Virus record (IMG/VR): IMGVR_UViG_3300048672_000430
Coordinates: 1-64,000 of that record
Source of the DNA: a virus
Strand: one strand, 5' to 3'
DNA: 64,000 nucleotides
The translations under genes were made by a program, and so were the position numbers. The notes under the pieces were generated by a model. That model made no database searches, was not told the origin of the DNA, and worked only from the letters and a program-made list of their open reading frames with translations. Below are positions 1 to 64,000 of this stretch, piece after piece (positions within the stretch are counted from its first letter, which is position 1; every line of letters starts with the position of its first letter).

Positions 1-1907
1 CCGTTATTTACAACAATAGCATTAGCTGTACCTGATGCTAATTTTGTTCTATCAATATTAGCCGCTGCTTTAATGTCAGCATTTTCGATATTTGTAATAG
101 TATTCGAGTCTGCGTCGATTGTTTTATTTGTTAATGTTTGAACAGATTGATTACCCACTAAAGTTGTTGTAGAGTCTGGTAAGGTAATTGTTCTAGCAAA
201 TGTAGAGTTTGAAACTAGTGTAGTTGTAACACCAGTAGATCCTTGAACGTCTATTGCTAATTTTTTAGTGTTATCTGCTGAGTCTACAATAGATGTAGAA
301 GAATCAACTAATGACTTATTTGTTAAAGTCTGAGTTGATGTAGTTCCCACTAATGTTGTAGTACCAGAAGGTATAGTAACAGTACCGCCATTATTAATTT
401 GCGAAATGGTTGGATTAGATAAGGTCTTGTTTGTTAGAGTTTGAGTTGTACCTACACCAACTAAAGTATCAGAAGTGTCAGGAAAAGTAATAACTCTATT
501 TACTGTTTGAGAAGATTGTAAAGTTAAAGTTGTTCCAGTTGTAGCTGGGCCGTTTTCAAATATAACCTTTTTTGTAGCATCTGCTGATCCGACAATTGAT
601 GTTGTTGCATCAACTAAAGATTTATTTGTCAACGTTTGTGTTAAGTTTGTACCAACTAAAGTTGTTGAACCTGTTGGAATTGTAACTGTTCCACCGTTAT
701 TTATTTGAGAGATTGTAGGACTTGTTAAAGTTTTATTTGTTAAAGTTTGACTTGCTCCAACACCTACTAATGTATCAGATACATCTGGTAACGTAATAAC
801 TCTATCTACGGTTTGAGAAGATTGTATTACAGTTTTAGTATTTGTTGTTCCTGTTGCATCAAATCCAATTTTTTTAGTGGCATCAGCAGCATCTACTACA
901 AATGTAGAACTATCAACTAAAGACTTATTTGTAAGAGTTGCAATATCACTGTTTTTTGTAGCATCAGAAGTATTATCTACGTTACCCAATCCTAATGACG
1001 ATTTAGTTATTACAACTACTCCAGTTTGTCCGTTAACTGAAACTACCGCATTTGAATTAGCCGATTTTTGCCATACTGTACCAGAATAAACAACCCAATC
1101 ACCTACATCAAAAGTAATTGATCCGCTACCTAGATTTTGAGTTCCAGCAACTGATACTAGGTATACCATACCAGCATCACCTGTACCATCTACTAGGGTA
1201 GGAGTGTTTGTTGAAGCATTATATGTTCCTTCATAAGTCATTACCGAAGAAGGTAATTGTGACACAGGTACTTTACCACCAGCGTCTAGAGTAGCAACTC
1301 CGTTATTTACTCCTTTTTCAGAAGAAGGGATCTTGCTATTAATTTGTGTTTGAATAGAACTAGTTACACCTGATACATAACCTAATTCTGCATCTGTTAC
1401 AGAAGAAGCAGTAATGACTCCTGCAAGATCAGACACTAATGCTTTAGAAGCAGTTAATGTTGATAATTTAGATAAATCGATATTTGCACCAGATTTAATA
1501 TCTGCGTTTTCAATATTTGTAATAGTATTTAAATCGGCATCAATTGTTTTATTTGTTAATGTTTGTGTGTCAGAAATACCTACAGCAGCAGATCCTAAAC
1601 TAGATAATTGTTGGAACTCAGTATTTGAAACTGAACCATCTGCTATCTTAGTTGCGTCAATTGCAGCAGCAGCCTTGATATCAGCGTTTTCAATATTAGT
1701 GATAGTGTTTGTGTCAGCATCTATAGATTTATTCGTTAAAGTAGCTGTATGGTCTTCTGTAACGATTGGTGATCTACTTACACCATCATGATAGTTTAAT
1801 TTACCACTAGTGTTATCTACTTCTAATTCGCCTTTACTGTCTGAAGTTAAAGCCGACTTAGCTTTAATTTTTAGTCCGTCCCATATCGTTTTAAAATTAA
1901 TAGCCAT
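1..1907 (-). CDS. Tail fibre / virion structural protein, N-terminal part (open at window edge)
   Basis: Read on the minus strand from the ATG at 1907, the frame stays open to the left edge, giving about 635 residues of an incomplete protein. It begins MAINFKTIWDGLKIKAKSAL. It is made of short repeats of the type TLTNKTIDADTNTITNIENADIK-like units and TQTLTNKTL blocks, which are typical of phage fibre or decoration proteins that trimerise through beta-rich repeats. Its middle shares a roughly 110-residue module (SSEKG.NNGVATLDAGGKVPVSQLP onward) with the 935-residue fibre further right. An AAGGG ribosome site lies directly upstream, next to a TTAACAAC motif. The exact virion position is not known. 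Confidence 0.8.
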   Translation of the reverse strand, partial: MAINFKTIWDGLKIKAKSALTSDSKGELEVDNTSGKLNYHDGVSRSPIVTEDHTATLTNKSIDADTNTITNIENADIKAAAAIDATKIADGSVSNTEFQQLSSLGSAAVGISDTQTLTNKTIDADLNTITNIENADIKSGANIDLSKLSTLTASKALVSDLAGVITASSVTDAELGYVSGVTSSIQTQINSKIPSSEKGVNNGVATLDAGGKVPVSQLPSSVMTYEGTYNASTNTPTLVDGTGDAGMVYLVSVAGTQNLGSGSITFDVGDWVVYSGTVWQKSANSNAVVSVNGQTGVVVITKSSLGLGNVDNTSDATKNSDIATLTNKSLVDSSTFVVDAADATKKIGFDATGTTNTKTVIQSSQTVDRVITLPDVSDTLVGVGASQTLTNKTLTSPTISQINNGGTVTIPTGSTTLVGTNLTQTLTNKSLVDATTSIVGSADATKKVIFENGPATTGTTLTLQSSQTVNRVITFPDTSDTLVGVGTTQTLTNKTLSNPTISQINNGGTVTIPSGTTTLVGTTSTQTLTNKSLVDSSTSIVDSADNTKKLAIDVQGSTGVTTTLVSNSTFARTITLPDSTTTLVGNQSVQTLTNKTIDADSNTITNIENADIKAAANIDRTKLASGTANAIVVNN

Positions 1908-1917
1908 ATAATCCCTT

Positions 1918-1926
1918 GTTGTTAAA
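1918..1926 (-). promoter_or_regulatory. Late-type motif copy TTAACAAC (degenerate)
   Basis: The minus strand reads TTAACAACAAGGG just before the fibre gene. It keeps the TTAACAAC core of the motif repeated through the virion block but lacks the TATATA tail, so it is a weak member. Confidence 0.35.
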
Positions 1927-2431
1927 TAGTGTTAAGAATACTTAGTGCTCTATACGCAAGAAGACCAGAATGATTAATTCCAGTTAATGATAAAGTAGAA
2001 AATTCAACTTGTCCTATGTCTGTAACATGAAACAAAATACTGGCATCATTTTCTCCCATTCTACCAATTTCCCATTTTTGTCCAGAAGGTCTGTTGTTAT
2101 TATAGACACACTCTAGAGTTCCTGTTTCTGAAACTTCTACAGCGTCACCGGCAGCAGGAGCTGATTCAGTAGTTTTGCGATATACAGTATAAAATACAGT
2201 AAACGCTCTAACGTCTGCTGGAGGAAATGTTAAATTATCAATAGGTATATTTGATCCGTTTGGATAAGCGTCGATATTAATTGTTTGTGGTGCAACGTCA
2301 TAAGTACCCGTAAAGACGTTAACAGCATCTGCTATAGATTGAAAGGCTTCGATAATAGCTGGAGCCCAATCTGGTGAACTACCTGAATTTGGTAGATCAA
2401 TTACAGTACCTTTTACAATAATTTTTGGCAT
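1922..2431 (-). CDS. Virion-associated protein, fibre-like C-terminus
   Basis: 169 residues between coat and fibre. The C-terminus (SLTGINHSGLLAYRALSILN) resembles the short tail of small phage proteins that carry beta-sandwich decoration or fibre-attachment domains. No signal peptide or membrane segment is visible. The ATG at 2431 has an AGAGG ribosome site immediately behind a late-type motif, so this gene appears to start its own transcript after the terminator that follows the coat gene. Function is inferred from position only. Confidence 0.6.
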   Translation of the reverse strand: MPKIIVKGTVIDLPNSGSSPDWAPAIIEAFQSIADAVNVFTGTYDVAPQTINIDAYPNGSNIPIDNLTFPPADVRAFTVFYTVYRKTTESAPAAGDAVEVSETGTLECVYNNNRPSGQKWEIGRMGENDASILFHVTDIGQVEFSTLSLTGINHSGLLAYRALSILNTI

Positions 2432-2440
2432 AGAAAACCT

Positions 2441-2458
2441 CTATGTATAGTTGTTAAT
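2441..2458 (-). promoter_or_regulatory. Late-type promoter motif (TTAACAACTATACATA)
   Basis: The minus strand reads TTATTAACAACTATACATAG and is followed at once by AGAGG and the ATG of the 169-residue gene. It is one of about nine copies found in front of minus-strand genes and one plus-strand gene. Confidence 0.6.
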
Positions 2459-2473
2459 AAAGAACCAATAAAT

Positions 2474-2501
2474 AAAAAAGGCCCAACAGAACGTCAGGCC
2501 T
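2474..2501 (-). terminator. Rho-independent terminator after the major capsid gene
   Basis: On the minus strand AGGCCTGAC and GTTGGGCCT form a 9-bp stem (two G-U pairs) with a 5-nt loop, followed by a run of T. It sits just past the coat stop codon, as expected for limiting read-through from the highly expressed coat gene into the downstream genes. Confidence 0.85.
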
Positions 2502-2526
2502 AAAGATAGGTTATAAATGTGAGGAA

Positions 2527-3789
2527 TTATGCAGCGTTAACGATTCCAGTTAATAGAACGTTTTTACCAGGTGCACAACAGAATACTGCTTGGTCAGTAT
2601 ATAATCTCATTTCGTATCCAGCAGAGTTTTCTAAGTCACGGAAGAAATCTTCACCTTGACCTGGACGTTTGAAAGTGATATCGCTTGAACCAACTCTTGA
2701 CCATTCTTCAAGTGCCAATCCGTATGCGTATCCTTCTTTAACGTAGATTGAAGGGATGATTTCAAGTTCACCGTTTTGTGAGTGGAACTTAATTGACTTA
2801 GCTCCGTTCTCAACTTTTACTGGAGAATATGATTGATCATACATTCTAAGAGCAGCTTGATCATTTAATAGATCAGCCCATCCACGAGGGTTAACGAAAA
2901 CTGTAAGTTTAGAATCCAATCCTTTTTCAACCGGTCTAGCAGCAGCTTTAGTTAATTTAGTGAATGATAATGGCCCTGAAACAGCGTATGAATTACCTTT
3001 GAAAAGGTTATAAGATCCTACGTTGATATTGAACATAGTTCCTGAAGTTGTTTCAAGAATTTTGTGGATACCAGCAAACTCATGATCTTTTGCACCTTTA
3101 TGGAAGATAACGTCAGAAGTTGTAACACCAGCAGCGAAAGCTGAAGTAGTTACAGTTACAGTTTTTGCATCCATATCTACTGAAGCAACAACGAATGAAC
3201 CACGTAAAGTAGCTAAAGTTGAGTCGTAAATATCGATTGGCATACCTTCTGCACCTGCCCAAATACCTGGAGCCCATTCTGCATCAGCAATAGCGATAAC
3301 AGTTGGAGATCCTACTAATACAGCAGATTCTACAGCAGCATATCCCTTTTGTCCGTAAAGCATTTGGATTTCTAGTTTTTTAGACATAGATCTTAACATG
3401 TTAGATACTAAGTATTTAGTAGCTTCCATGAAAGCTTGTGATCCACCCTTCATAGCTCTTGAAGCAGCAGCATATCCAAGGATTGAACGCATAACCATTG
3501 GGTTACCACGAACTTGAGCGTCCTTGATTTGTCCAGCGATAGCTGGTAATAAGTTGAAAGCATCTTCGTCTGAAGAAGCGAAAGTTACACCGTGCTCCAT
3601 TCCTAGGATTACTGGTTGGTGGAAAAGGTTACCACCTTGTTTTTCTTTTGATGCAAATGAGATTGCATTGATAATTTTAAGACCTTCTGGAATTAGATCT
3701 TTAAGCTTATCAGCATATTGTTCTTTGAAAAAACCGTTAAGGTTCCCAACTACGTTATCTGGTGTTGAGAATACGTTACTTGTTGACAT
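2527..3789 (-). CDS. Major capsid (coat) protein
   Basis: 420 residues, directly downstream of the scaffold gene and followed by a strong terminator, the usual coat position. The N-terminal part (NVVGNLNGFFKEQYADKLKDL) and the alternating helix/strand composition suit an HK97-fold coat of the P22-like size class. The central VFVNPRGWADLLNDQAALRM and C-terminal EMRLYTDQAVFCCAPGKNVL segments are the sort seen in podovirus coats. It has a TTTACTCCG/GGAGT-type ribosome site and a 168-nt leader containing a late-type motif. Codon use is visibly cleaner than in neighbouring genes, consistent with high expression. No cleaved delta-domain is evident. Confidence 0.85.
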   Translation of the reverse strand: MSTSNVFSTPDNVVGNLNGFFKEQYADKLKDLIPEGLKIINAISFASKEKQGGNLFHQPVILGMEHGVTFASSDEDAFNLLPAIAGQIKDAQVRGNPMVMRSILGYAAASRAMKGGSQAFMEATKYLVSNMLRSMSKKLEIQMLYGQKGYAAVESAVLVGSPTVIAIADAEWAPGIWAGAEGMPIDIYDSTLATLRGSFVVASVDMDAKTVTVTTSAFAAGVTTSDVIFHKGAKDHEFAGIHKILETTSGTMFNINVGSYNLFKGNSYAVSGPLSFTKLTKAAARPVEKGLDSKLTVFVNPRGWADLLNDQAALRMYDQSYSPVKVENGAKSIKFHSQNGELEIIPSIYVKEGYAYGLALEEWSRVGSSDITFKRPGQGEDFFRDLENSAGYEMRLYTDQAVFCCAPGKNVLLTGIVNAA

Positions 3790-3957
3790 TGTTTACTCCG
3801 TGTTAATTAATTGTTATAATAAGTTTTTAAAAATGTAGCTGACTTGTCAATTTTCGTAAGTTTTGGTATTTCCGCCCGGAGAGGTAACAGAAAATCTAAT
3901 TTACTAGTATAACAATAAGTTACAAATATAGTTGTTAAAAATACTAAACTGCTCATG
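3790..3957 (-). promoter_or_regulatory. Coat gene leader
   Basis: There is no gene here. Read on the minus strand, a late-type motif (about 3925-3940) is followed by roughly 135 nt of leader with a small GC hairpin near 3872-3884 (TCCG/CGGA) in an otherwise AT-rich stretch, then the coat ribosome site. The long leader suggests mRNA stability or translation control of coat, an inference from layout. Confidence 0.5.
3925..3940 (-). promoter_or_regulatory. Late-type promoter motif upstream of coat
   Basis: The minus strand reads TTTTTAACAACTATATTTG. It matches the TTAACAACTATATA consensus except at the tail and is oriented toward the coat gene. Confidence 0.6.
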
Positions 3958-4869
3958 TTAGATTCCAAAGAAGTCTCGCATAGTTACCTTCTGAGCTGGC
4001 TTAACTTCTTCTTGTTTCTTAGCAGCAACGTCCTTAGCTATTGATTTTATTGGAGTTGGTGCTTTTTTAGCAGAAGCTAATCTACTCTTTCTAAGCTTAT
4101 CAAGTACTTCTTTGCCCATTAAAGCTTCTACCTTATCTACCGGTAAAACGTTTAAAAGGTGCTTAACGTCGTTATTTACTTCTTCTCTAACGATATTAGC
4201 AATAATATCCATATCAGGCTCATAACCAGCATCTACGGCAATTGACATATACTTAGTCATTTTATCAACAATATATGGATTTGACGGTAAATCAGGGTTA
4301 GCATCTAAAGCCCCAGTAAGCATGTTTTCATACTTTTCATATGATCTTTCAAGGGTTTGTTGATATGCTCTATCTTCAGCGTCTTTCTTTTCACGTTGAC
4401 GCTCTTCTTCAATTTCTCGCAACTTAGCTTCATATTGCTCAATTTTTAATTGTTCAGGACTTTTCTTAGAGTTCTCAATTTCTTCCTCTAGTATCTCTGC
4501 TGCCAATTGCTTAATGTCGATTCCGATCATTGGATTAGCTAAAGCTTTACGAGGGTTACTTTTAAGTTCTTGTAAAAAAGAAACAACTTCGCTTTCTAAT
4601 GCTTTTGCTTCTTGTGCTTTAGATTGAGATAACTTAGCTAATTGTAATTGCTTAGTCATATACTCGATAGCTGCTGGATCATCATCGATTTCAAACGGTA
4701 GCTTTTCTTCGATCTCTCTACCATTATACTTAATCTTTAATGAATTGATTCTTTTCTTCTCAGCGGCAGTAAGAGGTACTTCTTCAAGTACTTCTTCATT
4801 CTCTAATTCTACATCACTTAATTCTTGGGGTTCGACCACAGATGGGTCTACGATTGATTCGTCAGACAT
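3958..4869 (-). CDS. Scaffolding protein
   Basis: 303 residues, very acidic at the N-terminus (VEPQELSDVELENEEVLEEV), then a long charged coiled-coil region about residues 130-180 (IEEERQREKKDAEDRAYQQT) and a basic C-terminus (RKSRLASAKKAPTPIKS) ending in VTMRDFFGI. An acidic, helical protein with a basic C-terminal coat-binding tail placed just upstream of coat is the classic scaffold arrangement. The length matches P22 gp8 as I remember it. It probably directs procapsid assembly and then exits. A late-type motif lies about 85 nt upstream. Confidence 0.85.
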   Translation of the reverse strand: MSDESIVDPSVVEPQELSDVELENEEVLEEVPLTAAEKKRINSLKIKYNGREIEEKLPFEIDDDPAAIEYMTKQLQLAKLSQSKAQEAKALESEVVSFLQELKSNPRKALANPMIGIDIKQLAAEILEEEIENSKKSPEQLKIEQYEAKLREIEEERQREKKDAEDRAYQQTLERSYEKYENMLTGALDANPDLPSNPYIVDKMTKYMSIAVDAGYEPDMDIIANIVREEVNNDVKHLLNVLPVDKVEALMGKEVLDKLRKSRLASAKKAPTPIKSIAKDVAAKKQEEVKPAQKVTMRDFFGI

Positions 4870-4943
4870 AATTACTCCATTATAAATTTGCCCTTGCGGT
4901 TACAAATTATATTACACGCCTTGTTATTAAGGTAGTGTTTATA

Positions 4944-4960
4944 AGTAGTTGTTAATTTAT
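4944..4960 (-). promoter_or_regulatory. Late-type promoter motif upstream of scaffold
   Basis: The minus strand reads GTATATAAATTAACAACTAC. The same GTATATAAATTAACAACTA string occurs in front of the terminase block at about 20,959-20,978, so these two copies share extra flanking sequence. Confidence 0.6.
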
Positions 4961-5394
4961 ATACTTAAACTCTTCAAATATTCATCAATTTGTGCAGGTG
5001 TAGTTTCATCATCTACCCAATCTAATCTTAATGCTTTGCCAACAAACTCAGAACAAATAAATGAGCTATTTTTATTATCTTTAAAAAATTGTTTAATTCC
5101 AAATAGATATCTAATACCTATTGAAATTAATTGTTTGTATCCGTATTTTTTACCTAATTGTCTTTTAACAAAATCAAAATCTATATCTTCGTGCTTTACT
5201 TCATATTCATTAATAATTTTATTATCAGCTAAGAATACATCAATATGTGTAACATTAACCGCACCATGACTAGCTTGAAATACAAGATCTTTGTATATTA
5301 TTAATACATGGGAAAATTCAGTACCTTGAACCTTTTTAATAAGTTCTGCCCCAATTTTAAATTTAATAGGACTAGATACTGCTATCTTGATCAT
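4957..5394 (-). CDS. Permuted papain-like (NlpC/P60-superfamily, YiiX-type) hydrolase
   Basis: 145 residues from the ATG at 5394, preferred over an earlier in-frame start because it has AGGAAC upstream and overlaps the previous stop as TTATGA. GTEFSHVLIIYKD carries the candidate catalytic His near the N-terminus. NSSFICSEFVGKAL carries the candidate catalytic Cys near the C-terminus. The His-before-Cys order is that of circularly permuted papain-like amidases and lipases. Sitting among fibre and head genes, it may be virion-associated and act on peptidoglycan cross-links or lipids. The substrate is not readable from sequence. Confidence 0.6.
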   Translation of the reverse strand: MIKIAVSSPIKFKIGAELIKKVQGTEFSHVLIIYKDLVFQASHGAVNVTHIDVFLADNKIINEYEVKHEDIDFDFVKRQLGKKYGYKQLISIGIRYLFGIKQFFKDNKNSSFICSEFVGKALRLDWVDDETTPAQIDEYLKSLSI

Positions 5395-5798
5395 AAAGTT
5401 CCTGCATATAACCATAGGTCATCTAGTTGCTGAGAACTATAATTTAACATCTGTGCTACAATTGGAATTAAAGCATTATTACGTTGAAATGCTGTAGAAT
5501 ACTTCCAAGCAATCATAGCAGCTTCTTTTGTTGGGCTAGGTAAACTATTAATGATACTATCAATCATAGCTTCTGTTACACCAACTCCTAATAACGCCAT
5601 TCTAATTTGTCTTGGAGTTACATCAGGAATTTTAATTACAGCTTGTCCTCTAGTAATAACAGATTCAGCTTCATTACCAGCGTGTATCCATGCTACATAT
5701 TCTAAATAGTTTGGATCGTCATCTGACTGACATGGAGCTACTATAACTTCATCTGAATTTCTAATTACAATACCTTCATCTAAAATAATTTTATACAT
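5391..5798 (-). CDS. Hypothetical protein downstream of the large fibre
   Basis: 135 residues from the ATG at 5798 (MYKIILDEGIVIRNSDEVIV). An upstream TTG start is possible but would overlap the fibre gene. The C-terminal half (VTPRQIRMALLGVGVTEAMI) resembles small proteins often found after fibre genes that may help fibre assembly. No catalytic motif is seen. Confidence 0.6.
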   Translation of the reverse strand: MYKIILDEGIVIRNSDEVIVAPCQSDDDPNYLEYVAWIHAGNEAESVITRGQAVIKIPDVTPRQIRMALLGVGVTEAMIDSIINSLPSPTKEAAMIAWKYSTAFQRNNALIPIVAQMLNYSSQQLDDLWLYAGTL

Positions 5799-5799
5799 A

Positions 5800-8700
5800 T
5801 TAATTATCCGTTTCAATGTAGATAGAACAAATATCTACCCCAACCGCTAGAGCTGTTGTATTATTTGTTCTAAATTGTCTATAAGTTAATAATGTAGTAC
5901 TTGCTGGTACTGTAGTCCCCGGTGTTCCTGATAGTGTACCTGAAACACTCACTCCACTTCCTAAATTAGTAATTTGATAATTTACTACGGCATTTTGTTC
6001 TGGAGAAGAGAATAGTGCAATTTCCCAAGCCGTATTTGTTAAAGTTGGAGCACCTAACCCTGTACCTAATGCTATTGCAGTTTGAGCTACTGATCCACCA
6101 TATACTAAATACCATTGTGTAGCATCTGTAGATAGTTGAGCCATGCCTATCGAGTTTGTAAGTGTGTTAGGCTGTACGTTAGTTGGAGCTGCTGTTGTAG
6201 AACTTACTCCACAAAAATGTCTAGCTCCAGTTACTGTTGCAGCATCTGAAACAACAAATCTAGTTACAAAATGGAATCCACCTAAACCAGTTCCTGTACC
6301 TGTTGTAAACTGAGCATTAGCTATATAATGACTAGCTAAGTTACCAGCAACTGCTGTAGACACATACCCTATTCTTCTCATTCTAGTGGCAATATTGGTT
6401 GTAGCTACTGTTCTAGCTGTAGCTGTTCCTACTATTGTTGGAGCTGTTAATCCAAAGACTCCAGGCACTGTTGTAGCATTTCCCGGAGGGTTCCAGTAAG
6501 CTATTTTATTTCTAGATAATAATGGCTGTACTGTGGTATCTAATCCTGATGGGCCAATAAAAGCTGGCATTATTCTACCTGCAATACTTTTACCGAACAA
6601 TTTTACAGTAGAAGCTGGAGGAGTTGCTGGAGCTGCATTAGTTGCTAATGTTAAATCATTATTATTAATTGTTACATTAGAAGCTCCAGCAAATGCTCCT
6701 GCATTATTATACTGTACTTGAGTAGTTGATCCACCCGGAGAACCTGATAGTGTTACTGGAACCCAGTTAGCACCGTTCCATTGAGGAACTTGATTATTTG
6801 TTGCTCCTGATTGCGTAATGGTAGATAGATCTTGTTGGTGATACCCTACTGCTGGAAAAATAAAAGTTACATCGTCCGTACCTAATGTAGTTAAAGTTCC
6901 AAACTGAACTAAAGATTTATTAGCATTACTTCCTTCAGAAACATACACCATAACATCTTTTAATCGAGCTGCTGTATTTGCATCTGATGCTCTAGTCATG
7001 GCATTTCCAGATCCATTGTATACGTAAATTCCATTTTGACTACTAACGGTCTGGTTAAAAAGTAATACCCTGTCTCCAGAAACCATTACTGTAAAATCGA
7101 TATTGGCTGGAGCTGAAGCAATATTAATATTAGATCCTGCTGAAGATACTCTTACAGTTTTGTATCCAATAACTTCTTGCATATTATCTAATTTAGATTT
7201 GTCAGAAGAAGCCATGAAACCATTTACAGAAGTAGTAGCTGCTGCGTGGTGAGTTCCATCTGTCTGAGATCCGTGTGCGTGAATATGATCTTGTCTAGCA
7301 AAAGCATTAGCTGTACCAGTTTGATTTGTACCGTCGATAGTAGAAGGAGTACCTGTAGCTAAAGGATCTGCACCATTTGGTAAATGTCTAGAAGCGTGTG
7401 CTTCAATAGTAACACCATTTGCTGTACCAATATTTGTAATATTATTGCTACCTAAATTTAAGTTACCAGTTAAAGTTCTACCACCATTAGTTAATAAATA
7501 TTGCGGATGATCATCTGCACTCAATCCAGTTAAGTTAGCATGGACTGAAGCAGCCGAAACACCTGAAGCTTGAAAAGCTAATGTCGGTCTTTCACTTCTA
7601 ATTTGAGAAATATTTGTGTCACCTTGTTTTTGAATTATAGACGCAATTAAACAAATAGTACCAGTAAACCAATCTGGAGGAGTTGGGATTGTTCCAGATT
7701 CTGCATTTACTAAATTTGAATATTCAACTTGTCCCATTACTAAGAATAGTTTTTCGTTAGCACCTTCTCCTGAAGTATATAGTGCATCTCTTCTATAGTA
7801 ATTATTAGATAATGAAACTAAAGTTCCAGATCCATTATCATATTGTGTATTATTAATTTGAGTTTGACTTGCTGTGAAATTGTGTCCACCTGAACCATTT
7901 TCAGTAACTAAAGTAAAACTTACTCCAGTTCCTCCAGATGGATTCATTTCTACTGTACCATACTGATATTTACCAGAAGATACATTCAGACCTCTCGTTC
8001 CATTTTCTGTAACGATTGATCCTGATATATAGATTGCTCCCATATTTCTTGCAAATGTTTCCATTGCATTTCCATGATGTAGCGATTCCATAATAGCACT
8101 ACCTGTCCATAAAACAGAAGATGCTGCTGTCCTAATTCTAGCTAAGTATATTTTGTTAACTAGTCCGGGATTTGAAGTTTGTGCTTGGACTGTCCCTGCT
8201 GAATCTACACAAATATAATATGTAGTATTAGCTGAAAGTCCGCTTAAAGTTGTTGCACCCCATGTTACTTTTGCAACATAGTCGTTTGTAGAGTCATAGC
8301 AGAAACCTTCTCCTGCTGTAACATTAACTGAAAGTCCAGAAGCAGCAGATACTGCTCCGCCTGTATAAGATCCTGTTGTACCTGTTTTTGTAATCAATGT
8401 ACTGATTGGAGTTAACTTAGATAATTTACTCCCTTGTTGGACTTCTCCAATAGTAATAATACCGCCATAATTAGCATCTGTAATTTGTGCAGCAGTAGTT
8501 ACTCCATCTGCTATAGTTATCTTACTAGGAGTAGCTGTGATTGATAATGATGTTGATGAGCCGGGATTTAGAATAGAAATATCAGTAGTATTGTTTAAAA
8601 ATTGAGCACCTACTATATCAATATCCGAACCAGCTCCAGTATTCTCGTTTAATAATCCTATACCTGTTCCAGAAAACATTCTAATTGTAGCATCAGAGAT

Positions 8701-9747
8701 TAAAAGCTCTCCACCATTTAGAATTTTTATACCTATATTATCAGCTCCTCCGGTAAGACCTACAGAGTTCATAATAAGTTCAGCACCTGTACCACTTGAA
8801 TAACAATGTACTGGATTTGTACCAGCAGAAGCATACGAGTAAAAGTTTTCTGCTTGTAGTCTTGCTAGATTTGTAGCTGTGCTTCTGTTTCTTAAAGCAA
8901 ATGTATAATTTCCATTTATATCACAATATTCTGAATATAGGATAGAGCTTGTTGTATTGGCAAAATTATCTATACCAATATCAAAATCGTAAATTGATAA
9001 TTTATGTAACTGAGCAAAATCTCCAGCATCTTCTGCATATATAGCTGCTTTACCACTACCAATAGATCCTACTATACCTTTTAAATTTAAAAATGATACT
9101 TCACACATATTATTTAATACTAATAAATGTTGATTAGCATTTTGGGGTACTAAAGTGGAAGCATTAATTGTAGAACCTTTTAGTGATACACCAGAAGGTA
9201 ATATTGCTGGATTATTTACTGTATGAACTCCTGCTCCTAATTCAATTACATATGGCTTTGTTGTAGGATCTGCATCTGTTATACTAGCAATAGCTGAAGT
9301 TAGAGAAGTAAATTCTCCAGCTCCAGCATTACTTACTTTGACTGTAATAATCTGAGGGGTGATTAGTTTATCATCAGATTCTTTTAAATATTGAGTATGC
9401 GGGTCTGATAATCCATTATGAGTAGCCATTGTAGATGCTGCTGTTCCTGCGGCATCAAAATCTCCAGTGTTTGATTGTGCTGCTGTTCCTAAACCTAAAT
9501 TAGTACGAGCTGTTGCGATATTTTGTAAATCGCTTAAATTGTTATTAGCTAATAATGCTCCAGCATTCCCTGCACCTACTTCTCCCCAATCTGTATCTAA
9601 GTCTCCAAACTTTGTCCAGAGTTTACCTTGATCGTCAAGGGCAATAGAACCTTTAGGAGCAGGAGTCCCTTCCGCAAGGGAAGGATCTCCTATTACTTCT
9701 AAAATTACAACTTCGTTTAATGTTAAGGTTCCATTAATAGTAGCCAT
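5800..9747 (-). CDS. Large fibre / receptor-binding protein with beta-helix region
   Basis: 1315 residues. The N-terminal 130 residues (LTLNEVVILEVIGDPSLAEG to GLGTAAQSNTGDFDAAGTAA) look like a virion-attachment domain shared with other fibres. Residues about 130-420 have regular short hydrophobic strands (VIELGAGVHTVNNPAILPSG) suggesting a right-handed beta-helix of the pectate-lyase type, the fold of tailspikes. The following region is rich in Gly, Ser and Thr and includes GVTIEAHASRHLPNGADPL and HHAAATTSVNGFMASSDKSK, segments common in phage fibres. It probably decides host recognition and may have depolymerase activity; no catalytic residues can be assigned by eye. Confidence 0.8.
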   Translation of the reverse strand: MATINGTLTLNEVVILEVIGDPSLAEGTPAPKGSIALDDQGKLWTKFGDLDTDWGEVGAGNAGALLANNNLSDLQNIATARTNLGLGTAAQSNTGDFDAAGTAASTMATHNGLSDPHTQYLKESDDKLITPQIITVKVSNAGAGEFTSLTSAIASITDADPTTKPYVIELGAGVHTVNNPAILPSGVSLKGSTINASTLVPQNANQHLLVLNNMCEVSFLNLKGIVGSIGSGKAAIYAEDAGDFAQLHKLSIYDFDIGIDNFANTTSSILYSEYCDINGNYTFALRNRSTATNLARLQAENFYSYASAGTNPVHCYSSGTGAELIMNSVGLTGGADNIGIKILNGGELLISDATIRMFSGTGIGLLNENTGAGSDIDIVGAQFLNNTTDISILNPGSSTSLSITATPSKITIADGVTTAAQITDANYGGIITIGEVQQGSKLSKLTPISTLITKTGTTGSYTGGAVSAASGLSVNVTAGEGFCYDSTNDYVAKVTWGATTLSGLSANTTYYICVDSAGTVQAQTSNPGLVNKIYLARIRTAASSVLWTGSAIMESLHHGNAMETFARNMGAIYISGSIVTENGTRGLNVSSGKYQYGTVEMNPSGGTGVSFTLVTENGSGGHNFTASQTQINNTQYDNGSGTLVSLSNNYYRRDALYTSGEGANEKLFLVMGQVEYSNLVNAESGTIPTPPDWFTGTICLIASIIQKQGDTNISQIRSERPTLAFQASGVSAASVHANLTGLSADDHPQYLLTNGGRTLTGNLNLGSNNITNIGTANGVTIEAHASRHLPNGADPLATGTPSTIDGTNQTGTANAFARQDHIHAHGSQTDGTHHAAATTSVNGFMASSDKSKLDNMQEVIGYKTVRVSSAGSNINIASAPANIDFTVMVSGDRVLLFNQTVSSQNGIYVYNGSGNAMTRASDANTAARLKDVMVYVSEGSNANKSLVQFGTLTTLGTDDVTFIFPAVGYHQQDLSTITQSGATNNQVPQWNGANWVPVTLSGSPGGSTTQVQYNNAGAFAGASNVTINNNDLTLATNAAPATPPASTVKLFGKSIAGRIMPAFIGPSGLDTTVQPLLSRNKIAYWNPPGNATTVPGVFGLTAPTIVGTATARTVATTNIATRMRRIGYVSTAVAGNLASHYIANAQFTTGTGTGLGGFHFVTRFVVSDAATVTGARHFCGVSSTTAAPTNVQPNTLTNSIGMAQLSTDATQWYLVYGGSVAQTAIALGTGLGAPTLTNTAWEIALFSSPEQNAVVNYQITNLGSGVSVSGTLSGTPGTTVPASTTLLTYRQFRTNNTTALAVGVDICSIYIETDN

Positions 9748-9756
9748 TCAAACCTC

Positions 9757-12564
9757 TTATCTTATTCTTTGTAATACACATTTCCAAGTAATTGTTTTAG
9801 CATTTACCCCTGTAACTCTTACGTCAACGGCATTTGCGTTAACAATAAAAGTACAATTTGCAGAACCTAATCCAGCATCTTCAATAGTATAATCTGATTG
9901 AATTGTCGCTAAAGATACTGTTCCACCAACATTCTTAACTTTTACAGTTCTCTCATAAGCAACCGAACTGAATGTGTCATCAATCCCTGTTACGAAAACT
10001 TTAATTAACTCAACAGAGTTATTAGCCGGAGTAATAGAAGATACAACAGCATTTACAGAACCTGAAGTAGAAGTTGAAGTACCTCTTAACCCGAAGTTTA
10101 CGTTATTTTCAATTACGTCGATAACACTTACTGGAGAAACCGTACCAACACCTAATCTTGAATTGGCTTCATCGATTGCGGCAGCCGAACCAAAAAGAAT
10201 TTTACCTTTAGTGGCATTTGCTGTAGAGTTGATTGTTAAGTTACCAGAAGCAGCGGTGTCACCTTTTAATACTTGACCGCCAGATCTACCGGCTAATAAA
10301 GCATATTGAGAGTGATCGTCGTCTGATAATCCTGAAATAGATCCGTGATCTAAACCAGACTGAATTACATCAGCAGTAATTGTATTTGAACCATCGTTAT
10401 AAGTGAAGTCAATTGTTGCCGAATCCACTAAAGCACCAGCAACTGCATCTTGAGCAGCTTCTACGAAATCTGTAATATCAGTAGAAACGTGAGTGTGTGA
10501 AGTAGCGGCTTTACCATCAATTTGTGTTTTTAAGCTTTGTAAAACAGTTTGAACTTCTGTTCCAGTTACACCAGAAATAGCAGTTACACCAATATCACCA
10601 GCAGCTAAAACTACTGCACCTGTAAACCCATTTACTGAAGTTACAGAAGAAGATGCAATTTCAATGTATGTAGAACCAGACCATCTATATGTTCTATTAG
10701 TATCTAAAGCAACATAGATTTTACCTGTTTCCCCTGTACCTGGAAATGAAGCTAAGTTTGCAAATTCTAAAACATCATCAACATAAGAAGGTAATTGAGC
10801 TGCTGGAACTTTACCTGTAGCATCTAAAGACGCATAACCGTTAGCCGCACCTTTTTCCGAAGTAGACTGTTTTAAAGCTAAAGCATTAAATACAGCATCT
10901 TGTGAAGGAGCTGAAGTTGTTGCACCAGAGTTAATTCCGTTTACAACTTTTGCATCAGTGTAGGCTTTTGTTGAAGCATCTTGAGCAGAAACTGGATCTA
11001 ATAAGTTAGAAGCATTTCTACCTGTAAGGTTGTAAGCATTTCCTGTTCTCATTAAAGAGTATAGGTTTGCCCAAGTTTCAGGACTTGAATTTGTTAGGAT
11101 GTAATCAACTTGGTGTCCACCAGGAATTGTACCGATTGTTGTAGCACCATCTGTTTTTAATACAGTGATAGTAGCAGCAGATTGGTTATAGATAGTTATT
11201 TTTTCACCAAGAACTAAAGCAGCTAAAGATGGAGCAATAACAACGCTAGTTGCTGTAGACCCAAGAGTAAAAGTAATTTTTCTAGCTGTTGGAGTTTTTA
11301 CTGAACCATCTGGTACGTAAGATACGTATCCACCAGAAGCATCAACATACTGTTTATTTGCTGCATCAGATAATGCTGATGGATCAGATAAATTTGTAAT
11401 GTTATGTGAGTTAAGATCCAAGTTACCTGTCATTGCAACAGAACCGTCTTTCTTAACTACAGCACTATCTAATGCTCTAGTATCAATGTCAGATTGTAAT
11501 TCATTTAATGCACTCTGAACATCAGTAGCGGCTAAGTTACCTGAAGGTATAGAAGAGATTGCTGAAGCATCGTGAGCATCAGTAGCATCTGTTAAGTGGT
11601 CAGATAAAGATGAAGCATCTGCCTTTAAAGCAAGAGCATCAAATACTGCGTTTTGTGAAGGAGCTACATCTGTAACACCGTCTGCAATAGTATCGCCTAC
11701 TGCCGCTGCTTTTGCTCTAGAATCAGTAAAGTATTTATTTGCTGTACCTTCTGAAATATGATCAGTAGTTAATGTAACTGTTCCAGTTTGTCCGTTTACA
11801 GACATTACTTCATTTGAATTAATTGACTTGTGGTATTTTCCATCAGCAGCATACACAGCCCAATCACCAATAGCAAACGTAATAGATCCGTTACCAAAGT
11901 TATGTGATCCAGCAGCCGAAGCTTCATAAACATCCCCAGGGTTACCTGTTCCATCAGTTAATGTAGTAGTCGAAGGATCGAAAAATCCTTGAAGTTCCAT
12001 TACAGAGTTAGGAAGTTGAGATACTGGAACTTTACCACCAGCATCTAAAGTTGCCACACCATTGTTAGCTCCTTTTTCAGAAGAGTCTATTTTTGCATTC
12101 AATTGTGTTTGAATTGAACTTGTTGCATCTAAATAACCTAAAGTTGTAGTAGATACTGAAGAAGCAGATATTACACCTGATGCGTCAGAAACTAAAACCT
12201 TATTAATTGACAATGCAGCTAGCTTAGATAACGCAATTCCTGCTGCCGCAGCAATATGCGAATCCGTAACACTTAGAGCCTTTAAAGCAGCTACTAATGT
12301 TCCTGCTGGATCATCATAAGTAAAATCAATCGTATCCGTGTCGCCTACAGCAGCACCTACAATATCCATTACTTGTTCTGGATCTACAGATGATAATGCC
12401 CAATCGGTATCTCCTGTGTTCCCTTTTTGATAAATACCAACTGAACCAGCAACAATTGCTAAGTCCCCGATATTACCTGAATATCCACCACCAGTTGTTG
12501 GTGCGGAATCTAAAACAACGATCCTTTGATCCCCGATCGTGATTTGGTCTAAAATTACAGCCAT
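9757..12564 (-). CDS. Tail fibre protein with duplicated modules
   Basis: 935 residues. It contains two copies of a module starting EKGANNGVATLDAGGKVPVSQ and EKGAANGYASLDATGKVPAAQ. The first copy closely matches the fibre at the left edge. TGKIYVALDTNRTYRWSGST is a signature of fibre modules in many aquatic phages. The last 80 residues (VKVKNVGGTVSLATIQSDYT) match the C-terminal domain of the next gene upstream, so they form a shared distal or assembly domain. Role: host adhesion, as part of a multi-fibre complex. Confidence 0.8.
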   Translation of the reverse strand: MAVILDQITIGDQRIVVLDSAPTTGGGYSGNIGDLAIVAGSVGIYQKGNTGDTDWALSSVDPEQVMDIVGAAVGDTDTIDFTYDDPAGTLVAALKALSVTDSHIAAAAGIALSKLAALSINKVLVSDASGVISASSVSTTTLGYLDATSSIQTQLNAKIDSSEKGANNGVATLDAGGKVPVSQLPNSVMELQGFFDPSTTTLTDGTGNPGDVYEASAAGSHNFGNGSITFAIGDWAVYAADGKYHKSINSNEVMSVNGQTGTVTLTTDHISEGTANKYFTDSRAKAAAVGDTIADGVTDVAPSQNAVFDALALKADASSLSDHLTDATDAHDASAISSIPSGNLAATDVQSALNELQSDIDTRALDSAVVKKDGSVAMTGNLDLNSHNITNLSDPSALSDAANKQYVDASGGYVSYVPDGSVKTPTARKITFTLGSTATSVVIAPSLAALVLGEKITIYNQSAATITVLKTDGATTIGTIPGGHQVDYILTNSSPETWANLYSLMRTGNAYNLTGRNASNLLDPVSAQDASTKAYTDAKVVNGINSGATTSAPSQDAVFNALALKQSTSEKGAANGYASLDATGKVPAAQLPSYVDDVLEFANLASFPGTGETGKIYVALDTNRTYRWSGSTYIEIASSSVTSVNGFTGAVVLAAGDIGVTAISGVTGTEVQTVLQSLKTQIDGKAATSHTHVSTDITDFVEAAQDAVAGALVDSATIDFTYNDGSNTITADVIQSGLDHGSISGLSDDDHSQYALLAGRSGGQVLKGDTAASGNLTINSTANATKGKILFGSAAAIDEANSRLGVGTVSPVSVIDVIENNVNFGLRGTSTSTSGSVNAVVSSITPANNSVELIKVFVTGIDDTFSSVAYERTVKVKNVGGTVSLATIQSDYTIEDAGLGSANCTFIVNANAVDVRVTGVNAKTITWKCVLQRIR

Positions 12565-12578
12565 ACTATCTCCCCTTA

Positions 12579-13310
12579 TTAGATATTTACGCTAGTTATT
12601 AGGTTCAATATCCATCTTATATCATTATTATTAACGCCACGTACCTTTAATTCCACTACTGGCCCTGTAACCAGAAAAGACACGTTCATTTGTGGATTAT
12701 CTCTACTTGTATAGTCAGATTGTAAATCATGTATAGTTACAACCCCTCCAATACTCTTTACTCTAAAACTTCTTTTAAAAGTCGCACCATCACCTGCTGT
12801 TCCGGCAGTCCCACCAACCCTTCTTGCTACAAACTTTGCTTCCATTAAAGTACTTGTTTCTGTAGCACAATTTACTGATAAAATTGTAGTGGCTATGTTG
12901 TTAGTTGTTAATACTGAACCCTCATAGGTCTTATTTTGGGCATCTTCAATCTTTGTTGGTGAGATTTTATTAACTTGCGTATCTGTTATAGAATTTGGAA
13001 CAATTTCTGCTGATATTTGTTTAGGCCCACTATTATACGTCATATCTATAGTAGGACTGTCGATCATCATAGCACCGACGGTATCTTTTATCCCAGCAAT
13101 ATTTGAACCTTCGGCTAGTAATTGCCAATATACTGTATTTGTTGGAAGATTACCTAATGTCGGAGCCATAGCAACATAACTAGACGGCCCAAATGAAACT
13201 GAATCACCAAGATTGTATTGAACTATAGAACTATATACACCTCTAGGTACGATACTAACAGTAATCTGAACTGGCGTGCCTAATAATTTTACTAATTTAA
13301 AATCAGACAT
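12579..13310 (-). CDS. Small fibre-like virion protein
   Basis: 243 residues. The C-terminal domain (FRVKSIGGVVTIHDLQSDYT) is a paralogue of the last domain of the 935-residue fibre. The N-terminal part includes GDSVSFGPSSYVAMAPTLGN and YWQLLAEGS, which resemble the carbohydrate-binding type segments (W/Y-rich short beta domain) common in fibres. It overlaps the next gene by 8 nt, so it is translated together with it. Probably a short fibre or fibre adaptor. Confidence 0.7.
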   Translation of the reverse strand: MSDFKLVKLLGTPVQITVSIVPRGVYSSIVQYNLGDSVSFGPSSYVAMAPTLGNLPTNTVYWQLLAEGSNIAGIKDTVGAMMIDSPTIDMTYNSGPKQISAEIVPNSITDTQVNKISPTKIEDAQNKTYEGSVLTTNNIATTILSVNCATETSTLMEAKFVARRVGGTAGTAGDGATFKRSFRVKSIGGVVTIHDLQSDYTSRDNPQMNVSFLVTGPVVELKVRGVNNNDIRWILNLITSVNI

Positions 13311-13701
13311 ATGTTAAACTCGCTCTATCATCCCAAATTTGGTTATAATCTGTTGACGCATTTGTGATAGAAACGTCAGTGTCGCTTATTACTATCTTTT
13401 GTATTTTCCATTTTGCTTCAGTATCTAATGCTCCAAAAATCCCGTAAGCCAAATAACAAAGAGTTGGAGATACTTGTTCAAATCGTAAAGATTTAGGAAC
13501 TTCTTCTGCAACGTTTACACTACCATCAGCATTTATAGCTAAAGGATCGCCATTCTCATCAACTATTCTGACTGTATCCCCAGTAGGGCCTTCTCCGTTT
13601 AAAAAAACGGTGGCATCTACACGCAGAGTTCCTCTTTCTTCGTCATGGACGTTCTGAAGAACCTGTCGTTGATCTAATTTACTTGGATCAGGAGCCGTCA
13701 T
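13303..13701 (-). CDS. Putative fibre-adaptor / virion protein
   Basis: 132 residues, no signal peptide. It begins MTAPDPSKLDQRQVLQNVHD. The sequence after it is beta-rich with GDTVRIVDENGDPLAINADG and ends in a domain that includes WKIQKIVISDTDVS. It resembles small virion proteins that precede fibres. The function is not recognised; position between ejection-like proteins and fibres suggests an adaptor. Confidence 0.55.
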   Translation of the reverse strand: MTAPDPSKLDQRQVLQNVHDEERGTLRVDATVFLNGEGPTGDTVRIVDENGDPLAINADGSVNVAEEVPKSLRFEQVSPTLCYLAYGIFGALDTEAKWKIQKIVISDTDVSITNASTDYNQIWDDRASLTYV

Positions 13702-13709
13702 ATAACCTC

Positions 13710-14411
13710 TTATTTATCAAACTTATTCAATAACTTTGGAAACTTACCCTTGATGCCTTCTTGTGAAACTCTTTTAAGTTCTTCATAAGTAGCTCTTTCG
13801 TTTCTAGGAGTTTGATCAACACCTTCTTGAACAAAAGGTTCTAACCCTGTAACGTCATCGTTTCCTTTTCCTAAACCCTCCGAACGTAAAGCCATTTTTA
13901 ATTGGTTTACAACGGGTACATAATCAGTTGCTAAATCTGCGGTATCAACTGCTGCTTCTTTTATTTCACCAGCATTTGCCTTATTTAATATTCCCATAGC
14001 AGTTAGAGCTGTTGCACCTAAACCTAGCATTGGTAATATCCCACGAGACATACCTTTACTGTTTTTAAGTATTCCTGACTCTTCATTAACTATCTTAGCT
14101 GCATCGTCAACTAAATCTCCTCCACCCATTTTATTATCTAAATTGAAGAACTTAGATTTATTTCTTATTTCTGGTTTAATACCTATAGTATCAGTTGGAG
14201 TTGTTTTTAAAGTATCTTCTAAGTTTGTAAGTTTTCCTTCTTGTCTTAAACTATCCATAGCTTCAGATAATGTAGGTGCTCTATTTTTTGGAGGATTTAA
14301 TGGTGTTCCTTTAATGTTCATAGTTCTGCCTTCTTCGGCATTCTTTGCAACATTAGCTAAACGTTTTTTTTCTAAAAGTGCATAAGCCTTTTCTAAGTTT
14401 TTATCACTCAT
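13710..14411 (-). CDS. Putative DNA-ejection / internal virion protein
   Basis: 233 residues: a charged helical N-terminus, a hydrophobic segment around residues 125-150 (ILPMLGLGATALTAMGILNK) ending in ANAGE, then a hydrophilic tail. The upstream gene has the same layout (hydrophobic segment, KAYAGD). Proteins with one central membrane-active helix placed between portal and fibres are typical of podovirus ejection proteins that leave the capsid and form a channel. No enzyme motif is seen. Confidence 0.5.
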   Translation of the reverse strand: MSDKNLEKAYALLEKKRLANVAKNAEEGRTMNIKGTPLNPPKNRAPTLSEAMDSLRQEGKLTNLEDTLKTTPTDTIGIKPEIRNKSKFFNLDNKMGGGDLVDDAAKIVNEESGILKNSKGMSRGILPMLGLGATALTAMGILNKANAGEIKEAAVDTADLATDYVPVVNQLKMALRSEGLGKGNDDVTGLEPFVQEGVDQTPRNERATYEELKRVSQEGIKGKFPKLLNKFDK

Positions 14412-15247
14412 TATTGATCCTTTAACATATTACGAAGTTTTTCAAAAGTTCTTATTTGTTTATCATTTTTTATATCAGCATCTGCTCTATCTAATAGCTC
14501 TTGTTCTCCCTCATTTAAATTACTAGAGTCAAGACCAATAGGTGTAGCCATATCAATTGCTAATTTTGCAGAATCTTTTGTTGCACCTTTTGTATCTCCA
14601 GCATAAGCTTTTTCACCTATACCAAAAGCAGCCGCACCAAGGGCTATAGGTGCTAACATTTTTAATGGTTCACCCTTTACCATTCTTTTTAAATTAAGAA
14701 ATTGTTTTAATTGAGACGAACCAAATTCTGGATCTGGTTTAAAGTGATCTTTATAATATGCAGCAGCACCTTTCAATCCTTTAAGGTCTTCAAACTTTTC
14801 AACACTAGGTAATTCTTCTTTAATTTTACTTAATAGGTTCTTTCCTGTATATTCATACGGTTGATTTACTTTAGGTTGAGACATTTGATCATAATGATGT
14901 TGAAATTCATGACCTAAAGTTGCAAGATCACCTTTATCACGTAAAAGTATTTTATTATTTCCTTCTGGTACAAATAATCCTGTCTTAGCGTCAACTTGGT
15001 AATTATATCTACCAATATCTTTTAAATTTGGCTGATGCTTAACTGAAACATTATTAAATAATTCAGGATTTTCATATAAATCCCGAATATCTTTATTTTC
15101 TGAGTAAATACTCGAAGCTTCTTCCAAACCATCACGAATACTTGCTGGATTATACGATTTAAATAGTTCTTCAACTGGTGCATCGTTTTTTATATCATCA
15201 ATTAGACGATTATAGAATTTTTTGTTTAAATTCTTAAATTCAGCCAT
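14411..15247 (-). CDS. Putative ejection protein with zincin-like HExxH motif
   Basis: 278 residues. GDLATLGHEFQHHYDQ carries HExxH, the zinc-binding signature of metallopeptidases, followed by a further His. A hydrophobic stretch (LKMLAPIALGAAAFGIGEKA) ending in YAGD is like that in the following gene. The pairing with a transglycosylase gene directly upstream suggests a virion-carried complex that opens the cell envelope at infection. The protease activity is inferred from the motif only; the third zinc ligand cannot be assigned. Confidence 0.55.
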   Translation of the reverse strand: MAEFKNLNKKFYNRLIDDIKNDAPVEELFKSYNPASIRDGLEEASSIYSENKDIRDLYENPELFNNVSVKHQPNLKDIGRYNYQVDAKTGLFVPEGNNKILLRDKGDLATLGHEFQHHYDQMSQPKVNQPYEYTGKNLLSKIKEELPSVEKFEDLKGLKGAAAYYKDHFKPDPEFGSSQLKQFLNLKRMVKGEPLKMLAPIALGAAAFGIGEKAYAGDTKGATKDSAKLAIDMATPIGLDSSNLNEGEQELLDRADADIKNDKQIRTFEKLRNMLKDQ

Positions 15248-15250
15248 ATA

Positions 15251-15835
15251 TTATTGATCCTTTAGTATATCTAGTATGTCGTTACTTACTTCTTTGTCGT
15301 TTACTGAGTTAGGAGACCTATTTTTCTCCTTTCTAGCCAATAAACGTCTAACTTCCTTAAATTTATCTACGGATTCAGGTGTTTTTGGTGCATTTAAGGC
15401 ATTTAAACCACCTGTTATACCATTCTTGTGCATAAGGTAAATATTCTCTAAATTAGGGTCAAAAGGCCCATTTTTTGCGTTTTCTAGCACATTTTCGTAC
15501 TTATTTACAAGTGCCTTCATTAAAATCGCTTCTTTACGCAGCGGATTAGCCTCATTTTGACTTAAACCTTGCTGTTTTGCTAGTTCTTCTGCTGTTTTTC
15601 TTGTAGAATCAATGAGTTGATACTGTCCAGAAGCACTAGAATGAGGGTTTTTTAGGTTAATACCACCTGTTGTCTCAGCATAATGTATCTTTTCGATGTC
15701 TTCTGGGGTCAATTTCTTTGTATATTCAGCTACTTCCTTATTCATATCTCTATGATCATAAGGATCTGTAACATATTCCGATCTTTCTTTCGGAAGTTCG
15801 CTAATTCTTGCTATTAAGTCTAGAAATTTATCCAT
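15251..15835 (-). CDS. Virion-associated lytic transglycosylase-like protein
   Basis: 194 residues. IEKIHYAETTGGINLKNPHS followed by SASGQYQLIDSTRKTAEELA fits the goose-lysozyme/SLT layout: a catalytic Glu in the E-T/S-GG motif and the S-G-xYQ-x-x-x-S/T motif. NIYLMHKNGITGGLNAL fits the third conserved block (W/H-N-G-G). No signal peptide is present, so it is probably packaged in the virion. It overlaps the portal gene by 8 nt. Confidence 0.7.
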   Translation of the reverse strand: MDKFLDLIARISELPKERSEYVTDPYDHRDMNKEVAEYTKKLTPEDIEKIHYAETTGGINLKNPHSSASGQYQLIDSTRKTAEELAKQQGLSQNEANPLRKEAILMKALVNKYENVLENAKNGPFDPNLENIYLMHKNGITGGLNALNAPKTPESVDKFKEVRRLLARKEKNRSPNSVNDKEVSNDILDILKDQ

Positions 15836-17885
15836 TATTTGCCCTCGGATCTAAACTAGGGTTAGGTAATAGTGAAGGATCTACATTAGGTTGTGAAGGA
15901 AGTGCATTTTCTGGTGTTTGTTGTCCACCTAACATCTGTGCATTCATTAATTCGTCCACATTATTACCAGCGGTAGCACTTTGAGGCCCCATATTAGCAC
16001 CTTGTTGTGGATTCATTGGCCCTGGAGGTAAATTCGGAGCCCCAGCATTCTGTTGAGGGTTCAAAGGTTGCTCTTTAATCAACATTAATAAGTCTGGATT
16101 AACATTTCTTAACATATCAATATGTTCTTGTATGTGTGCTCTAACTTTTGCTGTTAATTCTGGGTTATCTCTTAGGTCTGGATCACTAATTACTGATCTA
16201 TGTTCTTGAATATGTAGAGAATGTCTGTCTAAAATGTCAGCCATTACCTCTTTACCTTCAAGTAACTTCTCATTTTCTCGTTTAATTAAGAAAATATCTT
16301 GCATATCTGCTTCATATAATGTTTCAACACTACCAGTTTCTAATACCATGAAGTATTGTTCTGGAGTTTTAATAATTTTCATATTAGCTAAGTTGTTTGC
16401 GATCTCTACTTTACCAGCAATTGTCTTAGCCAGAGGGTTACCAACGTTAACTGTTACTCTTCTAACATCAGAAATCATCTCACCTGTAAACTCTTTCATT
16501 AAAGATCTCTTATTTTTACCAACAATTGAGATCAATTTAGGAGTATTTGCGTAGTCTTTTAGTATTTCTATTAAAGTAGACCCGACATCTTCTAAGAATT
16601 TAACATAATTTCGTTGAAATGTGTTTTGAAATTGAAGAGACATTGACTGAACTAAGGCTAATGAGTTACCAGATCGTAATGAGGCTTCAGGATTACCTCT
16701 AGTTACTGAGTTAATACCAGATTGTGTTTCACCTAATTGCTCTAACATTTGAGCAAATTTAAATGTTTCTGGTGAAGTAGCTGTTAATTGTAATGGTTCT
16801 GGTTTTTTATTACCTTCAACTACGTTTAATCCACCAGGTAATGCCTGATGCACTAAGTCTGAACCTCTTTCTACGAATAAGTTTTGTACACCAAACGCAT
16901 TTTGATTGGTTAATATAGTAGAATATGTAGAGTTTAATGCTTCTTGTATAGGATAAACGTCAAACATATTAGAGTAACCGTAAGGTGTGCCCATAATATT
17001 TGCTGGAGATAGTCTAAATAGAGGAATACTTCTATAAGGAAGAGGTACATCCAATAGAACTACATCAGCAGCAACGAATAACATGTATCTACCTTCAGGC
17101 ATTGCTTCTGTTTTTTTATGATAAAACTTAAATACAGGAATATCATCTGTATCGTCATTAGAAAATGTTTGTAATTTAAAGCTATATATCTCATTTTTTG
17201 TAGGTAATGACATTATACGTTCTTTAAATTCAGGATATTTAGCAGCAAGGTTATATCTATTTTGAAAACTACGTACTAAAGCCCATTCCTGTGAGTAAAA
17301 GTTTTCTTTTGTCCCATCAACTACTACACTTAAAGGGTCATATAGAGTAAATTCCATCTCACCTTCGTAAGAATGTTCTCCAGTTTCTGGGTCAAAGTCT
17401 TTTGCTTCTCCAGCGGTTGCATTCCACTCCATATCAATAAATGAAGCACCCATTACTGTTGCCATTTCTACGGCATCATATATAATAGTTTCTAAGTTTT
17501 TTTCTCTCATATAATAATCTAACACACCATTTGCCAGATATGTTTGAGATAAAGATCTATAATCAGTGTTAATTGACTTTGCTTCAAAAACCGGTCTGTT
17601 TGCTGTAATAATTTGGACAATATGTTGAGCTAAATTTCTAAACATATTAATAGGAATAGATACTAATTCACCTTCTTCACCTGTAAAACTTATCGTATGG
17701 TTTTCTTGGGTTCCCTTATTAAAGTTACCATAGTAAAACTTATACATGTTAGCAAGTTTTGTAACGTATGAATTAGATTTAATTTGACTGTAAAAAGTTC
17801 TAGCTTTATCTAAAGCTGCCGCTGCTGCTCTTTCCGAGTCTCTAGCTGCGAAATACGTTTCACGATCATTTACATTACTTTCCAC
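15828..17885 (-). CDS. Portal protein
   Basis: 685 residues, in the size range of podovirus portals. It starts with a helical segment (RAAAAALDKARTFYSQIKSN), then typical portal-like strings such as FRNLAQHIVQIITANRPVFE, TVMGASFIDMEWNA, and NSVTRGNPEASLRSGNSLAL, the clip/wing region that often reads SG.AL. It ends in a long Pro/Gln/Asn-rich tail (PQQNAGAPNLPPGPMNPQQG) of the kind forming a C-terminal barrel or disordered extension. It forms the dodecameric DNA vertex; position two genes after the terminase supports this. Confidence 0.85.
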   Translation of the reverse strand: MESNVNDRETYFAARDSERAAAAALDKARTFYSQIKSNSYVTKLANMYKFYYGNFNKGTQENHTISFTGEEGELVSIPINMFRNLAQHIVQIITANRPVFEAKSINTDYRSLSQTYLANGVLDYYMREKNLETIIYDAVEMATVMGASFIDMEWNATAGEAKDFDPETGEHSYEGEMEFTLYDPLSVVVDGTKENFYSQEWALVRSFQNRYNLAAKYPEFKERIMSLPTKNEIYSFKLQTFSNDDTDDIPVFKFYHKKTEAMPEGRYMLFVAADVVLLDVPLPYRSIPLFRLSPANIMGTPYGYSNMFDVYPIQEALNSTYSTILTNQNAFGVQNLFVERGSDLVHQALPGGLNVVEGNKKPEPLQLTATSPETFKFAQMLEQLGETQSGINSVTRGNPEASLRSGNSLALVQSMSLQFQNTFQRNYVKFLEDVGSTLIEILKDYANTPKLISIVGKNKRSLMKEFTGEMISDVRRVTVNVGNPLAKTIAGKVEIANNLANMKIIKTPEQYFMVLETGSVETLYEADMQDIFLIKRENEKLLEGKEVMADILDRHSLHIQEHRSVISDPDLRDNPELTAKVRAHIQEHIDMLRNVNPDLLMLIKEQPLNPQQNAGAPNLPPGPMNPQQGANMGPQSATAGNNVDELMNAQMLGGQQTPENALPSQPNVDPSLLPNPSLDPRANNG

Positions 17886-17894
17886 GTAAACCTC

Positions 17895-18635
17895 TTATTT
17901 TAAATTACTTAAAAATTCTTTTACATAAGACAAAGGAACAGCATGACCAGAGTTTTCGATTTGTGGATTTCCTGCAAAAATAACAGCAACAATATTACCA
18001 TATTTATTTACAACAGGTGATCCTGAATTTCCAGGGTAAGTTGGAGAGCTGATTTGAATTGTGTTTCTAGTTACAACACATACTTCCATTGCACCAAAAA
18101 ATGTTTGAATAGTTTGAATTGAACCTTCTGAACAAGAACCATCTTCATTTGTTTCAGCAGCTAATTGAATCTCATTATCATCAAAATATTCGCCTTTAGC
18201 AACGTTTAAAGCTTCACCTCTAGGATGTCCAAGTGTATATAGTTCTTCACCAATCTTAGGGTTTGAACCAATCTTTAAACCTTTATGATCTGGCAATGCT
18301 TCTAGAGCACAAAGATCGTGGTCTTTAGAAATTTTAATTATTTTACGTTCCACTAATAGTTTTGTGTCTTCAGCCTTTACTAAAAGAGGGCCTTTCATTT
18401 GACAGATATGTTTGTTTGTTAAGATAACAACAGAACCATCGGCTAATTCAACATGGGAACCAGAACCAGATCCATCTTGTCCAAAAATTTGAACAGTGCT
18501 TTGCTCTGCTAGATGGCGAATATAAGCTCTATGAGCATGAGGAGCCTCAAAGGAAATATAACCCAAGCCAACGGCTAAGATAGCGATTTTTATTGTCTTT
18601 TTAATTGCATTTGTAATTTTAGATTTTAGACTCAC
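17895..18635 (-). CDS. Trypsin-like (S1/HtrA-type) serine protease with N-terminal membrane anchor
   Basis: 246 residues from a GTG start with GGAGTT upstream. Residues about 14-28 (IKIAILAVGLGYISF) form a signal anchor. The catalytic triad is visible: His in ILTNKHIC, Asp in SKDHDLCALEA and Ser in PTYPGNSGSPVV. Cysteines near the active site suggest export and disulfides. No PDZ domain is present. It lies between terminase and portal, where other phages keep a prohead protease, but a membrane-anchored chymotrypsin-fold enzyme is unusual there. It could process virion proteins or act in the periplasm on host proteins. Confidence 0.8.
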   Translation of the reverse strand: MSLKSKITNAIKKTIKIAILAVGLGYISFEAPHAHRAYIRHLAEQSTVQIFGQDGSGSGSHVELADGSVVILTNKHICQMKGPLLVKAEDTKLLVERKIIKISKDHDLCALEALPDHKGLKIGSNPKIGEELYTLGHPRGEALNVAKGEYFDDNEIQLAAETNEDGSCSEGSIQTIQTFFGAMEVCVVTRNTIQISSPTYPGNSGSPVVNKYGNIVAVIFAGNPQIENSGHAVPLSYVKEFLSNLK

Positions 18636-18667
18636 TTTAACTCCATATGTTTATAGATAACTTATTT

Positions 18668-18690
18668 GCCTATATATAGTTGTTAATAAT
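18668..18690 (-). promoter_or_regulatory. Late-type promoter motif (TTAACAACTATATATAGG)
   Basis: The best copy of the motif. It lies in the 67-nt gap between the terminase stop and the protease start and is oriented toward the protease, portal and fibre genes. Confidence 0.65.
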
Positions 18691-18702
18691 GAGGATATGT
18701 GT

Positions 18703-20166
18703 TTATTTACGTTTATTTACACCAAAGATGCTTTCATAGACTGCTATCGTTGCAGTTTTAGCGTTACTAGAATACCCAAATCCACCATTATTATAAAATG
18801 TTGAATCAGAAGGTCTATTATAGTTATTGGGATAAGGATTCTTCGTATAGTTAATTGATTTAACCATATATAATAAAGCATCTACAGCATCATAATGACC
18901 GTTTCCTGGTGATCTAGCAAAGTCATCCTTTACAGAACTATCTTTCCATCTTGCGTTTTTTAAATGCTGTCTTAATACTACACACTTTGGATTAATTATT
19001 ATTTTTTCGCTTTGCAACATTACTCTAGTTTGATTAATTAAAGGTAACTTATAACCAGGAGCTTTCTTTACCGCTTGAAAGTTTAAACGCTTATTTGAAG
19101 CTCTATTGATTTCATTAATAACAATATACTCAACATCAGATACTCTGATTTCGGGCACAATTAATTCGTTAGTTAAAATGTTCATCCAGAGCTGCTCTTC
19201 TTTTTGTAGAATTTCTTCACTAAACTTATCTAGTTTTAAATCTTTACCTTCTTTAACTATTTCATCTTCTATTATAACCTTATCTTGTTTAAAATCATAA
19301 TACCCAAATAATACTACAGTTAGATCTTTAAACCCTAAATCCATAGAAACATACGGAGTATAAAAAGGAGGTTTATTATATTCTCTTACGATCTTTGCTT
19401 CTAGTTCTTCATCAAATTCTGGAATTACCGATCTGTTTTCATCTCTAATTAATTCACACAGATACTCTCTTCTAAAATTGATATTATTAACTCCACCAAC
19501 AAACTTTGATATTATGTGATTTTTCTTTTCATCAGATAATAACGGGTTGTCAAACAATGTTTTCTTCGTTAAGAAATTTTCTTGTTCAGCAACTTCAATG
19601 AACTCTATAAATTCATGATCTGCCTCTTCAGGAGGAGTAGATGCTAAAATAATCTTACCACCTGTATGTGTTGTTGTGGGAAAAAGAATAGACATAACAT
19701 TATACTTTAGATTATTACAGAAAGCGGCCTCATCTACTAAGATTAAACTAGACTTTTGTCCCCTTAACCTTTCAGCGTTATTAGCGTCTGTACCAGCCAT
19801 TTGAATCTGTGATCCATTAGGAAACTGATAAATAAATTTAGACGGGATATACTCCGGTCTAACGTCTTCAGGACAGTCTTCTAGTATCTCTCTGAACAAC
19901 GGTTCAAATATAGTTTGAACGTGTAGTTTAGTGTCTGTTAAAAGCTTTACTATTGAATTAGGATTTTGTATAGCGTGCATTAATCCGATGATAGCTAGTA
20001 AATATGATTTACCAGATTGTCTTGCAAGTAACCAAACTAAAGTTGACTGAGGTTGAGCATTTAAGTATATGTTAAACATCTCTTTTTGTACGGTGTGCAT
20101 CTTGTGGGTCAAGATACCTCTACGCCAAAGTTCATCCTCAATTTGTTTCTTACTAATAGTAGCCAT
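18703..20166 (-). CDS. terL: Terminase large subunit
   Basis: 487 residues. The ATPase domain has the Walker A ARQSGKS at residues 48-54 and Walker B LILVDEA at 141-147. STPPEEADHEF after KIILA (about 171-187) is the coupling motif. The nuclease domain has YVSMDLGFKD near 272-281, containing a metal-binding Asp, and GHYDAVDALLY near the C-terminus. It cuts and pumps DNA into the procapsid through the portal. It follows the putative small subunit with stop/start overlap. Confidence 0.95.
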   Translation of the reverse strand: MATISKKQIEDELWRRGILTHKMHTVQKEMFNIYLNAQPQSTLVWLLARQSGKSYLLAIIGLMHAIQNPNSIVKLLTDTKLHVQTIFEPLFREILEDCPEDVRPEYIPSKFIYQFPNGSQIQMAGTDANNAERLRGQKSSLILVDEAAFCNNLKYNVMSILFPTTTHTGGKIILASTPPEEADHEFIEFIEVAEQENFLTKKTLFDNPLLSDEKKNHIISKFVGGVNNINFRREYLCELIRDENRSVIPEFDEELEAKIVREYNKPPFYTPYVSMDLGFKDLTVVLFGYYDFKQDKVIIEDEIVKEGKDLKLDKFSEEILQKEEQLWMNILTNELIVPEIRVSDVEYIVINEINRASNKRLNFQAVKKAPGYKLPLINQTRVMLQSEKIIINPKCVVLRQHLKNARWKDSSVKDDFARSPGNGHYDAVDALLYMVKSINYTKNPYPNNYNRPSDSTFYNNGGFGYSSNAKTATIAVYESIFGVNKRK

Positions 20167-20591
20167 TATATACTATCCACCAATCTAAGTAGATCTGCTG
20201 TAGATAGTGCAGTAGGTTGTTCTTTCTTCTTCTCTTCATGATTCTTACCTTTAATCAATTGGAGAGTTTTAGCAAATATTTCTAACTTCTTTGTTTCTTC
20301 TAAAGTAAGTTCTCTATTCATTGCTAGTCCTTTCAACATAGCTATTTGAACTATACAAGTAGTTTCAGTATCAGATGTTCCTTCTGGTTGATCTAAAGTT
20401 AAAGCATTACTAACAGCAACTTGCTTTTCAGCTTCTTGTAGTTTTACAGTTAATGACTCGACCTTACGTTCAAGTTCAGTAATCTTCTTACTTTGAGTAA
20501 TAATAGTTTTATACTGAGAAGAAGCATACTCTTTAACATCATCGATAGATGAGAAATTATCTAGTATATTGTTTGTTATTTGATCACTCAT
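20166..20591 (-). CDS. Putative terminase small subunit
   Basis: 141 residues. The first half is a heptad-type coiled coil (ITQSKKITELERKVESLTVK). The second half is helical (ELTLEETKKLEIFAKTLQLI) and ends with SALSTADLLRLV-like residues. Position immediately upstream of, and overlapping, terL is the usual one for the DNA-recognising small subunit. No clear helix-turn-helix is visible, so the call rests mainly on position. Confidence 0.5.
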   Translation of the reverse strand: MSDQITNNILDNFSSIDDVKEYASSQYKTIITQSKKITELERKVESLTVKLQEAEKQVAVSNALTLDQPEGTSDTETTCIVQIAMLKGLAMNRELTLEETKKLEIFAKTLQLIKGKNHEEKKKEQPTALSTADLLRLVDSI

Positions 20592-20594
20592 ATA

Positions 20595-20870
20595 TTACCT
20601 CTTATAAGACATACCTAGTGACATCTTACTGGTATTACTTTTAATAACATCTAATACTTCATCTTGTTGCTTAAGTTTAGTACTTACATCTTCCTTAAGT
20701 TTACTTAATTCTTTTTTAGTGATTTGTTCAGTAATAAATTCATAAGCTAAGTATAAGATAGCTACTAGTATAATAAATACTATATCGTATCCATTTGTTT
20801 GATATTTAAATGATTTTATAAAAGAAGAAATAAAAAGAATAGCAAGAACTACTTGGATCTTTGATTTCAT
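20595..20870 (-). CDS. Small membrane protein with coiled coil
   Basis: 91 residues. Two hydrophobic segments (VVLAILFISSFI and YDIVFIILVAILYLAYEFI) are followed by a coiled-coil tail (KKELSKLKEDVSTKLKQQDE). It is the first gene after the strong promoter at 21,059-21,087 and starts with AGGAGCC upstream. It could be a spanin-like or membrane-tethering protein. Function not recognised. Confidence 0.6.
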   Translation of the reverse strand: MKSKIQVVLAILFISSFIKSFKYQTNGYDIVFIILVAILYLAYEFITEQITKKELSKLKEDVSTKLKQQDEVLDVIKSNTSKMSLGMSYKR

Positions 20871-20958
20871 ATAGGCTCCTAAATAATAAAAAGAGATGTG
20901 TCCGTATCTAGCTTAATATAATGTACTTAGTACTCTAGTATCGACTAGTATCTCTAAT

Positions 20959-20978
20959 GATAGTTGTTAATTTATATA
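20959..20978 (-). promoter_or_regulatory. Late-type promoter motif upstream of the terminase block
   Basis: The minus strand reads GTATATAAATTAACAACTAT, about 90 nt upstream of the first gene and inside the leader made by the sigma-70 promoter at 21,059-21,087. The terminase operon therefore seems to have tandem promoters of two classes. Confidence 0.6.
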
Positions 20979-21058
20979 CTGATTTTATTAAATGAACTTT
21001 AGACACACTACTACCGCTTAACCGTGTAGCTTTTTTGCTTGTCTGTTTATATACAGCG

Positions 21059-21087
21059 ATTATACCACAACATAGTGGTTTTGTCAA
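21059..21087 (-). promoter_or_regulatory. Perfect consensus sigma-70 promoter, leftward
   Basis: On the minus strand TTGACA, exactly 17 bp, then TATAAT: both hexamers match consensus. It faces the terminase/portal block. The spacer contains an inverted repeat (ACCAC/GTGGT) that could be an operator. The expected leader is about 180 nt before the first start codon and holds a GTATATAAAC string and the late-type motif. Confidence 0.85.
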
Positions 21088-21098
21088 GTTTTTTATGA

Positions 21099-21497
21099 TC
21101 ACGGGTTAAATACTCGGATATCGGTCTTTAAATTATAACTAGCCATAGGAACAATTTGAACATGAACCCAATTTGTTGTTCCCTTTTCCATCCAAAGATT
21201 ATACTTTTTAAGCATAGCACAATCATTTGCTATTAACCAATTGTAAAGCTCTAACTTCGGATCACTGATATCAGCAGCCTGTCCAAAAAGATGTTTCGAC
21301 ATTCTAGGATACTTCTTACTCTTATATATTCTTTCCATATCGGCATCATTTCTTAAACCTGAAGTTATTGTCATAGGTTTACCCCAAGCTACCCTAACTT
21401 TGTTTAAACGATCCAATAATATAGTGAGATTAACAGTTTGTTCATCCGTACATTCAGATTGACTATGAGCCCCTAATAGTTCTTTCATCGAAATCAT
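21099..21497 (-). CDS. Endolysin-type M15 peptidase
   Basis: 132 residues. PMTITSGLRNDADMER, then SKHLFGQAADISDP and a C-terminal WVHVQIVP give the three blocks of the peptidase M15_3 family: SxHxxGxAxD and the final His ligand zinc, cleaving peptide cross-links of peptidoglycan. The ATG at 21497 has AGGAG 5 nt upstream. No signal peptide is present, so export needs a holin (one lies at 62.6-63.1 kb). It overlaps the previous gene by 4 nt. Confidence 0.85.
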   Translation of the reverse strand: MISMKELLGAHSQSECTDEQTVNLTILLDRLNKVRVAWGKPMTITSGLRNDADMERIYKSKKYPRMSKHLFGQAADISDPKLELYNWLIANDCAMLKKYNLWMEKGTTNWVHVQIVPMASYNLKTDIRVFNP

Positions 21498-21775
21498 ATT
21501 GACTCCTGAGCCTTTTTAAGCTCTTTATATACTCTATAATAATCAAGATAAACAGGTTCATTATTCTCTTTACAGGCTTCAACATACACACCTATAATAT
21601 AGATACAACGTTCAGCAACCTCATTTAACTCTTCTATTAACGACTCTAACTCCTCTTCATACTCAAGAATTAAAGAAGGATCAGAACAATTAGAAAGCAT
21701 CTCTCTAACTTCGGCTATATCATCCATGACATAACCTAATAACTGTATCTTCTTATGAATAGAGGAATTATACAT
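21494..21775 (-). CDS. Hypothetical helical acidic protein
   Basis: 93 residues, mainly acidic helix (ILEYEEELESLIEELNEVAE). It overlaps the endolysin gene by 4 nt and is translated together with it. Not recognised. Confidence 0.6.
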   Translation of the reverse strand: MYNSSIHKKIQLLGYVMDDIAEVREMLSNCSDPSLILEYEEELESLIEELNEVAERCIYIIGVYVEACKENNEPVYLDYYRVYKELKKAQESI

Positions 21776-21778
21776 TAT

Positions 21779-21991
21779 CTACCCTTTAGAACGTAATTTC
21801 TGCATCCTAACTTTCATTTGTTTACGTACACAATCACTACACTTCCTACCAACCCATAGGTCACCCTTATCATCTACCCATTTCTTATTTCTATTATCAG
21901 GGTACTTACCTACTTGCACACGTAGTTTGATCTCTTGACAAACTGAACATTTACTCATGTTTTGTTCTAATTTTACTTCATCATTTTCCAT
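21779..21991 (-). CDS. Small zinc-finger-like protein
   Basis: 70 residues with two Cys pairs, CSVCQE and CSDC about 35 residues apart, spanning a W/G-containing loop (KKWVDDKGDLWVG), and a basic C-terminus. Probably a single zinc-binding domain of the recombination-endonuclease-VII or treble-clef type, but it lacks catalytic His, so a DNA-binding role is more likely. It starts immediately after a late-type motif and AGAGG. Confidence 0.6.
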   Translation of the reverse strand: MENDEVKLEQNMSKCSVCQEIKLRVQVGKYPDNRNKKWVDDKGDLWVGRKCSDCVRKQMKVRMQKLRSKG

Positions 21992-22000
21992 AATACACCT

Positions 22001-22018
22001 CTATATAAAGTTGTTAAT
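22001..22018 (-). promoter_or_regulatory. Late-type promoter motif (TTAACAACTTTATATAGAGG)
   Basis: The motif runs straight into the AGAGG ribosome site of the zinc-finger gene, leaving almost no room for a conventional leader. Confidence 0.6.
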
Positions 22019-22049
22019 ATTGTTTATATTTAATAACTTAGTAAAGCGA

Positions 22050-22082
22050 GAAAAGGGAGCTGGGGTTCTCTCCTCTCTTTTC
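22050..22082. terminator. Hairpin between minus-strand genes, possible terminator
   Basis: GAAAAGGGAG and CTCTCTTTTC form a 10-bp stem with one G-U pair and a 13-nt GC-containing loop. It lies just past the stop of the GIY-YIG-like gene. There is no clean T-run on the minus strand, so it may be a transcript-end stabiliser rather than an intrinsic terminator. Confidence 0.45.
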
Positions 22083-22099
22083 GAGCTGCGTTTATATAC

Positions 22100-22591
22100 C
22101 TATTTCCGTTTCTTCACCCACTCCATCGTTCTATCGTTCAGAGCATATACCGGCTGCACTAGATCCACTCCAACATAATACTGAGCAACAAAACCCTTAG
22201 CTTCATCCATGTTCTCAAAAACCCCAACAACGGTCTTATCCTTTCTAATATTCTCAATTACAACAAACACAGCAGGTATACTACAATTCACTAGGATCTT
22301 GGGTTTATATTTTGAATAGCTAATTTTAGCCTTAACAACATCAAACCCGGCAGTAACATACTTCTCAACATAATACTGAGAGTAAATTTGTTTATATAAC
22401 AACTCTTCTGTTTTTAATAAAATTTTTATATAAGATCGATCGCCCACTAATTCTGGAAAATCATCCAAAATTTGACCTATACGAGATTTTAGGTTATTTG
22501 CATATCCAACGTAGCATTTACTAGAAACAGGGTTAATAATGGCAAATACGCAACTATTAGGTAGACTATGGAGAGTATTGATGAAATTCAT
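22100..22591 (-). CDS. GIY-YIG-like nuclease domain protein
   Basis: 163 residues. CVFAIINPVSSKCYVGYANN resembles the GIY-x(10)-YIG core (here FAI and YVG), followed by NLKSRI with the expected Arg. The catalytic Glu may lie in TEELLYKQIY. The C-terminal part includes a second small domain with VVIENIRKDKTVVGVFENMD. It could be an intronless homing nuclease or a degraded one. A late-type motif lies about 45 nt upstream. Confidence 0.55.
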   Translation of the reverse strand: MNFINTLHSLPNSCVFAIINPVSSKCYVGYANNLKSRIGQILDDFPELVGDRSYIKILLKTEELLYKQIYSQYYVEKYVTAGFDVVKAKISYSKYKPKILVNCSIPAVFVVIENIRKDKTVVGVFENMDEAKGFVAQYYVGVDLVQPVYALNDRTMEWVKKRK

Positions 22592-22634
22592 TGTTGTTTT
22601 CCTCAGTAAAAATATAACATTACATTAGGTCGTT

Positions 22635-22652
22635 ATGTATAGTTGTTCAGTA
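22635..22652 (-). promoter_or_regulatory. Late-type motif, variant (TGAACAACTATACATA)
   Basis: One mismatch in the TTAACAAC core; oriented toward the GIY-YIG-like gene ending at 22,100. Confidence 0.5.
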
Positions 22653-22853
22653 TTAGTGATTTCGATGAGGTGAGTAAAATAGGTGTGGTCGAGAATAGGT
22701 GTTTATATACTTGAATTAGGTGGTATCACGGATGAGCTAACAAAGCCTTTCGTCCCGTCGGAAAGCCCATAGGGGGTAGGTAGGTGGGGGGTGTTTGATA
22801 TGCCAAACTTTTGTATGATGTTGCGAACTTAAGATGGCACGGATCTTGCAGGG

Positions 22854-23008
22854 ATATGCAAGTATCATGCCGGCACGGTAATTGCTATATATGCAAGAAG
22901 TATGCCAAGTGCTAAGTGTCCAATATTGTAGGAGTTCTGGGGTAAGTGGTTGATATGTGATGAAATTATTTGGTATTGATGTTGCTATATATGCAAGGGG
23001 CATGCCGA
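22854..23008. repeat. Three iteron-like repeats ATATGCAAGnnnYATGCC
   Basis: Copies start at 22,854, 22,889 and 22,989. The first reads ATATGCAAGTATCATGCCGG. The second and third share a 16-nt upstream-extended core TTGCTATATATGCAAG and start exactly 100 bp apart. Each is about 20 bp with partial dyad character (GCA...TGC). Direct repeats of this size in a non-coding divide suggest binding sites for a replication or regulatory protein. Confidence 0.6.
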
Positions 23009-23392
23009 GGTTTACCCGGTTGAGGGCAATTTTTTGGCATCGATTTTGCAATTAGACCTGCATCATTATATGCCCCAAAACCAGGAATTTTATTTTTATC
23101 CTTATATACAACGAAAATCTGTCATGCCTGAAAAATTTTTTTAGCGTCTTAACTCTATGTTATCGTTGGTGAATTTCAGATTTTTTAAATTATTTTTGAA
23201 GATCGCTTGCAATTATTTTTTAGATCGGTTAAGATTGTTTCAAGGCAAGCAACTAAGCTTGTCGGTAACGAGAGGTTAGAACATGGTAGCGGTGGTTGTA
23301 GTGATTTTTGTTTCATACTTTTTATTAGAAGTTGTTGGAATATAAAAAAAAGCTATAGGTTCCCGTTGTGGATAGTTTTTCAATATGTACTT

Positions 23393-23407
23393 ACATAGTT
23401 GTTAAAT
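23393..23407 (-). promoter_or_regulatory. Late-type motif copy facing into the intergenic region
   Basis: The minus strand reads GATTTAACAACTATGTAAG. It points leftwards into the long gene-free stretch, away from the nearest plus-strand gene, so it would make a non-coding or antisense transcript if active. Confidence 0.45.
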
Positions 23408-23426
23408 CAACTTTAAAGGAATTGTT

Positions 23427-23681
23427 ATGATAAAAAGTAAAGAGCAGATGAAATTTGAAGCTATGAAAAGAAAACAAGTACTTGAGGCGAAAAGTAAAAA
23501 TAACGCCTTTAATAAGGCGGGGAATGTTAAGACAAGTTTTGGAAAATGTAATAAAGAGTATTTAATTAACATGGGATTTTATGTTAAAGGAGAAAGAAAT
23601 AAACCGAGTAAATCGGCATGGGTAGAAAAAAGATTAGATAAAAATATAATTGAAGTTGACTTAAGAAAAAAGTCATGCTAA
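23427..23681 (+). CDS. Small basic protein, first gene of the rightward block
   Basis: 84 residues, strongly basic and Lys-rich (MKRKQVLEAKSKNNAFNKAG), beginning after TAAAGGAATTG with good ribosome-site spacing. Its 3' end carries the promoter for the structured RNA that follows. Not recognised; composition suggests nucleic acid binding. Confidence 0.65.
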   Translation: MIKSKEQMKFEAMKRKQVLEAKSKNNAFNKAGNVKTSFGKCNKEYLINMGFYVKGERNKPSKSAWVEKRLDKNIIEVDLRKKSC

Positions 23682-23684
23682 TAT
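23656..23684 (+). promoter_or_regulatory. Sigma-70-type promoter for the structured RNA
   Basis: TTGACT, 17 bp, TAATAT, overlapping the end of the 84-residue gene. The predicted start is about 23,690-23,692, just where the densely folded RNA begins. Confidence 0.7.
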
Positions 23685-23689
23685 AAAGT

Positions 23690-24032
23690 AAGTAAAGCAA
23701 CTGAGATCGGTCACAAGTCCGACTGAAAAATGCTGAGTGATTATTTAAACAAAGTACCAAAATAGGTACTATACTCAAAGAACATGATTCGGGTAGACCC
23801 CAATCCTAGGGCTTTGAATGAAACACTCACGAACCACGGCGAAAAACGCTGAAAGCTTGACAATGCAAATTGTCTGCATCGTGTAAGAAAAATGCTTATG
23901 AACCACAAGTGATCGAAAAGTCGGTGGTTGCAAGTGAAGGCTACATCATGTAAATGATGAGAGATAACCATTAAGCATTGTTTTAAACATACAATGTCCT
24001 GTTGCAAGTCAGGCTGAGAAAATGTGAGCAAA
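23690..24032 (+). ncRNA. Large structured non-coding RNA, unknown class
   Basis: There is no gene on either strand, yet the stretch is full of compensable stems. AGTACC/GGTACT lies at 23,753-23,770 inside TGAGTG/CACTCA (23,734-23,829), with GATTCGGG/CCCCAATC alongside (one mismatch). GACAAT-GCAA-ATTGTC lies at 23,859-23,874 and CATCAT-GTAA-ATGATG at 23,944-23,959, both with GNRA tetraloops. AACCAC/GTGGTT is at 23,901-23,929 and CATTGT/ACAATG at 23,976-23,996. A CAAGT-containing hairpin motif followed by CTGA-AAAATG recurs near both ends (CACAAGTCCGACTGA and TGCAAGTCAGGCTGA). It has its own promoter. It may be an independent RNA of the large ornate phage type or the processed leader of the downstream operon. 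Confidence 0.75.
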
Positions 24033-24056
24033 ACAAAATATAAACCGAGGTGATTT

Positions 24057-24296
24057 ATGTATGAACAACATCGAATCGAATTGATTCGTTCAATACGTAT
24101 TTACTTATCTATGTATAAGGTATCTAAATTAGAGAATTATTTGGATTCTGCGGTCAGAGTAATGAAACAACTAGATGATCTAAATAAGGAAAATATAAAC
24201 GAATATAAAAACCTAGTGAATCTTCAAAATAAAAGAGATGAGCTAAATAATTTCTTAGATCAAACAAATAACACTGTATTTTTAAAAGCTTCTTAG
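24057..24296 (+). CDS. Small coiled-coil protein
   Basis: 79 residues, helical (SAVRVMKQLDDLNKENINEY, then LVNLQNKRDELNNFL). The start follows CGAGGTG. First gene after the structured RNA. Not recognised. Confidence 0.65.
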   Translation: MYEQHRIELIRSIRIYLSMYKVSKLENYLDSAVRVMKQLDDLNKENINEYKNLVNLQNKRDELNNFLDQTNNTVFLKAS

Positions 24297-24305
24297 GAGT
24301 ATGTA

Positions 24306-24431
24306 ATGGAAAAATTCTATGATCGATTTAATGAAATGGAATATAGTGATTATATTGAGGAAAATGATTTAGACTTTGACTATGAAGACGACGATGAGGA
24401 AGATCAATTTATTTACACTGATAATTTTTAG
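24306..24431 (+). CDS. Very acidic 41-residue peptide
   Basis: Starts ATG after TTAGGAGT. About half the residues are Asp, Glu or Tyr (EENDLDFDYEDDDEEDQF). It may be a DNA mimic or an acidic substrate; it lies close upstream of the amide-ligase genes. Confidence 0.6.
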   Translation: MEKFYDRFNEMEYSDYIEENDLDFDYEDDDEEDQFIYTDNF

Positions 24432-24439
24432 AGGTACTT

Positions 24440-24544
24440 ATGACAATTTATGATGCAGTAATTGTGTTTTTCATATCAACTATTGGGCTAACAATGACAA
24501 TTTGTTTCCTGGAAATGTTTACAATCTACGCAAAATTACAGTAA
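24440..24544 (+). CDS. 34-residue single-span membrane peptide
   Basis: Begins after AGAGGTACTT. Residues 5-30 are hydrophobic (VIVFFISTIGLTMTICFLEM). No homologue recognised. Confidence 0.5.
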   Translation: MTIYDAVIVFFISTIGLTMTICFLEMFTIYAKLQ

Positions 24545-24559
24545 TTATCGAGGTAGCCT

Positions 24560-24706
24560 ATGTACTACATCAAAGGTAAGCTATTAAAAAATAGGTACGA
24601 ACTATATGATAAGGCCAAAACTATAAGCGAGGCCACTAAGTTATTGAAACAATATAAAAAAACCTTTAAGAAAATTAAATTCAAGATACAATTCATAAAT
24701 ACCTAG
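24560..24706 (+). CDS. 48-residue basic peptide
   Basis: Starts after CGAGGTAGCCT. Lys/Tyr-rich (KQYKKTFKKIKFKIQFINT at the end). Its spacing and ribosome site match its neighbours. Not recognised. Confidence 0.55.
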   Translation: MYYIKGKLLKNRYELYDKAKTISEATKLLKQYKKTFKKIKFKIQFINT

Positions 24707-24795
24707 TAATCTAATGTATTGAGACGATCGTCTTAACCTTAAAATGTATTAGATTAAATTAAAGGGCGGTTTAATATCGCCCCCTGTCCTTTTTA
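24707..24795 (+). terminator. Inverted-repeat element followed by a terminator-like hairpin
   Basis: TAATCTAAT (24,707-24,715) pairs perfectly with ATTAGATTA (24,748-24,756). Inside lies the 12-bp palindrome AGACGATCGTCT (24,722-24,733). Then GGGCG/CGCCC (24,764-24,782) is followed by CCTGTCCTTTTT. It is probably an attenuator or partial terminator between the early peptides and the amidoligase operon. Confidence 0.6.
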
Positions 24796-24825
24796 GTTAA
24801 AAGAAACTTTAAAACGAGGTGTATT

Positions 24826-25005
24826 ATGGAAATTACAATCGAAGTTCTAAGTTCTAATAGTAATGCTTTAGAGCAAATTAAAATGGCATTTAATAGAAGA
24901 AATGGTCATGATACAATCCCAAATATAATGAACGATATAGGTGAAGAATTGGGCTACGAGGTAGCTAATACAGACGACAAGTATTCGTTTACCGATAAGG
25001 AGTAA
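24826..25005 (+). CDS. Hypothetical 59-residue protein
   Basis: Starts after ACGAGGTG. It has a beta-helix-like pattern (ITIEVLSSNSNALEQIKMAF) suggesting a small alpha/beta fold. Leads the amidoligase operon. Not recognised. Confidence 0.55.
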   Translation: MEITIEVLSSNSNALEQIKMAFNRRNGHDTIPNIMNDIGEELGYEVANTDDKYSFTDKE

Positions 25006-25008
25006 CCT

Positions 25009-25083
25009 TTGATTAGAGTAATGTTACTTATCTATTATCTACTTACAATATTAATTTTAATGACATTTATTAAATACTTATGA
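25009..25083 (+). CDS. Possible 24-residue membrane peptide
   Basis: TTG start with AAGGAG 7-8 nt upstream; almost entirely hydrophobic (MLLIYYLLTILILMTFI). It ends right before the amidoligase ribosome site, so it may only serve translational coupling. Low certainty. Confidence 0.3.
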   Translation: MIRVMLLIYYLLTILILMTFIKYL

Positions 25084-25090
25084 GGTGAAA

Positions 25091-26545
25091 ATGAACTTAG
25101 AATCATTTACTGTTAAGGGTACAATAATTCAAACAAATAAAGACTTATATGGTGGTGGATATGGTGGCACATATATTTATAAGATCGTAAAGAGTGCCAA
25201 ATTAAATCCAGATAAAACATTCCTAACTAATCAACCAATTCTTGTAAACGAAGACAACAGGCGAATATATCCTTATCTAACAAATTCTAGATTATTAGAA
25301 TTAAATATTAAAGAAATCAAATGTGAAAAAACAATAAAAGAATTTAATAAAATTTTAGTTGACTCGAAAAGGAAAAATGCCTTTAAAAATCTAACCAACG
25401 GTATTGTAGAAACTTTAGGAAGCGACCCTGAAATTTTTGTGGTAGATGAAAACGATAAAGTAATTCCTTCTTATGAATTTTTAAATGGTAAAGATAATCC
25501 AAATTTAACAGGAACATACAAGGAATTTAAAATAAATGGTAATTGTGGTGCAAATGTAAATCAAAAAATGTTTTGGGACGGTTTCCAAGCTGAATTTAAT
25601 ACAGATGCTCAAAGTTGTTTAGCCTGGGTATGTGACTCGACTGTACTCGGTTTACAATCCGTTTTGAAAGAAGCAAAAAAGTATAATCCAAATGCAAGAT
25701 TAACAATTCAAACAACAGTAGACATTGATAAGAATGTTCTAGATAACGCTAAACCTGAACATGTAGAGTTCGGTTGTATGCCATCGTTTAACGTATATAA
25801 TATGTCAGGAATCAAGGCAGATGGTAGGTCGGTATCATTTAGATCAGCAGGTGGACATATTCACTTCGGTATGAGTGACTTAACTAAAACGAAAGCTAAA
25901 AGATATGTAAAGGCACTAGATAAGATTCTAGGTGTTGCATGTGTTTCATTGTTTAATACTTACGACGACCCTAGAAGACGTACTATGTACGGATTAGCAG
26001 GTGAATATAGATTACCTGCACACGGTTTAGAATATAGAACATTAAGTAATGCGTGGTTATCTCACCCGCTTATTATGAATCTAGTATTTGAAATGGCTAG
26101 AAAGGTAATAGGTGCAGAAGAGGACGAACAAATGCAATTCTGGGATTCAACAGAAGAAGAAACTATTAGATGTATCAATACATGTGATGTTGATTTAGCT
26201 AGGGAGATTTTAGCAAGAAATAAAACAAACCTGATTAATCTCTTAAAATCTATAAGTTCTATAAGTTATAATGAAAATGCTGAATATATCTATAAAATTT
26301 TAATGTTAGGTATGCAATCGATCATTGAAAATCCTGATGATATATCGGGTAATTGGTCATTCGAAAATCTTTATAAAGGTCATTGTGATGCAGACGGTAT
26401 GCAACTTATTACAATAGATAATATACCAAATTATAGATTATTAAAAGATGAGAAGGTTACTGCGATATATGAACAACTAGCATTTAATATTAAGCAATTA
26501 GATAATGATGAGGAAACTATGACATTGAAAGAAGTTATGGGGTAG
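25091..26545 (+). CDS. Phage amidoligase, COOH-NH2 ligase type 2
   Basis: 484 residues from the ATG at 25091, preferred over GTG at 25085 because GAGGTG gives correct spacing. Motifs of the glutamine-synthetase-like amidoligase fold are GSDPEIFV at residues 110-117 (the metal-binding Glu of the first strand), FWDGFQAEFN, SAGGHIHFG around 252-260 (the second metal/ATP motif) and HGLEYRTLSNAWLSHP. The family is known from phages such as phiEco32 and is predicted to join carboxyl and amino groups using ATP. It shares an operon with a second amidoligase, a glutamine amidotransferase and an ATP-grasp enzyme. Substrate unknown; a peptide tag, cell-surface or nucleotide modification are all possible. 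Confidence 0.85.
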   Translation: MNLESFTVKGTIIQTNKDLYGGGYGGTYIYKIVKSAKLNPDKTFLTNQPILVNEDNRRIYPYLTNSRLLELNIKEIKCEKTIKEFNKILVDSKRKNAFKNLTNGIVETLGSDPEIFVVDENDKVIPSYEFLNGKDNPNLTGTYKEFKINGNCGANVNQKMFWDGFQAEFNTDAQSCLAWVCDSTVLGLQSVLKEAKKYNPNARLTIQTTVDIDKNVLDNAKPEHVEFGCMPSFNVYNMSGIKADGRSVSFRSAGGHIHFGMSDLTKTKAKRYVKALDKILGVACVSLFNTYDDPRRRTMYGLAGEYRLPAHGLEYRTLSNAWLSHPLIMNLVFEMARKVIGAEEDEQMQFWDSTEEETIRCINTCDVDLAREILARNKTNLINLLKSISSISYNENAEYIYKILMLGMQSIIENPDDISGNWSFENLYKGHCDADGMQLITIDNIPNYRLLKDEKVTAIYEQLAFNIKQLDNDEETMTLKEVMG

Positions 26546-26548
26546 GTC

Positions 26549-26788
26549 ATGAATGAACTAAAGATTTTAATTTCAAATAGTGCATTGGTTTTAAATTACT
26601 ACGATAAGGAACTTAAGAAATCTGCTATAAGAAATAAAGGCTTATATGATGTAAGCGATGAAAATCTACATAAAGTTTGTAATGATGTATTTAGTATGGT
26701 GATAGGTAAACCAACAAATTTTAGTTGGACGGATTGCCAAGCAATATTTGACTTAATAGAGCGTGATTATGAAATAAAGGATAAGTAA
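26549..26788 (+). CDS. Hypothetical 79-residue protein in amidoligase operon
   Basis: Starts 3 nt after the amidoligase stop (GGTAGGTC upstream), so translation is coupled. Helical, with LHKVCNDVFSMVIGKPTNFS. Not recognised; could be a partner or substrate of the ligase. Confidence 0.6.
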   Translation: MNELKILISNSALVLNYYDKELKKSAIRNKGLYDVSDENLHKVCNDVFSMVIGKPTNFSWTDCQAIFDLIERDYEIKDK

Positions 26789-27025
26789 ATGAATAGATTA
26801 GAAATAGCAATGAAAATTCTTCAATGGGAAGGTGATGCAATCACTAAACATAGAAAGTTTGTTGATAACTTTATTAATGAAAATGAATTTAATGAAGTCT
26901 TAAAAGAAGCAGCATGTATAGAATTAGGTATTGAAGAAATCGAATTTGAAAGAATGAGCGATGAAGAATTTTTTAATGTAATGTTTGAATATTCTCATAA
27001 CAATACAGTTATGGTAGCAAGCTAG
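26789..27025 (+). CDS. Hypothetical 78-residue acidic protein
   Basis: Begins directly after the previous stop. Acidic helical protein (EVLKEAACIELGIEEIEFER). No motif recognised. Confidence 0.6.
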   Translation: MNRLEIAMKILQWEGDAITKHRKFVDNFINENEFNEVLKEAACIELGIEEIEFERMSDEEFFNVMFEYSHNNTVMVAS

Positions 27026-27031
27026 GTAATT

Positions 27032-27250
27032 ATGCAAATATTTAACGTGTCTGCTGAGGTTATAAAAAAACCTAAAAAATGTTCGCATTGTGATAAATTA
27101 AAAGAAACAGGTTCAAGTATGTACTTCGGTCATACAATTCTATTCTCATTAAACAATAACAAAACTAAAGAGTTGCATTGGACATGTGAGGAATGTGTTA
27201 AAACAAAACATGGGTACTTGACAGAATGTTATTGTATGGATTATTTATGA
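27032..27250 (+). CDS. Small zinc-binding protein
   Basis: 72 residues with KKCSHCDKLK and WTCEECVKTKHG plus CYC near the end, giving four to six candidate zinc ligands. Probably a zinc-ribbon adaptor. Overlaps the next gene. Confidence 0.6.
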   Translation: MQIFNVSAEVIKKPKKCSHCDKLKETGSSMYFGHTILFSLNNNKTKELHWTCEECVKTKHGYLTECYCMDYL

Positions 27251-27378
27251 AAAGGTTTATAACAGAACACCACGATTTTTTAGTTGTGTTGTTAATTATG
27301 GGATTATTCGCAAAAGCCCTGTTATTAATTTTTAATATATTAGGATCATATACTATAAATGAATACTTTATGAGGTAA
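27247..27378 (+). CDS. 43-residue single-span membrane protein
   Basis: Starts by ATGA overlap with the preceding gene. Hydrophobic core FLVVLLIMGLFAKALLLIF. Not recognised. Confidence 0.5.
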   Translation: MKRFITEHHDFLVVLLIMGLFAKALLLIFNILGSYTINEYFMR

Positions 27379-27381
27379 ATT

Positions 27382-27672
27382 ATGCACGCATTTGTAGAAG
27401 ACATACTACAATTCACTTTAAACAATAAGAAGCATCAACATTTTCAAGAAAAGGAAACAAGATATTCATTCGTTATATGTAATAGGAATATATATGCTCA
27501 CGATAGTAGTGTGACATTACACAATGGTAAAACGGATATACATAGGAATTTTGATAGATTTAATGTGATTAAATCACCTCATAGATTACAGCCTATTTTT
27601 TTAAGTCGAGAAACTATGAGAGATTCTTATAAAAATAGACCATTTAGTGATTTGGTAAAAATAGTGGAGTAG
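27382..27672 (+). CDS. Hypothetical 96-residue protein
   Basis: Starts after ATGAGGTAA. His/Arg-rich (NRNIYAHDSSVTLHNGKTDI). No known motif. Sits between the two amidoligase genes. Confidence 0.6.
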   Translation: MHAFVEDILQFTLNNKKHQHFQEKETRYSFVICNRNIYAHDSSVTLHNGKTDIHRNFDRFNVIKSPHRLQPIFLSRETMRDSYKNRPFSDLVKIVE

Positions 27673-27675
27673 TAA

Positions 27676-27852
27676 ATGGAAAAAATAAAACATATTTATT
27701 CAAAAGAATTAGGTCAATTATTTATGAGAATGACCGACGAAGAATATTTCGATTGGTTGAAAACAAACGAAGTAGAATATACTAAACCATTATTGGAATT
27801 AATAAATGAAGATAAGGCTAATCTAAGTGATGAAGATTATACAGATACATAG
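27676..27852 (+). CDS. Hypothetical 58-residue acidic protein
   Basis: Starts after GTGGAGTAGTAA. Acidic C-terminus (LINEDKANLSDEDYTDT). Not recognised. Confidence 0.55.
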   Translation: MEKIKHIYSKELGQLFMRMTDEEYFDWLKTNEVEYTKPLLELINEDKANLSDEDYTDT

Positions 27853-27861
27853 GGGAACATC

Positions 27862-28026
27862 ATGATAATAATACAATGCGATAACGATTTATGTGAAGCC
27901 GGAAATGAATGGTCTGAACATATTAATTATCGATTTAGTAATGATTATATAGATTACGATGATTTCTTAAATAATGTTTCAAATGAAGAAGAATATAGAA
28001 TAATATGGGAGGATACAAATGATTAA
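27862..28026 (+). CDS. Hypothetical 54-residue acidic protein
   Basis: Starts after AGGGGAACATC and overlaps the second amidoligase gene by 8 nt. Begins MIIIQCDNDLCEAGNEWSEH; rich in Asp, Glu, Tyr and Asn. The I-x-Q start resembles the microprotein family further downstream. Confidence 0.55.
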   Translation: MIIIQCDNDLCEAGNEWSEHINYRFSNDYIDYDDFLNNVSNEEEYRIIWEDTND

Positions 28027-29419
28027 TGTTGGATCAATAATAAAAATTAATGATGAACTTTGTCCAGAAAATGAACGCTCTAATAAAAGATTTCAATTCG
28101 GTGCTTTAAATTATATCGCAATTATGTTGGATTGGGAGTTTGAGGTAGTACGAGAATTTAAAGATGAGTTTCATGGTGACATGGTAGAATGTAAAATTAC
28201 CAATAGTGATAATATCAAGTCAAACATTGTTCTTAGAACACAAGATACAGTGTTAGCTAAGTCAAATAAATTCAATTTAACTTATGAGATTATCGGTAAA
28301 ACAGGAAGGTTTGATGCTGAGATAAGAGAACTCAAGAGAGAAGAAAATGATCTACTCTTAGTTCGTGCGGAAGAAAAAAGAAAAGGCACACCGATCACTG
28401 ATAAAACACTTATTCAAAATTGGTCAGAAGTTAAATCAGTTAGAAATAAGATCAAGCGTTATCAAGAAAATACTGATAAAGTTTTTGTTGTCAAACATTC
28501 GTCTGGTACTTACGAGATTGATTGTGCTGAGGAACAAATTCCAACAAAGCTTAGATCTTTAATTAGAAGTATGCGTGCTGATAGACGCAAAGTTTACCCT
28601 GTCACAAAAGAAATTGGTGGCGGTATGACATTAGAGAAATTAGGTAATGTCATGGTTAAACCTGGTAAGTTCCTGGAATTAAATGAGAAGTATGCTTTGA
28701 ATATTATTAAGGCACATAAGAAACCTACAACAAACGATAACTATGTTGGTATTGAAATTGAGATGTTATCACCTAAAAGTATTGAAGAAATGAATAAAGA
28801 GTTTATTAAGTCAAGATTACATAAGTATGTGAATGTTGGTACAGATGGTTCAATTAGAAGTGACATTAGTGGTGTTCATGCTATGGAATTGAGGGTATGT
28901 TTACCTGAAAACTTATTAGCTACTCATTTAAAAATGATTACAGAAGTATTACGTAAAACAGACTCTTATGCAAATCGTTCATGTGGTATGCACGTTCACG
29001 TTGATATGAGAAATCGTGACCCTGAGCTATGTTACAGAAACTTCTTTAAAGTTCAAAATATTATGCTACAAGCTCAACCATTAACTAGACGTACAAACCA
29101 ATACTGCAAACCTAGTACGATAGCTAGCAAAAAATTAAAAGACTTCTCAAGTAATGGTGATGATAACGTGAGACGACAAGCAATTAATACTGACTCGTAT
29201 CATAAAAACGATATGAAGACTATTGAGATCAGAGTACACGAAGGTGCTACTAAGTTCAAAGATATATTTAATTGGGTAAATTTCTTAGTTGCGACCGCTT
29301 CCCTTAAAAAAGATTTGGACGCACCTATTAATACTATTAAAGAATTAAGATCTGCTAATTTCGTAAATGAATTAGTAATTAATCATTTAAATGAACGTAT
29401 TGAAGAGTATTCGGCTTAA
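28019..29419 (+). CDS. Second amidoligase (Amidoligase_2 type)
   Basis: 466 residues with GGGAGGA upstream. The N-terminal 240 residues are an unrecognised extension that includes a helical segment (DAEIREELKREEND-like). The amidoligase core starts with YVGIEIEM (244-249), the metal-binding Glu strand. It continues with AMELRVCLPE and the hallmark SCGMHVHVDMR (about 321-331), and ends with TIEIRVHEG near 400-408. It shares a fold but little sequence with the amidoligase at 25,091, so they probably act at different steps. It is followed immediately by the glutamine amidotransferase. Confidence 0.85.
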   Translation: MINVGSIIKINDELCPENERSNKRFQFGALNYIAIMLDWEFEVVREFKDEFHGDMVECKITNSDNIKSNIVLRTQDTVLAKSNKFNLTYEIIGKTGRFDAEIRELKREENDLLLVRAEEKRKGTPITDKTLIQNWSEVKSVRNKIKRYQENTDKVFVVKHSSGTYEIDCAEEQIPTKLRSLIRSMRADRRKVYPVTKEIGGGMTLEKLGNVMVKPGKFLELNEKYALNIIKAHKKPTTNDNYVGIEIEMLSPKSIEEMNKEFIKSRLHKYVNVGTDGSIRSDISGVHAMELRVCLPENLLATHLKMITEVLRKTDSYANRSCGMHVHVDMRNRDPELCYRNFFKVQNIMLQAQPLTRRTNQYCKPSTIASKKLKDFSSNGDDNVRRQAINTDSYHKNDMKTIEIRVHEGATKFKDIFNWVNFLVATASLKKDLDAPINTIKELRSANFVNELVINHLNERIEEYSA

Positions 29420-29447
29420 TTATAATAAAACTAATATGAGGTAAAAA

Positions 29448-30665
29448 ATGTGTAAAGTTATGGTAATGACCGGGATAGAAAATAATGATCTAGCCCTGAG
29501 ATTTATGAAAGCAGTAGCACCCAACATGTCAGTAGGTAATACCGACGGCATTGGGTACTCCGCAGTAAATTCTAAGAATCAACTGTTCATGGAAAAATGG
29601 CACGTTAATAATAAGTTCTTAAATACGAACGATGTTGTAGACGCTAAGACTATTGAGGAATTAAAACCTTATGAGAATAGGATAGGTAAACTCCAATTAA
29701 ATTACACAAGTTATGGTGATGTAACAAGAGACGATCTTAGATCAGTGACTATGCACACCAGGTACGCAACATGTGGAAAAACATTTGAGAATACTCACCC
29801 ATTTATTGAAAATGATATATCCCTTATTCATAATGGTGTTATTCAAAATTCTTTTACATTAGCATTAAATAAAAATTCAACTTGTGACTCCGAAAACGCT
29901 TTACAATTATACAATAACTTACAAGTTAATTTGAGTAAGAAAAGTACAGACTATCAAAGTTTCCTAGATAAGTTAAAGGGTTATTGGGCATTTGCTTTTC
30001 TTGCAAAAGATTCTGAAGGTACATATCAACTAGATGTTGTTCGTGAGGGTGCACCATTATACTTTGCAAAGATTGAAGAAATCGGAGTTAATTGTGTTGT
30101 GTTTGCAACAACAAAAGAAATCATCGAGATAGGTTGTAAAGAATTAGAGTTACCAGTTAGATCACAGATCTATCTACTAACTGAGTCTAACTATCACAGA
30201 TTTAACGCATTAACAGGCGAGTTAATACTTAATAAACAACTCGAAGATTCTTTATTAAATGCTTCATCGTATAGCTATTCAAAAGTATTTAAATCAAATA
30301 AGACAAAGAAAAAAGAACCTTATCAACCACTAAATAATAACAACATAGATGAATACTATGACTACTACAATAGTCAAGAAAATTACAAGGATCTTACATC
30401 AGTAACCGATGAGTTCTTATTAGATTCGTTCTATGATATTAATGAGCCTTTAGTTGATAGACTTGATTCTTATGATAAAATGTTCGACACTGAGTATTTA
30501 TCTAACTTTGAAGATCTAGCTATTAAAATCCGTGACTTCATAACAAAACAAGAATATAAAGAAGTTATTAGTTTTGCCGAAATTATCTTAATGTTAGACG
30601 CTTATATTGCAAGTGAAAATATATCAGACCTTTATAAAGTATTTAGAAATAAACGTAGGGCTTAA
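29448..30665 (+). CDS. Class II (Ntn-type) glutamine amidotransferase
   Basis: 405 residues. The second residue is Cys (MCKVMVM), the N-terminal nucleophile after Met removal. HTRYATCGKTFENTHPF and LIHNGVIQNSFTL are the glutamine-binding motifs of the GATase II family. The N-terminal domain (about 270 residues) hydrolyses glutamine to release ammonia. The last 130 residues are a Tyr/Asp-rich tail (NNNNIDEYYDYYNSQENYKD) and a helical region, without the synthetase or SIS domain of GlmS, PurF or AsnB. The ammonia is presumably used by a partner, most likely the ATP-grasp or amidoligase enzymes of the operon. Confidence 0.85.
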   Translation: MCKVMVMTGIENNDLALRFMKAVAPNMSVGNTDGIGYSAVNSKNQLFMEKWHVNNKFLNTNDVVDAKTIEELKPYENRIGKLQLNYTSYGDVTRDDLRSVTMHTRYATCGKTFENTHPFIENDISLIHNGVIQNSFTLALNKNSTCDSENALQLYNNLQVNLSKKSTDYQSFLDKLKGYWAFAFLAKDSEGTYQLDVVREGAPLYFAKIEEIGVNCVVFATTKEIIEIGCKELELPVRSQIYLLTESNYHRFNALTGELILNKQLEDSLLNASSYSYSKVFKSNKTKKKEPYQPLNNNNIDEYYDYYNSQENYKDLTSVTDEFLLDSFYDINEPLVDRLDSYDKMFDTEYLSNFEDLAIKIRDFITKQEYKEVISFAEIILMLDAYIASENISDLYKVFRNKRRA

Positions 30666-30668
30666 TTT

Positions 30669-30809
30669 ATGGACATAATACAATACAAATCAAGATACTA
30701 TTGGTTTAGATTTAGAGAAAATCGCATTAACTTTTATTACTCTTCGGAAACCTTAATAGAAAGCGGAGGTAATGACCTTCCTTATTGTGTAATTAAAAAC
30801 CTGGATTAA
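30669..30809 (+). CDS. Microprotein family member 1 (46 residues)
   Basis: Begins MDIIQYKSRYYWFRFRENRI and ends VIKNLD. The pattern (short strand with I-x-Q-Y, aromatic FRF strand, C-terminal IIKxID) recurs in the next genes. It starts 3 nt after the amidotransferase stop. Confidence 0.65.
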   Translation: MDIIQYKSRYYWFRFRENRINFYYSSETLIESGGNDLPYCVIKNLD

Positions 30810-30822
30810 TTTGGAGGTATAA

Positions 30823-30981
30823 ATGTATGACGTAGAATTGATACAGTATACTGAAAAAAGAACATTTTATTTTAGATTTCGTATTGATAATGTAAACTTT
30901 TATTGGAATAAAAACTTTTCATCGATTATTAAATCCGGTGGAAATTACATTCCTCATAACATAATTAAAATAATAGATTAA
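30823..30981 (+). CDS. Microprotein family member 2 (52 residues)
   Basis: TGGAGGT upstream. LIQYTEKRTFYFRFRIDNVN aligns with member 1 (IIQYKSRYYWFRFRENRIN), including SGGN and a final IIKIID. This direct paralogy shows both are genuine genes. Confidence 0.7.
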   Translation: MYDVELIQYTEKRTFYFRFRIDNVNFYWNKNFSSIIKSGGNYIPHNIIKIID

Positions 30982-30992
30982 CGGGAGAAGTT

Positions 30993-31151
30993 ATGTTGCT
31001 CACTCAATATAATAAATTTATCAGTCCGTCTCTTAGATATATTTTTCGACTATCTTCAGATGGTTATATATATAACAATAATGGAAGATTACATGGATCG
31101 ACTATCCCTGATGATGATAAACTATATCAAATAATAATGGAGAGAATATGA
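30993..31151 (+). CDS. Microprotein family member 3 (52 residues)
   Basis: GGGAGAAG upstream. LLTQYNKF..SPSLRYIFRL and LYQIIMERI keep the family pattern loosely. It overlaps the ATP-grasp gene by 4 nt, so its translation is coupled to it. Confidence 0.6.
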   Translation: MLLTQYNKFISPSLRYIFRLSSDGYIYNNNGRLHGSTIPDDDKLYQIIMERI

Positions 31152-31903
31152 AATTCACAATACTATATAGTGGTCGTTCTTCTAAAACAGGAAGGGATTT
31201 ATTAAATAAATTCAAGCCTTTATCTAGAAAGGCATTTAGAAAACGAACAGAAAAACGATTCAATACTGATGTTATTTTAAGATGGGGGTCAACTGAGACT
31301 TTCAATAAGTTAAGAGGTAGGCTAGAACTAAACACTTTAGAAGCTGTCAGAAATGCAAGCAATAAGTTAATCATGATGCAAAAATTAGTTGAGGCTAATA
31401 TTCCAACCGCAGAAATTCTTTTCAATCCTTATAATCAATCTCAAGATGTTATAGACAATTATCGTGATGATAATGGTGGATTTTTTATCAGAGGTTCAAA
31501 CGATTCAATAAGATATGACGATAGTATTAATCCTAATGACAAGTATATATCTAAACCAATTGTAAATAAGCGTAGAGAATATAGAGTCCACGTATTCAAT
31601 GGTGAAGTTATAGCTATCTATGAGAAAATTCCTAACGATGAGAATGTTAAGTTATTCAAATCATATAACTGTCATTTCGAATTAAAGAATATAGAAAATT
31701 GTAGGCTAACCGAACAAGATAAACAAGTTTGTATAGATGCTGTAAATAAATTAGGATTACTATTTGGTGGTGTAGATTTAATGCGAGATAAGAATAAGAA
31801 AGTCTTTGTTTCGGAAGTAAATAGTGCCCCGGCTTTAAATGGAACTAACATAGATAGATATGTAACCAAAATAAACGAGTACATTCAAGCGATGGGAGTT
31901 TAA
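31148..31903 (+). CDS. ATP-grasp ligase (RimK-like)
   Basis: 251 residues. The N-terminal part contains VILRWGSTETF and NKLIMMQKLVEANIPTAEI (the K.. M..L...I P typical before the ATP-grasp fold). DDNGGFFIRGSNDSIRYDDS is the glycine-type loop. KRREYRVHVFNGEVIAIYEK holds the ATP-binding strand. FGGVDLMRD and VFVSEVNSAPAL provide the Asp, Glu and Asn that bind magnesium. Such enzymes make amide bonds through acyl phosphate intermediates. With two amidoligases and a glutaminase domain, it completes a four-enzyme amide-forming set. Confidence 0.85.
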   Translation: MKFTILYSGRSSKTGRDLLNKFKPLSRKAFRKRTEKRFNTDVILRWGSTETFNKLRGRLELNTLEAVRNASNKLIMMQKLVEANIPTAEILFNPYNQSQDVIDNYRDDNGGFFIRGSNDSIRYDDSINPNDKYISKPIVNKRREYRVHVFNGEVIAIYEKIPNDENVKLFKSYNCHFELKNIENCRLTEQDKQVCIDAVNKLGLLFGGVDLMRDKNKKVFVSEVNSAPALNGTNIDRYVTKINEYIQAMGV

Positions 31904-31904
31904 A

Positions 31905-32042
31905 ATGATTGTGTTATTTCAAACAACAGACAAGCATCAGAATAATTATAGATTCTATTTACATAGATTTGCGGAAAATATATCGTTTGATGTGATATGT
32001 ACGGTAAATAAGTATCATAGTAACGCTATAATGGTATTATAA
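31905..32042 (+). CDS. Microprotein family member 4 (45 residues)
   Basis: Starts 1 nt after the ATP-grasp stop. MIVLFQTTDKHQNNYRFYLH fits the x-L-x-Q...YRFYL pattern. It overlaps the next gene by 1 nt. Confidence 0.55.
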   Translation: MIVLFQTTDKHQNNYRFYLHRFAENISFDVICTVNKYHSNAIMVL

Positions 32043-32188
32043 TGAGTCTAATAATACTAATATCCCTTATACTTTTTTTATTCTCACCATTTGGTAGAAT
32101 AGCCGTGATGTATTTAGCCACCCTTATCCTGGAATCAATGTGGTTATTTATATTCATATTAATGATTGTCTTTCTTAAAAAGAGGTAA
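32042..32188 (+). CDS. 48-residue membrane protein
   Basis: Stop-start overlap (TAATG). Two hydrophobic stretches (LIILISLILFLFSPF and YLATLILESMWLFIFILMIV) ending in KKR. Possibly a holin-like or membrane-anchoring peptide. Confidence 0.5.
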   Translation: MSLIILISLILFLFSPFGRIAVMYLATLILESMWLFIFILMIVFLKKR

Positions 32189-32191
32189 GTA

Positions 32192-32488
32192 ATGAAATTT
32201 CCAATCTCTGTAATTAAAATAGATAACTATATGGTATTAATTAATAGTGGCGAAGTAACTAAAGACTTTATTTCAAATTTAAAAAAACTTGAGCTAACTA
32301 GAACTCCACGTGATATGAAGATAGTATCGTGTGACTACCCAGCATTTAGTGGTCACACAATATACATAAGTGGTGATGACAGATCAAAACGATATCAAAC
32401 ATGTAAGACTGCGTACAATGAGCCATTATTTAATAGCTATCAAGAAATAATAAAATATTATGCTAACAAAATGGGTTACGATGAGTAA
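32192..32488 (+). CDS. Hypothetical 98-residue protein
   Basis: GAGGTAAGT upstream. Alpha/beta-like (ISVIKIDNYMVLINSGEVTK). Overlaps the next gene. Not recognised. Confidence 0.6.
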   Translation: MKFPISVIKIDNYMVLINSGEVTKDFISNLKKLELTRTPRDMKIVSCDYPAFSGHTIYISGDDRSKRYQTCKTAYNEPLFNSYQEIIKYYANKMGYDE

Positions 32489-32708
32489 TAAAATAGATGA
32501 TATGTTAGAAGAATTTATCTCAGAAGTATCTGAGAATTATACTGAAGATTCTGATGTAGAAGAGTTATTTAGAAACTCTATGAATAAGATTTTAACTAAA
32601 AAGAAACAAGGTATAGGACATGTATTAAAGACTCAAGTAATGTTTGAGATTGAAGAAGACATGGCTTTGCCTATATTTCCATCAGAGGAAATGTATGACG
32701 AGGATTAA
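32481..32708 (+). CDS. Hypothetical acidic 75-residue protein
   Basis: The ATG at 32481 overlaps the upstream stop; the upstream in-frame Met at 32460 lacks a ribosome site. Acidic helical (MLEEFISEVSENYTEDSDVE). Not recognised. Confidence 0.6.
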   Translation: MSNKIDDMLEEFISEVSENYTEDSDVEELFRNSMNKILTKKKQGIGHVLKTQVMFEIEEDMALPIFPSEEMYDED

Positions 32709-32943
32709 GTATGTTAAAGAGAACGATACTTTAATTAGTCCAGTCTTTATAAACTACGAAGGTAAGAGATACCGTATTCTTATCCACACACAAAAGAACC
32801 ATTACACTGTAACAATCAGAACAACAACAGGAAAAATAGTAGAGGTTGTTAGTTGTGATGAATTATCCAAAGCAAAAAGAACAGCAAGAAACCTGATTAT
32901 TAATAAATATAATGTGAGAATCAAACACGAGGTTAGACGATGA
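32695..32943 (+). CDS. Hypothetical basic 82-residue protein
   Basis: Start at 32695 (MTRIKYVKENDTL) with AGAGGAA upstream inside the preceding gene. Beta-rich, then a basic helix (DELSKAKRTARNLIINKYNV), a composition like AP2/integrase-type DNA-binding domains. Function uncertain. Confidence 0.6.
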   Translation: MTRIKYVKENDTLISPVFINYEGKRYRILIHTQKNHYTVTIRTTTGKIVEVVSCDELSKAKRTARNLIINKYNVRIKHEVRR

Positions 32944-33095
32944 AGATAGGTCAAGTTAGTGCACCATTTGAAAACTCAATACAATATTCATTTGCTTTAA
33001 TATCTTTTGTTACTATGGATAGTGTTGTATTTGTTAGAGATATAGGCGGAATTAATTGTGTCATGAGAAAATATATTAAAATTATACAGGAGTAA
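32940..33095 (+). CDS. Microprotein family member 5 (51 residues)
   Basis: ATGA overlap with the previous gene. MKIGQVSAPFENSIQYSFAL and the ending YIKIIQE fit the family pattern. Confidence 0.55.
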   Translation: MKIGQVSAPFENSIQYSFALISFVTMDSVVFVRDIGGINCVMRKYIKIIQE

Positions 33096-33098
33096 CAT

Positions 33099-33380
33099 AT
33101 GAGAACAATAGGAGATAGATTAGCTGAATTAGACAAGACAGAATCAACAGTAGCTGATTTTAATAGAATATTCGATGATGTACCATTAACAAGATTCAAA
33201 GATACCGATACAGTCTTAGTTGGTGAGATCACAAAAAATGCAACAACTAGACAATTATTAATTAACAATGTAGCTATTGAACATAGCTTTGAAAGGAGAC
33301 TTACAAGTGAAAATGAAATTATTATTACTGACGACAATGTTATTAGCGACGACGATTTTTGGATGTGCCAGTTCGTCTAA
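33099..33380 (+). CDS. Hypothetical 93-residue protein overlapping a nested lipoprotein gene
   Basis: AGGAGTAAC upstream. N-terminal helical part (MRTIGDRLAELDKTESTVAD), then mixed. Its last 74 nt are shared, in another frame, with the lipoprotein gene at 33,307. Not recognised. Confidence 0.6.
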   Translation: MRTIGDRLAELDKTESTVADFNRIFDDVPLTRFKDTDTVLVGEITKNATTRQLLINNVAIEHSFERRLTSENEIIITDDNVISDDDFWMCQFV

Positions 33381-33438
33381 ACCTTTGACAGAAGAAGAAC
33401 GAAGAGAAGCTAGGCGACTAGCCAGAGAAGTTCGATAG
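33307..33438 (+). CDS. Nested 43-residue lipoprotein
   Basis: GTG start with AAGGAG 8 nt upstream (ATG at 33313 is possible). The N-terminal signal (KMKLLLLTTMLLATTIFGC) ends in a lipobox-type TIFGC, followed by a short charged tail (EEERREARRLAREVR). Over half the gene lies inside the preceding gene in another frame, the arrangement seen for Rz1-type outer-membrane spanin components. A terminator follows directly. Confidence 0.7.
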   Translation: MKMKLLLLTTMLLATTIFGCASSSKPLTEEERREARRLAREVR

Positions 33439-33460
33439 CCCCTGAATTGGGGCCTTTTTA
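33438..33460 (+). terminator. Rho-independent terminator
   Basis: GCCCC, loop TGAATT, GGGGC, then CTTTTTA. It overlaps the end of the nested lipoprotein gene and closes the amidoligase-region transcript. Confidence 0.85.
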
Positions 33461-33472
33461 TTTGGAGATAAA

Positions 33473-33625
33473 ATGATAAGCATATTGCAAGCATCTACTG
33501 GACTACATTTCGGAAAATATTCGTTTCATATATTCCACCTAAACGGAGATCTAAGAACAATTAGAAGTGATAAATTTAGAGAATCAACTTACTGGAATAC
33601 AATTTTAATAGACGTGGAGTTATAA
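33473..33625 (+). CDS. Microprotein family member 6 (50 residues)
   Basis: TTGGAGATAA upstream. MISILQASTGLHFGKYSFHI and the ending TILIDVEL keep the I-x-Q and YSF pattern. Confidence 0.55.
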   Translation: MISILQASTGLHFGKYSFHIFHLNGDLRTIRSDKFRESTYWNTILIDVEL

Positions 33626-33873
33626 TGAGAAAAGAACTTTTAGTGTATGTTAATACTGGAGAAGCCAACGAAGAAATCAGTGTGACCTCGGTTGCCAAAC
33701 ATCGTAGCTTAGTGTTGATCACTACATCAACAGGAACTAAATTTACAGCAAACAGAGAAGAGTTATTAGAAGCGTTACAAGCGATTGCAACATTTGATAG
33801 TTCAGTCACTACTAAACCCGAACCAATAGACAATCTAAATACTTTAGAAGTTAGCTATGGAGACGAACAATGA
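33625..33873 (+). CDS. Hypothetical 82-residue protein
   Basis: Overlaps the previous stop by 1 nt. Beta-rich start (ELLVYVNTGEANEEISVTSV) resembling a small barrel of regulatory type. Not recognised. Confidence 0.6.
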   Translation: MRKELLVYVNTGEANEEISVTSVAKHRSLVLITTSTGTKFTANREELLEALQAIATFDSSVTTKPEPIDNLNTLEVSYGDEQ

Positions 33874-34127
33874 AAATCGTACAAATATCAACCACTGACA
33901 GATTCGTAGGTGATCACACCGGATACTATAGATATGAGTTCGGTATTATTACGGGAAATTCTGGAGCAGGAAATTATATTGTTGATTTCGGTAAGAGACC
34001 TCCTGAGATTTTATCGATCTTGAAAGAGATTAGGGATTTTGATGGTGATTATGAAGAAGATGAATATTTTAGAGAAGATTTCTCTGTTCTTAAAAAAGAA
34101 TGTAATATTATAGGAGTTTTTAAATGA
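33870..34127 (+). CDS. Hypothetical 85-residue protein, possible long microprotein relative
   Basis: ATGA overlap. MKIVQISTTDRF...GYYRYEFGII matches the microprotein start pattern (K-I-x-Q, then Y-x-F) but continues with an acidic C-terminus. Confidence 0.55.
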   Translation: MKIVQISTTDRFVGDHTGYYRYEFGIITGNSGAGNYIVDFGKRPPEILSILKEIRDFDGDYEEDEYFREDFSVLKKECNIIGVFK

Positions 34128-34339
34128 TATTATTTTTAGTATTTAATATAGCTCTACTTACGTCGAGTCTATATTTATTGTTTCAAACAATGTTAAATTA
34201 TTCGGTCTTATTATCCTTGCCAACACCATTGATAATTGTTTATGTAATTGGTGTTATCACCCCGCTACTTAATATATACGATAGTATTAAGAATCTACTA
34301 TCATTAACAGTGAGTTCAGTCGATGAAGATAGTATGTAA
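34124..34339 (+). CDS. 71-residue membrane protein
   Basis: ATGA overlap. Two hydrophobic segments (LFLVFNIALLTSSLYLLF and LIIVYVIGVITPLLNIY). Not recognised. Confidence 0.55.
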   Translation: MILFLVFNIALLTSSLYLLFQTMLNYSVLLSLPTPLIIVYVIGVITPLLNIYDSIKNLLSLTVSSVDEDSM

Positions 34340-34625
34340 ACCAACGCCTAGATTTAAACGTTTTTTTATTGAACAGTGGGTAGAATTTTATGGATATCAT
34401 TGTGCATACTGTACGGGATATTGTGAAAATGATAGAACAATAGATCACATTATACCAATAAGTAAAGGTGGTAGAAACCAATTTATAAACATGGTCTTAG
34501 CTTGTCGTAAGTGTAATGAAGAGAAAGCAAACAAAATGCCAGAAGAGTTTAGAACACTAATGTTACAACCAATACAAAACAAACACAAAAGGAAAGAAAA
34601 TCATGACGAAAAAAGAGTTGGATGA
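34323..34625 (+). CDS. HNH endonuclease
   Basis: 100 residues. CAYCTGYCENDRTIDHIIPI and NMVLACRKCNEEKANK give the two CxxC zinc knuckles, the DH of the HNH motif and the conserved N. Compact free-standing HNH, possibly homing or a DNA-processing nuclease. It overlaps both neighbours, as in a native gene rather than a recent insertion. Confidence 0.8.
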   Translation: MKIVCKPTPRFKRFFIEQWVEFYGYHCAYCTGYCENDRTIDHIIPISKGGRNQFINMVLACRKCNEEKANKMPEEFRTLMLQPIQNKHKRKENHDEKRVG

Positions 34626-34884
34626 ATTATATATGAAGTTATCAGCAAAGCATAATATTGGTTCGCCTTCATATGTACTTGGATCAATAATCGAAGATGA
34701 ACCATCTTATTATGATCGTAAGATCAGGGAACTAGAAGAATATAACAGGAGAGCATCTATGACTAGATATCCTGTTGAATATCAACTCACTCTACTAAAT
34801 AAACAGATCGAAGAATTAAAAGCAGAGAATGAATATCTAAAAGAAATCATAGAAGAAGAAAGGAGCACAAATGGATTGGCGTAA
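34603..34884 (+). CDS. Hypothetical 93-residue coiled-coil protein
   Basis: C-terminal heptads (LLNKQIEELKAENEYLKEII). Overlaps the HNH gene. Not recognised. Confidence 0.55.
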   Translation: MTKKELDELYMKLSAKHNIGSPSYVLGSIIEDEPSYYDRKIRELEEYNRRASMTRYPVEYQLTLLNKQIEELKAENEYLKEIIEEERSTNGLA

Positions 34885-35353
34885 AATTAAAGGTTATTCA
34901 AATTATTTATTAAATGAAAACGGAGATCTATATAATGTTAAACTGGATTCTTTCCAAAAAGGCTACACAAATTCATCTGGAGTTCGTTACGTATCTTTAT
35001 CTAAAAATGGACAAGGTAAGTGTGTACCCCTTGCAGAGCTTGTTCTAAATGTATTCAAGCCTTCAAGAACTGTTATTAAAACTTACGCTTGGCATGAAGA
35101 TTTAGAACTAATTAATTGTTCTAATGATAACCTATTAAGATGTAATAGGGCAGATCGTTTGAGAATGTTTAATGAAATCAAGAAAAAGAAAAGAGGTGTT
35201 TATTCCTGGAACATAGGAAAGAATAATTTCCGAGTTGTTTTAAAAGATAAGCATGGAAAAACAAAGACAATAGGTTACTATAGAACAGAATTTTTTGCTA
35301 GATTTATGTATATAAAGGCATATCAAAAAGAGTTTGGCAGACCACCTTACTAG
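34871..35353 (+). CDS. NUMOD4/AP2-type protein, HNH-like homing endonuclease remnant
   Basis: 160 residues. MDWRKIKGYSNYLLNENGDL is a NUMOD4 start (W..I.GY..Y..N..G.). The middle part (PLAELVLNVFKP) fits the HNH-linked domain. The C-terminus (FRVVLKDKHGKTKTIGYYRT) resembles an AP2 DNA-binding domain. A full HNH catalytic centre is not evident, so it may be binding-only. Confidence 0.65.
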   Translation: MDWRKIKGYSNYLLNENGDLYNVKLDSFQKGYTNSSGVRYVSLSKNGQGKCVPLAELVLNVFKPSRTVIKTYAWHEDLELINCSNDNLLRCNRADRLRMFNEIKKKKRGVYSWNIGKNNFRVVLKDKHGKTKTIGYYRTEFFARFMYIKAYQKEFGRPPY

Positions 35354-35361
35354 GAGAATAT

Positions 35362-35592
35362 ATGATTCTTAAAATACTTATAATACTATTTATTGCATAT
35401 TGTTTTGTTTGTTTTTTAATTGTACATACCACTCTTTTTTGTGATAAGAAAAGTAGAAAATCATTATCACGTCTATCTGAATCGTTTCATGACGAAAATA
35501 GAGGAGGTTTTATGTTGCCATCGGAGTACAAAAAACTATTACAAATTAGAGAAGTAATCGATAGACAACTAGCGAGAATAGAGGATGATTAA
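35362..35592 (+). CDS. 76-residue membrane-anchored protein
   Basis: AGGAGAAT upstream. N-terminal membrane segment (LKILIILFIAYCFVCFLIVH), then a basic helical tail. Not recognised. Confidence 0.55.
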   Translation: MILKILIILFIAYCFVCFLIVHTTLFCDKKSRKSLSRLSESFHDENRGGFMLPSEYKKLLQIREVIDRQLARIEDD

Positions 35593-35752
35593 AAAAATAA
35601 TAACTTCCGTAACCATAACCTATGCAATGTTATTTAGTATGAGAATTGTAACAATCGCAACACCACTTAATATAGCGGAGCAGGTATCTATTATAGCAAT
35701 GCTCATTGAGTATACGGTAATGAAGAGTAATAAAGGAGATAAGAATGATTAG
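35585..35752 (+). CDS. 55-residue membrane protein
   Basis: Overlaps both neighbours. Two hydrophobic stretches (ITSVTITYAMLFSMRIVTIA and VSIIAMLIEYTVM). The layout resembles DUF2061-type small membrane proteins, but the match is weak. Confidence 0.5.
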   Translation: MIKKIITSVTITYAMLFSMRIVTIATPLNIAEQVSIIAMLIEYTVMKSNKGDKND

Positions 35753-36041
35753 TTATTTAAAAAGTTTATTCAGTAAAAACAACAAAGAAGATACCGAAGA
35801 GATTGAAGAAGCCCTACGTAAGTTTCATCATAGAAATTCACAGAGTCCTCCTGTATATCAAGATAATAATGTTAATCGAGAGCTAGAAGATGTTGTAACC
35901 ACTGTACTAATCAATGCAGCATTTGACAGCTTGACAAGTTCGGAAAGTTGTGATATACTAACCTCTTCGACTAGTGACACCTCTGATTGGTCTGGAGGTG
36001 GTGGTGATTTTTCAGGTGGCGGTGCAGATGGAAATTTTTAA
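35745..36041 (+). CDS. Protein with glycine-rich C-terminal tail
   Basis: 98 residues: acidic/basic N-terminus, helical middle (LEDVVTTVLINAAFDSLTSS), Ser/Thr-rich linker and the tail WSGGGGDFSGGGADGNF. Similar G4-x-F-S-G3-A-x-G-x-W/F tails end various bacterial membrane proteins of unknown function. The tail is exposed and might be a modification or binding site. A promoter lies inside the gene. Confidence 0.6.
   Translation: MISYLKSLFSKNNKEDTEEIEEALRKFHHRNSQSPPVYQDNNVNRELEDVVTTVLINAAFDSLTSSESCDILTSSTSDTSDWSGGGGDFSGGGADGNF
35931..35959 (+). promoter_or_regulatory. Sigma-70-type promoter, extended -10
   Basis: TTGACA, 17 bp ending TGA, TATACT. Lies within the glycine-tail gene, upstream of the ribonucleotide reductase gene. 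Same architecture as the repeated cassettes but different spacer sequence. Confidence 0.6.
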
Positions 36042-36246
36042 TGAAACAATGGATTCTGTAATCTATCAGTACGGTGGCAGTTCTCGTACAAAATATGAAT
36101 TTACTTATCGGGATGAAAGCAGTTATACTGATGGTCACAGTATAGATGAAAATGTGGCATATTGGTCAAGCACAAATAGCGATCTCCCTGACATTACACA
36201 AAGGTATGCTTCAGTAATAAAGGTGTATAGAAAATGTTCAGTATAA
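36028..36246 (+). CDS. Hypothetical 72-residue Tyr/Ser-rich protein
   Basis: ATG at 36028 inside the end of the previous gene (GGTGGCGG upstream). VIYQYGGSSRTKYEFTYRDE and ASVIKVY resemble the microprotein pattern in a longer form. Not otherwise recognised. Confidence 0.5.
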   Translation: MEIFNETMDSVIYQYGGSSRTKYEFTYRDESSYTDGHSIDENVAYWSSTNSDLPDITQRYASVIKVYRKCSV

Positions 36247-36362
36247 CGCAGTCTAAAGGTAATTACTCATTTGGGGTATATGAAGATTATGAAAGTTTAA
36301 ATATCTTAAGAATAATAGAAGAAACAAGATGGTTTAAAATAATTGCAATTGACTTAAATTAA
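36234..36362 (+). CDS. Microprotein family member 7 (42 residues)
   Basis: MFSITQSKGNYSFGVYEDYE and the ending FKIIAIDLN fit the S-I-x-Q...YSF...KII pattern. Overlaps the gene before. AAAGGTG upstream. Confidence 0.55.
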   Translation: MFSITQSKGNYSFGVYEDYESLNILRIIEETRWFKIIAIDLN

Positions 36363-36385
36363 CAAATAAAAAAGGGGAGTTAGAT

Positions 36386-38233
36386 TTGAATCCAAGTAAT
36401 AAATTACTATCTGACATTGTAACATTCAGAACTTATTCTAAACATCTCCAGCATTTAGGTAGACGAGAATCTTTAGAAGAAACAATTAATAGAAATATGA
36501 TGATGAACTTGGAAAGATTTCCTTCGTTGTCAAGAGATATTATAAAATCATACAAACAGGTTCATGATTTAAATGTAATGCCTTCAATGCGTTCAATGCA
36601 ATTTGGCGGGGAGACAATACTAAAGAACCATGTTAAGATGTTTAATTGTTCATTCGCAACAGCTAACTATGTTGAAGTATTTTCAGAAGTCTTATATGTG
36701 TTGATGTGTGGAACAGGTTTTGGCGGTTCAATACAGAATAAGCATGTTCAACAATTACCACCAATTAGAAAGCCAAAGGAAGAAGCTAAGTATTTAATAG
36801 CTGATAGTATAGAAGGTTGGGCAGAGTCGGTAAACACATTAATGAGATCTTATTTTATCGGTGGATTAAGACCTATATTTGACTTTTCATCAATTAGAGA
36901 AAAGGGTGCTAGGTTATCTAACGGATCTACAGCCCCAGGTGCAGAGCCTTTAAAAATGATGTTACAAATCGTCGAACAACGATTAAAGAATGCTATTGGT
37001 AGAAAGCTAACAACCGAAGAAGTAGGTGATATTATTTGTATAATAGCCGATTGTGTTTTAGCTGGAGGAATTAGAAGGGCAGCAATCATACTTTTATTCG
37101 ATAAAGACGATGAATTAATGTTAAAGTACAAACACGGTTCTTGGTGGGAAAAACACCCTTACCGTGCTAGAGCAAATGTAAGTGCGGTATTACATAGATT
37201 GTTTACAACTCAAGAAGAATTTGAAAGAGTATTCGATGCGTGTATTGCGAGTAATTGCGGTGAACCTGGTATTAGTTGGACAAATGATTATGATTTAGGT
37301 TTTAATCCTTGTCATGAAATTTCCTTAAACTCTAATCAGTTTTGTAATCTTACTTCAATTAATTTAACAGGAGTAAAGTCGGAAAAAGACTTACATAACC
37401 GTGCATACTCAGCGGCTTTATTAGGAACATTACAAGCAACATACACTGACTTTCCTTACTTAAATAGTAAATGGAAGGAAACAACAGAACGTGAAGCTTT
37501 ATTAGGAGTTTCTTTTACAGGTATAGCAGATGCAACAACTATTACAGATGAGCAACTAAGAAAAACTGCTCAACTGGTATTAGACGTTAATGAGAAGTAT
37601 GCTAAGAAATTAGGTATAAATATAGCAGCAAGAGCTACATGTGTTAAACCGGAAGGATCAATGAGCTGTGTTGTAGGATCTGCATCAGGGATTCATGCTA
37701 GATATGACGACTTTTATTTAAGAAGAGTTAGAATGAATAAGACTGACGCTCTAGCTAAGTATCTATCTTCGGTTATCCCAGATTTAGTTGAGGACGATCT
37801 ATTCAGTCCTAGCGGTGTTGTTGTTACAATCCCACAAGAATCACCTAAAGGATCTATTATAAGATCACAAGAAACAGCCGAGACTTTATTGAATAGGATA
37901 ATGAAGTATAATAAAAACTGGGTTAATTTTGGACATAGAACAGGGGCTAATAAACATAATGTATCTTCTACTATTTCATATAAACCAGAAGAAGTCGACC
38001 TACTTAGACTAAGACTATGGGAAGATAGAGAACATTACACAGGTATAAGCTTGTTACCTTATGACAATGGAACATACAAACAAGCACCGTTTGAATCTTG
38101 CACTAAAGAAGTTTTTGAAAAATTCAACGGACTCATAAAGAAAGTGAATTTGTCAGAAGTAATAGAATTTGAAGACAATACTAAAAGAATAGAACAATTA
38201 GCCTGTAGTGGTGGAGTTTGTGAGATCGTATGA
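36386..38233 (+). CDS. nrdJ: Class II (adenosylcobalamin-dependent) ribonucleoside-triphosphate reductase
   Basis: 615 residues from a TTG start with AAGGGGAG upstream. KMFNCSFAT holds the first redox Cys (88). NPCHEISLNSNQFCNL holds the thiyl-radical Cys (309), Glu (311) and second redox Cys (320). The 11-residue spacing between the two Cys matches the Lactobacillus leichmannii monomeric enzyme. LACSGGVCEIV at the end has the CxxxxC shuttle pair (607/612). VKPEGSMSCVVGSASGIHAR lies in the C-terminal half. It reduces NTPs to dNTPs, needs vitamin B12 from the host, and works without oxygen. It is shorter than typical class II enzymes of about 740 residues. Confidence 0.9.
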   Translation: MNPSNKLLSDIVTFRTYSKHLQHLGRRESLEETINRNMMMNLERFPSLSRDIIKSYKQVHDLNVMPSMRSMQFGGETILKNHVKMFNCSFATANYVEVFSEVLYVLMCGTGFGGSIQNKHVQQLPPIRKPKEEAKYLIADSIEGWAESVNTLMRSYFIGGLRPIFDFSSIREKGARLSNGSTAPGAEPLKMMLQIVEQRLKNAIGRKLTTEEVGDIICIIADCVLAGGIRRAAIILLFDKDDELMLKYKHGSWWEKHPYRARANVSAVLHRLFTTQEEFERVFDACIASNCGEPGISWTNDYDLGFNPCHEISLNSNQFCNLTSINLTGVKSEKDLHNRAYSAALLGTLQATYTDFPYLNSKWKETTEREALLGVSFTGIADATTITDEQLRKTAQLVLDVNEKYAKKLGINIAARATCVKPEGSMSCVVGSASGIHARYDDFYLRRVRMNKTDALAKYLSSVIPDLVEDDLFSPSGVVVTIPQESPKGSIIRSQETAETLLNRIMKYNKNWVNFGHRTGANKHNVSSTISYKPEEVDLLRLRLWEDREHYTGISLLPYDNGTYKQAPFESCTKEVFEKFNGLIKKVNLSEVIEFEDNTKRIEQLACSGGVCEIV

Positions 38234-38472
38234 TTGGTTGGATAGGTAGTGTATTATTAGCTTGTTGTGGGCTTCCAGAATTAATTAGAACAATCAAGGA
38301 TGGTAAGTGTCACATCGGTTGGGGTATGCTCCTATCCTGGTTTTTTGGTGAAGTATTCGTCTTTGTTCATATATTAAAAACAATTAACGACTTAGCCTTA
38401 CTAACAAACTATTCATTAAATATAATTATAATTTCGATTATGTTATATTATAAAATTAGGAGATCAAGATGA
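38230..38472 (+). CDS. PQ-loop-like small membrane protein
   Basis: 80 residues with three hydrophobic spans. WIGSVLLACCGLPELIRTIK resembles the PQ-loop/SemiSWEET repeat (G-x-x-x...LPQ...), with PE replacing PQ. Overlaps the reductase gene by 4 nt. Possibly a metabolite channel, but this is only a resemblance. Confidence 0.5.
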   Translation: MIGWIGSVLLACCGLPELIRTIKDGKCHIGWGMLLSWFFGEVFVFVHILKTINDLALLTNYSLNIIIISIMLYYKIRRSR

Positions 38473-38681
38473 CATTTAATAAAAACTCATACTACACTAT
38501 ACCGAACTCATCAATCTACATTTTCATACTAGATGTTCTTTCACAGGATGAAAAGGAAGCAAAACTTAATGTATTTTATCTAAACAAAGAAGGTAGAATT
38601 ATAACATTCGATTACATTAATGTTAAAAAAGAAAACACATCACATTGGGAACAATCAAAATTAATTAGAATAAAACTATAA
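38469..38681 (+). CDS. Hypothetical 70-residue protein
   Basis: ATGA overlap with the previous gene. Beta-rich (SSIYIFILDVLSQDEKEAKL). Not recognised. The promoter cassette starts 4 nt after its stop. Confidence 0.55.
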   Translation: MTFNKNSYYTIPNSSIYIFILDVLSQDEKEAKLNVFYLNKEGRIITFDYINVKKENTSHWEQSKLIRIKL

Positions 38682-38685
38682 TAAC

Positions 38686-38714
38686 TTGACAAATTAAATA
38701 AACTATGCTAGTAT
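38686..38714 (+). promoter_or_regulatory. Sigma-70 cassette 1
   Basis: TTGACA, spacer AATTAAATAAACTATGC (17), TAGTAT. The spacer is nearly identical in cassettes at 41,039, 43,632 and 48,029. Confidence 0.85.
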
Positions 38715-38731
38715 TCATTTAGGAGATATCA

Positions 38732-38908
38732 ATGTTTGATAAATTAATGATAATTATAATTTCTACAGCAATGTTAATAATGATCTTGGGAGTCACTAGT
38801 ATAGTTGTTTCGTCAATCGGGTGGTATTCATTTCCCCTTGTTGTTTTTGCTATGTTATCAACAATTAAGTATGTTGTTATTTTACTCGGTACTTTAGAAA
38901 TTATATAG
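38732..38908 (+). CDS. 58-residue membrane protein
   Basis: TAGGAGAT upstream, about 18 nt after the promoter. Mostly hydrophobic (LMIIIISTAMLIMILGVTSI-like and FPLVVFAMLSTIKYVVILL). Two spans. Not recognised. Confidence 0.6.
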   Translation: MFDKLMIIIISTAMLIMILGVTSIVVSSIGWYSFPLVVFAMLSTIKYVVILLGTLEII

Positions 38909-38917
38909 GGGGGATCA

Positions 38918-39226
38918 ATGGTAATAGAAGGTAAGATTAGCGGTCAACCTTACAGAAGAAGATTTAATTCTGGAGATCCTAAACCAACATGTGCTAAATG
39001 TAATAGACTAATAAGTAATCCAGTGCAAACTACTATAAGTCCTAGTAAACCTTATTATAATTTAATTGATGGAAAACTAGAATTTAAAAGACAATGTAAT
39101 CAAATTGCATATTCTTATATGACAACTACATATTATATCTATGAATCTAAAAGTGGGTGGTCTGTAATATACTGTAGTAAGAAATGTAGAGATAAACATA
39201 ATCATAGATTTAATAAAGGAGTTTAA
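38918..39226 (+). CDS. Small Cys-rich zinc-binding protein
   Basis: 102 residues with TCAKCNR and a C-terminal YCSKKCRDKHNHRF, a zinc-finger layout with two Cys pairs about 80 residues apart and a final His pair. Possible nucleic-acid-binding role. Confidence 0.6.
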   Translation: MVIEGKISGQPYRRRFNSGDPKPTCAKCNRLISNPVQTTISPSKPYYNLIDGKLEFKRQCNQIAYSYMTTTYYIYESKSGWSVIYCSKKCRDKHNHRFNKGV

Positions 39227-39227
39227 A

Positions 39228-39383
39228 ATGGAAGATAATAAAGTATTTTTAATCTGTTCCTTGACTATCAGCTTGTTGGTTGCTACTATATTCATATTTG
39301 CAATCTACAGAAGTAGCGTAGATGGAAGATATGTAGCATGTTTAAGAAATCAACAAGTTAATTGTGATGGGATTATAAAATGA
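39228..39383 (+). CDS. 51-residue single-span membrane protein
   Basis: AAGGAGTT upstream. VFLICSLTISLLVATIFIFA is the membrane segment; the rest contains two Cys (ACLRNQQVNC) that could pair outside the membrane. Not recognised. Confidence 0.55.
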   Translation: MEDNKVFLICSLTISLLVATIFIFAIYRSSVDGRYVACLRNQQVNCDGIIK

Positions 39384-39691
39384 ATAAAGAACAACTAGAA
39401 ACAAAAAAGAAAGAAGCTTGGGATAGGTATGCAAGCATATTTCACACACAAGAGGATCACAGAGAGTTTTCAAATGGTTTCGATGTAGGAGTCAAGGTAA
39501 TGCAAGTTGAGGTTGAAGAACTGAAAGAAACCCTATCAAGTTACATTAAAATAGATGATAAGATTATAGATGATCTTGAAAACAAAGTCAAAAAAATGCG
39601 TAACCTAATCTTAGAATTATACGGAACGATTGAAGGTGTTCGTTACTATGAACCAGTAATAGTATTGCTGAATGAGTTAGATAATGAATAA
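39380..39691 (+). CDS. Hypothetical 103-residue helical protein
   Basis: ATGA overlap. KKKEAWDRYASIFHTQEDHR then a coiled coil (VMQVEVEELKETLSSYIKID). Not recognised. Confidence 0.6.
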   Translation: MNKEQLETKKKEAWDRYASIFHTQEDHREFSNGFDVGVKVMQVEVEELKETLSSYIKIDDKIIDDLENKVKKMRNLILELYGTIEGVRYYEPVIVLLNELDNE

Positions 39692-39896
39692 TTGGATTTG
39701 TGCAAAATGTGACACGCTTCAAAATAATATATACGGGTGTGAATACTGTGGAAATAAACGTCCTTCTATTGAATCACTACAAAGACAAATTAAAGAACGT
39801 GACGAGTTATTACGTCAGTGTTATAAGTATGCTCCATTTGAAGGAAAGTTAAGAGGCAAAATTGAAGCAATCTTAGAGGAGAGTAACAATGGGTAA
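39684..39896 (+). CDS. Small zinc-ribbon / coiled-coil protein
   Basis: 70 residues. WICAKCDTLQNNIYGCEYCG is a zinc ribbon of the RanBP2 type; a coiled coil follows (LQRQIKERDELLRQCYKYAP). Overlaps both neighbours. Perhaps a protein-protein adaptor. Confidence 0.6.
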   Translation: MNNWICAKCDTLQNNIYGCEYCGNKRPSIESLQRQIKERDELLRQCYKYAPFEGKLRGKIEAILEESNNG

Positions 39897-40203
39897 TTAT
39901 TGGGATGATAGACAACAAGGTAGAGAAATGGACTCTTACGAGAATTATATCCAACAACTCGAATCTCAACTTGCAGAAAAAGATAGGGAGATTAACAGAT
40001 TAAAAATAGATAATTCATCTATGGGGAAATTAATAGCTAAGTCTATTTTCATCAGCTATGACGAACATGATGAGATGCTTAGAAACAAGAAACAATTAGC
40101 AGAAGCGGTTAGGATTGTAACTAATCTTACTCATTATGAAATGAGTCCAGAGTTATATAAAATGGGCAAAGAATTTCTAGATAAAGTAAATAGGGGTAAA
40201 TAA
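39889..40203 (+). CDS. Hypothetical coiled-coil protein
   Basis: 104 residues. YIQQLESQLAEKDREINRLK is a clear coiled coil, repeated in style in the neighbours. Not recognised. Confidence 0.6.
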   Translation: MGNYWDDRQQGREMDSYENYIQQLESQLAEKDREINRLKIDNSSMGKLIAKSIFISYDEHDEMLRNKKQLAEAVRIVTNLTHYEMSPELYKMGKEFLDKVNRGK

Positions 40204-40424
40204 TGAATGAGAATGACATAATCAATACTGTGATACTAGTTCACCCGGAGAGTTGCTTTTGTGGAGTTTGTCAGACTAAGAGACATAATGATTTAGTGGA
40301 AAAACTAAAAATACATAATAATAAAATGAGAGAATGCTTACAAAAAATAGCAAATGAAGATTTTAGAGGTAATAGAAGTCAGGCTTCTGTTGATGCGTTT
40401 AAATGTTTGAAGGAGTTGGAATGA
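40203..40424 (+). CDS. Hypothetical 73-residue protein with CxC/CxxC
   Basis: ILVHPESCFCGVCQTKRHND suggests one zinc site. The start overlaps the previous stop (TAATG) and the end overlaps thyX by 4 nt. Confidence 0.6.
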   Translation: MNENDIINTVILVHPESCFCGVCQTKRHNDLVEKLKIHNNKMRECLQKIANEDFRGNRSQASVDAFKCLKELE

Positions 40425-41050
40425 AACTAATAGATACTTCATTTGAAGTTATGAGTGATCTTGATACTATTATGCCTGTTGTAAAAATAATTGAGAAAGC
40501 GATTAGAAATTGTTATAAGTCAGAAGATAAGATAACAGAAGATAGTTATAAGACAATGATATCGAAAATGGTTGATAGCGATCACGCATCTACACTAGAA
40601 CATGGTGTCATAACAGTGAGGGTTATATGTAGCCGTGCTTGTTTAGCTCAGTGGACTAGACATAGATTAATGTCGTATTCAGTTGAATCTCAAAGATATT
40701 GTAACTATTCTCGTGGTAAGTTTAATAACGAAGTAGTATTTATTAAGCCTGATGATTTTGAAAAGTGGACTATACAACAACAGTTCTTATTTAAACAAGC
40801 ACTAGAAGACAGCGAAGAATACTACTTAGAGTTAATTGATGCCGGATTAAAGGCACAAGACGCTAGAGCAGTATTAAATAATGCGTGTAAGACTGAAATG
40901 GTTGTAACAGCAAACATGAGAGCGTGGAGAGACTTCTTTAAAAAAAGAACAACAACCCATGCCCAACTAGAAATTAGAAACATAGCAACATCTATCTTAA
41001 AAGAATTTCAATCGAAAGTACCTGTTATATTCGACGACTTGACAAATTAA
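40421..41050 (+). CDS. thyX: FAD-dependent thymidylate synthase
   Basis: 209 residues from the ATG at 40421, chosen because AAGGAGTTGGA precedes it and it overlaps the previous stop as ATGA. The ThyX signature RHRLMSYSVESQRY spans residues 80-93 (RHRxxSxxxxSxRY). EHGVITVRVICSR precedes it and NMRAWRDFFKKR (substrate binding) follows. It converts dUMP to dTMP with methylene-tetrahydrofolate and NADPH. It complements the dUTPase and dNMP kinase later in the window. The next promoter begins inside its final codons (DDLTN-stop). Confidence 0.95.
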   Translation: MKLIDTSFEVMSDLDTIMPVVKIIEKAIRNCYKSEDKITEDSYKTMISKMVDSDHASTLEHGVITVRVICSRACLAQWTRHRLMSYSVESQRYCNYSRGKFNNEVVFIKPDDFEKWTIQQQFLFKQALEDSEEYYLELIDAGLKAQDARAVLNNACKTEMVVTANMRAWRDFFKKRTTTHAQLEIRNIATSILKEFQSKVPVIFDDLTN

Positions 41051-41067
41051 ATAAACTGTGCTATAAA
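41039..41067 (+). promoter_or_regulatory. Sigma-70 cassette 2
   Basis: TTGACA, 17-bp spacer ending CTGTGC, TATAAA. The -35 codes for the last residues of ThyX and the spacer supplies its stop codon. Confidence 0.85.
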
Positions 41068-41089
41068 TATATTAACGGAGAAACCAAAG

Positions 41090-41533
41090 ATGAAATACTT
41101 ATTATCATTACTTTTAATTTTTAACATTCAAGCATCAACAACTGGGACATTGTTTTTATCTGGAAATGTACCAAAGAAGGTTGAGATTTCTGTAACACCA
41201 GACAGCGTGGCTTCAACATTAGACCTAGAGGCAACACAAGTCGATTTAACTATTGCTGAATTAAGTGGTAAATCAAACGTAAATGCTGGGTATAAAATAA
41301 GTCTAGCTTCTTCAAATAATATGAAATTAGTGAATGTTTCTAACCCTTTAATGTTTGTCAACTATTCTTTAAAGATAGGTACAACATCAATTACTAATGG
41401 TGGCAACATAAACTATACAGGGAAGGGTACATTCAGTAAAGATTTGAAGATAAGTTATACCGGAATCGATTTCACTAACTACGATGATGGAAACTATAAC
41501 GATACTTTAACCTTTACAATTGTTGGTAACTAA
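41090..41533 (+). CDS. Secreted beta-sandwich, fimbrial-like protein
   Basis: 147 residues with a signal peptide (KYLLSLLLIFNIQAS-T). The mature part is Ser/Thr/Asn-rich and ends DYDDGNYNDTLTFTIVGN-like, the C-terminal strand of spore-coat-U/fimbrial adhesin domains (DGxYxDxLTFT). It would be exported to the periplasm or surface. A phage gene like this could alter host adhesion or receptor availability. It directly follows promoter cassette 2. Confidence 0.65.
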   Translation: MKYLLSLLLIFNIQASTTGTLFLSGNVPKKVEISVTPDSVASTLDLEATQVDLTIAELSGKSNVNAGYKISLASSNNMKLVNVSNPLMFVNYSLKIGTTSITNGGNINYTGKGTFSKDLKISYTGIDFTNYDDGNYNDTLTFTIVGN

Positions 41534-41742
41534 TGAAGACAGTAGAAGATTTAATAACTGAATTAAATTATTCCCTACCTTATGGTGATAATGAAATAAG
41601 AAAAGCATACAAGCTAGGACAAATAAACTTATTGTTAGAACTAGCAAATAAAGTACAAGGCTATCCGGTAAATGGTTTAATCAGAGGAATCATTACAGAA
41701 GATCAATTAACTGATAAATTAGTAGAGGTTTCAAATGATTAA
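41533..41742 (+). CDS. Hypothetical 69-residue protein
   Basis: TAATG overlap with the gene before. Helical (KLGQINLLLELANKVQGYPV). Not recognised. Confidence 0.55.
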   Translation: MKTVEDLITELNYSLPYGDNEIRKAYKLGQINLLLELANKVQGYPVNGLIRGIITEDQLTDKLVEVSND

Positions 41743-41941
41743 CTATTTTTTATTCTTATGTTCTTGTACTGCCATTCTTTTTTTAGCTGATAAAGTATCA
41801 AGGGATTCTGTAGACATAGAACGATTAAAAGCTGTAAATGAATCAAGAGCAAACACAATCATAGAACAAGAAATTAAGATTAACAATCTAACGTATGAAC
41901 TAGGAATGTGTAAGTTATTATATACTGGAAAACATTATTAG
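41735..41941 (+). CDS. 68-residue membrane-anchored coiled-coil protein
   Basis: N-terminal membrane segment (FLFLCSCTAILFLADKV), then a coiled coil (LKAVNESRANTIIEQEIKIN). This is the layout of an inner-membrane spanin subunit (Rz), though no partner is adjacent. Confidence 0.5.
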   Translation: MINYFLFLCSCTAILFLADKVSRDSVDIERLKAVNESRANTIIEQEIKINNLTYELGMCKLLYTGKHY

Positions 41942-41949
41942 AGGTAAGT

Positions 41950-42084
41950 ATGGATAGATTAGGGTTCACTATGATTTTAGCCTGTGGTTTAATTTTATTC
42001 TTAGCTGGATATATATTAGGTCTAGGTAAACAAGACTTGACATTAATTATGAATCGTGATATAACTTATACGAGGGACAAATGA
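41950..42084 (+). CDS. 44-residue single-span membrane protein
   Basis: AGAGGTAAGT upstream. MILACGLILFLAGYILGLG is the membrane segment. A promoter overlaps its 3' half. ATGA overlap with the next gene. Confidence 0.5.
   Translation: MDRLGFTMILACGLILFLAGYILGLGKQDLTLIMNRDITYTRDK
42037..42065 (+). promoter_or_regulatory. Sigma-70-type promoter inside the small membrane gene
   Basis: TTGACA, 17 bp ending GTGA, TATAAC with extended -10. The spacer differs from the repeated cassettes. Faces the metalloprotease and Cas4-like nuclease genes. Confidence 0.6.
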
Positions 42085-42542
42085 CCCAACCATTAACTAA
42101 GTATTATCTGATATTTTTAATGTTACTATTAACACACAATGCTCCTAGTATTGAGTTGGCATCGAGACCTTACTTTGACCGATATATTGAACTGTCTAAA
42201 AAATGTGGATTAAATCTAAACACCGCAGAAATTAGAATTGAATACATGGACACTAAAATTAAATACCAAGTTGCTACTTGTAATTCATCTCAACAAATAA
42301 TACGATTAGATAGAAGATCTTTTCGAGGAGATGATATTCGTAGAGAACAAATTCTATTTCATGAACTAACGCATTGTTTAATGTCACAAGGACACAATGA
42401 TATTGACTTGAATATAATGAACACAAGTGGATTCATTGATAACCTAGATTATGTTAACAACTACGATATGTATATTAGAAAGATGTTTAAAGTTTGTAAT
42501 TATAAAGAACAAATAAAATATGAGGGATACGATGGGAATTAG
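42081..42542 (+). CDS. Exported zincin metalloprotease
   Basis: 153 residues with a signal peptide (YYLIFLMLLLTHNAPSIELA). ILFHELTHCLMSQGHND carries HExxH and a third His 6 residues on (HExxHxxxxxGH-like), as in gluzincin/metzincin-type peptidases. MNTSG could be a Met-turn. Periplasmic action on a host protein is likely. The role is unknown. Confidence 0.7.
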   Translation: MTQPLTKYYLIFLMLLLTHNAPSIELASRPYFDRYIELSKKCGLNLNTAEIRIEYMDTKIKYQVATCNSSQQIIRLDRRSFRGDDIRREQILFHELTHCLMSQGHNDIDLNIMNTSGFIDNLDYVNNYDMYIRKMFKVCNYKEQIKYEGYDGN

Positions 42543-43635
42543 ATTAAGTCACTCAGCCAGTACTAAATACACAGATTGTCCAAAATCGTATCAGTATCAT
42601 TACATTGAAAAGTTTAGGGCTGAAGTGCAATCCTCGGCCCTTCTCTTTGGTACTGCTATAGATAAATCAGCCGAACATTATGCACTCACTAAAAACTTCG
42701 ACGAAACTATTGAAGTATTTGAAAAGACTTGGCAAACTCAAAATATTAATGGAGTAGACGAGGACTTAAGATTTCTTTTAAACTTCACATATTCAGATAA
42801 AGATTTAGACACAGATCTACTTAAAAAAGATGACTGGAATATACTATCAGAACATTTTCATATCACATCTGATAACATAGAAGAAGCATTAAAAGAAGTT
42901 ATTTATACTAAAGCATCTACTGGATATGCGTATCTAAATAATCAAGATAAATCTATTTTTAACTATGCTAACTGGCTTTGCTTAAAACGTAAAGGTAAGT
43001 TGATGCTTAGAGAATTTAAAAACATATTCGATGGGAATGTTGAGCAAGTATTAGGATCACAAGTTAAGGTTGATTTAGAAAACGAATCTGGTGATTCTGT
43101 TGTTGGATTTATTGACTTTGTTGTTAAATGGAAAGGTATTGATAAACCAATTATTATTGACTTAAAAACAGCAGGTAGAGAATATGATGAGGACGCTGTT
43201 AAGAAATCACCTCAATTGTCACTATATGTTTACGCTGTATCTGAAAAATACGAGGGAACTAGAGAGTGTGGGTTCATAGTATTAAATAAGAACATCAATA
43301 AGAACAAGCATAAAAAATGTAAAGAGTGTGGACATGATGGTACAGGAGGTAGACATAAGACCTGCGACAATACTATTGAAGGTGTTCGATGTAATGGAGA
43401 ATGGAAGGAAACTATATACCCTAAAGCGAAATCACAAATACTAATAAGTTCAGTATCTGAAGTCTTGGTGGAAAGAGTTGTTGAGAACTTTAATGAAGTT
43501 AACAAAGCAATCAAGGCTGAAGTGTTTCCGAGAAACCTAAGCAATTGTATAAAGTATGGTTCGATTAAGTGTTCATTTTACGATATTTGTCATTCAAATA
43601 GTGAAGCTGGATTAATCAAAAAAGAAGACGCTTGA
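42532..43635 (+). CDS. Cas4/RecB-type PD-(D/E)XK nuclease
   Basis: 367 residues from the ATG at 42532 (GAGGG upstream). LSHSASTKYTDCPKSYQYHY is the N-terminal motif with the first Cys. GFIDFVVKW (D) and PIIIDLKTAGRE (D-x-K) form the catalytic core, and KKSPQLSLYVYA is the QxxxY motif. CKECGHDGTGGRHKTCDN is an inserted zinc knuckle. LSNCIKYGSIKCSFYDICHS near the end could complete a 4-Cys iron-sulfur cluster. It is next to the ERF recombination gene, suggesting DNA end processing for recombination. Confidence 0.85.
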   Translation: MGIRLSHSASTKYTDCPKSYQYHYIEKFRAEVQSSALLFGTAIDKSAEHYALTKNFDETIEVFEKTWQTQNINGVDEDLRFLLNFTYSDKDLDTDLLKKDDWNILSEHFHITSDNIEEALKEVIYTKASTGYAYLNNQDKSIFNYANWLCLKRKGKLMLREFKNIFDGNVEQVLGSQVKVDLENESGDSVVGFIDFVVKWKGIDKPIIIDLKTAGREYDEDAVKKSPQLSLYVYAVSEKYEGTRECGFIVLNKNINKNKHKKCKECGHDGTGGRHKTCDNTIEGVRCNGEWKETIYPKAKSQILISSVSEVLVERVVENFNEVNKAIKAEVFPRNLSNCIKYGSIKCSFYDICHSNSEAGLIKKEDA

Positions 43636-43660
43636 CAAATTAAATAAACTATGTTATATT
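43632..43660 (+). promoter_or_regulatory. Sigma-70 cassette 3
   Basis: TTGACA, spacer AATTAAATAAACTATGT, TATATT. The TGA of the -35 is the nuclease stop codon. Confidence 0.85.
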
Positions 43661-43678
43661 GTATTAGAGGAGATTATT

Positions 43679-43951
43679 ATGGCTAAAAAAATTAAAGAAG
43701 CTACGGTAGAAGAAGTGACAAATGTTGCAACTAAAACAAACCAAACAACAGATTTAAAGACATATACTATCTTATATGAAGGATCAAAAAAATATTCATT
43801 GGTTGAAGTATCGATTGATTCAAAGTCTTTAGACAGCACTACAATGGCTACAGTTAATGTTGTTGAAAAGGGATTAGATTATTATCAAGTATTAGACTCA
43901 TTTAAATCACATGTTATTAAAGCTGGTTTATTTGACAAAAGAGTAGACTAA
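43679..43951 (+). CDS. Hypothetical 90-residue protein
   Basis: AGAGGAGAT upstream, right after cassette 3. Thr/Lys-rich N-terminus (EVTNVATKTNQTTDLKTYTI), then alpha/beta. Co-transcribed with ERF. Not recognised. Confidence 0.6.
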   Translation: MAKKIKEATVEEVTNVATKTNQTTDLKTYTILYEGSKKYSLVEVSIDSKSLDSTTMATVNVVEKGLDYYQVLDSFKSHVIKAGLFDKRVD

Positions 43952-43967
43952 ATAAAGGAGAGATGAA

Positions 43968-44555
43968 ATGATTAAGTCGGACACAATTACAAATCTAGCA
44001 GGTGCACTAGTAAAAGCACAAAGCGAAATGGGTAACGCATCAAAAGGTGCAGCAAACCCTTTCTTCAAATCAAAGTATGCGGATCTTAACGCAATTAGAG
44101 AGGCATGTCTACCTGTCCTATCAAAACACGGTTTATCTGTCTTACAACCAACTGTATTCATCGATGGACGTAAGTTTGTTGAAACATTGGTTATGCACGA
44201 ATCAGGAGAATTTATCGGAGGACACACTGAAATATTATCAGTAAAAGAACTAGATGCTCAGGCACAAGGTAGCGGTGTTTCGTACGCTAGACGTTACGGG
44301 TTACAATCGTTATTATGTATCGGTGCAGAAGACGATGATGGAGAAGGAGCTATTGGTAGAAGCAAATCATATTCAAAGCCTACAACCGCAACAGTTACAA
44401 CCAGCTCTACTATTGATACTAGTGCAGTAAAAACAACTAAGCCGGGTGGATTCGGTGTAAAGAAGAATGATTCATATGAAAAAGAAGAGGCAAAGCAATT
44501 AGAAAAGATCGCACAAAAAGCTTTAGAATTACCAAATAACGATGGATGGGAGTAG
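43968..44555 (+). CDS. erf: ERF-family single-strand annealing protein
   Basis: 195 residues. ALVKAQSEMGNASKGAANPF, FFKSKYADLNAIREACLPVL and GSGVSYARRYGLQSLLCIGAEDDDG are the conserved ERF blocks. Anneals complementary single strands during phage recombination and genome circularisation or repair. Works with the upstream nuclease. The C-terminal 50 residues are a linker and a Gly/Lys-rich end (KPGGFGVKKND). Confidence 0.9.
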   Translation: MIKSDTITNLAGALVKAQSEMGNASKGAANPFFKSKYADLNAIREACLPVLSKHGLSVLQPTVFIDGRKFVETLVMHESGEFIGGHTEILSVKELDAQAQGSGVSYARRYGLQSLLCIGAEDDDGEGAIGRSKSYSKPTTATVTTSSTIDTSAVKTTKPGGFGVKKNDSYEKEEAKQLEKIAQKALELPNNDGWE

Positions 44556-44558
44556 AAT

Positions 44559-44747
44559 ATGCAAAGACAAGTAGTAGTACCAATTGCTAATTATAAGACA
44601 ATCAATAAATGGCTTAATAAAGGTTATGAAATAGGATATACTTTAAGTGATAAGCTTGTAGTGTTGAATTTAATAAGACCAAGAAATATGAACAATTTAA
44701 ATGAACTAGTACAGGCAGAACCAGCAATGCTACGAGGAGGATACTAA
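44559..44747 (+). CDS. Hypothetical 62-residue protein
   Basis: Starts 3 nt after ERF. QVVVPIANYKTINKWLNKGY, small alpha/beta. It ends with TACTAATG, overlapping the next start. Not recognised. Confidence 0.6.
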   Translation: MQRQVVVPIANYKTINKWLNKGYEIGYTLSDKLVVLNLIRPRNMNNLNELVQAEPAMLRGGY

Positions 44748-45214
44748 TGACTGAAACAACAACTGTTACTGTGGAAAATAATGAAACTAAAGTAAACATT
44801 GAAGTACCAAAGACTGATGCTAAAAAGATTGAACAAGAAATGTTACAAGCTGCGGAAAATCGTGCAATCGATCCGGCAGAATCGGCAGCGATGGTTTTTC
44901 ATATGTATAAACCAGAAGTATTAAAGCGTTTACCTTTATTATCTAGTAAGCAGATGCGTAGATTATTACGCAAGCTTATTGAGTATCCTTTGAACGAAGG
45001 TGAGTTAAAGGGCTTTAGTAAGCTTGAGAACGAGTTCTTTCTCTTATCAGATGCGATGTTACAGTCAAAATTTATCATGATGCAACAAACGTATATGGAA
45101 AGTGCGGAAGAATTAGTGAAGGCACAGGACGCAATGTTTAAGGGTGAGATAAAAGAAGAAGTAGAATTTGGATCTTCAAATGAAGAAGTTAACGAACAAT
45201 TAAAAGGAGAATAA
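44747..45214 (+). CDS. Hypothetical 155-residue acidic helical protein
   Basis: Overlaps the preceding stop. N-terminal Thr/Glu-rich stretch, then helical with MVFHMYKPEVLKRLPLLSSK and QMRRLLRKLIEYPLNEGELK. The acidic tail (EEVEFGSSNEEVNEQLKGE) could be a partner-binding tip, as in single-strand binding proteins. No OB-fold motif is seen. Confidence 0.6.
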   Translation: MTETTTVTVENNETKVNIEVPKTDAKKIEQEMLQAAENRAIDPAESAAMVFHMYKPEVLKRLPLLSSKQMRRLLRKLIEYPLNEGELKGFSKLENEFFLLSDAMLQSKFIMMQQTYMESAEELVKAQDAMFKGEIKEEVEFGSSNEEVNEQLKGE

Positions 45215-45215
45215 C

Positions 45216-45479
45216 ATGGCATACAAAAGATTAAAAATCGGTTCAATTTTAAAGTCAAGAGAGGAAGGGAAACCTGATTATATCAAAATCGATACTGATA
45301 TAGTATTGAAAAAGGGTGACTCCCTAAGTCTAGAGAGTAAGAAATCTAAGTTAGCTTCTCTTGAAAAGAATATCGAAAACGGTAAACTTAGTGGTGATCT
45401 CGCTGACAAAATTAGAGAAGGTATTGAAAAGATGCCAGAATTTGTTCGATTTGAAATTGTAAAAGTTACAAAAGATTAA
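45216..45479 (+). CDS. Hypothetical 87-residue basic protein
   Basis: AAAGGAGAATAAC upstream. Starts MAYKRLKIGSILKSREEGKP, with possible small-barrel strands, then basic helices. Its location just before the primase-helicase suggests a replication accessory role, perhaps DNA binding. Confidence 0.6.
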   Translation: MAYKRLKIGSILKSREEGKPDYIKIDTDIVLKKGDSLSLESKKSKLASLEKNIENGKLSGDLADKIREGIEKMPEFVRFEIVKVTKD

Positions 45480-45603
45480 TTTTCCCTAGCAAGGAAGTAA
45501 AACACATATGCCGGGTGCTTGTTGATCAACAAGGTAAATGTTAGAAAAATGAACTGACAGCCCTCCCCTTTTTTCAACAAATAAAATATTTAGAGGATTA
45601 TCA
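45480..45603 (+). other. Intergenic element with 16-bp palindrome upstream of primase-helicase
   Basis: CTTGTTGATCAACAAG at 45,518-45,533 is a perfect palindrome in an unusually GC-rich 70-nt stretch (CCGGGTG... AGCCCTCCCC) that ends in TTTTTT. GGGTGCT and AGCCCT may pair across it. It could be a leader RNA/attenuator, an operator or part of an origin. Confidence 0.55.
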
Positions 45604-47544
45604 ATGAAAGGAGATATGATGTATTTTAATATAAGAGATGGGTTGGCTAGTAGAGCAAAACTCGTCCCAGCAACAACAAAACTAACAGACGCAATTAAGA
45701 ATGTAAATAGAGACTATTATACTTCTTTGTATTTATATAATGAGAATCATAAAAAGATTCTAGAAGAAAGAGGAACATTGTCAGGAATTGCAGACGTTGT
45801 TACAAATAGACTATTATTTGATTTTGACGACAAAGAGAATACTGAGAATGCTAGAATGGACGCTATTGAAGCAGCAAATCGGTTGCTAGCATCAGGTATC
45901 CCAGAAGACGCAATAGTGCCTTATTTCAGTGGTAACAAGGGTTATAACATCGAAGTTACATTGAATGACTTTATTACCCCTGAAAAATTTGGTGCAATCG
46001 TAGACAGTATTGCTTCGGATCTTAAAACGTTCGATGTTGTAATTAGAGACGCACAAAGAGTTATACGTGTACCTGGCACTAAACACGATAAGTCAGAACT
46101 ATACAAAATTGCTTTAACGGCAGAAGAACTAATAAACCTAACAACAGATGAGATTAAAGAAATGGCTAAAACACCAAGACCTATTCCAACTAATGTAGTA
46201 AAGGTTGATTTACCAGAAGAACTAAAAAACGTGAAACCTGCTGAGATTAAGCTTGAAAAGGTTGTTGGTGAATTAACATTTGATACTAGTACAATCGATA
46301 TGAAGTCTAGACCAAAAGGTTTAGATGAAGCAAGATGGCTACTAAGTAATGGTTTTTTTAAGACAGGTGAAAGAAACTCAGCTATGTTATGTCTAGCTGC
46401 AACATACAAGAATCAGAACTTTCCACAAGAAGTAACTAAGGGTATTTTAGATGGTGTAGCAGAATTACAATCATCTAGAACTGGTGAGGATAAGTTTCAA
46501 GAAAAAGAAATTGATTTAATCCTTAACCAAGTATACGGGCCGAACTGGAAAGGTGGTACATTTACAACTCGTGATCCTAACAATTGGTTAGCTAAATATG
46601 CTATGAAAATGAAGATCAATGTTAAGGAAGAGAATGGCCCAATGACTATTGATGGCATTGGTGATAGCTTTGCGACTTTCGTTCAAAACATTGAAAAGAA
46701 TACAATCAAAACTGGTATCGAATCTTTAGATAAGACAATGCCAATTACTATTGGTAGTAATATCGGAATAGTAGCAGCGGCAGGAGCAGGTAAGACAGCA
46801 CTAGCACTAAAGATACTAAAGTATAACTCTCAAGCTGGAATACCTACAGTATTTGCTTCGTTAGATATGGTTAAGAATAGATTATTTGAAAAGGTATTGT
46901 ATAATGTCACAGGGTTGACAAGAGAAGATTTATATGCTACATTTAAGAAAGGTGAGGGTCATAAGCTAGTAGATATGGTAAAAGCCCAGTATGGTAATGT
47001 TTATTTCTATGATAAGAGTGGTGCAACAGTTAATGATATTAAAAACTATGTTATGGAAGTAGAACAGAAAACAGGACAAAAGATTAAATTAGTTATGTTA
47101 GATTACTTTGAAAGAATTAATAGTGATATAAGTGATGCGACGGCTTCTAGTTCAAAGGTAGCTAATGAAATACAAGATATGATGAATGATCTTGACGTTG
47201 CCAGTATTACTTTGTGTCAGCCTAATAAATTTAGCTTAGGTGGAGGCCCAGATACTGAGATTAAGAGTTATACAGCAATCAAAGGTGCATCTACATTGTA
47301 TCAATCATTCAGAGGGATTATATCGTTGAGTAGACCTTTTTATACACCAGAAACAAAAGACTTAGATAATTATATGATTATAAATGTTTTAAAGAACGAT
47401 CTTGGTGAATTAGATAGATTAAAGTATGGATGGTCTGGTAAACGTGGTGATATTTACGAATTAGAAGATGTTGAGTTACAAGAATTTAATGATCTTTTAA
47501 AACAGAAAGAATCTAATAAAAAAGGAGAATCTGGATGGGAATAA
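45604..47544 (+). CDS. Primase-helicase: AEP-like primase fused to DnaB-type helicase
   Basis: 646 residues; AGAGGA is 7 nt before the ATG at 45604. N-terminal half: LLFDFDDKENTENARMDAIE (metal-binding Asp pair), PYFSGNKGYNIEV (the S-G-x-K-G-x-x-I motif of archaeo-eukaryotic primases) and RVIRVPGTKHDKSELYKIAL (final AEP motif). C-terminal half: GIVAAAGAGKTALALKIL (Walker A, about 391-398), IKLVMLDYFERI (Walker B) and ITLCQPNKF (sensor/H3), as in DnaB/RecA-fold helicases. It primes and unwinds at the fork and partners with the family B polymerase at 52,394. Confidence 0.85.
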   Translation: MKGDMMYFNIRDGLASRAKLVPATTKLTDAIKNVNRDYYTSLYLYNENHKKILEERGTLSGIADVVTNRLLFDFDDKENTENARMDAIEAANRLLASGIPEDAIVPYFSGNKGYNIEVTLNDFITPEKFGAIVDSIASDLKTFDVVIRDAQRVIRVPGTKHDKSELYKIALTAEELINLTTDEIKEMAKTPRPIPTNVVKVDLPEELKNVKPAEIKLEKVVGELTFDTSTIDMKSRPKGLDEARWLLSNGFFKTGERNSAMLCLAATYKNQNFPQEVTKGILDGVAELQSSRTGEDKFQEKEIDLILNQVYGPNWKGGTFTTRDPNNWLAKYAMKMKINVKEENGPMTIDGIGDSFATFVQNIEKNTIKTGIESLDKTMPITIGSNIGIVAAAGAGKTALALKILKYNSQAGIPTVFASLDMVKNRLFEKVLYNVTGLTREDLYATFKKGEGHKLVDMVKAQYGNVYFYDKSGATVNDIKNYVMEVEQKTGQKIKLVMLDYFERINSDISDATASSSKVANEIQDMMNDLDVASITLCQPNKFSLGGGPDTEIKSYTAIKGASTLYQSFRGIISLSRPFYTPETKDLDNYMIINVLKNDLGELDRLKYGWSGKRGDIYELEDVELQEFNDLLKQKESNKKGESGWE

Positions 47545-47906
47545 CTAAATATGCAATAATAGATGAGATGGGTTATATACTTAAATCATCTGACGATATT
47601 GAAGAGATCAAAAAAACCAAAGCAACTATGGATAATAGAAGAACTGGTAAATCTACTAGAACACTACTACACGCTCTGTCTGTTAATCCAGACAAGATTG
47701 TATATGTTGTAGCTATGAACCGTGAACATGCAAAACACTTGTTTGCAACATGTACTTCTTATTTGCGTGATCTTAAATTTGAGTTTGAATCAACAATAAC
47801 TACTTTAAAAATTAAACCTTTAAAGTCGGCCGCTATAATCTTTTTAACAGAAGATAGACTTAGAGGAATGGTTAAACCGGATGTTATTTTATATGATTTG
47901 GAGTAA
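47535..47906 (+). CDS. Short P-loop protein, possible helicase or terminase fragment
   Basis: 123 residues. MDNRRTGKSTRTLLHALSVN looks like a Walker A (RRTGKST), and MVKPDVILYDLE a Walker B at the end. Only a half-size ATPase core fits, so it may be a reduced P-loop protein or regulator. Overlaps the helicase gene by 10 nt. Confidence 0.55.
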   Translation: MGITKYAIIDEMGYILKSSDDIEEIKKTKATMDNRRTGKSTRTLLHALSVNPDKIVYVVAMNREHAKHLFATCTSYLRDLKFEFESTITTLKIKPLKSAAIIFLTEDRLRGMVKPDVILYDLE

Positions 47907-47908
47907 TT

Positions 47909-48025
47909 ATGCAAATTAAAGTTATATGTATGGAAACCGGAAAATGGTTTATCACTACAGTCTCAATTAACGAAAATATCAATAAAATATATAATAAATG
48001 TGTTATAGAGAAAGTTTATCAATAA
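47909..48025 (+). CDS. 38-residue peptide
   Basis: GGAGTAATT upstream. MQIKVICMETGKWFITTVSI. Ends 4 nt before promoter cassette 4. Not recognised. Confidence 0.45.
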   Translation: MQIKVICMETGKWFITTVSINENINKIYNKCVIEKVYQ

Positions 48026-48028
48026 AAC

Positions 48029-48057
48029 TTGACAAATTAAATAAACTATGTTATAAC
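48029..48057 (+). promoter_or_regulatory. Sigma-70 cassette 4
   Basis: TTGACA, spacer AATTAAATAAACTATGT, TATAAC; identical spacer to cassette 3. Confidence 0.85.
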
Positions 48058-48075
48058 TATATTAAGGAGTCAAAT

Positions 48076-48267
48076 ATGACGAGATTAAAATTAATTCCAT
48101 CGAAAACCGTGGAAGAACAAATCGAAGAAATCAATTTACCTAATTTTGAAATAAATGAAAATTTTGATGAGAATTGGTTTACTGAAACTATCAAACAACA
48201 TGAAGAAGCTTTAAAGGTTTTAGATTGGTTTAAGGACGAAGATGACACTAACAATCCAGGAAATTAA
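48076..48267 (+). CDS. Hypothetical 63-residue acidic protein
   Basis: Start at 48076 (MTRLKLIPSKTVEEQIEEIN) behind TTAAGGAGT, downstream of cassette 4; the longer upstream frame would include the promoter. Acidic. Not recognised. Confidence 0.6.
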   Translation: MTRLKLIPSKTVEEQIEEINLPNFEINENFDENWFTETIKQHEEALKVLDWFKDEDDTNNPGN

Positions 48268-48315
48268 TTGGATGGTTTATTTAGTATTCTTTTTGTTATT
48301 TTTTGCGAGTTTTGA

Positions 48316-48549
48316 ATGAAAGAACAACCAATAAGATGTCCTTTTCATAAAGGAATAATTATGATAGACGTTGAGTGGGCGGCTAAAAATGGACGAGTGT
48401 TTTGTGAAAGTTGCTGCAAAGCATTTCCAATTGAAGTTCAAAAACAAGAACCAGAAGTCGAAGAGATACTTAAAAAGTTTGATGAAGGTGTAAAAGAAAT
48501 TTTAAACGAAGAAGATGAAGATCCTAATTTTTATTGGGATAAATTTTAA
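48316..48549 (+). CDS. Small zinc-binding protein
   Basis: 77 residues. RCPFHKG and VFCESCCKAF give C/H and CxxCC ligands about 28 apart, then an acidic tail (EILKKFDEGVKEILNEEDED). Looks like a zinc-finger adaptor. Confidence 0.6.
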   Translation: MKEQPIRCPFHKGIIMIDVEWAAKNGRVFCESCCKAFPIEVQKQEPEVEEILKKFDEGVKEILNEEDEDPNFYWDKF

Positions 48550-48559
48550 GAGGGTTATT

Positions 48560-48943
48560 ATGAAGAAATTAATTATGAGTTTATTTATTGTTGGTTTATT
48601 AGGATTAACTTCTTGTGCTAGAGAAGCCGATGTTGCATCTGAAAATTTAAGCAGGTCTGCCGACTCTTTTGAAATTAATAGACGAATTGTATTCTATAAT
48701 GGAGTTACCGGAGATTATATCTTAACTATTGAAGGACTTTGTGCATTAGGTAATTTTGATAAAGAAAAAGAGCTAACTGTTACTTGTAAAACTGGAGCAA
48801 ATCAGTACAAAAAACATTTCCTAGGACTGTCAGATAACGTAACTTTTTTTGCAGAACAAATAGAAAGTGCTACAACTAGTATTTATCAATACAAAGTTAT
48901 ATTTAGACCTAGTACTATTATTCCAGATATTGAGGTTAAGTAA
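48560..48943 (+). CDS. Phage beta-sandwich lipoprotein
   Basis: 127 residues from the ATG at 48560 (AGAGGGTTATT upstream). LFIVGLLGLTSCAREAD is a lipobox signal (LTSC). The mature part starts INRRIVFYNGVTGDYILTIE and GLCALGNFDKEKELTVTCKT; this sequence pattern occurs in small phage lipoproteins annotated as beta-sandwich lipoproteins. Possible role in superinfection exclusion or envelope protection, by analogy only. Confidence 0.7.
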   Translation: MKKLIMSLFIVGLLGLTSCAREADVASENLSRSADSFEINRRIVFYNGVTGDYILTIEGLCALGNFDKEKELTVTCKTGANQYKKHFLGLSDNVTFFAEQIESATTSIYQYKVIFRPSTIIPDIEVK

Positions 48944-48945
48944 TT

Positions 48946-49119
48946 ATGAAAGACAACGATTTACTATTCATTCGTAAACAACGTGCAGAAATAGCTCATT
49001 TTATCCATTACGAAATGACATCTGAAAACTGGAAAGAGAATAAAATATTAATTCAGATTTTAGAAAATATAGACTATCATTTAAAATTAAAAGATGCTGA
49101 ATTTGACGAGGTAGAATAA
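48946..49119 (+). CDS. 57-residue helical protein
   Basis: GGTTAAGTAATT upstream. RKQRAEIAHFIHYEMTSENW, helical and acidic at the end. Not recognised. Confidence 0.55.
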   Translation: MKDNDLLFIRKQRAEIAHFIHYEMTSENWKENKILIQILENIDYHLKLKDAEFDEVE

Positions 49120-49120
49120 T

Positions 49121-49546
49121 ATGGAATTAATTGATATATTTGAAGAAGTTGCTGATCATGCTATGGAAAGATTGATGGAAACGGTTGCGTATTCAGGGAG
49201 ATATTATTCGTATTACTTAATTAATAACAATGTTTATCCTAATGTTCATTCTATTGAAATAGAGTACGATGTAAGCAAACCTTTTTTATTTAAAAAAGAA
49301 ACATTAACTATACAAATTAAAACTAGGACTAGAGAATTAACTGACATAGAAATAGTAAATGGTTGTTATAATTACCAGCAAACAGATATGGTAGTCTCGA
49401 AAAATAAAGAGTTAATATCTAAATTTAAAGAATTACAAAAAATGGGACACATGAGAGAGCTTGATAATGAATTAAAACGAAAACTACGTAGAGAAGAGGT
49501 AGTTAAACAAGCGATTAAAAACTCAATATCTGGAGTTATAGAATGA
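49121..49546 (+). CDS. Hypothetical 141-residue protein
   Basis: GAGGTAGAATA upstream. The central part is beta-rich (YYLINNNVYPNVHSIEIEYD) and the end basic helical (LKRKLRREEVVKQAIKNSIS). Not recognised. Confidence 0.55.
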   Translation: MELIDIFEEVADHAMERLMETVAYSGRYYSYYLINNNVYPNVHSIEIEYDVSKPFLFKKETLTIQIKTRTRELTDIEIVNGCYNYQQTDMVVSKNKELISKFKELQKMGHMRELDNELKRKLRREEVVKQAIKNSISGVIE

Positions 49547-49707
49547 AATACTTATACTGTACTCTTGTGGGTGTATACTTAGGATTTAATTTTTGTATTT
49601 TATTAGACAAAGATACTGAGAATAAAGAACTACAAGAAAGAATAGACTATAAGATTGAAAATGCTATGCTAAATTCATTATTAAACCAATGTAGGAAATT
49701 AAAATGA
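49543..49707 (+). CDS. 54-residue protein with N-terminal membrane segment
   Basis: ATGA overlap. YLYCTLVGVYLGFNFCILL, then a charged helix. Ends ATGA into the next gene. Confidence 0.55.
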   Translation: MKYLYCTLVGVYLGFNFCILLDKDTENKELQERIDYKIENAMLNSLLNQCRKLK

Positions 49708-49877
49708 AATATTTATATTATATATTTAGATTATTTTTTACACCATCATGCAGTCACAAGTTTACTATCTACTCTACTGGATCTATTGAAAATTGCGAAG
49801 GTGTCCGAGTGGGTAATTTTTACAATCTTCAATGTACTAAATGTGGAGATATTGTGAGAAGGAGTGTTCAGATATGA
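49704..49877 (+). CDS. 57-residue Cys-containing protein
   Basis: MKYLYYIFRLFFTPSCSHKF, then NLQCTKCGDIVRR: SC-x-H and CxxC can form one zinc site. This layout (SCSHK...CTKCG) recurs in small phage proteins. ATGA overlap both sides. Confidence 0.6.
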   Translation: MKYLYYIFRLFFTPSCSHKFTIYSTGSIENCEGVRVGNFYNLQCTKCGDIVRRSVQI

Positions 49878-50251
49878 AAACTAGTGGATTCCGTGAAATT
49901 GACTTCACAAAAATAGAATGTAAAAACTGTGGAATGAACGGTGTAGCTAACGTGGGAACAATGTATTTTTGTGAGACGGGTAAAATTCCTAGGATTAAAT
50001 ACACTACAAAGCCGTTCAGTATAATGCCTGAAGTTGACTACATAGACTGCCCTAAATGCAATGGCACAGGCTATACAGATGAAACTGGCACAGAATTGGA
50101 GTTGGAATTTAAAAACTCTACATGCGAAGAATTACCATATATACTAAAACCTTTATCAGAAAAAGAATTGAGAAATTATTTAGGAGAAGCTGAAGTTGAA
50201 AAGGTATTAAATGCAAGACTTAAACTGAAGCTTACAACGGAGTTAGAATGA
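49874..50251 (+). CDS. Zinc-knuckle protein with DnaJ-type CxxCxGxG motif
   Basis: 125 residues from the ATG at 49874 (AAGGAGTGTTC upstream). IECKNCGMNG and DCPKCNGTGYTDETG: the second is the CxxCxGxG zinc motif of the DnaJ type. Probably a single zinc domain with an alpha-helical tail (ELRNYLGEAEVEKVLNARLK). Confidence 0.65.
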   Translation: MKTSGFREIDFTKIECKNCGMNGVANVGTMYFCETGKIPRIKYTTKPFSIMPEVDYIDCPKCNGTGYTDETGTELELEFKNSTCEELPYILKPLSEKELRNYLGEAEVEKVLNARLKLKLTTELE

Positions 50252-50505
50252 AAAGAAGTGAGATGGTGCAACATTTAATGGATACAGCAAAAGCACATAG
50301 AATGTGTACTCCGTATAAAGAAGAAAAAGAATTTTGGGAAATCATGTTACATGAAATTGAAATGGCAGGTATGTTGCCTCCTCCAGATAAAGCAGAAGCT
50401 GTAACAGATTTGATAGTGTACGCATATTATGGTGAAAGAGTGGAAAGTGATGGTTCATTAGATGGACTCGTTATCAGAAACAAACTGTGGGAACCAGAGG
50501 AATAA
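50248..50505 (+). CDS. Paralogous small protein A (85 residues)
   Basis: Begins MKRSEMVQHLMDTAKAHRMC and contains GMLPPPDKA. The gene after the next has the same start (MKRSDMV) and GMLPP motif and ends with a similar LWEPEE/MWEEE tail. Overlaps the previous gene. Not recognised. Confidence 0.65.
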   Translation: MKRSEMVQHLMDTAKAHRMCTPYKEEKEFWEIMLHEIEMAGMLPPPDKAEAVTDLIVYAYYGERVESDGSLDGLVIRNKLWEPEE

Positions 50506-50507
50506 AG

Positions 50508-50864
50508 ATGAAGTTAATTATAGCAGGAAGTAGAGATTTACAAATGTTTGAAGAAGGGATATATTCTTTACTATGTGCTCATAAAATATATAGAAACCAA
50601 TATACTGAGGTAGTATCAGGTGGGGCTGGCGGCATAGATAAATGTGGAGAATTTTTTGCAACACACTATAACCTAGATTTAAGAAGATTTCCTGCCGATT
50701 GGGATATTCACGGTAAAGCAGCAGGGCCGATCCGTAATAGACAAATGGCTGAGTATGCAGATGCCCTACTATTAATTTGGGATGGAAAAAGTAGAGGCAG
50801 TGCTAGTATGAAAAAAGAAATGGAGAAATTAGGTAAACCTATTTACGAGGTAATTATAAAATGA
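50508..50864 (+). CDS. SLOG-superfamily (DUF2493-like) nucleotide-binding protein
   Basis: 118 residues from the ATG at 50508. MKLIIAGSRDLQMFEEGIYS, TEVVSGGAGGIDKCGEFFAT and PIRNRQMAEYADALLLIWDG show the Rossmann-like SLOG fold: GSR start, SGGAxGID loop and RN-x-x-M. Such proteins bind nucleotides or NAD derivatives and occur in several anti-phage systems and their phage counterparts. It may sense or sequester a signalling nucleotide. Flanked by two paralogous 85-residue genes. Confidence 0.85.
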   Translation: MKLIIAGSRDLQMFEEGIYSLLCAHKIYRNQYTEVVSGGAGGIDKCGEFFATHYNLDLRRFPADWDIHGKAAGPIRNRQMAEYADALLLIWDGKSRGSASMKKEMEKLGKPIYEVIIK

Positions 50865-51118
50865 AACGAAGTGATATGGTAGAAGAAATTACTCATATTC
50901 TAGACATGGAAGCTGAAGAATTAGCCTATCCTTTTTTAGCTGAATTAATTTTAACCATAATAGAAAATAAAGGAATGTTACCTCCAACTATAACAAATCC
51001 AGAATTTAAAGATATAAACAATTGGCTAAAGCATTGTGATGAAGTAGCAAAAGGTACTGTATATGGATATTCTGTCGAAAGGAAACCTTTAGAGTTAAAT
51101 ATGTGGGAGGAAGAATGA
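50861..51118 (+). CDS. Paralogous small protein B (85 residues)
   Basis: Begins MKRSDMVEEITHILDMEAEE and contains KGMLPPTITN; ends MWEEE. Homologous in start, motif and length to the gene at 50,248. They presumably arose by duplication around the SLOG gene. ATGA overlap. Confidence 0.65.
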   Translation: MKRSDMVEEITHILDMEAEELAYPFLAELILTIIENKGMLPPTITNPEFKDINNWLKHCDEVAKGTVYGYSVERKPLELNMWEEE

Positions 51119-51318
51119 GCGATACAAAACAATACTATATATTTAATGGTGGATTACCAGAAAATAGATACAAAGGAATGAAGTGTTATATTTCATTTGT
51201 ATTTGAATCAGATCCTAATTACGGTGTAATATGTTTTGATGATAAAGAAGTTGAAAAGAAAGGGCTTGGGTTGAGTTTTGAAGTTGCAGATTTAAGAAAG
51301 CTAGAGGAAATAGTATGA
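51115..51318 (+). CDS. Hypothetical 67-residue protein
   Basis: The ATG at 51115 has GGGAGG 4-5 nt upstream and overlaps the previous stop. IFNGGLPENRYKGMKCYISF, alpha/beta-like. Not recognised. Confidence 0.6.
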   Translation: MSDTKQYYIFNGGLPENRYKGMKCYISFVFESDPNYGVICFDDKEVEKKGLGLSFEVADLRKLEEIV

Positions 51319-51458
51319 AAAAGTATAAGTCTCCTCGTAGGTTAAAAGTAAAGCCACCTAAAGTTATTCGTCACGCAAAAGAATATAATCGTAGGATCAA
51401 TAAATTAGATTCAAAGAAAATACTAAAAGAAGTACTAGAAAAGTATAAGGAAAACTAA
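51315..51458 (+). CDS. 47-residue basic peptide
   Basis: ATGA overlap with the upstream gene and TAATG with the downstream gene. MKKYKSPRRLKVKPPKVIRH, extremely basic; likely nucleic acid binding. Confidence 0.6.
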   Translation: MKKYKSPRRLKVKPPKVIRHAKEYNRRINKLDSKKILKEVLEKYKEN

Positions 51459-52138
51459 TGGACTATTTATCTGAAAGATACGGACTTATTACTGATAATG
51501 ATACAGAAACCGAGAACGGACAATTATTTTTGGCTGAGTATCAGTTATTATTGGACTATAAAAAAGGTAGTGAAATTAATAAGATGTCGGCATTTATAAC
51601 AATGTTGGAACAGTTACGAAATAGTTACGTAGAAGAGGGTCTCTATCACCGTAATCCTGATCTAATAAATAGACGTATAATGTCTCATGATAATTTATCA
51701 GGAATTATGGCTTGGTCTAAGTATAATAATACAACACATAGATTTGAAATATGGGATTACCTGTTGAAGCACCTCGGTACTTATGATAATTCAAAGGGTA
51801 AATCAAAACAACTATCTAGATTTTTACCATTCAACCCTAGTAATTTTTTTATTTGGGGACTATGTGCGGAATCTAAAATATACTTATTATTCTTACCTTT
51901 CTTTCTAATTAACCTTATTTTAACTTGCAATAAGCCGCCAGGGAATACATCAGGTAAGATACTAGCTTGGGTTGAAATGTATTCATTAAGAGACCACTTT
52001 ATTGTAAAGCACATATTCAAGTACTATGAAACTAAAATGAGACAACAATATGGTACTGATTATATTGAAGCTTTAATGAAGATTTATCACGGCTCAAATT
52101 CCAAAGACTTCCCAATAAACAAAATACTTGACAAATAA
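51458..52138 (+). CDS. Hypothetical 226-residue protein with one membrane segment
   Basis: The middle contains a 17-residue hydrophobic segment (IYLLFLPFFLINLILTC) between hydrophilic halves. MDYLSERYGLITDNDTETEN and a C-terminal FKYYETKMRQQYGTDY. The promoter before the polymerase begins in its last codons (LDK-stop). Not recognised. Confidence 0.6.
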   Translation: MDYLSERYGLITDNDTETENGQLFLAEYQLLLDYKKGSEINKMSAFITMLEQLRNSYVEEGLYHRNPDLINRRIMSHDNLSGIMAWSKYNNTTHRFEIWDYLLKHLGTYDNSKGKSKQLSRFLPFNPSNFFIWGLCAESKIYLLFLPFFLINLILTCNKPPGNTSGKILAWVEMYSLRDHFIVKHIFKYYETKMRQQYGTDYIEALMKIYHGSNSKDFPINKILDK

Positions 52139-52156
52139 CTAAACTTATGTTATCTT
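52128..52156 (+). promoter_or_regulatory. Sigma-70 cassette 5
   Basis: TTGACA, spacer AATAACTAAACTTATGT, TATCTT. The spacer supplies the upstream gene's stop. Confidence 0.8.
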
Positions 52157-52174
52157 GTTAAAGGAGGATTTAAC

Positions 52175-52390
52175 ATGAAATATATTGTTTTATTATTTTT
52201 ACTAGCTTCATGTGCTACAGATATGAGGACAAAAATACCTTGTGAGTTAGTACATAAAACCACTGTTCTAGGAAGAACATATTCTGAGTATTTATGTGAA
52301 GAAGAGATTATCTGTAAAGATCCTTTAAATTGTTTTGTAACTTGTCATGAAGAAGTTGAAATCGGTAAAATTCGTTGTATAACGAGGTAA
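52175..52390 (+). CDS. Small lipoprotein
   Basis: 71 residues. KYIVLLFLLASCATDMRTKI has a LASC lipobox; six Cys in the mature part (CELV, CEEEIICKD, CFVTC, CITR) suggest disulfides in the periplasm. AAAGGAGG upstream. Function unknown. Confidence 0.7.
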   Translation: MKYIVLLFLLASCATDMRTKIPCELVHKTTVLGRTYSEYLCEEEIICKDPLNCFVTCHEEVEIGKIRCITR

Positions 52391-52393
52391 TAT

Positions 52394-54550
52394 ATGTCTA
52401 ATAATGATTTAATCTACGGAAAAAATAGAACAGAGAACATAGTATCAATGGAAATTGACGGAGACGTTTTGACTGTTTTTATTGAAAAAGACGGGGTGGT
52501 TCGTCAAGAAAAACATCCTCATAAGTTCTGGATGCTTTCAAATGAAAGATTGGATCTATCTTGGGTTAAAATGCAAGGAGATCAGCACTACAAATATGGT
52601 AAACAATTTGACAGTTACTTTAAAATGAAAATGGAGAAAGAGAAGTATCAAGGTAAGGACTTCTATAATATTGGTAATTCGATTGAAGCTTGTCAAGTTA
52701 AGGATGGATTTTCTTATTTTAAAGGTATGCAACCTAATCAAGTTTCTATCCTTGCATTCGATATTGAAACAAACGGATTTGCAATGGACGATAACTCTAG
52801 GGTGGTATTGATAGCTAATACTCTCCGTAAAAATGGAGAGATTACTAGAAAATTATTCAGCCACGATGAGTATGCTAATGATGGAGAAATGATTGAAGAT
52901 TGGTGCAATTGGGTCATTTCAGTAGACCCTAGTATCATGTGTGGGCATAATATATACTCTTTTGACTTTCCATTTTTAATCCACACCGCAGGATTATATA
53001 ATAAAAAACTACGATTAGGTAGGAACGAAGCACCGATTAGAGTTCAAAGTAATGAGTCTAGTTTCAGAGTTGACGGAAGTAGAGACCTACATTATCACAA
53101 AGTACAAATATATGGAAGAGAAGTATGTGATACTATGTTCCTATCTTATAAATATGACATTGGTAGAAAATACGAAAGCTATGGTTTGAAGTATATCATA
53201 AATAAAGAAGGCTTAGAAAAAGAAGGTCGAACATTTTACGATGCTCAGAAAATTAAAGATAACTTCAATGATCCCGAAGAAATGATAAAAATTAAGAAGT
53301 ATGCAGAAGAAGATGGTGATGATGCTTTAGCTCTATTTGACTTAATGGTTCCACCGTTCTTTTATATGACGCAAATGATACCTAAACCGTTTCAATTAAT
53401 GATTGAATCAGCCAGTGGATCACAACTTAATTCTTTAATGGTTAGAGCTTATTTACAAAATAAACATAGTATTCCTAAAGCTTCAGAAGCAATTCAATTT
53501 GAGGGTGCTATAAGTTTTGGTGAAGCAGGTATTTATCCTAATGCTGTTTCATTAGATATTGCGTCTCTATATCCGTCTATTATGCTTCAATATGATGTTC
53601 ATGATCCAATCAAAGATCCAGAAAATAACATGCTAAAACTACTGAATTATTTGAGAGATGAAAGATTAAAAAATAAGAAGTTAGCTAAAGAAACTGGGCT
53701 AGATAAATACAAACATCTAGACGGATCATTAAAAATACTAATTAACTCATTGTATGGGTTTTTAGGTGCAACTGGATTAAATTATAATTATCCTATGGGT
53801 GCAGCAGAAGTAACTAGAAAGGGAAGAGAAATACTTACCCAAAGTATGACTTGGGCTAAATCAAAAGGATTCACTGTTCCAAAGGGTGACACAGATTCAA
53901 TCACTATTTATAAAGACGGTAAGGAATTTGAAATAGCAGAAATTAACTCTTTAATTGAGGAAGTCAATAGTATCCTGCCTCCTTATATTAACTTTGAATT
54001 AGATGCTATCTATGACGTTATAGTAGTGTTTAAAGCTAAGAATTACGCATACAGAGAAGGCACTAAGATAAGCTTAAAAGGTAGTAGTATAAAGGGTGGT
54101 ACGAAATCCGCTGCTCTTAAAGAATTTCAAAGAAAGGTAATAGATATATTATTAGAGGGATCTAATGGTGATATTAATGAAAGATTAAAGATTGTGTATA
54201 ATGAATTTGTAAAGAGATCTCAACAACTAAAGACTAAAGAAGATATCAAGCAATGGGCAACTAGAAAAACATTATCCTCTACAATGATGGAAAGTAATAG
54301 ACCAAATGAAACTAAAATAATAGAGGCAATAAAAGGTACTAACTACAAGGAAGGAGATAGATTTTTTACCTTCTATAAATCAGATGATTCAGTGTGTCTT
54401 GTTGAGAATTTTGAGGATGATTATAACAGAGTCCGACTGCTAAAGGCAATACACGATACTATTAATATATTTAGTGATGTGTTAAATGTTAAAGAACATT
54501 TCCCTAATTATAGTTTAAAAAAGAACTTGAAAATGGTTGATCAACTATAA
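52394..54550 (+). CDS. polB: Family B DNA polymerase
   Basis: 718 residues. Exonuclease: LAFDIETNGF at about 119-128 (Exo I), MCGHNIYSFDFPF (Exo II) and KYAEEDGDDALALF (Exo III). Polymerase: SLDIASLYPSIMLQYD (motif A, about 386-401), KILINSLYGFLGATG (motif B, about 447-461) and PKGDTDSITIY (motif C, about 494-504). Exo plus pol suffices for a proofreading replicase. The length fits a compact phage enzyme without protein-priming TPR insertions being obvious. Co-transcribed with the lipoprotein after cassette 5. Confidence 0.95.
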   Translation: MSNNDLIYGKNRTENIVSMEIDGDVLTVFIEKDGVVRQEKHPHKFWMLSNERLDLSWVKMQGDQHYKYGKQFDSYFKMKMEKEKYQGKDFYNIGNSIEACQVKDGFSYFKGMQPNQVSILAFDIETNGFAMDDNSRVVLIANTLRKNGEITRKLFSHDEYANDGEMIEDWCNWVISVDPSIMCGHNIYSFDFPFLIHTAGLYNKKLRLGRNEAPIRVQSNESSFRVDGSRDLHYHKVQIYGREVCDTMFLSYKYDIGRKYESYGLKYIINKEGLEKEGRTFYDAQKIKDNFNDPEEMIKIKKYAEEDGDDALALFDLMVPPFFYMTQMIPKPFQLMIESASGSQLNSLMVRAYLQNKHSIPKASEAIQFEGAISFGEAGIYPNAVSLDIASLYPSIMLQYDVHDPIKDPENNMLKLLNYLRDERLKNKKLAKETGLDKYKHLDGSLKILINSLYGFLGATGLNYNYPMGAAEVTRKGREILTQSMTWAKSKGFTVPKGDTDSITIYKDGKEFEIAEINSLIEEVNSILPPYINFELDAIYDVIVVFKAKNYAYREGTKISLKGSSIKGGTKSAALKEFQRKVIDILLEGSNGDINERLKIVYNEFVKRSQQLKTKEDIKQWATRKTLSSTMMESNRPNETKIIEAIKGTNYKEGDRFFTFYKSDDSVCLVENFEDDYNRVRLLKAIHDTINIFSDVLNVKEHFPNYSLKKNLKMVDQL

Positions 54551-54553
54551 AAC

Positions 54554-54582
54554 TTGACAAATAATACGTTATATGTTATATT
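54554..54582 (+). promoter_or_regulatory. Sigma-70 cassette 6
   Basis: TTGACA, spacer AATAATACGTTATATGT, TATATT. Begins 4 nt after the polymerase stop. Confidence 0.85.
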
Positions 54583-54599
54583 ACTAATTAAGAGGTTGT

Positions 54600-54950
54600 A
54601 TGACTGCTCCATATAAAAAACGTGCAAAAGCTGGGTGGAACTCGGATAAAAAACAATCAAATAAAGATGAACGAGTTTTTGAGAAACACGAAATAAGAAC
54701 AATCAGTTATGAAGAACTAAATGCAGATGCTGAAATAGAGCATAATGATAAGCTACCTAAAAAGAAAAAGAGAAAACAACCAAAACCAAAAGACATACTA
54801 AATAAGATAAATTCTACCGAAAAAACTTTAGCATTTTTTAAATCTGGTTCAGTATATAGATCTGAATGGATTAAAGGTGTTATTTCGAGATACGAAAAAG
54901 AATTAGAGGATCTACATAAACAATATAATGAGATGACAAGTAAGACTTGA
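54600..54950 (+). CDS. Hypothetical basic 116-residue protein
   Basis: Lys-rich (KLPKKKKRKQPKPKDILNKI), with a C-terminal coiled coil (VISRYEKELEDLHKQYNEMT). AAGAGG upstream. Possibly DNA binding. Ends inside cassette 7. Confidence 0.6.
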   Translation: MTAPYKKRAKAGWNSDKKQSNKDERVFEKHEIRTISYEELNADAEIEHNDKLPKKKKRKQPKPKDILNKINSTEKTLAFFKSGSVYRSEWIKGVISRYEKELEDLHKQYNEMTSKT

Positions 54951-54975
54951 CAAATAGCTAGAAATATGTTACATT
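54947..54975 (+). promoter_or_regulatory. Sigma-70 cassette 7
   Basis: TTGACA, spacer AATAGCTAGAAATATGT, TACATT; the -35 contains the TGA stop of the basic protein. Confidence 0.8.
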
Positions 54976-54993
54976 AAAATTAAGGAGACAAAC

Positions 54994-55188
54994 ATGACAA
55001 GATTAGAAGCTAACAAACAAATTTTAGAAAGAATTAACGGTGTAGTAGAGACATACCCAGAACTTAGATTTGAGCAGATAATGGTAGGTTTAGGACTAGA
55101 ATGGATGAGTTTCTGTGAGGAATCAACAGATACTTTAGAAATTATTAATGACCATTTAGGTAAAATGAAGGAAGTTAAAAATGCTTAG
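54994..55188 (+). CDS. Hypothetical 64-residue protein
   Basis: TTAAGGAGAC upstream. MTRLEANKQILERINGVVET, helical; such proteins occur widely in phage replication regions. Not recognised. Confidence 0.6.
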   Translation: MTRLEANKQILERINGVVETYPELRFEQIMVGLGLEWMSFCEESTDTLEIINDHLGKMKEVKNA

Positions 55189-55630
55189 TATAAAGAATAT
55201 TAATAAAGAAGTTGTGATGGTTGCCTTAGTTATTGCTGGTCTAGCATTTGGTGCTGGATATTATGCAACACCATCTAAGGTTAAAACAGAGATAAAAGAA
55301 GTAGTTAAAACCGTAAAGGAAGAAGCTAAATCTAAGGTTGTGTATAAAGAAAGAATCGTCTATAAAGACGGCACAACCGTTGAACGTGAATCGGAATCGG
55401 AACAATCAAATACTAAAGAAAGTAATGAATCAACAAAAACAGCTAATTCTGAGACAACAAAAGATACTGGATTAGTTTTAAGTGCATTAGCTATTGTTGA
55501 TAGTTCTGATATTCAGGGACATAGAGATTATGGCTTACATGTTACAAAGAGAGTTTTTAGTAATATTAATGTTGGGGTAATCGCAACTACTGATAAAAAG
55601 GTTGGGGTATCCGTTGGGTTGAGCTTTTAA
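55181..55630 (+). CDS. Membrane-anchored protein with charged linker and beta C-terminus
   Basis: 149 residues. The N-terminal membrane segment VVMVALVIAGLAFGAGYYAT is followed by Lys/Glu-rich helices (VKTVKEEAKSKVVYKERIVY), a Ser/Thr/Asn/Glu linker and a beta-rich end (VFSNINVGVIATTDKKVGVS). The layout is of an inner-membrane protein with a periplasmic domain. Function unknown. Confidence 0.6.
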   Translation: MLSIKNINKEVVMVALVIAGLAFGAGYYATPSKVKTEIKEVVKTVKEEAKSKVVYKERIVYKDGTTVERESESEQSNTKESNESTKTANSETTKDTGLVLSALAIVDSSDIQGHRDYGLHVTKRVFSNINVGVIATTDKKVGVSVGLSF

Positions 55631-56421
55631 TGAATGTATTAAGTTTATTCGATGGTATTTCTTGTGGACAAATTGCTCTTGAGAAAGCAGGACTTAAAGT
55701 AGATAAATACTTTGCGAGTGAGCTTGATAAGTACGCTATCGCTGTAACACAAAATAACTATCCAAATACTATACAACTTGGTGATGTTTGTAAAATTAAA
55801 GTAGAAGATCTCCCTAGTATAGATTTGTTAATTGGGGGATCTCCCTGTCAAGGGTTTTCATTTGCTGGTAAACAGTTAAATTTTAATGACCCTAGGTCTG
55901 TTTTATTTTTTGAATACGCAAGAATACTGAAAGAAGCTAAACCTAAATATTTTTTACTTGAAAATGTTAAAATGAAGAAAGAATTTCAAGATATAATTAG
56001 TAAAGAATTGGGTGTTGAGCCTATTGAAATTAATAGTAAGTTGGTTTCTGGTCAATTAAGATCAAGATTATATTGGACAAATATTCCTAATATAACTCAA
56101 CCGGAAGATAAGAATATTCAATTTCAAGATATATTAGAAAAGGATGAAGCTAGGATTCCAAAAGCTTATACGTTAACTGCTAGCTATTTTAAAAAAGGAG
56201 CAGAAGCTACTAGACAAAGAGGATTTAATAAATCACAAAGACCTATAGCTTGGATTAATGATAATGAAACTAGATGGTTAACTCCATTAGAATGTGAAAG
56301 ATTACAGACTATTCCAGAAAATTACACAAATAATGTATCCAATTCACAACGTTATAAGATGTTAGGTAATGGCTGGACGGTTGATATTATTGTTCATATA
56401 TTTAAAAACTTGACATTTTAA
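55630..56421 (+). CDS. C5-cytosine DNA methyltransferase
   Basis: 263 residues. VLSLFDGISCGQIALEKAGL (motif I, SAM binding), GGSPCQGFSFAG (motif IV, catalytic Cys 73), LLENVKM (motif VI), QLRSRLYWTNI (motif VIII, QxRxRxxW) and MLGNGWTVDII (motif X). The target-recognition domain is short, so the enzyme is compact. Without a paired restriction endonuclease it probably protects phage DNA from host restriction. TAATG overlap with the previous gene; its 3' end contains cassette 8. Confidence 0.9.
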   Translation: MNVLSLFDGISCGQIALEKAGLKVDKYFASELDKYAIAVTQNNYPNTIQLGDVCKIKVEDLPSIDLLIGGSPCQGFSFAGKQLNFNDPRSVLFFEYARILKEAKPKYFLLENVKMKKEFQDIISKELGVEPIEINSKLVSGQLRSRLYWTNIPNITQPEDKNIQFQDILEKDEARIPKAYTLTASYFKKGAEATRQRGFNKSQRPIAWINDNETRWLTPLECERLQTIPENYTNNVSNSQRYKMLGNGWTVDIIVHIFKNLTF

Positions 56422-56438
56422 TAGTTTTGTGTTACACT
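56410..56438 (+). promoter_or_regulatory. Sigma-70 cassette 8
   Basis: TTGACA, 17-bp spacer ending TTTGTGT, TACACT; the -35 encodes the last residues of the methyltransferase (NLTF-stop). Confidence 0.75.
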
Positions 56439-56455
56439 AACTTTTAGAGGGCTTA

Positions 56456-56728
56456 ATGGAAAATGTAATAGAACTTAATGACATGCGTAGAATTAAAAAT
56501 ATGGAAAAGACAGTTAAATTATTTGAAAAGCAGTTAGCCGATATTAAAAAAGCACATGGAATATTAGTTCCTCATGTTGATTTTAGATTTTTCAGTATTA
56601 CATGTTATGCGTTAAGAGAAGAGCAAAAGAGCCTAGCTGCTGAATTATTGAGATTAAAGTTACGTTTGGATAAAGCAAAAAATCCATCTAAATATGAACA
56701 ACTATTAATAGAACAAAAACCTGAATAG
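56456..56728 (+). CDS. Hypothetical 90-residue helical protein
   Basis: TAGAGGGCTTA upstream. RRIKNMEKTVKLFEKQLADI and LAAELLRLKLRLDKAKNPSK, helical. Not recognised. Confidence 0.6.
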   Translation: MENVIELNDMRRIKNMEKTVKLFEKQLADIKKAHGILVPHVDFRFFSITCYALREEQKSLAAELLRLKLRLDKAKNPSKYEQLLIEQKPE

Positions 56729-56737
56729 GATAATTAA

Positions 56738-57673
56738 ATGAAACATTGGACTGAAGAAGAATTAGAAACATTAGTATTTATGAAGAATTGTGGTTTAACA
56801 TGGTCTGAGATTAACCCAGAATTTCCAGGTGAAACACAAAATTCTCTAAGAAAAACATACTACAGACATATTAGAAAAGAACCAGTGAATAATGTAGGCC
56901 CAAAGGTACTTCTGTTAGATATTGAAACTCTCCCTATGGAAGCATATGTTTGGGGATTGTTTGACCAAAATATAGGGCTAGAAATGGTTAAAACCGATTG
57001 GTCAATACTTAGTTTCTCTGCTAAATGGTTAGGAGCACCAGAAAACGAAGTGATGTACTATGATACTAGAGATGAAGAGAATGTTAGAGATGATTCTAAC
57101 CTAGTTAAGATTATACATGGATTATTAGATGAATGTGACGTAACAATCACCCAGAATGGGATTAGATTTGATATACCAAAATTAAATGCTCGTTTTATTA
57201 AACACGGTTTAACTCCACCATCTAGCTATAGAAATATAGACACAATGAGAATAGCTAAATCTAAGTTCGGATTTACTAGTAATAAGTTAGCATATATGAC
57301 CGAATTATTGTGCACAAAATACAAAAAACTAGATCACTCTGAATTTTCAGGATTTAAATTATGGTCTGAATGTATGAAGGGTAATTTGGCAGCGTTTGAA
57401 TCAATGAAGAAATACAATATGTACGATGTTTTAAGCTTAGAAGAATTGTACTTAATTATGGCTCCTTGGGATAAAACTATTAATTTCTCAGTATTTAATG
57501 ATGAGGATCTTAGTCATCGTTGTTCGTGCGGGAATGATCAGTTTGAGGAGAGTGGGTTTGTATACACAAATACTGCAAAATTCCAAAGACATAAGTGTAC
57601 GGTGTGTGGTAAAGAACATAGAGATTCTACAAATTTATTAAGTAAAGAAAAACGTAAAAGCATTAAGAGGTAA
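56738..57673 (+). CDS. RNase-H-fold 3'-5' exonuclease with Myb-like and zinc-ribbon domains
   Basis: 311 residues. The N-terminal 45 residues (HWTEEELETLVFMKNCGLTW) resemble a Myb/SANT DNA-binding helix bundle. The exonuclease core has PKVLLLDIETLP (DxE), TQNGIRFDIPKLNARFI (Asp) and YNMYDVLSLEELY (D), as in RNase_H_2/DEDD exonucleases. The C-terminal ribbon has HRCSCGNDQF and HKCTVCGKEH. This domain series suggests a replication or repair nuclease, similar to phage exonucleases that process displaced strands. Confidence 0.8.
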   Translation: MKHWTEEELETLVFMKNCGLTWSEINPEFPGETQNSLRKTYYRHIRKEPVNNVGPKVLLLDIETLPMEAYVWGLFDQNIGLEMVKTDWSILSFSAKWLGAPENEVMYYDTRDEENVRDDSNLVKIIHGLLDECDVTITQNGIRFDIPKLNARFIKHGLTPPSSYRNIDTMRIAKSKFGFTSNKLAYMTELLCTKYKKLDHSEFSGFKLWSECMKGNLAAFESMKKYNMYDVLSLEELYLIMAPWDKTINFSVFNDEDLSHRCSCGNDQFEESGFVYTNTAKFQRHKCTVCGKEHRDSTNLLSKEKRKSIKR

Positions 57674-57675
57674 AA

Positions 57676-58020
57676 GTGAAGGCAATATCACAGATTACTT
57701 TAAATATCAAAGGTCGAGACTGGACTTTTAAATTGTTGACAGATAAACAGTTTAATAAACTTCATAATAAAGAAGATGAAGGTAATACAGCAATGACCAT
57801 ACAATCGGACTATGAAGTTCATTTTCGTAAATCTGATTGGTCTATAGCAACGATTAGACACGAGCTAGGACACACATTACACATGTCTTCTCTAGTAGGA
57901 TCTTCTGATCTAACAGTCAGTGATACCGTAGAGTTGATGTGTGAAATAATTGGCGAGCATACGGATGAAATAGTGTTATGGTCGGTAAGAATTGCTGAGA
58001 AATTCATTAATCATTCGTAA
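57676..58020 (+). CDS. HELGH metallopeptidase-like protein
   Basis: 114 residues from a GTG start with AGAGGTAAAA upstream. WSIATIRHELGHTLHMSSLV is a zincin HExxH. VELMCEIIGEH provides the candidate downstream Glu. Small, cytoplasmic (no signal peptide). Looks like minimal ImmA/IrrE-type peptidases that cleave repressors, but it lacks a clear companion. It could be a structural zinc protein. Confidence 0.6.
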   Translation: MKAISQITLNIKGRDWTFKLLTDKQFNKLHNKEDEGNTAMTIQSDYEVHFRKSDWSIATIRHELGHTLHMSSLVGSSDLTVSDTVELMCEIIGEHTDEIVLWSVRIAEKFINHS

Positions 58021-58028
58021 GGAATAAC

Positions 58029-58697
58029 ATGGAAAGGGAAGAATCAATGATAGTTTGTTTGGCTGGTGTAAAAAGAAGTGGTAAAGACAGTGTAGCAAAT
58101 ATACTCAAAACGGAAGGGTTTGAACAAATAAGTTTAGCTGATCCTTTGAGAGAAATATGCTCTAAAGTATTTGATATTCCAATGAATGTTTTTACTGCTG
58201 ACGAATTAAAGGAAAAACCTTTTGACCGTCCTGTTTTTTTAACAGCGGACGATATAGCTCATTTTCAAGCTATTGTTGAGAATGAATGGGGATTTAATAT
58301 TGATAAAACTGCATACAATGGAATGATTGAACATTTAGATGTTGGATTTGAAACACCAAGACAAATGCTGCAATATATTGGAACTGAATTTCTAAGAAAC
58401 AATGTAGACGATAATATGTTTTTAAAGATAGCAGATAAGAGAATTGAACATTCACCAAAAGATGTTGTTATTTCCGATTGTAGATTTAAGAATGAACGTG
58501 AATGGTTTCGTAAAAAGAACGCTATAATATGTTTAGTAAAAAGACCGTCTTTAGCACAAAATACAGACACCCATGTATCTGAGAATGATTTAGGTGATGA
58601 AAAGGACTATCAAGTAATTATTACTAATGATAGAGACTTAAATGCTTTACATCTTAATATCAGTACATGGATTAACATGACAAATAGGAGAAGATAA
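58029..58697 (+). CDS. Deoxynucleoside monophosphate kinase
   Basis: 222 residues. IVCLAGVKRSGKDSVANILK has the P-loop (G-x-x-x-x-GKD-S), ISLADPLREICSKVF follows and TPRQMLQYIGTEFLRN is the phage dNMP kinase motif (as in T4 gene 1 and T5). VVISDCRFKNERE continues the fold. It phosphorylates dNMPs for the replicase. ATGA/TAATG overlap with the dUTPase gene. Confidence 0.85.
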   Translation: MEREESMIVCLAGVKRSGKDSVANILKTEGFEQISLADPLREICSKVFDIPMNVFTADELKEKPFDRPVFLTADDIAHFQAIVENEWGFNIDKTAYNGMIEHLDVGFETPRQMLQYIGTEFLRNNVDDNMFLKIADKRIEHSPKDVVISDCRFKNEREWFRKKNAIICLVKRPSLAQNTDTHVSENDLGDEKDYQVIITNDRDLNALHLNISTWINMTNRRR

Positions 58698-59137
58698 TGG
58701 CTAATTTTCAATTAAGAGTACGTATCCAAAAAGAAAATGGTGTTGAAACCCCTAAATATGCACATAAAGGTGATGCCGGATTTGATTTAAAAGCAAACGA
58801 ATCGGTTACTTTAGTGCCTGGAGAAACAAAGCTAATTGATACTGGATTGAAATTTCAAATACCAGAAGGTTATGAAATACAAATTAGACCTAGAAGTGGT
58901 ATGTCAGCTAAAAGTAAATTTAGAGTGGCAAACTCTCCTGGAACAATTGACAGCAACTATACTGGACTTGTGAAGATTATTGCCGAAAATACCGGACATA
59001 GACCAATTTTTATTGAAAAAGGTGACAGAATTGCTCAGGCTGTTCTTTGTCCTGTATATGAAGCAGTATTTATTGAAGAAGAATTTGAATCTACTAATAG
59101 AGGAACCAATGGATTTGGGAGTTCTGGGGTTAAATAA
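58697..59137 (+). CDS. dut: dUTP pyrophosphatase
   Basis: 146 residues. The five trimeric dUTPase motifs are visible: GDAGFDLKA, RPRSGMSAKS, GTIDSNYTG, GDRIAQAVLCPV and RGTNGFGSSG (the C-terminal arm). Converts dUTP to dUMP, feeding ThyX and keeping uracil out of DNA. Confidence 0.95.
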   Translation: MANFQLRVRIQKENGVETPKYAHKGDAGFDLKANESVTLVPGETKLIDTGLKFQIPEGYEIQIRPRSGMSAKSKFRVANSPGTIDSNYTGLVKIIAENTGHRPIFIEKGDRIAQAVLCPVYEAVFIEEEFESTNRGTNGFGSSGVK

Positions 59138-59238
59138 TGCTTTTAATTAAACTATTTTTTATACTAGTTACGATGGGGTTTCTAGGTGGAATTGTAATTA
59201 ATCTCATTATTATGTTGTATAAAAAACTAAAGGGGTAA
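59137..59238 (+). CDS. 33-residue membrane peptide
   Basis: TAATG overlap with dut. MLLIKLFFILVTMGFLGGIV and a basic end (YKKLKG). Holin/anti-holin-like or regulatory; unknown. Confidence 0.5.
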   Translation: MLLIKLFFILVTMGFLGGIVINLIIMLYKKLKG

Positions 59239-59240
59239 CC

Positions 59241-59654
59241 TTGGGAAAATCTAAACATCGAGAATATAATAAAGAAGCTAAGGATGGAGAAACTTCTAAA
59301 TTAAAAAGAAGAATCGCACATCTTGAAAAAGAGAATAAGCTACTTAAAAGTCAACTAAGAACATATGAAGCTGCCTTTCATAAAAATATACGTTTTTTAA
59401 AGGGTAAAACAGACGATTTAAGCTTAGAGGAATTAATTAAGGGTGCTCAAGAGGAGCTAACGGTTAATGAAATTAAAGCCGATAAACAGTACAAATTTGA
59501 GGATTTAAAAGCTAAGTGGCAATGTTTTAAATGTAATGAGGGAGTACTTAGGTTGATAATAATACCAGGTAATAGATATTTTAGAAAATGTAGCATGTGC
59601 GAGCATAGAACCGGTGCACAAGAATATACTGAAAATGTAGAAGGAATAAGGTAA
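59241..59654 (+). CDS. Coiled-coil zinc-ribbon protein
   Basis: 137 residues from a TTG start (AAGGGGTAACC upstream). LKRRIAHLEKENKLLKSQLR is a coiled coil. WQCFKCNEGVLRL and KCSMCEHRTG form a zinc ribbon. Could be a DNA- or protein-binding adaptor. Confidence 0.6.
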   Translation: MGKSKHREYNKEAKDGETSKLKRRIAHLEKENKLLKSQLRTYEAAFHKNIRFLKGKTDDLSLEELIKGAQEELTVNEIKADKQYKFEDLKAKWQCFKCNEGVLRLIIIPGNRYFRKCSMCEHRTGAQEYTENVEGIR

Positions 59655-59791
59655 TGCAATTTATAGTGGAAAAACCAATGGTTATCATGCAGAAATGTGA
59701 AAACTGTAACTGTCATTTTTTTAGCATGGTTTCTGAACAAAAATGCGTGGATTGTTGTGTAAAAGGAACAGAAGAGGATACTAATGAATAA
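59654..59791 (+). CDS. 45-residue zinc-binding peptide
   Basis: TAATG overlap. QKCENCNCHFF and KCVDCC supply four Cys. Not recognised. Confidence 0.55.
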   Translation: MQFIVEKPMVIMQKCENCNCHFFSMVSEQKCVDCCVKGTEEDTNE

Positions 59792-59841
59792 TTTTATCAC
59801 AATAAGTAAGTTTGATAACCTTTCTTGAAGGATAAAAAATT

Positions 59842-60483
59842 ATGAAGATTTGCACAAAATGTAAAGAAACTAAGGATTTAGATGGATTTCCAAAAGATTC
59901 AAGAACTAAAGATGGTTACCATTCAAGTTGTAAAACATGTATTAAACTTAGGGATTTAAAGTATAGGCAATCTAATAGGTTAGAAATAAGCGAAAGAAGG
60001 AAAATGTTGAGAAAATTAAAAGGTGAGTCGTTCTTAAAAAAAATAAGAGAGTATAGAGAAAATAATAAGGATAGGATAAATGCACTTCAAAATAAATTAT
60101 ATAAAGAAAAAATGGAAAATGATCTTGAGTATAGGAAAAAAAGAAAGGAAACAGGAAGACAATATTTCTTAAAAAATAAAGATGTGATTAATAAATGGCG
60201 ACAAGAATTTTGTAAAACACCAGAAGGTACTAGGAACTTTGATAAAGCAAAAAGAAAGGCTCAAAAATTACATGCAACACCAAAATGGCTAAGTAAAGAG
60301 CATTTAAAAGAAATTAGAAATATATACAAAGAAGCTAAAAGGTTAACAAATGAAAAAAATATTGAACATCAAGTCGATCATATAATCCCGTTAGTTAATA
60401 AGAATGTTTGTGGTTTGCATGTTCCTTGGAATTTACAGATATTAACAAGAAATGAGAATGCAAGTAAAGGAAATAAATTATGA
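59842..60483 (+). CDS. HNH endonuclease with zinc finger
   Basis: 213 residues. KICTKCKETKDLDGFPKDSR and CKTCIK form an N-terminal zinc finger of the type linked to homing HNH enzymes. A basic linker follows. EHQVDHIIPLVNKNVCGLHV, then NLQILTRNENASKGN is the HNH core (DH, N, and final N-K). Probably a free-standing homing endonuclease. It overlaps the next gene by 4 nt, and 51 nt separate it from the upstream gene. Confidence 0.85.
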   Translation: MKICTKCKETKDLDGFPKDSRTKDGYHSSCKTCIKLRDLKYRQSNRLEISERRKMLRKLKGESFLKKIREYRENNKDRINALQNKLYKEKMENDLEYRKKRKETGRQYFLKNKDVINKWRQEFCKTPEGTRNFDKAKRKAQKLHATPKWLSKEHLKEIRNIYKEAKRLTNEKNIEHQVDHIIPLVNKNVCGLHVPWNLQILTRNENASKGNKL

Positions 60484-60866
60484 GTAAAAAGGTTAAAAAG
60501 GGCCCATCAAAAACAACCTTTGCTAAGGGTGCATTGAGAAGAGCTAGTTTAGCTTGGAGGCCAATATCAGAAGCTAGAAGATTAGCACGTAAAGAACGTG
60601 GTCGTTATGAATGTGCAATGTGTAAGGAATTATTCAGTGCTAAAGAAGTACAGGTTGACCATAGAAATCCAGTTATTGATATTAAAGAAGGGTGGCAAGG
60701 TTGGGATTCATATATAGAACGATTATTCTGTGATGTAGACCAGTTAGATGTACTATGTACAACTTGTCATGATGTGAAAAGTAGTCACGAGGTTCAGATG
60801 CGTAAATATTTCCGTGCAAAGAAAAAAGAACAGAATCTAGATGTAGAGGATGAAGATAATGAGTAA
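60480..60866 (+). CDS. Compact HNH nuclease
   Basis: 128 residues. YECAMCKELFSAKEVQVDHR, NPV, then LDVLCTTCHDVKSSHE: the first zinc pair, DH, and a second pair with the final H. This size class sits near terminases or replication genes and may assist packaging or replication. ATGA overlap both sides. Confidence 0.85.
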   Translation: MSKKVKKGPSKTTFAKGALRRASLAWRPISEARRLARKERGRYECAMCKELFSAKEVQVDHRNPVIDIKEGWQGWDSYIERLFCDVDQLDVLCTTCHDVKSSHEVQMRKYFRAKKKEQNLDVEDEDNE

Positions 60867-61545
60867 ACTACCTCACCATCTTACTGATGAAGAACTATTA
60901 GCATCATTAGAGAATGCAGAATCGATTAGTACCGACATTGAATGGACTAATGATATACCTCAGTTTTTATCACATTTTAAAATAAATCAAGGTGAATATG
61001 CGATTAAACGAAAGTTGTTATATCAACTATATCTAACGTATTCAAATGCACCATTAAGTATGTATTCATTTACAACCGAGATAACTCAGTTTTTAACTAC
61101 CGCTGGAGAACAATACTATAAGTCTGATATAAAACCAGAAGAAGTATTAAAAATAATAAAAAAAGATAAGGATAAGCATAGTAATAAAGTAGGTACAAAT
61201 TTAGGTATTCGTAAAAGGTTTGAGTCATTTGTTGAGAAGATTGAACTAAAAAAAGGTAAGGACTTGATACCAGCTTATTACATATACGAAATCTATAGAT
61301 GTTGGGCGATAGATAATAATATTAAAGCACGTATATCACACCGTAATTTTGTAACACTATGCTCGCTTTATTTTGAGAAACAACTAAGATATCATACAGA
61401 AGGAGCAATTTTCATTAAAATAGACAAAGAAATACTTTATCGTAAAGGTCATAAAACAATTATGTACCATTTAAAGCAAAGAATAAAAAAACAAAAGGAG
61501 TTATCTAAATGTCAAAGAAGAAAAAAACCAGTAGGCAGAGTTTGA
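60859..61545 (+). CDS. Hypothetical 228-residue protein
   Basis: Start at 60859 (MSKLPHHLTDEELLASLENA), as GAGG lies 9 nt upstream. The C-terminal half (IYEIYRCWAIDNNIKARISH, FVTLCSLYFEKQLRYHTEGA) resembles the wing/helix region after helicase or primase domains that contact DNA. No catalytic motif. It may be a DNA-binding replication factor. Confidence 0.55.
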   Translation: MSKLPHHLTDEELLASLENAESISTDIEWTNDIPQFLSHFKINQGEYAIKRKLLYQLYLTYSNAPLSMYSFTTEITQFLTTAGEQYYKSDIKPEEVLKIIKKDKDKHSNKVGTNLGIRKRFESFVEKIELKKGKDLIPAYYIYEIYRCWAIDNNIKARISHRNFVTLCSLYFEKQLRYHTEGAIFIKIDKEILYRKGHKTIMYHLKQRIKKQKELSKCQRRKKPVGRV

Positions 61546-61874
61546 AGTACCCGGCATTGAGTCCTCAACATAATCTACTAACTAGATTTGAAGAGATAGA
61601 GGATATAGCGAGTTACGCTAATACTTTAAATGAAGCAGATAAACAATGGTTAAATAGTTATTCTGAAGAAGAAATATGTGCTAATTTTGATCATAAAGGC
61701 CCTAAGTTAAATGATTCTAGTGATCCAGAGGTTAGAAGTAGAATATACGGAAAAAACAATGCTCGTAATAGATGTGTATTTTCTCGTGAGAAAGCACAGA
61801 ATTGTATGAATTATCTAGAAGACATGGATATCGACAGGGAATATGATGCCGAAAAAGAAGATGATTTTGAATAA
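61509..61874 (+). CDS. Hypothetical 121-residue protein
   Basis: Basic start (MSKKKKTSRQSLKYPALSPQ), acidic end (MDIDREYDAEKEDDFE). Contains RFEEIEDIASYANTLNEADK and KNNARNRCVFS. Overlaps the previous gene by 37 nt. Followed by a terminator, so it ends the main plus-strand operon. Could be a virion or packaging accessory protein. Confidence 0.6.
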   Translation: MSKKKKTSRQSLKYPALSPQHNLLTRFEEIEDIASYANTLNEADKQWLNSYSEEEICANFDHKGPKLNDSSDPEVRSRIYGKNNARNRCVFSREKAQNCMNYLEDMDIDREYDAEKEDDFE

Positions 61875-61877
61875 GAA

Positions 61878-61900
61878 AAGGGCTCGAAAGAGTCCTTATT
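61878..61900 (+). terminator. Hairpin terminator
   Basis: AAGGGCTC, loop GAAA, GAGTCCTT (8 bp, one G-U), followed by a T-rich stretch. Ends the replication operon before the GIY-YIG gene. Confidence 0.75.
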
Positions 61901-61916
61901 TGTTGTAAATGTTTGT

Positions 61917-61936
61917 TTTTTAACAACTGTATATAT
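61917..61936 (+). promoter_or_regulatory. Late-type motif on the plus strand (TTTTTAACAACTGTATATATG)
   Basis: The motif faces the GIY-YIG gene and its TATATATG end contains the start codon, so the gene would have a leaderless or nearly leaderless transcript. The only copy in this orientation, and it supports the motif being directional. Confidence 0.6.
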
Positions 61937-62645
61937 GAACATCAAAACTGGTATTTATAAAATCCTAAACAAAATATCAAATAACTTTTATATTGGTTCA
62001 TCTAGTTCTAATTTGTCTGGAAGATGGTCAACACATAAGTATTACCTTAAAAAAGGTAAACATCATTCACAACCTTTACAGAGAGCATATAATAAATACG
62101 GTTTAGATGTTCTTGAATTTATAATAATTGAAGAATGTGAACCTGAAAAGTGTATAGAAAGAGAACAATATTATATAGATTTGTATGATCCTGAATATAA
62201 TTGTTGTAAAATAGCTGGCTCGACTAGAGGATTAAAGACCACTGAGAACCAGAAGGAAATAGCTAGAAGAGTCCATAAAAATAACACATATGTTAAGGGT
62301 AGGAAAATGACAAAGGAAGAAGTTATTAGACGACAAAATTCTAGGCGATTAAGTGGTAAAAATAAGCCGATGTTAGGAAAGACTCATTCAGAAGAAACAA
62401 AAAGGAAAATGTCAGAAAAAAGAAAGGGTGTTAAAAAACCACACGTTGCAGAAAGAGTTAGGGTTGAAGTTTACTGTGAAAATAATGGTAAATCTTATAA
62501 ATCAATAAATGATGCAATAGTAGATATACTAGAAACATACGGTAAAATATTACATAATCCCAATGTTTCGAACGTTGTAAATGGTAAAGCAAAACATACT
62601 AAAGGATTTAGATTTAAAAGACTAGAAAAAGGAACTGTAGTTTAA
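61935..62645 (+). CDS. GIY-YIG homing endonuclease with NUMOD domain
   Basis: 236 residues. KTGIYKILNKISNNFYIGSS is the GIY-x(10)-YIG core, and SGRWSTHKYYLKKGKHHSQP provides the Arg. LEFIIIEECEPEKCIEREQY contains the catalytic Glu. MLGKTHSEETKRKMSEKRKG is a NUMOD3 DNA-binding repeat; a C-terminal helix-turn-helix follows. No intron is evident around it, so it is a free-standing (Seg-like) mobile endonuclease. It has its own late-type motif. It converges with and overlaps the holin gene by 4 nt. Confidence 0.9.
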   Translation: MNIKTGIYKILNKISNNFYIGSSSSNLSGRWSTHKYYLKKGKHHSQPLQRAYNKYGLDVLEFIIIEECEPEKCIEREQYYIDLYDPEYNCCKIAGSTRGLKTTENQKEIARRVHKNNTYVKGRKMTKEEVIRRQNSRRLSGKNKPMLGKTHSEETKRKMSEKRKGVKKPHVAERVRVEVYCENNGKSYKSINDAIVDILETYGKILHNPNVSNVVNGKAKHTKGFRFKRLEKGTVV

Positions 62646-63055
62646 TCTTCTTTTTTATCCTTAATATTATCATTGGCCGAGCCAAGGATCTTAATCAAGC
62701 TACCAAATAAATTTCTTTCTGATAAAACGTTTAAGTTCTCATATATACTGAGGGCTTCAACCGAACCTATTAGTCCACCAACTATACTAGTAATTGGTAT
62801 TGTTCCGCCAATCAAGTATGTCTCGATTAAGAAACCAGTTAGTACTGCTGTTTGATAAATAAGGGCTTTACTTATCGTTCTTCTAGCTGCCGCACTATTG
62901 GGTTTTTCACCACGTTTTTTAGCCGCAAGGATTCCTGTAATTAAATCGACAAATATAACCACACCAACTGTAATAATTGTTGCTTTTATTGGAGCAAATA
63001 CAGCAATTACACTAACTAATAAAGGATGCAGATATTCGGCAATTAATTTTTTCAT
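62642..63055 (-). CDS. Holin (phage holin family 4 type)
   Basis: 137 residues. MKKLIAEYLHPLLVSVIAVF and GVVIFVDLITGILAAKKRGE match the LDxxTGxxAA-type motif of the holin_4/TcdE group, and IVGGLIGSVEALSIYENLNV the conserved S-x-EN segment. Three to four membrane spans and a charged C-terminus. It forms membrane lesions and lets the M15 endolysin out, though that gene is far away at 21.1 kb on the same strand. Confidence 0.8.
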   Translation of the reverse strand: MKKLIAEYLHPLLVSVIAVFAPIKATIITVGVVIFVDLITGILAAKKRGEKPNSAAARRTISKALIYQTAVLTGFLIETYLIGGTIPITSIVGGLIGSVEALSIYENLNVLSERNLFGSLIKILGSANDNIKDKKED

Positions 63056-63067
63056 TACATTGGTTTC

Positions 63068-64000
63068 CTATGGTTCTTCGGTTTGTATTTCATTCTCGTC
63101 TTTAACAAAAGCACGAGCCTTTGGATTTTGCATAATAGTAAATAATACTTGGTTTTTTCTATTTTGGTCTGGAAAGTTTAAAGCACTCTCTAAATCAACT
63201 CCATATCTACTTAATTCAGGAATTGATTTTAACTTCTGAGACAAGCTAAGAGTTGCTTCATGTGGGACATTATAGATACTATAAGCCACTTTACTAATAG
63301 GATTTGTTGGCGATTGTTGTATTTTTTTAGTCATCCCACCCATTCTACCAGCAAAATTTGCAGCACTTAACGATGTTGCTCTACCTGTTTCACCTAGCGG
63401 GGTAATTATGCTACCAAAAGTCTTTAACACACCAGTTTGAGGATCTAAAGAATCTATAGAATTTCTAGCTACAGCATCATCTGAATTTGTTTTAATTTCA
63501 TCTGCGATATCTTGTGCTGTTCTAGCAAATGCAGAATCGTTCTCTGTAATTAATCCTTTTGCTAATCTATCTGCTTCTTGTTGTTCAAATGTTTTTAATC
63601 CTTTAATCGTATTAACATAAGCTTCTCTAATTGGTTGCGTTGCAGATCCTTCTCTAGTTGTTCCTTGATTTAATCTTTTTAATTGAGTATATAATTTTAT
63701 ATCGTAATTATTCATGTCGGCTACTCTCTTTCCTTCAACACCAACAGGGGTAGAACCAGCTATAATAGTTTCTGGAACTAAATGACGAAATTGATTAAAT
63801 CTTTCAGCAGCAACACCATATTCAGGTATTGCAATTTTTAAAGTATTAGAGAACCTTTGTCTGGATTCTTTCAAGCTTGCTAGTATTCCTCTTTCCGCAG
63901 GAGTTATGTTTGTTGCGGATTCGAATTTACCTATATACGAATCCATATAATCGATTAAATCTTTTGCTTCTGTTGGTGTGACAACTTTTCCGCCATTTGC
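63068..64000 (-). CDS. C-terminal part of a large virion / internal protein (open at right edge)
   Basis: The frame is open to the right edge, so the 311 codons visible are only the C-terminus. It is helical, with IDYMDSYIGKFESATNITPA and SATQPIREAYVNTIKGLKTF. It reads toward the holin in the minus-strand virion orientation. It resembles the tail of large internal or ejected phage proteins in composition only. Confidence 0.6.
   Translation of the reverse strand, partial: ANGGKVVTPTEAKDLIDYMDSYIGKFESATNITPAERGILASLKESRQRFSNTLKIAIPEYGVAAERFNQFRHLVPETIIAGSTPVGVEGKRVADMNNYDIKLYTQLKRLNQGTTREGSATQPIREAYVNTIKGLKTFEQQEADRLAKGLITENDSAFARTAQDIADEIKTNSDDAVARNSIDSLDPQTGVLKTFGSIITPLGETGRATSLSAANFAGRMGGMTKKIQQSPTNPISKVAYSIYNVPHEATLSLSQKLKSIPELSRYGVDLESALNFPDQNRKNQVLFTIMQNPKARAFVKDENEIQTEEP

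Follow-up and report, generated by a model that had tools for sequence, protein, structure and literature searches.

Clustered hammerhead ribozymes flank genes in prophages and are thought to process the transcript (Perreault et al. 2011, PMC3088659), and theta ribozymes trim phage tRNAs (PMC10879173). Twister ribozymes are built on the essential stems P1, P2 and P4, to which P0, P3 and P5 are optional additions, and they cleave at a conserved U-A step before P2 (PMC5408937). In bacteria, hammerheads and twisters have long been seen close to one another and to phage genes; they are enriched near the same genes, for a reason given as unknown (PMC10085705, 2023). The GOLLD and ROOL RNAs (PMC12286853) lie frequently, not obligatorily, near tRNA islands. 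In retrozymes and viroid-like circular RNAs, two ribozymes excise an RNA that is a few hundred bases long (PMC7761336, PMC4918200).

The locus that we describe here has likenesses to these systems and differs from them. As with the prophage hammerheads, several self-cleaving ribozymes lie in one phage transcript; whereas those enclose gene units, an arrangement also present in two relatives reported below (L046 and L108), here a structured RNA is flanked, and the ribozyme class varies between phages at one locus. Theta is likewise phage-encoded and self-cleaving and frees an RNA with a defined end, but it is one HDV-like ribozyme on the 3' side of a tRNA, and here two ribozymes of other classes flank the RNA. 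GOLLD and ROOL likewise come from phages, are large and folded and have no known function; compared with them, the present RNA is without a sequence or structure match, is smaller, lies in no tRNA island and has ends that are predicted to be set by ribozymes. Retrozymes and viroid-like RNAs share the excision by two ribozymes of an RNA of this size, but they carry copies of one ribozyme and are eukaryotic retroelements or replicating circles; here the classes are mixed, the setting is a phage operon, and there is no sign of replication. The open-access literature that we searched contains no description of a conserved payload RNA bracketed by ribozymes whose class can change. Our reading, to which we give a probability of about three in four, is that the locus encodes a self-excising structured non-coding RNA that would act in trans, at the head of the rightward operon of a tailed phage.

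The window, by which we mean the whole 64-kb stretch of DNA that was analyzed, was taken from an 82,107-base virus record, in which the RNA cassette is present as a single copy. The locus lies at the start of an operon that is read rightward. The packaging and structural genes (terminase, portal) face it across a gene-free gap of ~0.8 kb and are read leftward. The first gene of the operon encodes an 84-aa protein (Table 1) that matches nothing in PHROG or Pfam; its homologues, identified by alignment, stand in synteny directly 5' of the ribozyme-flanked RNA in five relatives (L025, L030, L031, L032 and L106). After predicted cleavage, the downstream mRNA would begin with a 79-aa ORF, the equivalent position of which is occupied by a 74-aa ORF in L030 and L106. 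Further along the operon, 3' of the RNA, lie genes for a COOH.NH2-ligase-like protein (25085-26545, plus strand) and, by inspection, for a second amidoligase-like protein (28019-29419, plus strand) and a class-II glutamine amidotransferase-like protein (29448-30665, plus strand). Between the terminase and portal genes there is a trypsin-like serine protease that is probably membrane-anchored (17895-18635, minus strand; PHROG 9683).

Table 1. Coordinates of the features discussed, in the window unless a relative is named.
Feature	Position	Strand	Basis
Sigma-54-type (-24/-12) promoter-like sites	22835-22850, 22871-22886, 22971-22986, 23035-23050	+	pattern match
84-aa ORF opening the rightward operon, directly 5' of the RNA	23427-23681	+	
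Hairpin UGACUU-AAGAAAA-AAGUCA, just 5' of ribozyme 1	23657-23675	+	read from sequence
Twister-P1 copy 1	23686-23746	+	Rfam RF03160 match, covariation, model
Copy 1 stem P1	23686-23691/23741-23746		
Copy 1 stem P2	23696-23699/23731-23734		
Copy 1 stem P4	23707-23710/23719-23722		
Copy 1 pseudoknot T1	23712-23714/23737-23739		
Copy 1 pseudoknot T2	23700-23701/23717-23718		
Predicted cleavage site 1, U^A	23693-23694	+	conserved U-A step before P2
291-nt RNA, predicted to be self-excised	23694-23984	+	folding, no Rfam match, relatives
Alternative helix TGAGTG/CACTCA	23734-23739/23824-23829	+	minimum-energy fold
H1-like hairpin AGUACC-AAAAUA-GGUACU, A-rich AAAUA-type loop	23753-23770	+	
Hairpin GACAAT-GCAA-ATTGTC, GNRA loop	23859-23874	+	read from sequence, fold
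Hairpin CATCAT-GTAA-ATGATG, GNRA loop, near payload 3' end	23944-23959	+	read from sequence, fold
Twister-P1 copy 2	23977-24037	+	model R1 match, covariation
Copy 2 stem P1 (UUGUUU/AAACAA)	23978-23983/24031-24036		
Copy 2 stem P2	23987-23990/24022-24025		
Copy 2 stem P4	23998-24001/24010-24013		
Copy 2 pseudoknot T1	24003-24005/24028-24030		
Copy 2 pseudoknot T2	23991-23992/24008-24009		
Predicted cleavage site 2, U^A	23984-23985	+	conserved U-A step before P2
79-aa ORF that would open the downstream mRNA once cleaved	24057-24296	+	
Type-III hammerhead, SD-like sequence inside stem III, L025	6217-6285	-	
Type-III hammerhead, SD-like sequence inside stem III, L030	5136-5204	-	
Type-III hammerhead, SD-like sequence inside stem III, L031	1301-1368	-	
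Type-III hammerhead, SD-like sequence inside stem III, L106	3152-3214	+	

Comparison with Rfam, a descriptor and a purpose-built model together provide the identity of the two ends. At the gathering threshold nothing is matched anywhere in the 64 kb. At the permissive threshold copy 1 matches twister-P1 (RF03160) over 23689-23743 with 38.2 bits and an E value of 2.1e-6, the next best match being at E 4.4; this score does not reach the gathering score of the family, 67.2 bits, which is a curation threshold and not a structural feature of the twister class. Copy 2 is not reported in the permissive search. A descriptor of the twister architecture recovers copy 1 and, with it, a second copy at 23974-24040, and a model (R1) built from copy 1 and the twisters of L030 and L106, without copy 2, finds copy 2 with 39.6 bits (E 8.4e-9), so that this copy is not an artefact of the descriptor. 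Both window copies present the hallmarks of twister-P1: stems P1, P2 and P4, pseudoknots T1 and T2, the UA^A cleavage step, the loop G-U-NNN-AAG-NC, the AAA joint and GAG-NN. They differ from the family by a short L2 loop in place of the optional P3, by falling below the gathering score, and in being a matched pair that encloses a payload RNA.

The two copies align without gaps, over 61 columns, with the twisters of L030 and L106. For these four sequences, with the pseudoknots placed according to crystal structures (PMC5408937), 93.8% of the cells are paired, and compensatory changes are seen in 13 of the 20 pairs (0 of 500 shuffles), among them pairs from both pseudoknots. Pairing is complete in P2 and P4 and reaches 82% in P1, with compensatory changes in the stems. 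All cells of T1 and T2 are paired: for T1, copy 1 has CAC/GUG and copy 2 has UGC/GCA, and T2 is AC/GU in three of the twisters and GC/GC in that of L106. The core of UAA, G-U-NNN-AAG-N-C, AAA and GAG is invariant in the four. By architecture and covariation, both ends of the window's cassette are twister-P1 ribozymes for which self-cleavage is predicted. The limits of the cassette are accordingly corrected to 23686-24037. The sequence-only reading had noted a motif with CAAGT, CTGA and AAAATG repeated near both ends; the repeat is real, and what had been missed is its identity as the cores of the two twisters.

Relatives of this phage, reached through searches with the terminase and the operon proteins, have at the same locus a structured non-coding stretch between ribozymes, and the class of these ribozymes varies. 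A twister at the 5' end is combined with a type-III hammerhead (RF00008) at the 3' end in L030 and L106; a type-II hammerhead (RF02276) at the 5' end with a type-III hammerhead at the 3' end in L025, L031 and L032; and type-II hammerheads stand at both ends in L040, L045 (with L044 and L056) and L049. The hammerheads, absent from the window, thus occupy the positions of its twisters. Predicted cuts in the relatives are 262-474 nt apart. Descriptors find 38 ribozymes in 1.84 Mb of relatives, compared with 3, 0, 0, 0 and 0 in shuffled copies, and none on the opposite strand. According to descriptor and Rfam, the hammerhead flanks have the CUGANGA and GAAA core, three stems and the UH^ site in the right circular order, and in those of type III 13 of 16 pairs carry compensatory changes. 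Type-II hammerheads of L032, L040 and L046 score above the Rfam gathering threshold; the remaining twisters and most hammerheads fall below it.

The survey has its margins. In L024 the 3' ribozyme alone is recognized, and several further relatives have no ribozyme in the stretch examined, for many of them because the contig stops earlier; the sequence of the closest terminase relative (L019, 85%) also stops short of the locus. Relatives of the first amidoligase (L002-L010) are without a twister, searches with the class-II glutamine amidotransferase and the second amidoligase of the operon gave no relatives, and a fixed twister pattern run against all viral contigs returned only chance matches in coding sequence. 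In L102 (5269-5370, plus strand) the 5' end of the same RNA is marked by a type-II hammerhead whose stem III carries a large insertion, and the contig stops inside the payload. The type-II pair of L046 and L108 brackets a coding gene and not an RNA, so ribozyme pairs are not reserved for non-coding RNA in these phages; such a pair would free a single-gene mRNA. The gene that they enclose (L046 2195-2637, minus strand; L108 3905-4372, plus strand) is small and conserved and belongs to a YGLQRFPV family. Within L025, L031 and L032, the type-II and type-III hammerheads of one phage have their stem I sequence in common (GUAAG, UAGGG and GUAU), which suggests duplication or concerted change. In L025, L030, L031 and L106, stem III of the type-III hammerhead contains the SD-like sequence of the next gene, and self-cleavage could there switch on translation.

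As to the host, the nearest terminases outside IMG/VR are those of a Bdellovibrionales MAG (33% identity) and of a phage of Silvanigrella aquatica (28% identity to the terminase of L025), a weak hint, from protein similarity, to a host in the Bdellovibrionota. There is no ribozyme in the stretch 5' of the terminase in the MAG, and the locus-specific proteins have no match in the bacterial genomes.

Between the ribozymes lies the payload. Its plus strand holds no credible gene, as the sequence-only reading had stated; the sole long frame, a 96-aa ORF with a TTG start on the minus strand, has no relative in any locus retrieved and was rejected as a gene. Dense folding had also been claimed and is borne out, with a z score of -2.67 over the 343-nt span first singled out and of -3.64 for the 291 nt from cut to cut (0 of 60 shuffles). 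Payloads of nine relatives have z scores of -1.9 to -4.6, far beyond the shuffles in most. The stems and the two GNRA hairpins described from the letters are real. The payload finds no Rfam family at either the gathering or the permissive threshold, nor have close DNA relatives of the RNA been found in phage or plasmid records. The proposal of a structured non-coding phage RNA outside ROOL, GOLLD and any Rfam family at the gathering threshold holds up, and that of a new class or a divergent member of an old one divides: the payload matches no class, and the flanks match a known one, twister-P1. The payload family itself is absent from Rfam.

An H1-type hairpin is present in seven of ten payloads, that of the window included, for which the chance probability is 0.0075. 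In the five payloads with identical H1 loops, all 25 cells of the stem are paired, and two of its positions show three pair types (0 of 2000 shuffles). A second hairpin, H3, lies near the payload 3' end in L025, L030, L031, L032 and L106 and consists of a stem, a GA/AA internal loop, three pairs and a GGGA loop; 49 of its 55 cells are paired (0 of 2000 shuffles). H3 is not recognizable in the window payload, which has only the H1-like hairpin in common with the payloads of the relatives. In L045, L040 and L049 the entire cassette is kept at 87-91% identity, with seven compensated pairs, and the cassette shared by L045 and L040 is an island, the adjoining stretches of L045 being without a match in L040. 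The covarying base pairs in homologues on which the earlier proposal had been made to depend are present in the twisters, the hammerheads, H1, H3 and this last cassette. A different history is seen in L030 (5190-5664, minus strand) and L106 (2841-3163, plus strand), whose flanks share 94% identity across 5.1 kb; their payloads can be aligned only at the 5' twister end and over a short 3' part, and the interior of the cassette looks as if it had been swapped. Judged by these comparisons, the payload is a structured RNA that some lineages have conserved and others have replaced.

The minimum-energy fold also contains the TGAGTG/CACTCA helix, which had been described as enclosing; its two strands are real. 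This helix excludes an active ribozyme 1, because it occupies nucleotides of the ribozyme core; formed after cleavage, it might lock the product. A similar pairing can be drawn by eye in L106.

The promoter proposed from the sequence alone, of sigma-70 type and belonging to the RNA itself, is not supported. TTGACT-17-TAATAT is present at 23656-23684, but sigma-70-like sites occur at chance level (13 found, 13.3 expected), TTGACT falls in the hairpin just 5' of ribozyme 1, and a start at ~23691 would lie inside ribozyme 1 and omit the 5' strand of its P1. The upstream gene of L025 lies just 14 bases from the ribozyme, which makes co-transcription with that gene more natural. Sites of sigma-54 type are in excess: the pattern TGGCAYNNNNNTTGCW, with at most one mismatch, has 10 matches in the 64 kb with 2.6 expected (no count of 10 in 100 shuffles), and seven of the ten, four on the plus and three on the minus strand, fall within 216 bases (22835-23050) of the divergent intergenic region. 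Similar clusters lie 5' of the locus in L024, L030, L046 and L106, one or two sites in L032, L061, L075 and L108, and none near the locus in L025 and L031. A phage-encoded sigma-54 factor was sought and not found, and the sigma-54 activator domain gave two sub-threshold matches only, in the records of L030 and L106; we infer that sigma-54 of the host is used.

A mechanism can be proposed from these observations. A polycistronic transcript, most likely from the sigma-54-type promoters several hundred bases upstream, would span, in order, the 84-aa gene, the payload between its two twisters, and the gene that follows. The twisters would cut it co-transcriptionally at U^A, after 23693 and 23984, to give an upstream mRNA, a free RNA of 291 nt and a downstream mRNA. 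The hairpin just 5' of ribozyme 1, with counterparts seen by eye in the equivalent position of L030 and L106, would form the 3' end of the upstream mRNA once this is cleaved. The freed RNA would bear a 5'-OH and a 2',3'-cyclic phosphate, and we infer both its cleavage in vivo and its action in trans. Ribozyme architecture, covariation, synteny, class swapping and conserved payload structure are evident at the level of sequence. As the relatives use a twister or a type-II hammerhead at the 5' end and a twister, a type-II or a type-III hammerhead at the 3' end, selection would act on release with exact ends and not on a given ribozyme class.

The same ribozymes could merely split a long mRNA into gene-sized pieces with 5'-OH ends, for maturation, stability or exposure of the ribosome-binding site, and the payload would then be a discarded spacer. 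Hammerheads do flank coding genes in L046, L108 and prophages (PMC3088659), cleavage could free the SD-like sequences held in stem III, and hairpins just 5' of several cut sites would shield the 3' ends of upstream mRNAs. We nonetheless regard a discarded spacer as unlikely: the payload has compensatory changes of its own and folds better than its shuffles, and the cassette of L045, L040 and L049 is kept as an island amid diverging neighbors, where a spacer need not persist. An identity as a ROOL or GOLLD RNA, new or divergent, has a likeness to build on, since this is a large folded phage RNA, and GOLLD joins a conserved 3' region to a variable 5' region (PMC12286853), a faint resemblance to the payloads. 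There is no Rfam match, however, at the gathering threshold for the window or at the permissive threshold for the window and relatives; the RNA is far below the 800 nt of GOLLD, there is no tRNA in the window, and flanking ribozymes are no part of those classes as the available account describes them, so that we give this identity next to no credence. Paired ribozymes around a few hundred bases, and an interior that differs in one pair of close relatives, would also suit a viroid-like, satellite or other mobile RNA element inserted by chance in phage DNA. Such an insertion is highly improbable given the same operon position in many phages, the single copy in the record, the lack of any ribozyme on the opposite strand and the lack of a match in plasmids or other phage records.

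Circularization is an extension of self-excision and not its opposite: the excised RNA would be closed by host RtcB, or by the reversed ribozyme reaction, and work as a circular RNA, an outcome that we consider possible and hold only tentatively. The ends left by paired ribozymes are exactly those that RtcB joins, and in the engineered Tornado system paired ribozymes yield circular RNA. RtcB is common in bacteria, being present in nine of 14 control genomes. The 3' end of the window RNA, UUGUUU(U), has a potential pairing partner in AAACAA at 23747-23752, adjoining ribozyme 1. DNA-encoded retroelements with paired ribozymes yield circRNAs (PMC7761336, PMC4918200), but when circles were looked for among the products of tandem bacterial hammerheads, none turned up (PMC3088659). 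Neither this phage (G000) nor 13 other phage records contain an RNA_ligase or RtcB gene (PF09414, PF01139), although a phage-encoded ligase is not obligatory, as host RtcB may serve. In the mixed-class phages the product keeps no complete ribozyme, which makes self-ligation unlikely there.

The fast replacement of the payload in near-identical phages suggests a possible role in conflict with host defenses or other mobile elements. Taken at its fullest, and at odds that we put well short of even, the locus would represent an undescribed phage RNA class with paired interchangeable ribozymes, sigma-54 arrays and a fast-replaced payload that is probably circularized by the host and acts in trans against host or competitor. 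If true, such a class would explain in part the clustering of hammerheads and twisters in phage genomes. One locus followed across relatives shows ribozyme classes replacing each other at both ends of a structured RNA, and this view of ribozymes as interchangeable scissors comes with specified predicted cut sites, payload limits and a natural swap (L030 compared with L106). If the payload is functional, it would be a new family of phage regulatory or counter-defense RNA. That the arrangement is kept while ribozyme and RNA are swapped suggests that RNAs set free by self-excision are of importance to these viruses.
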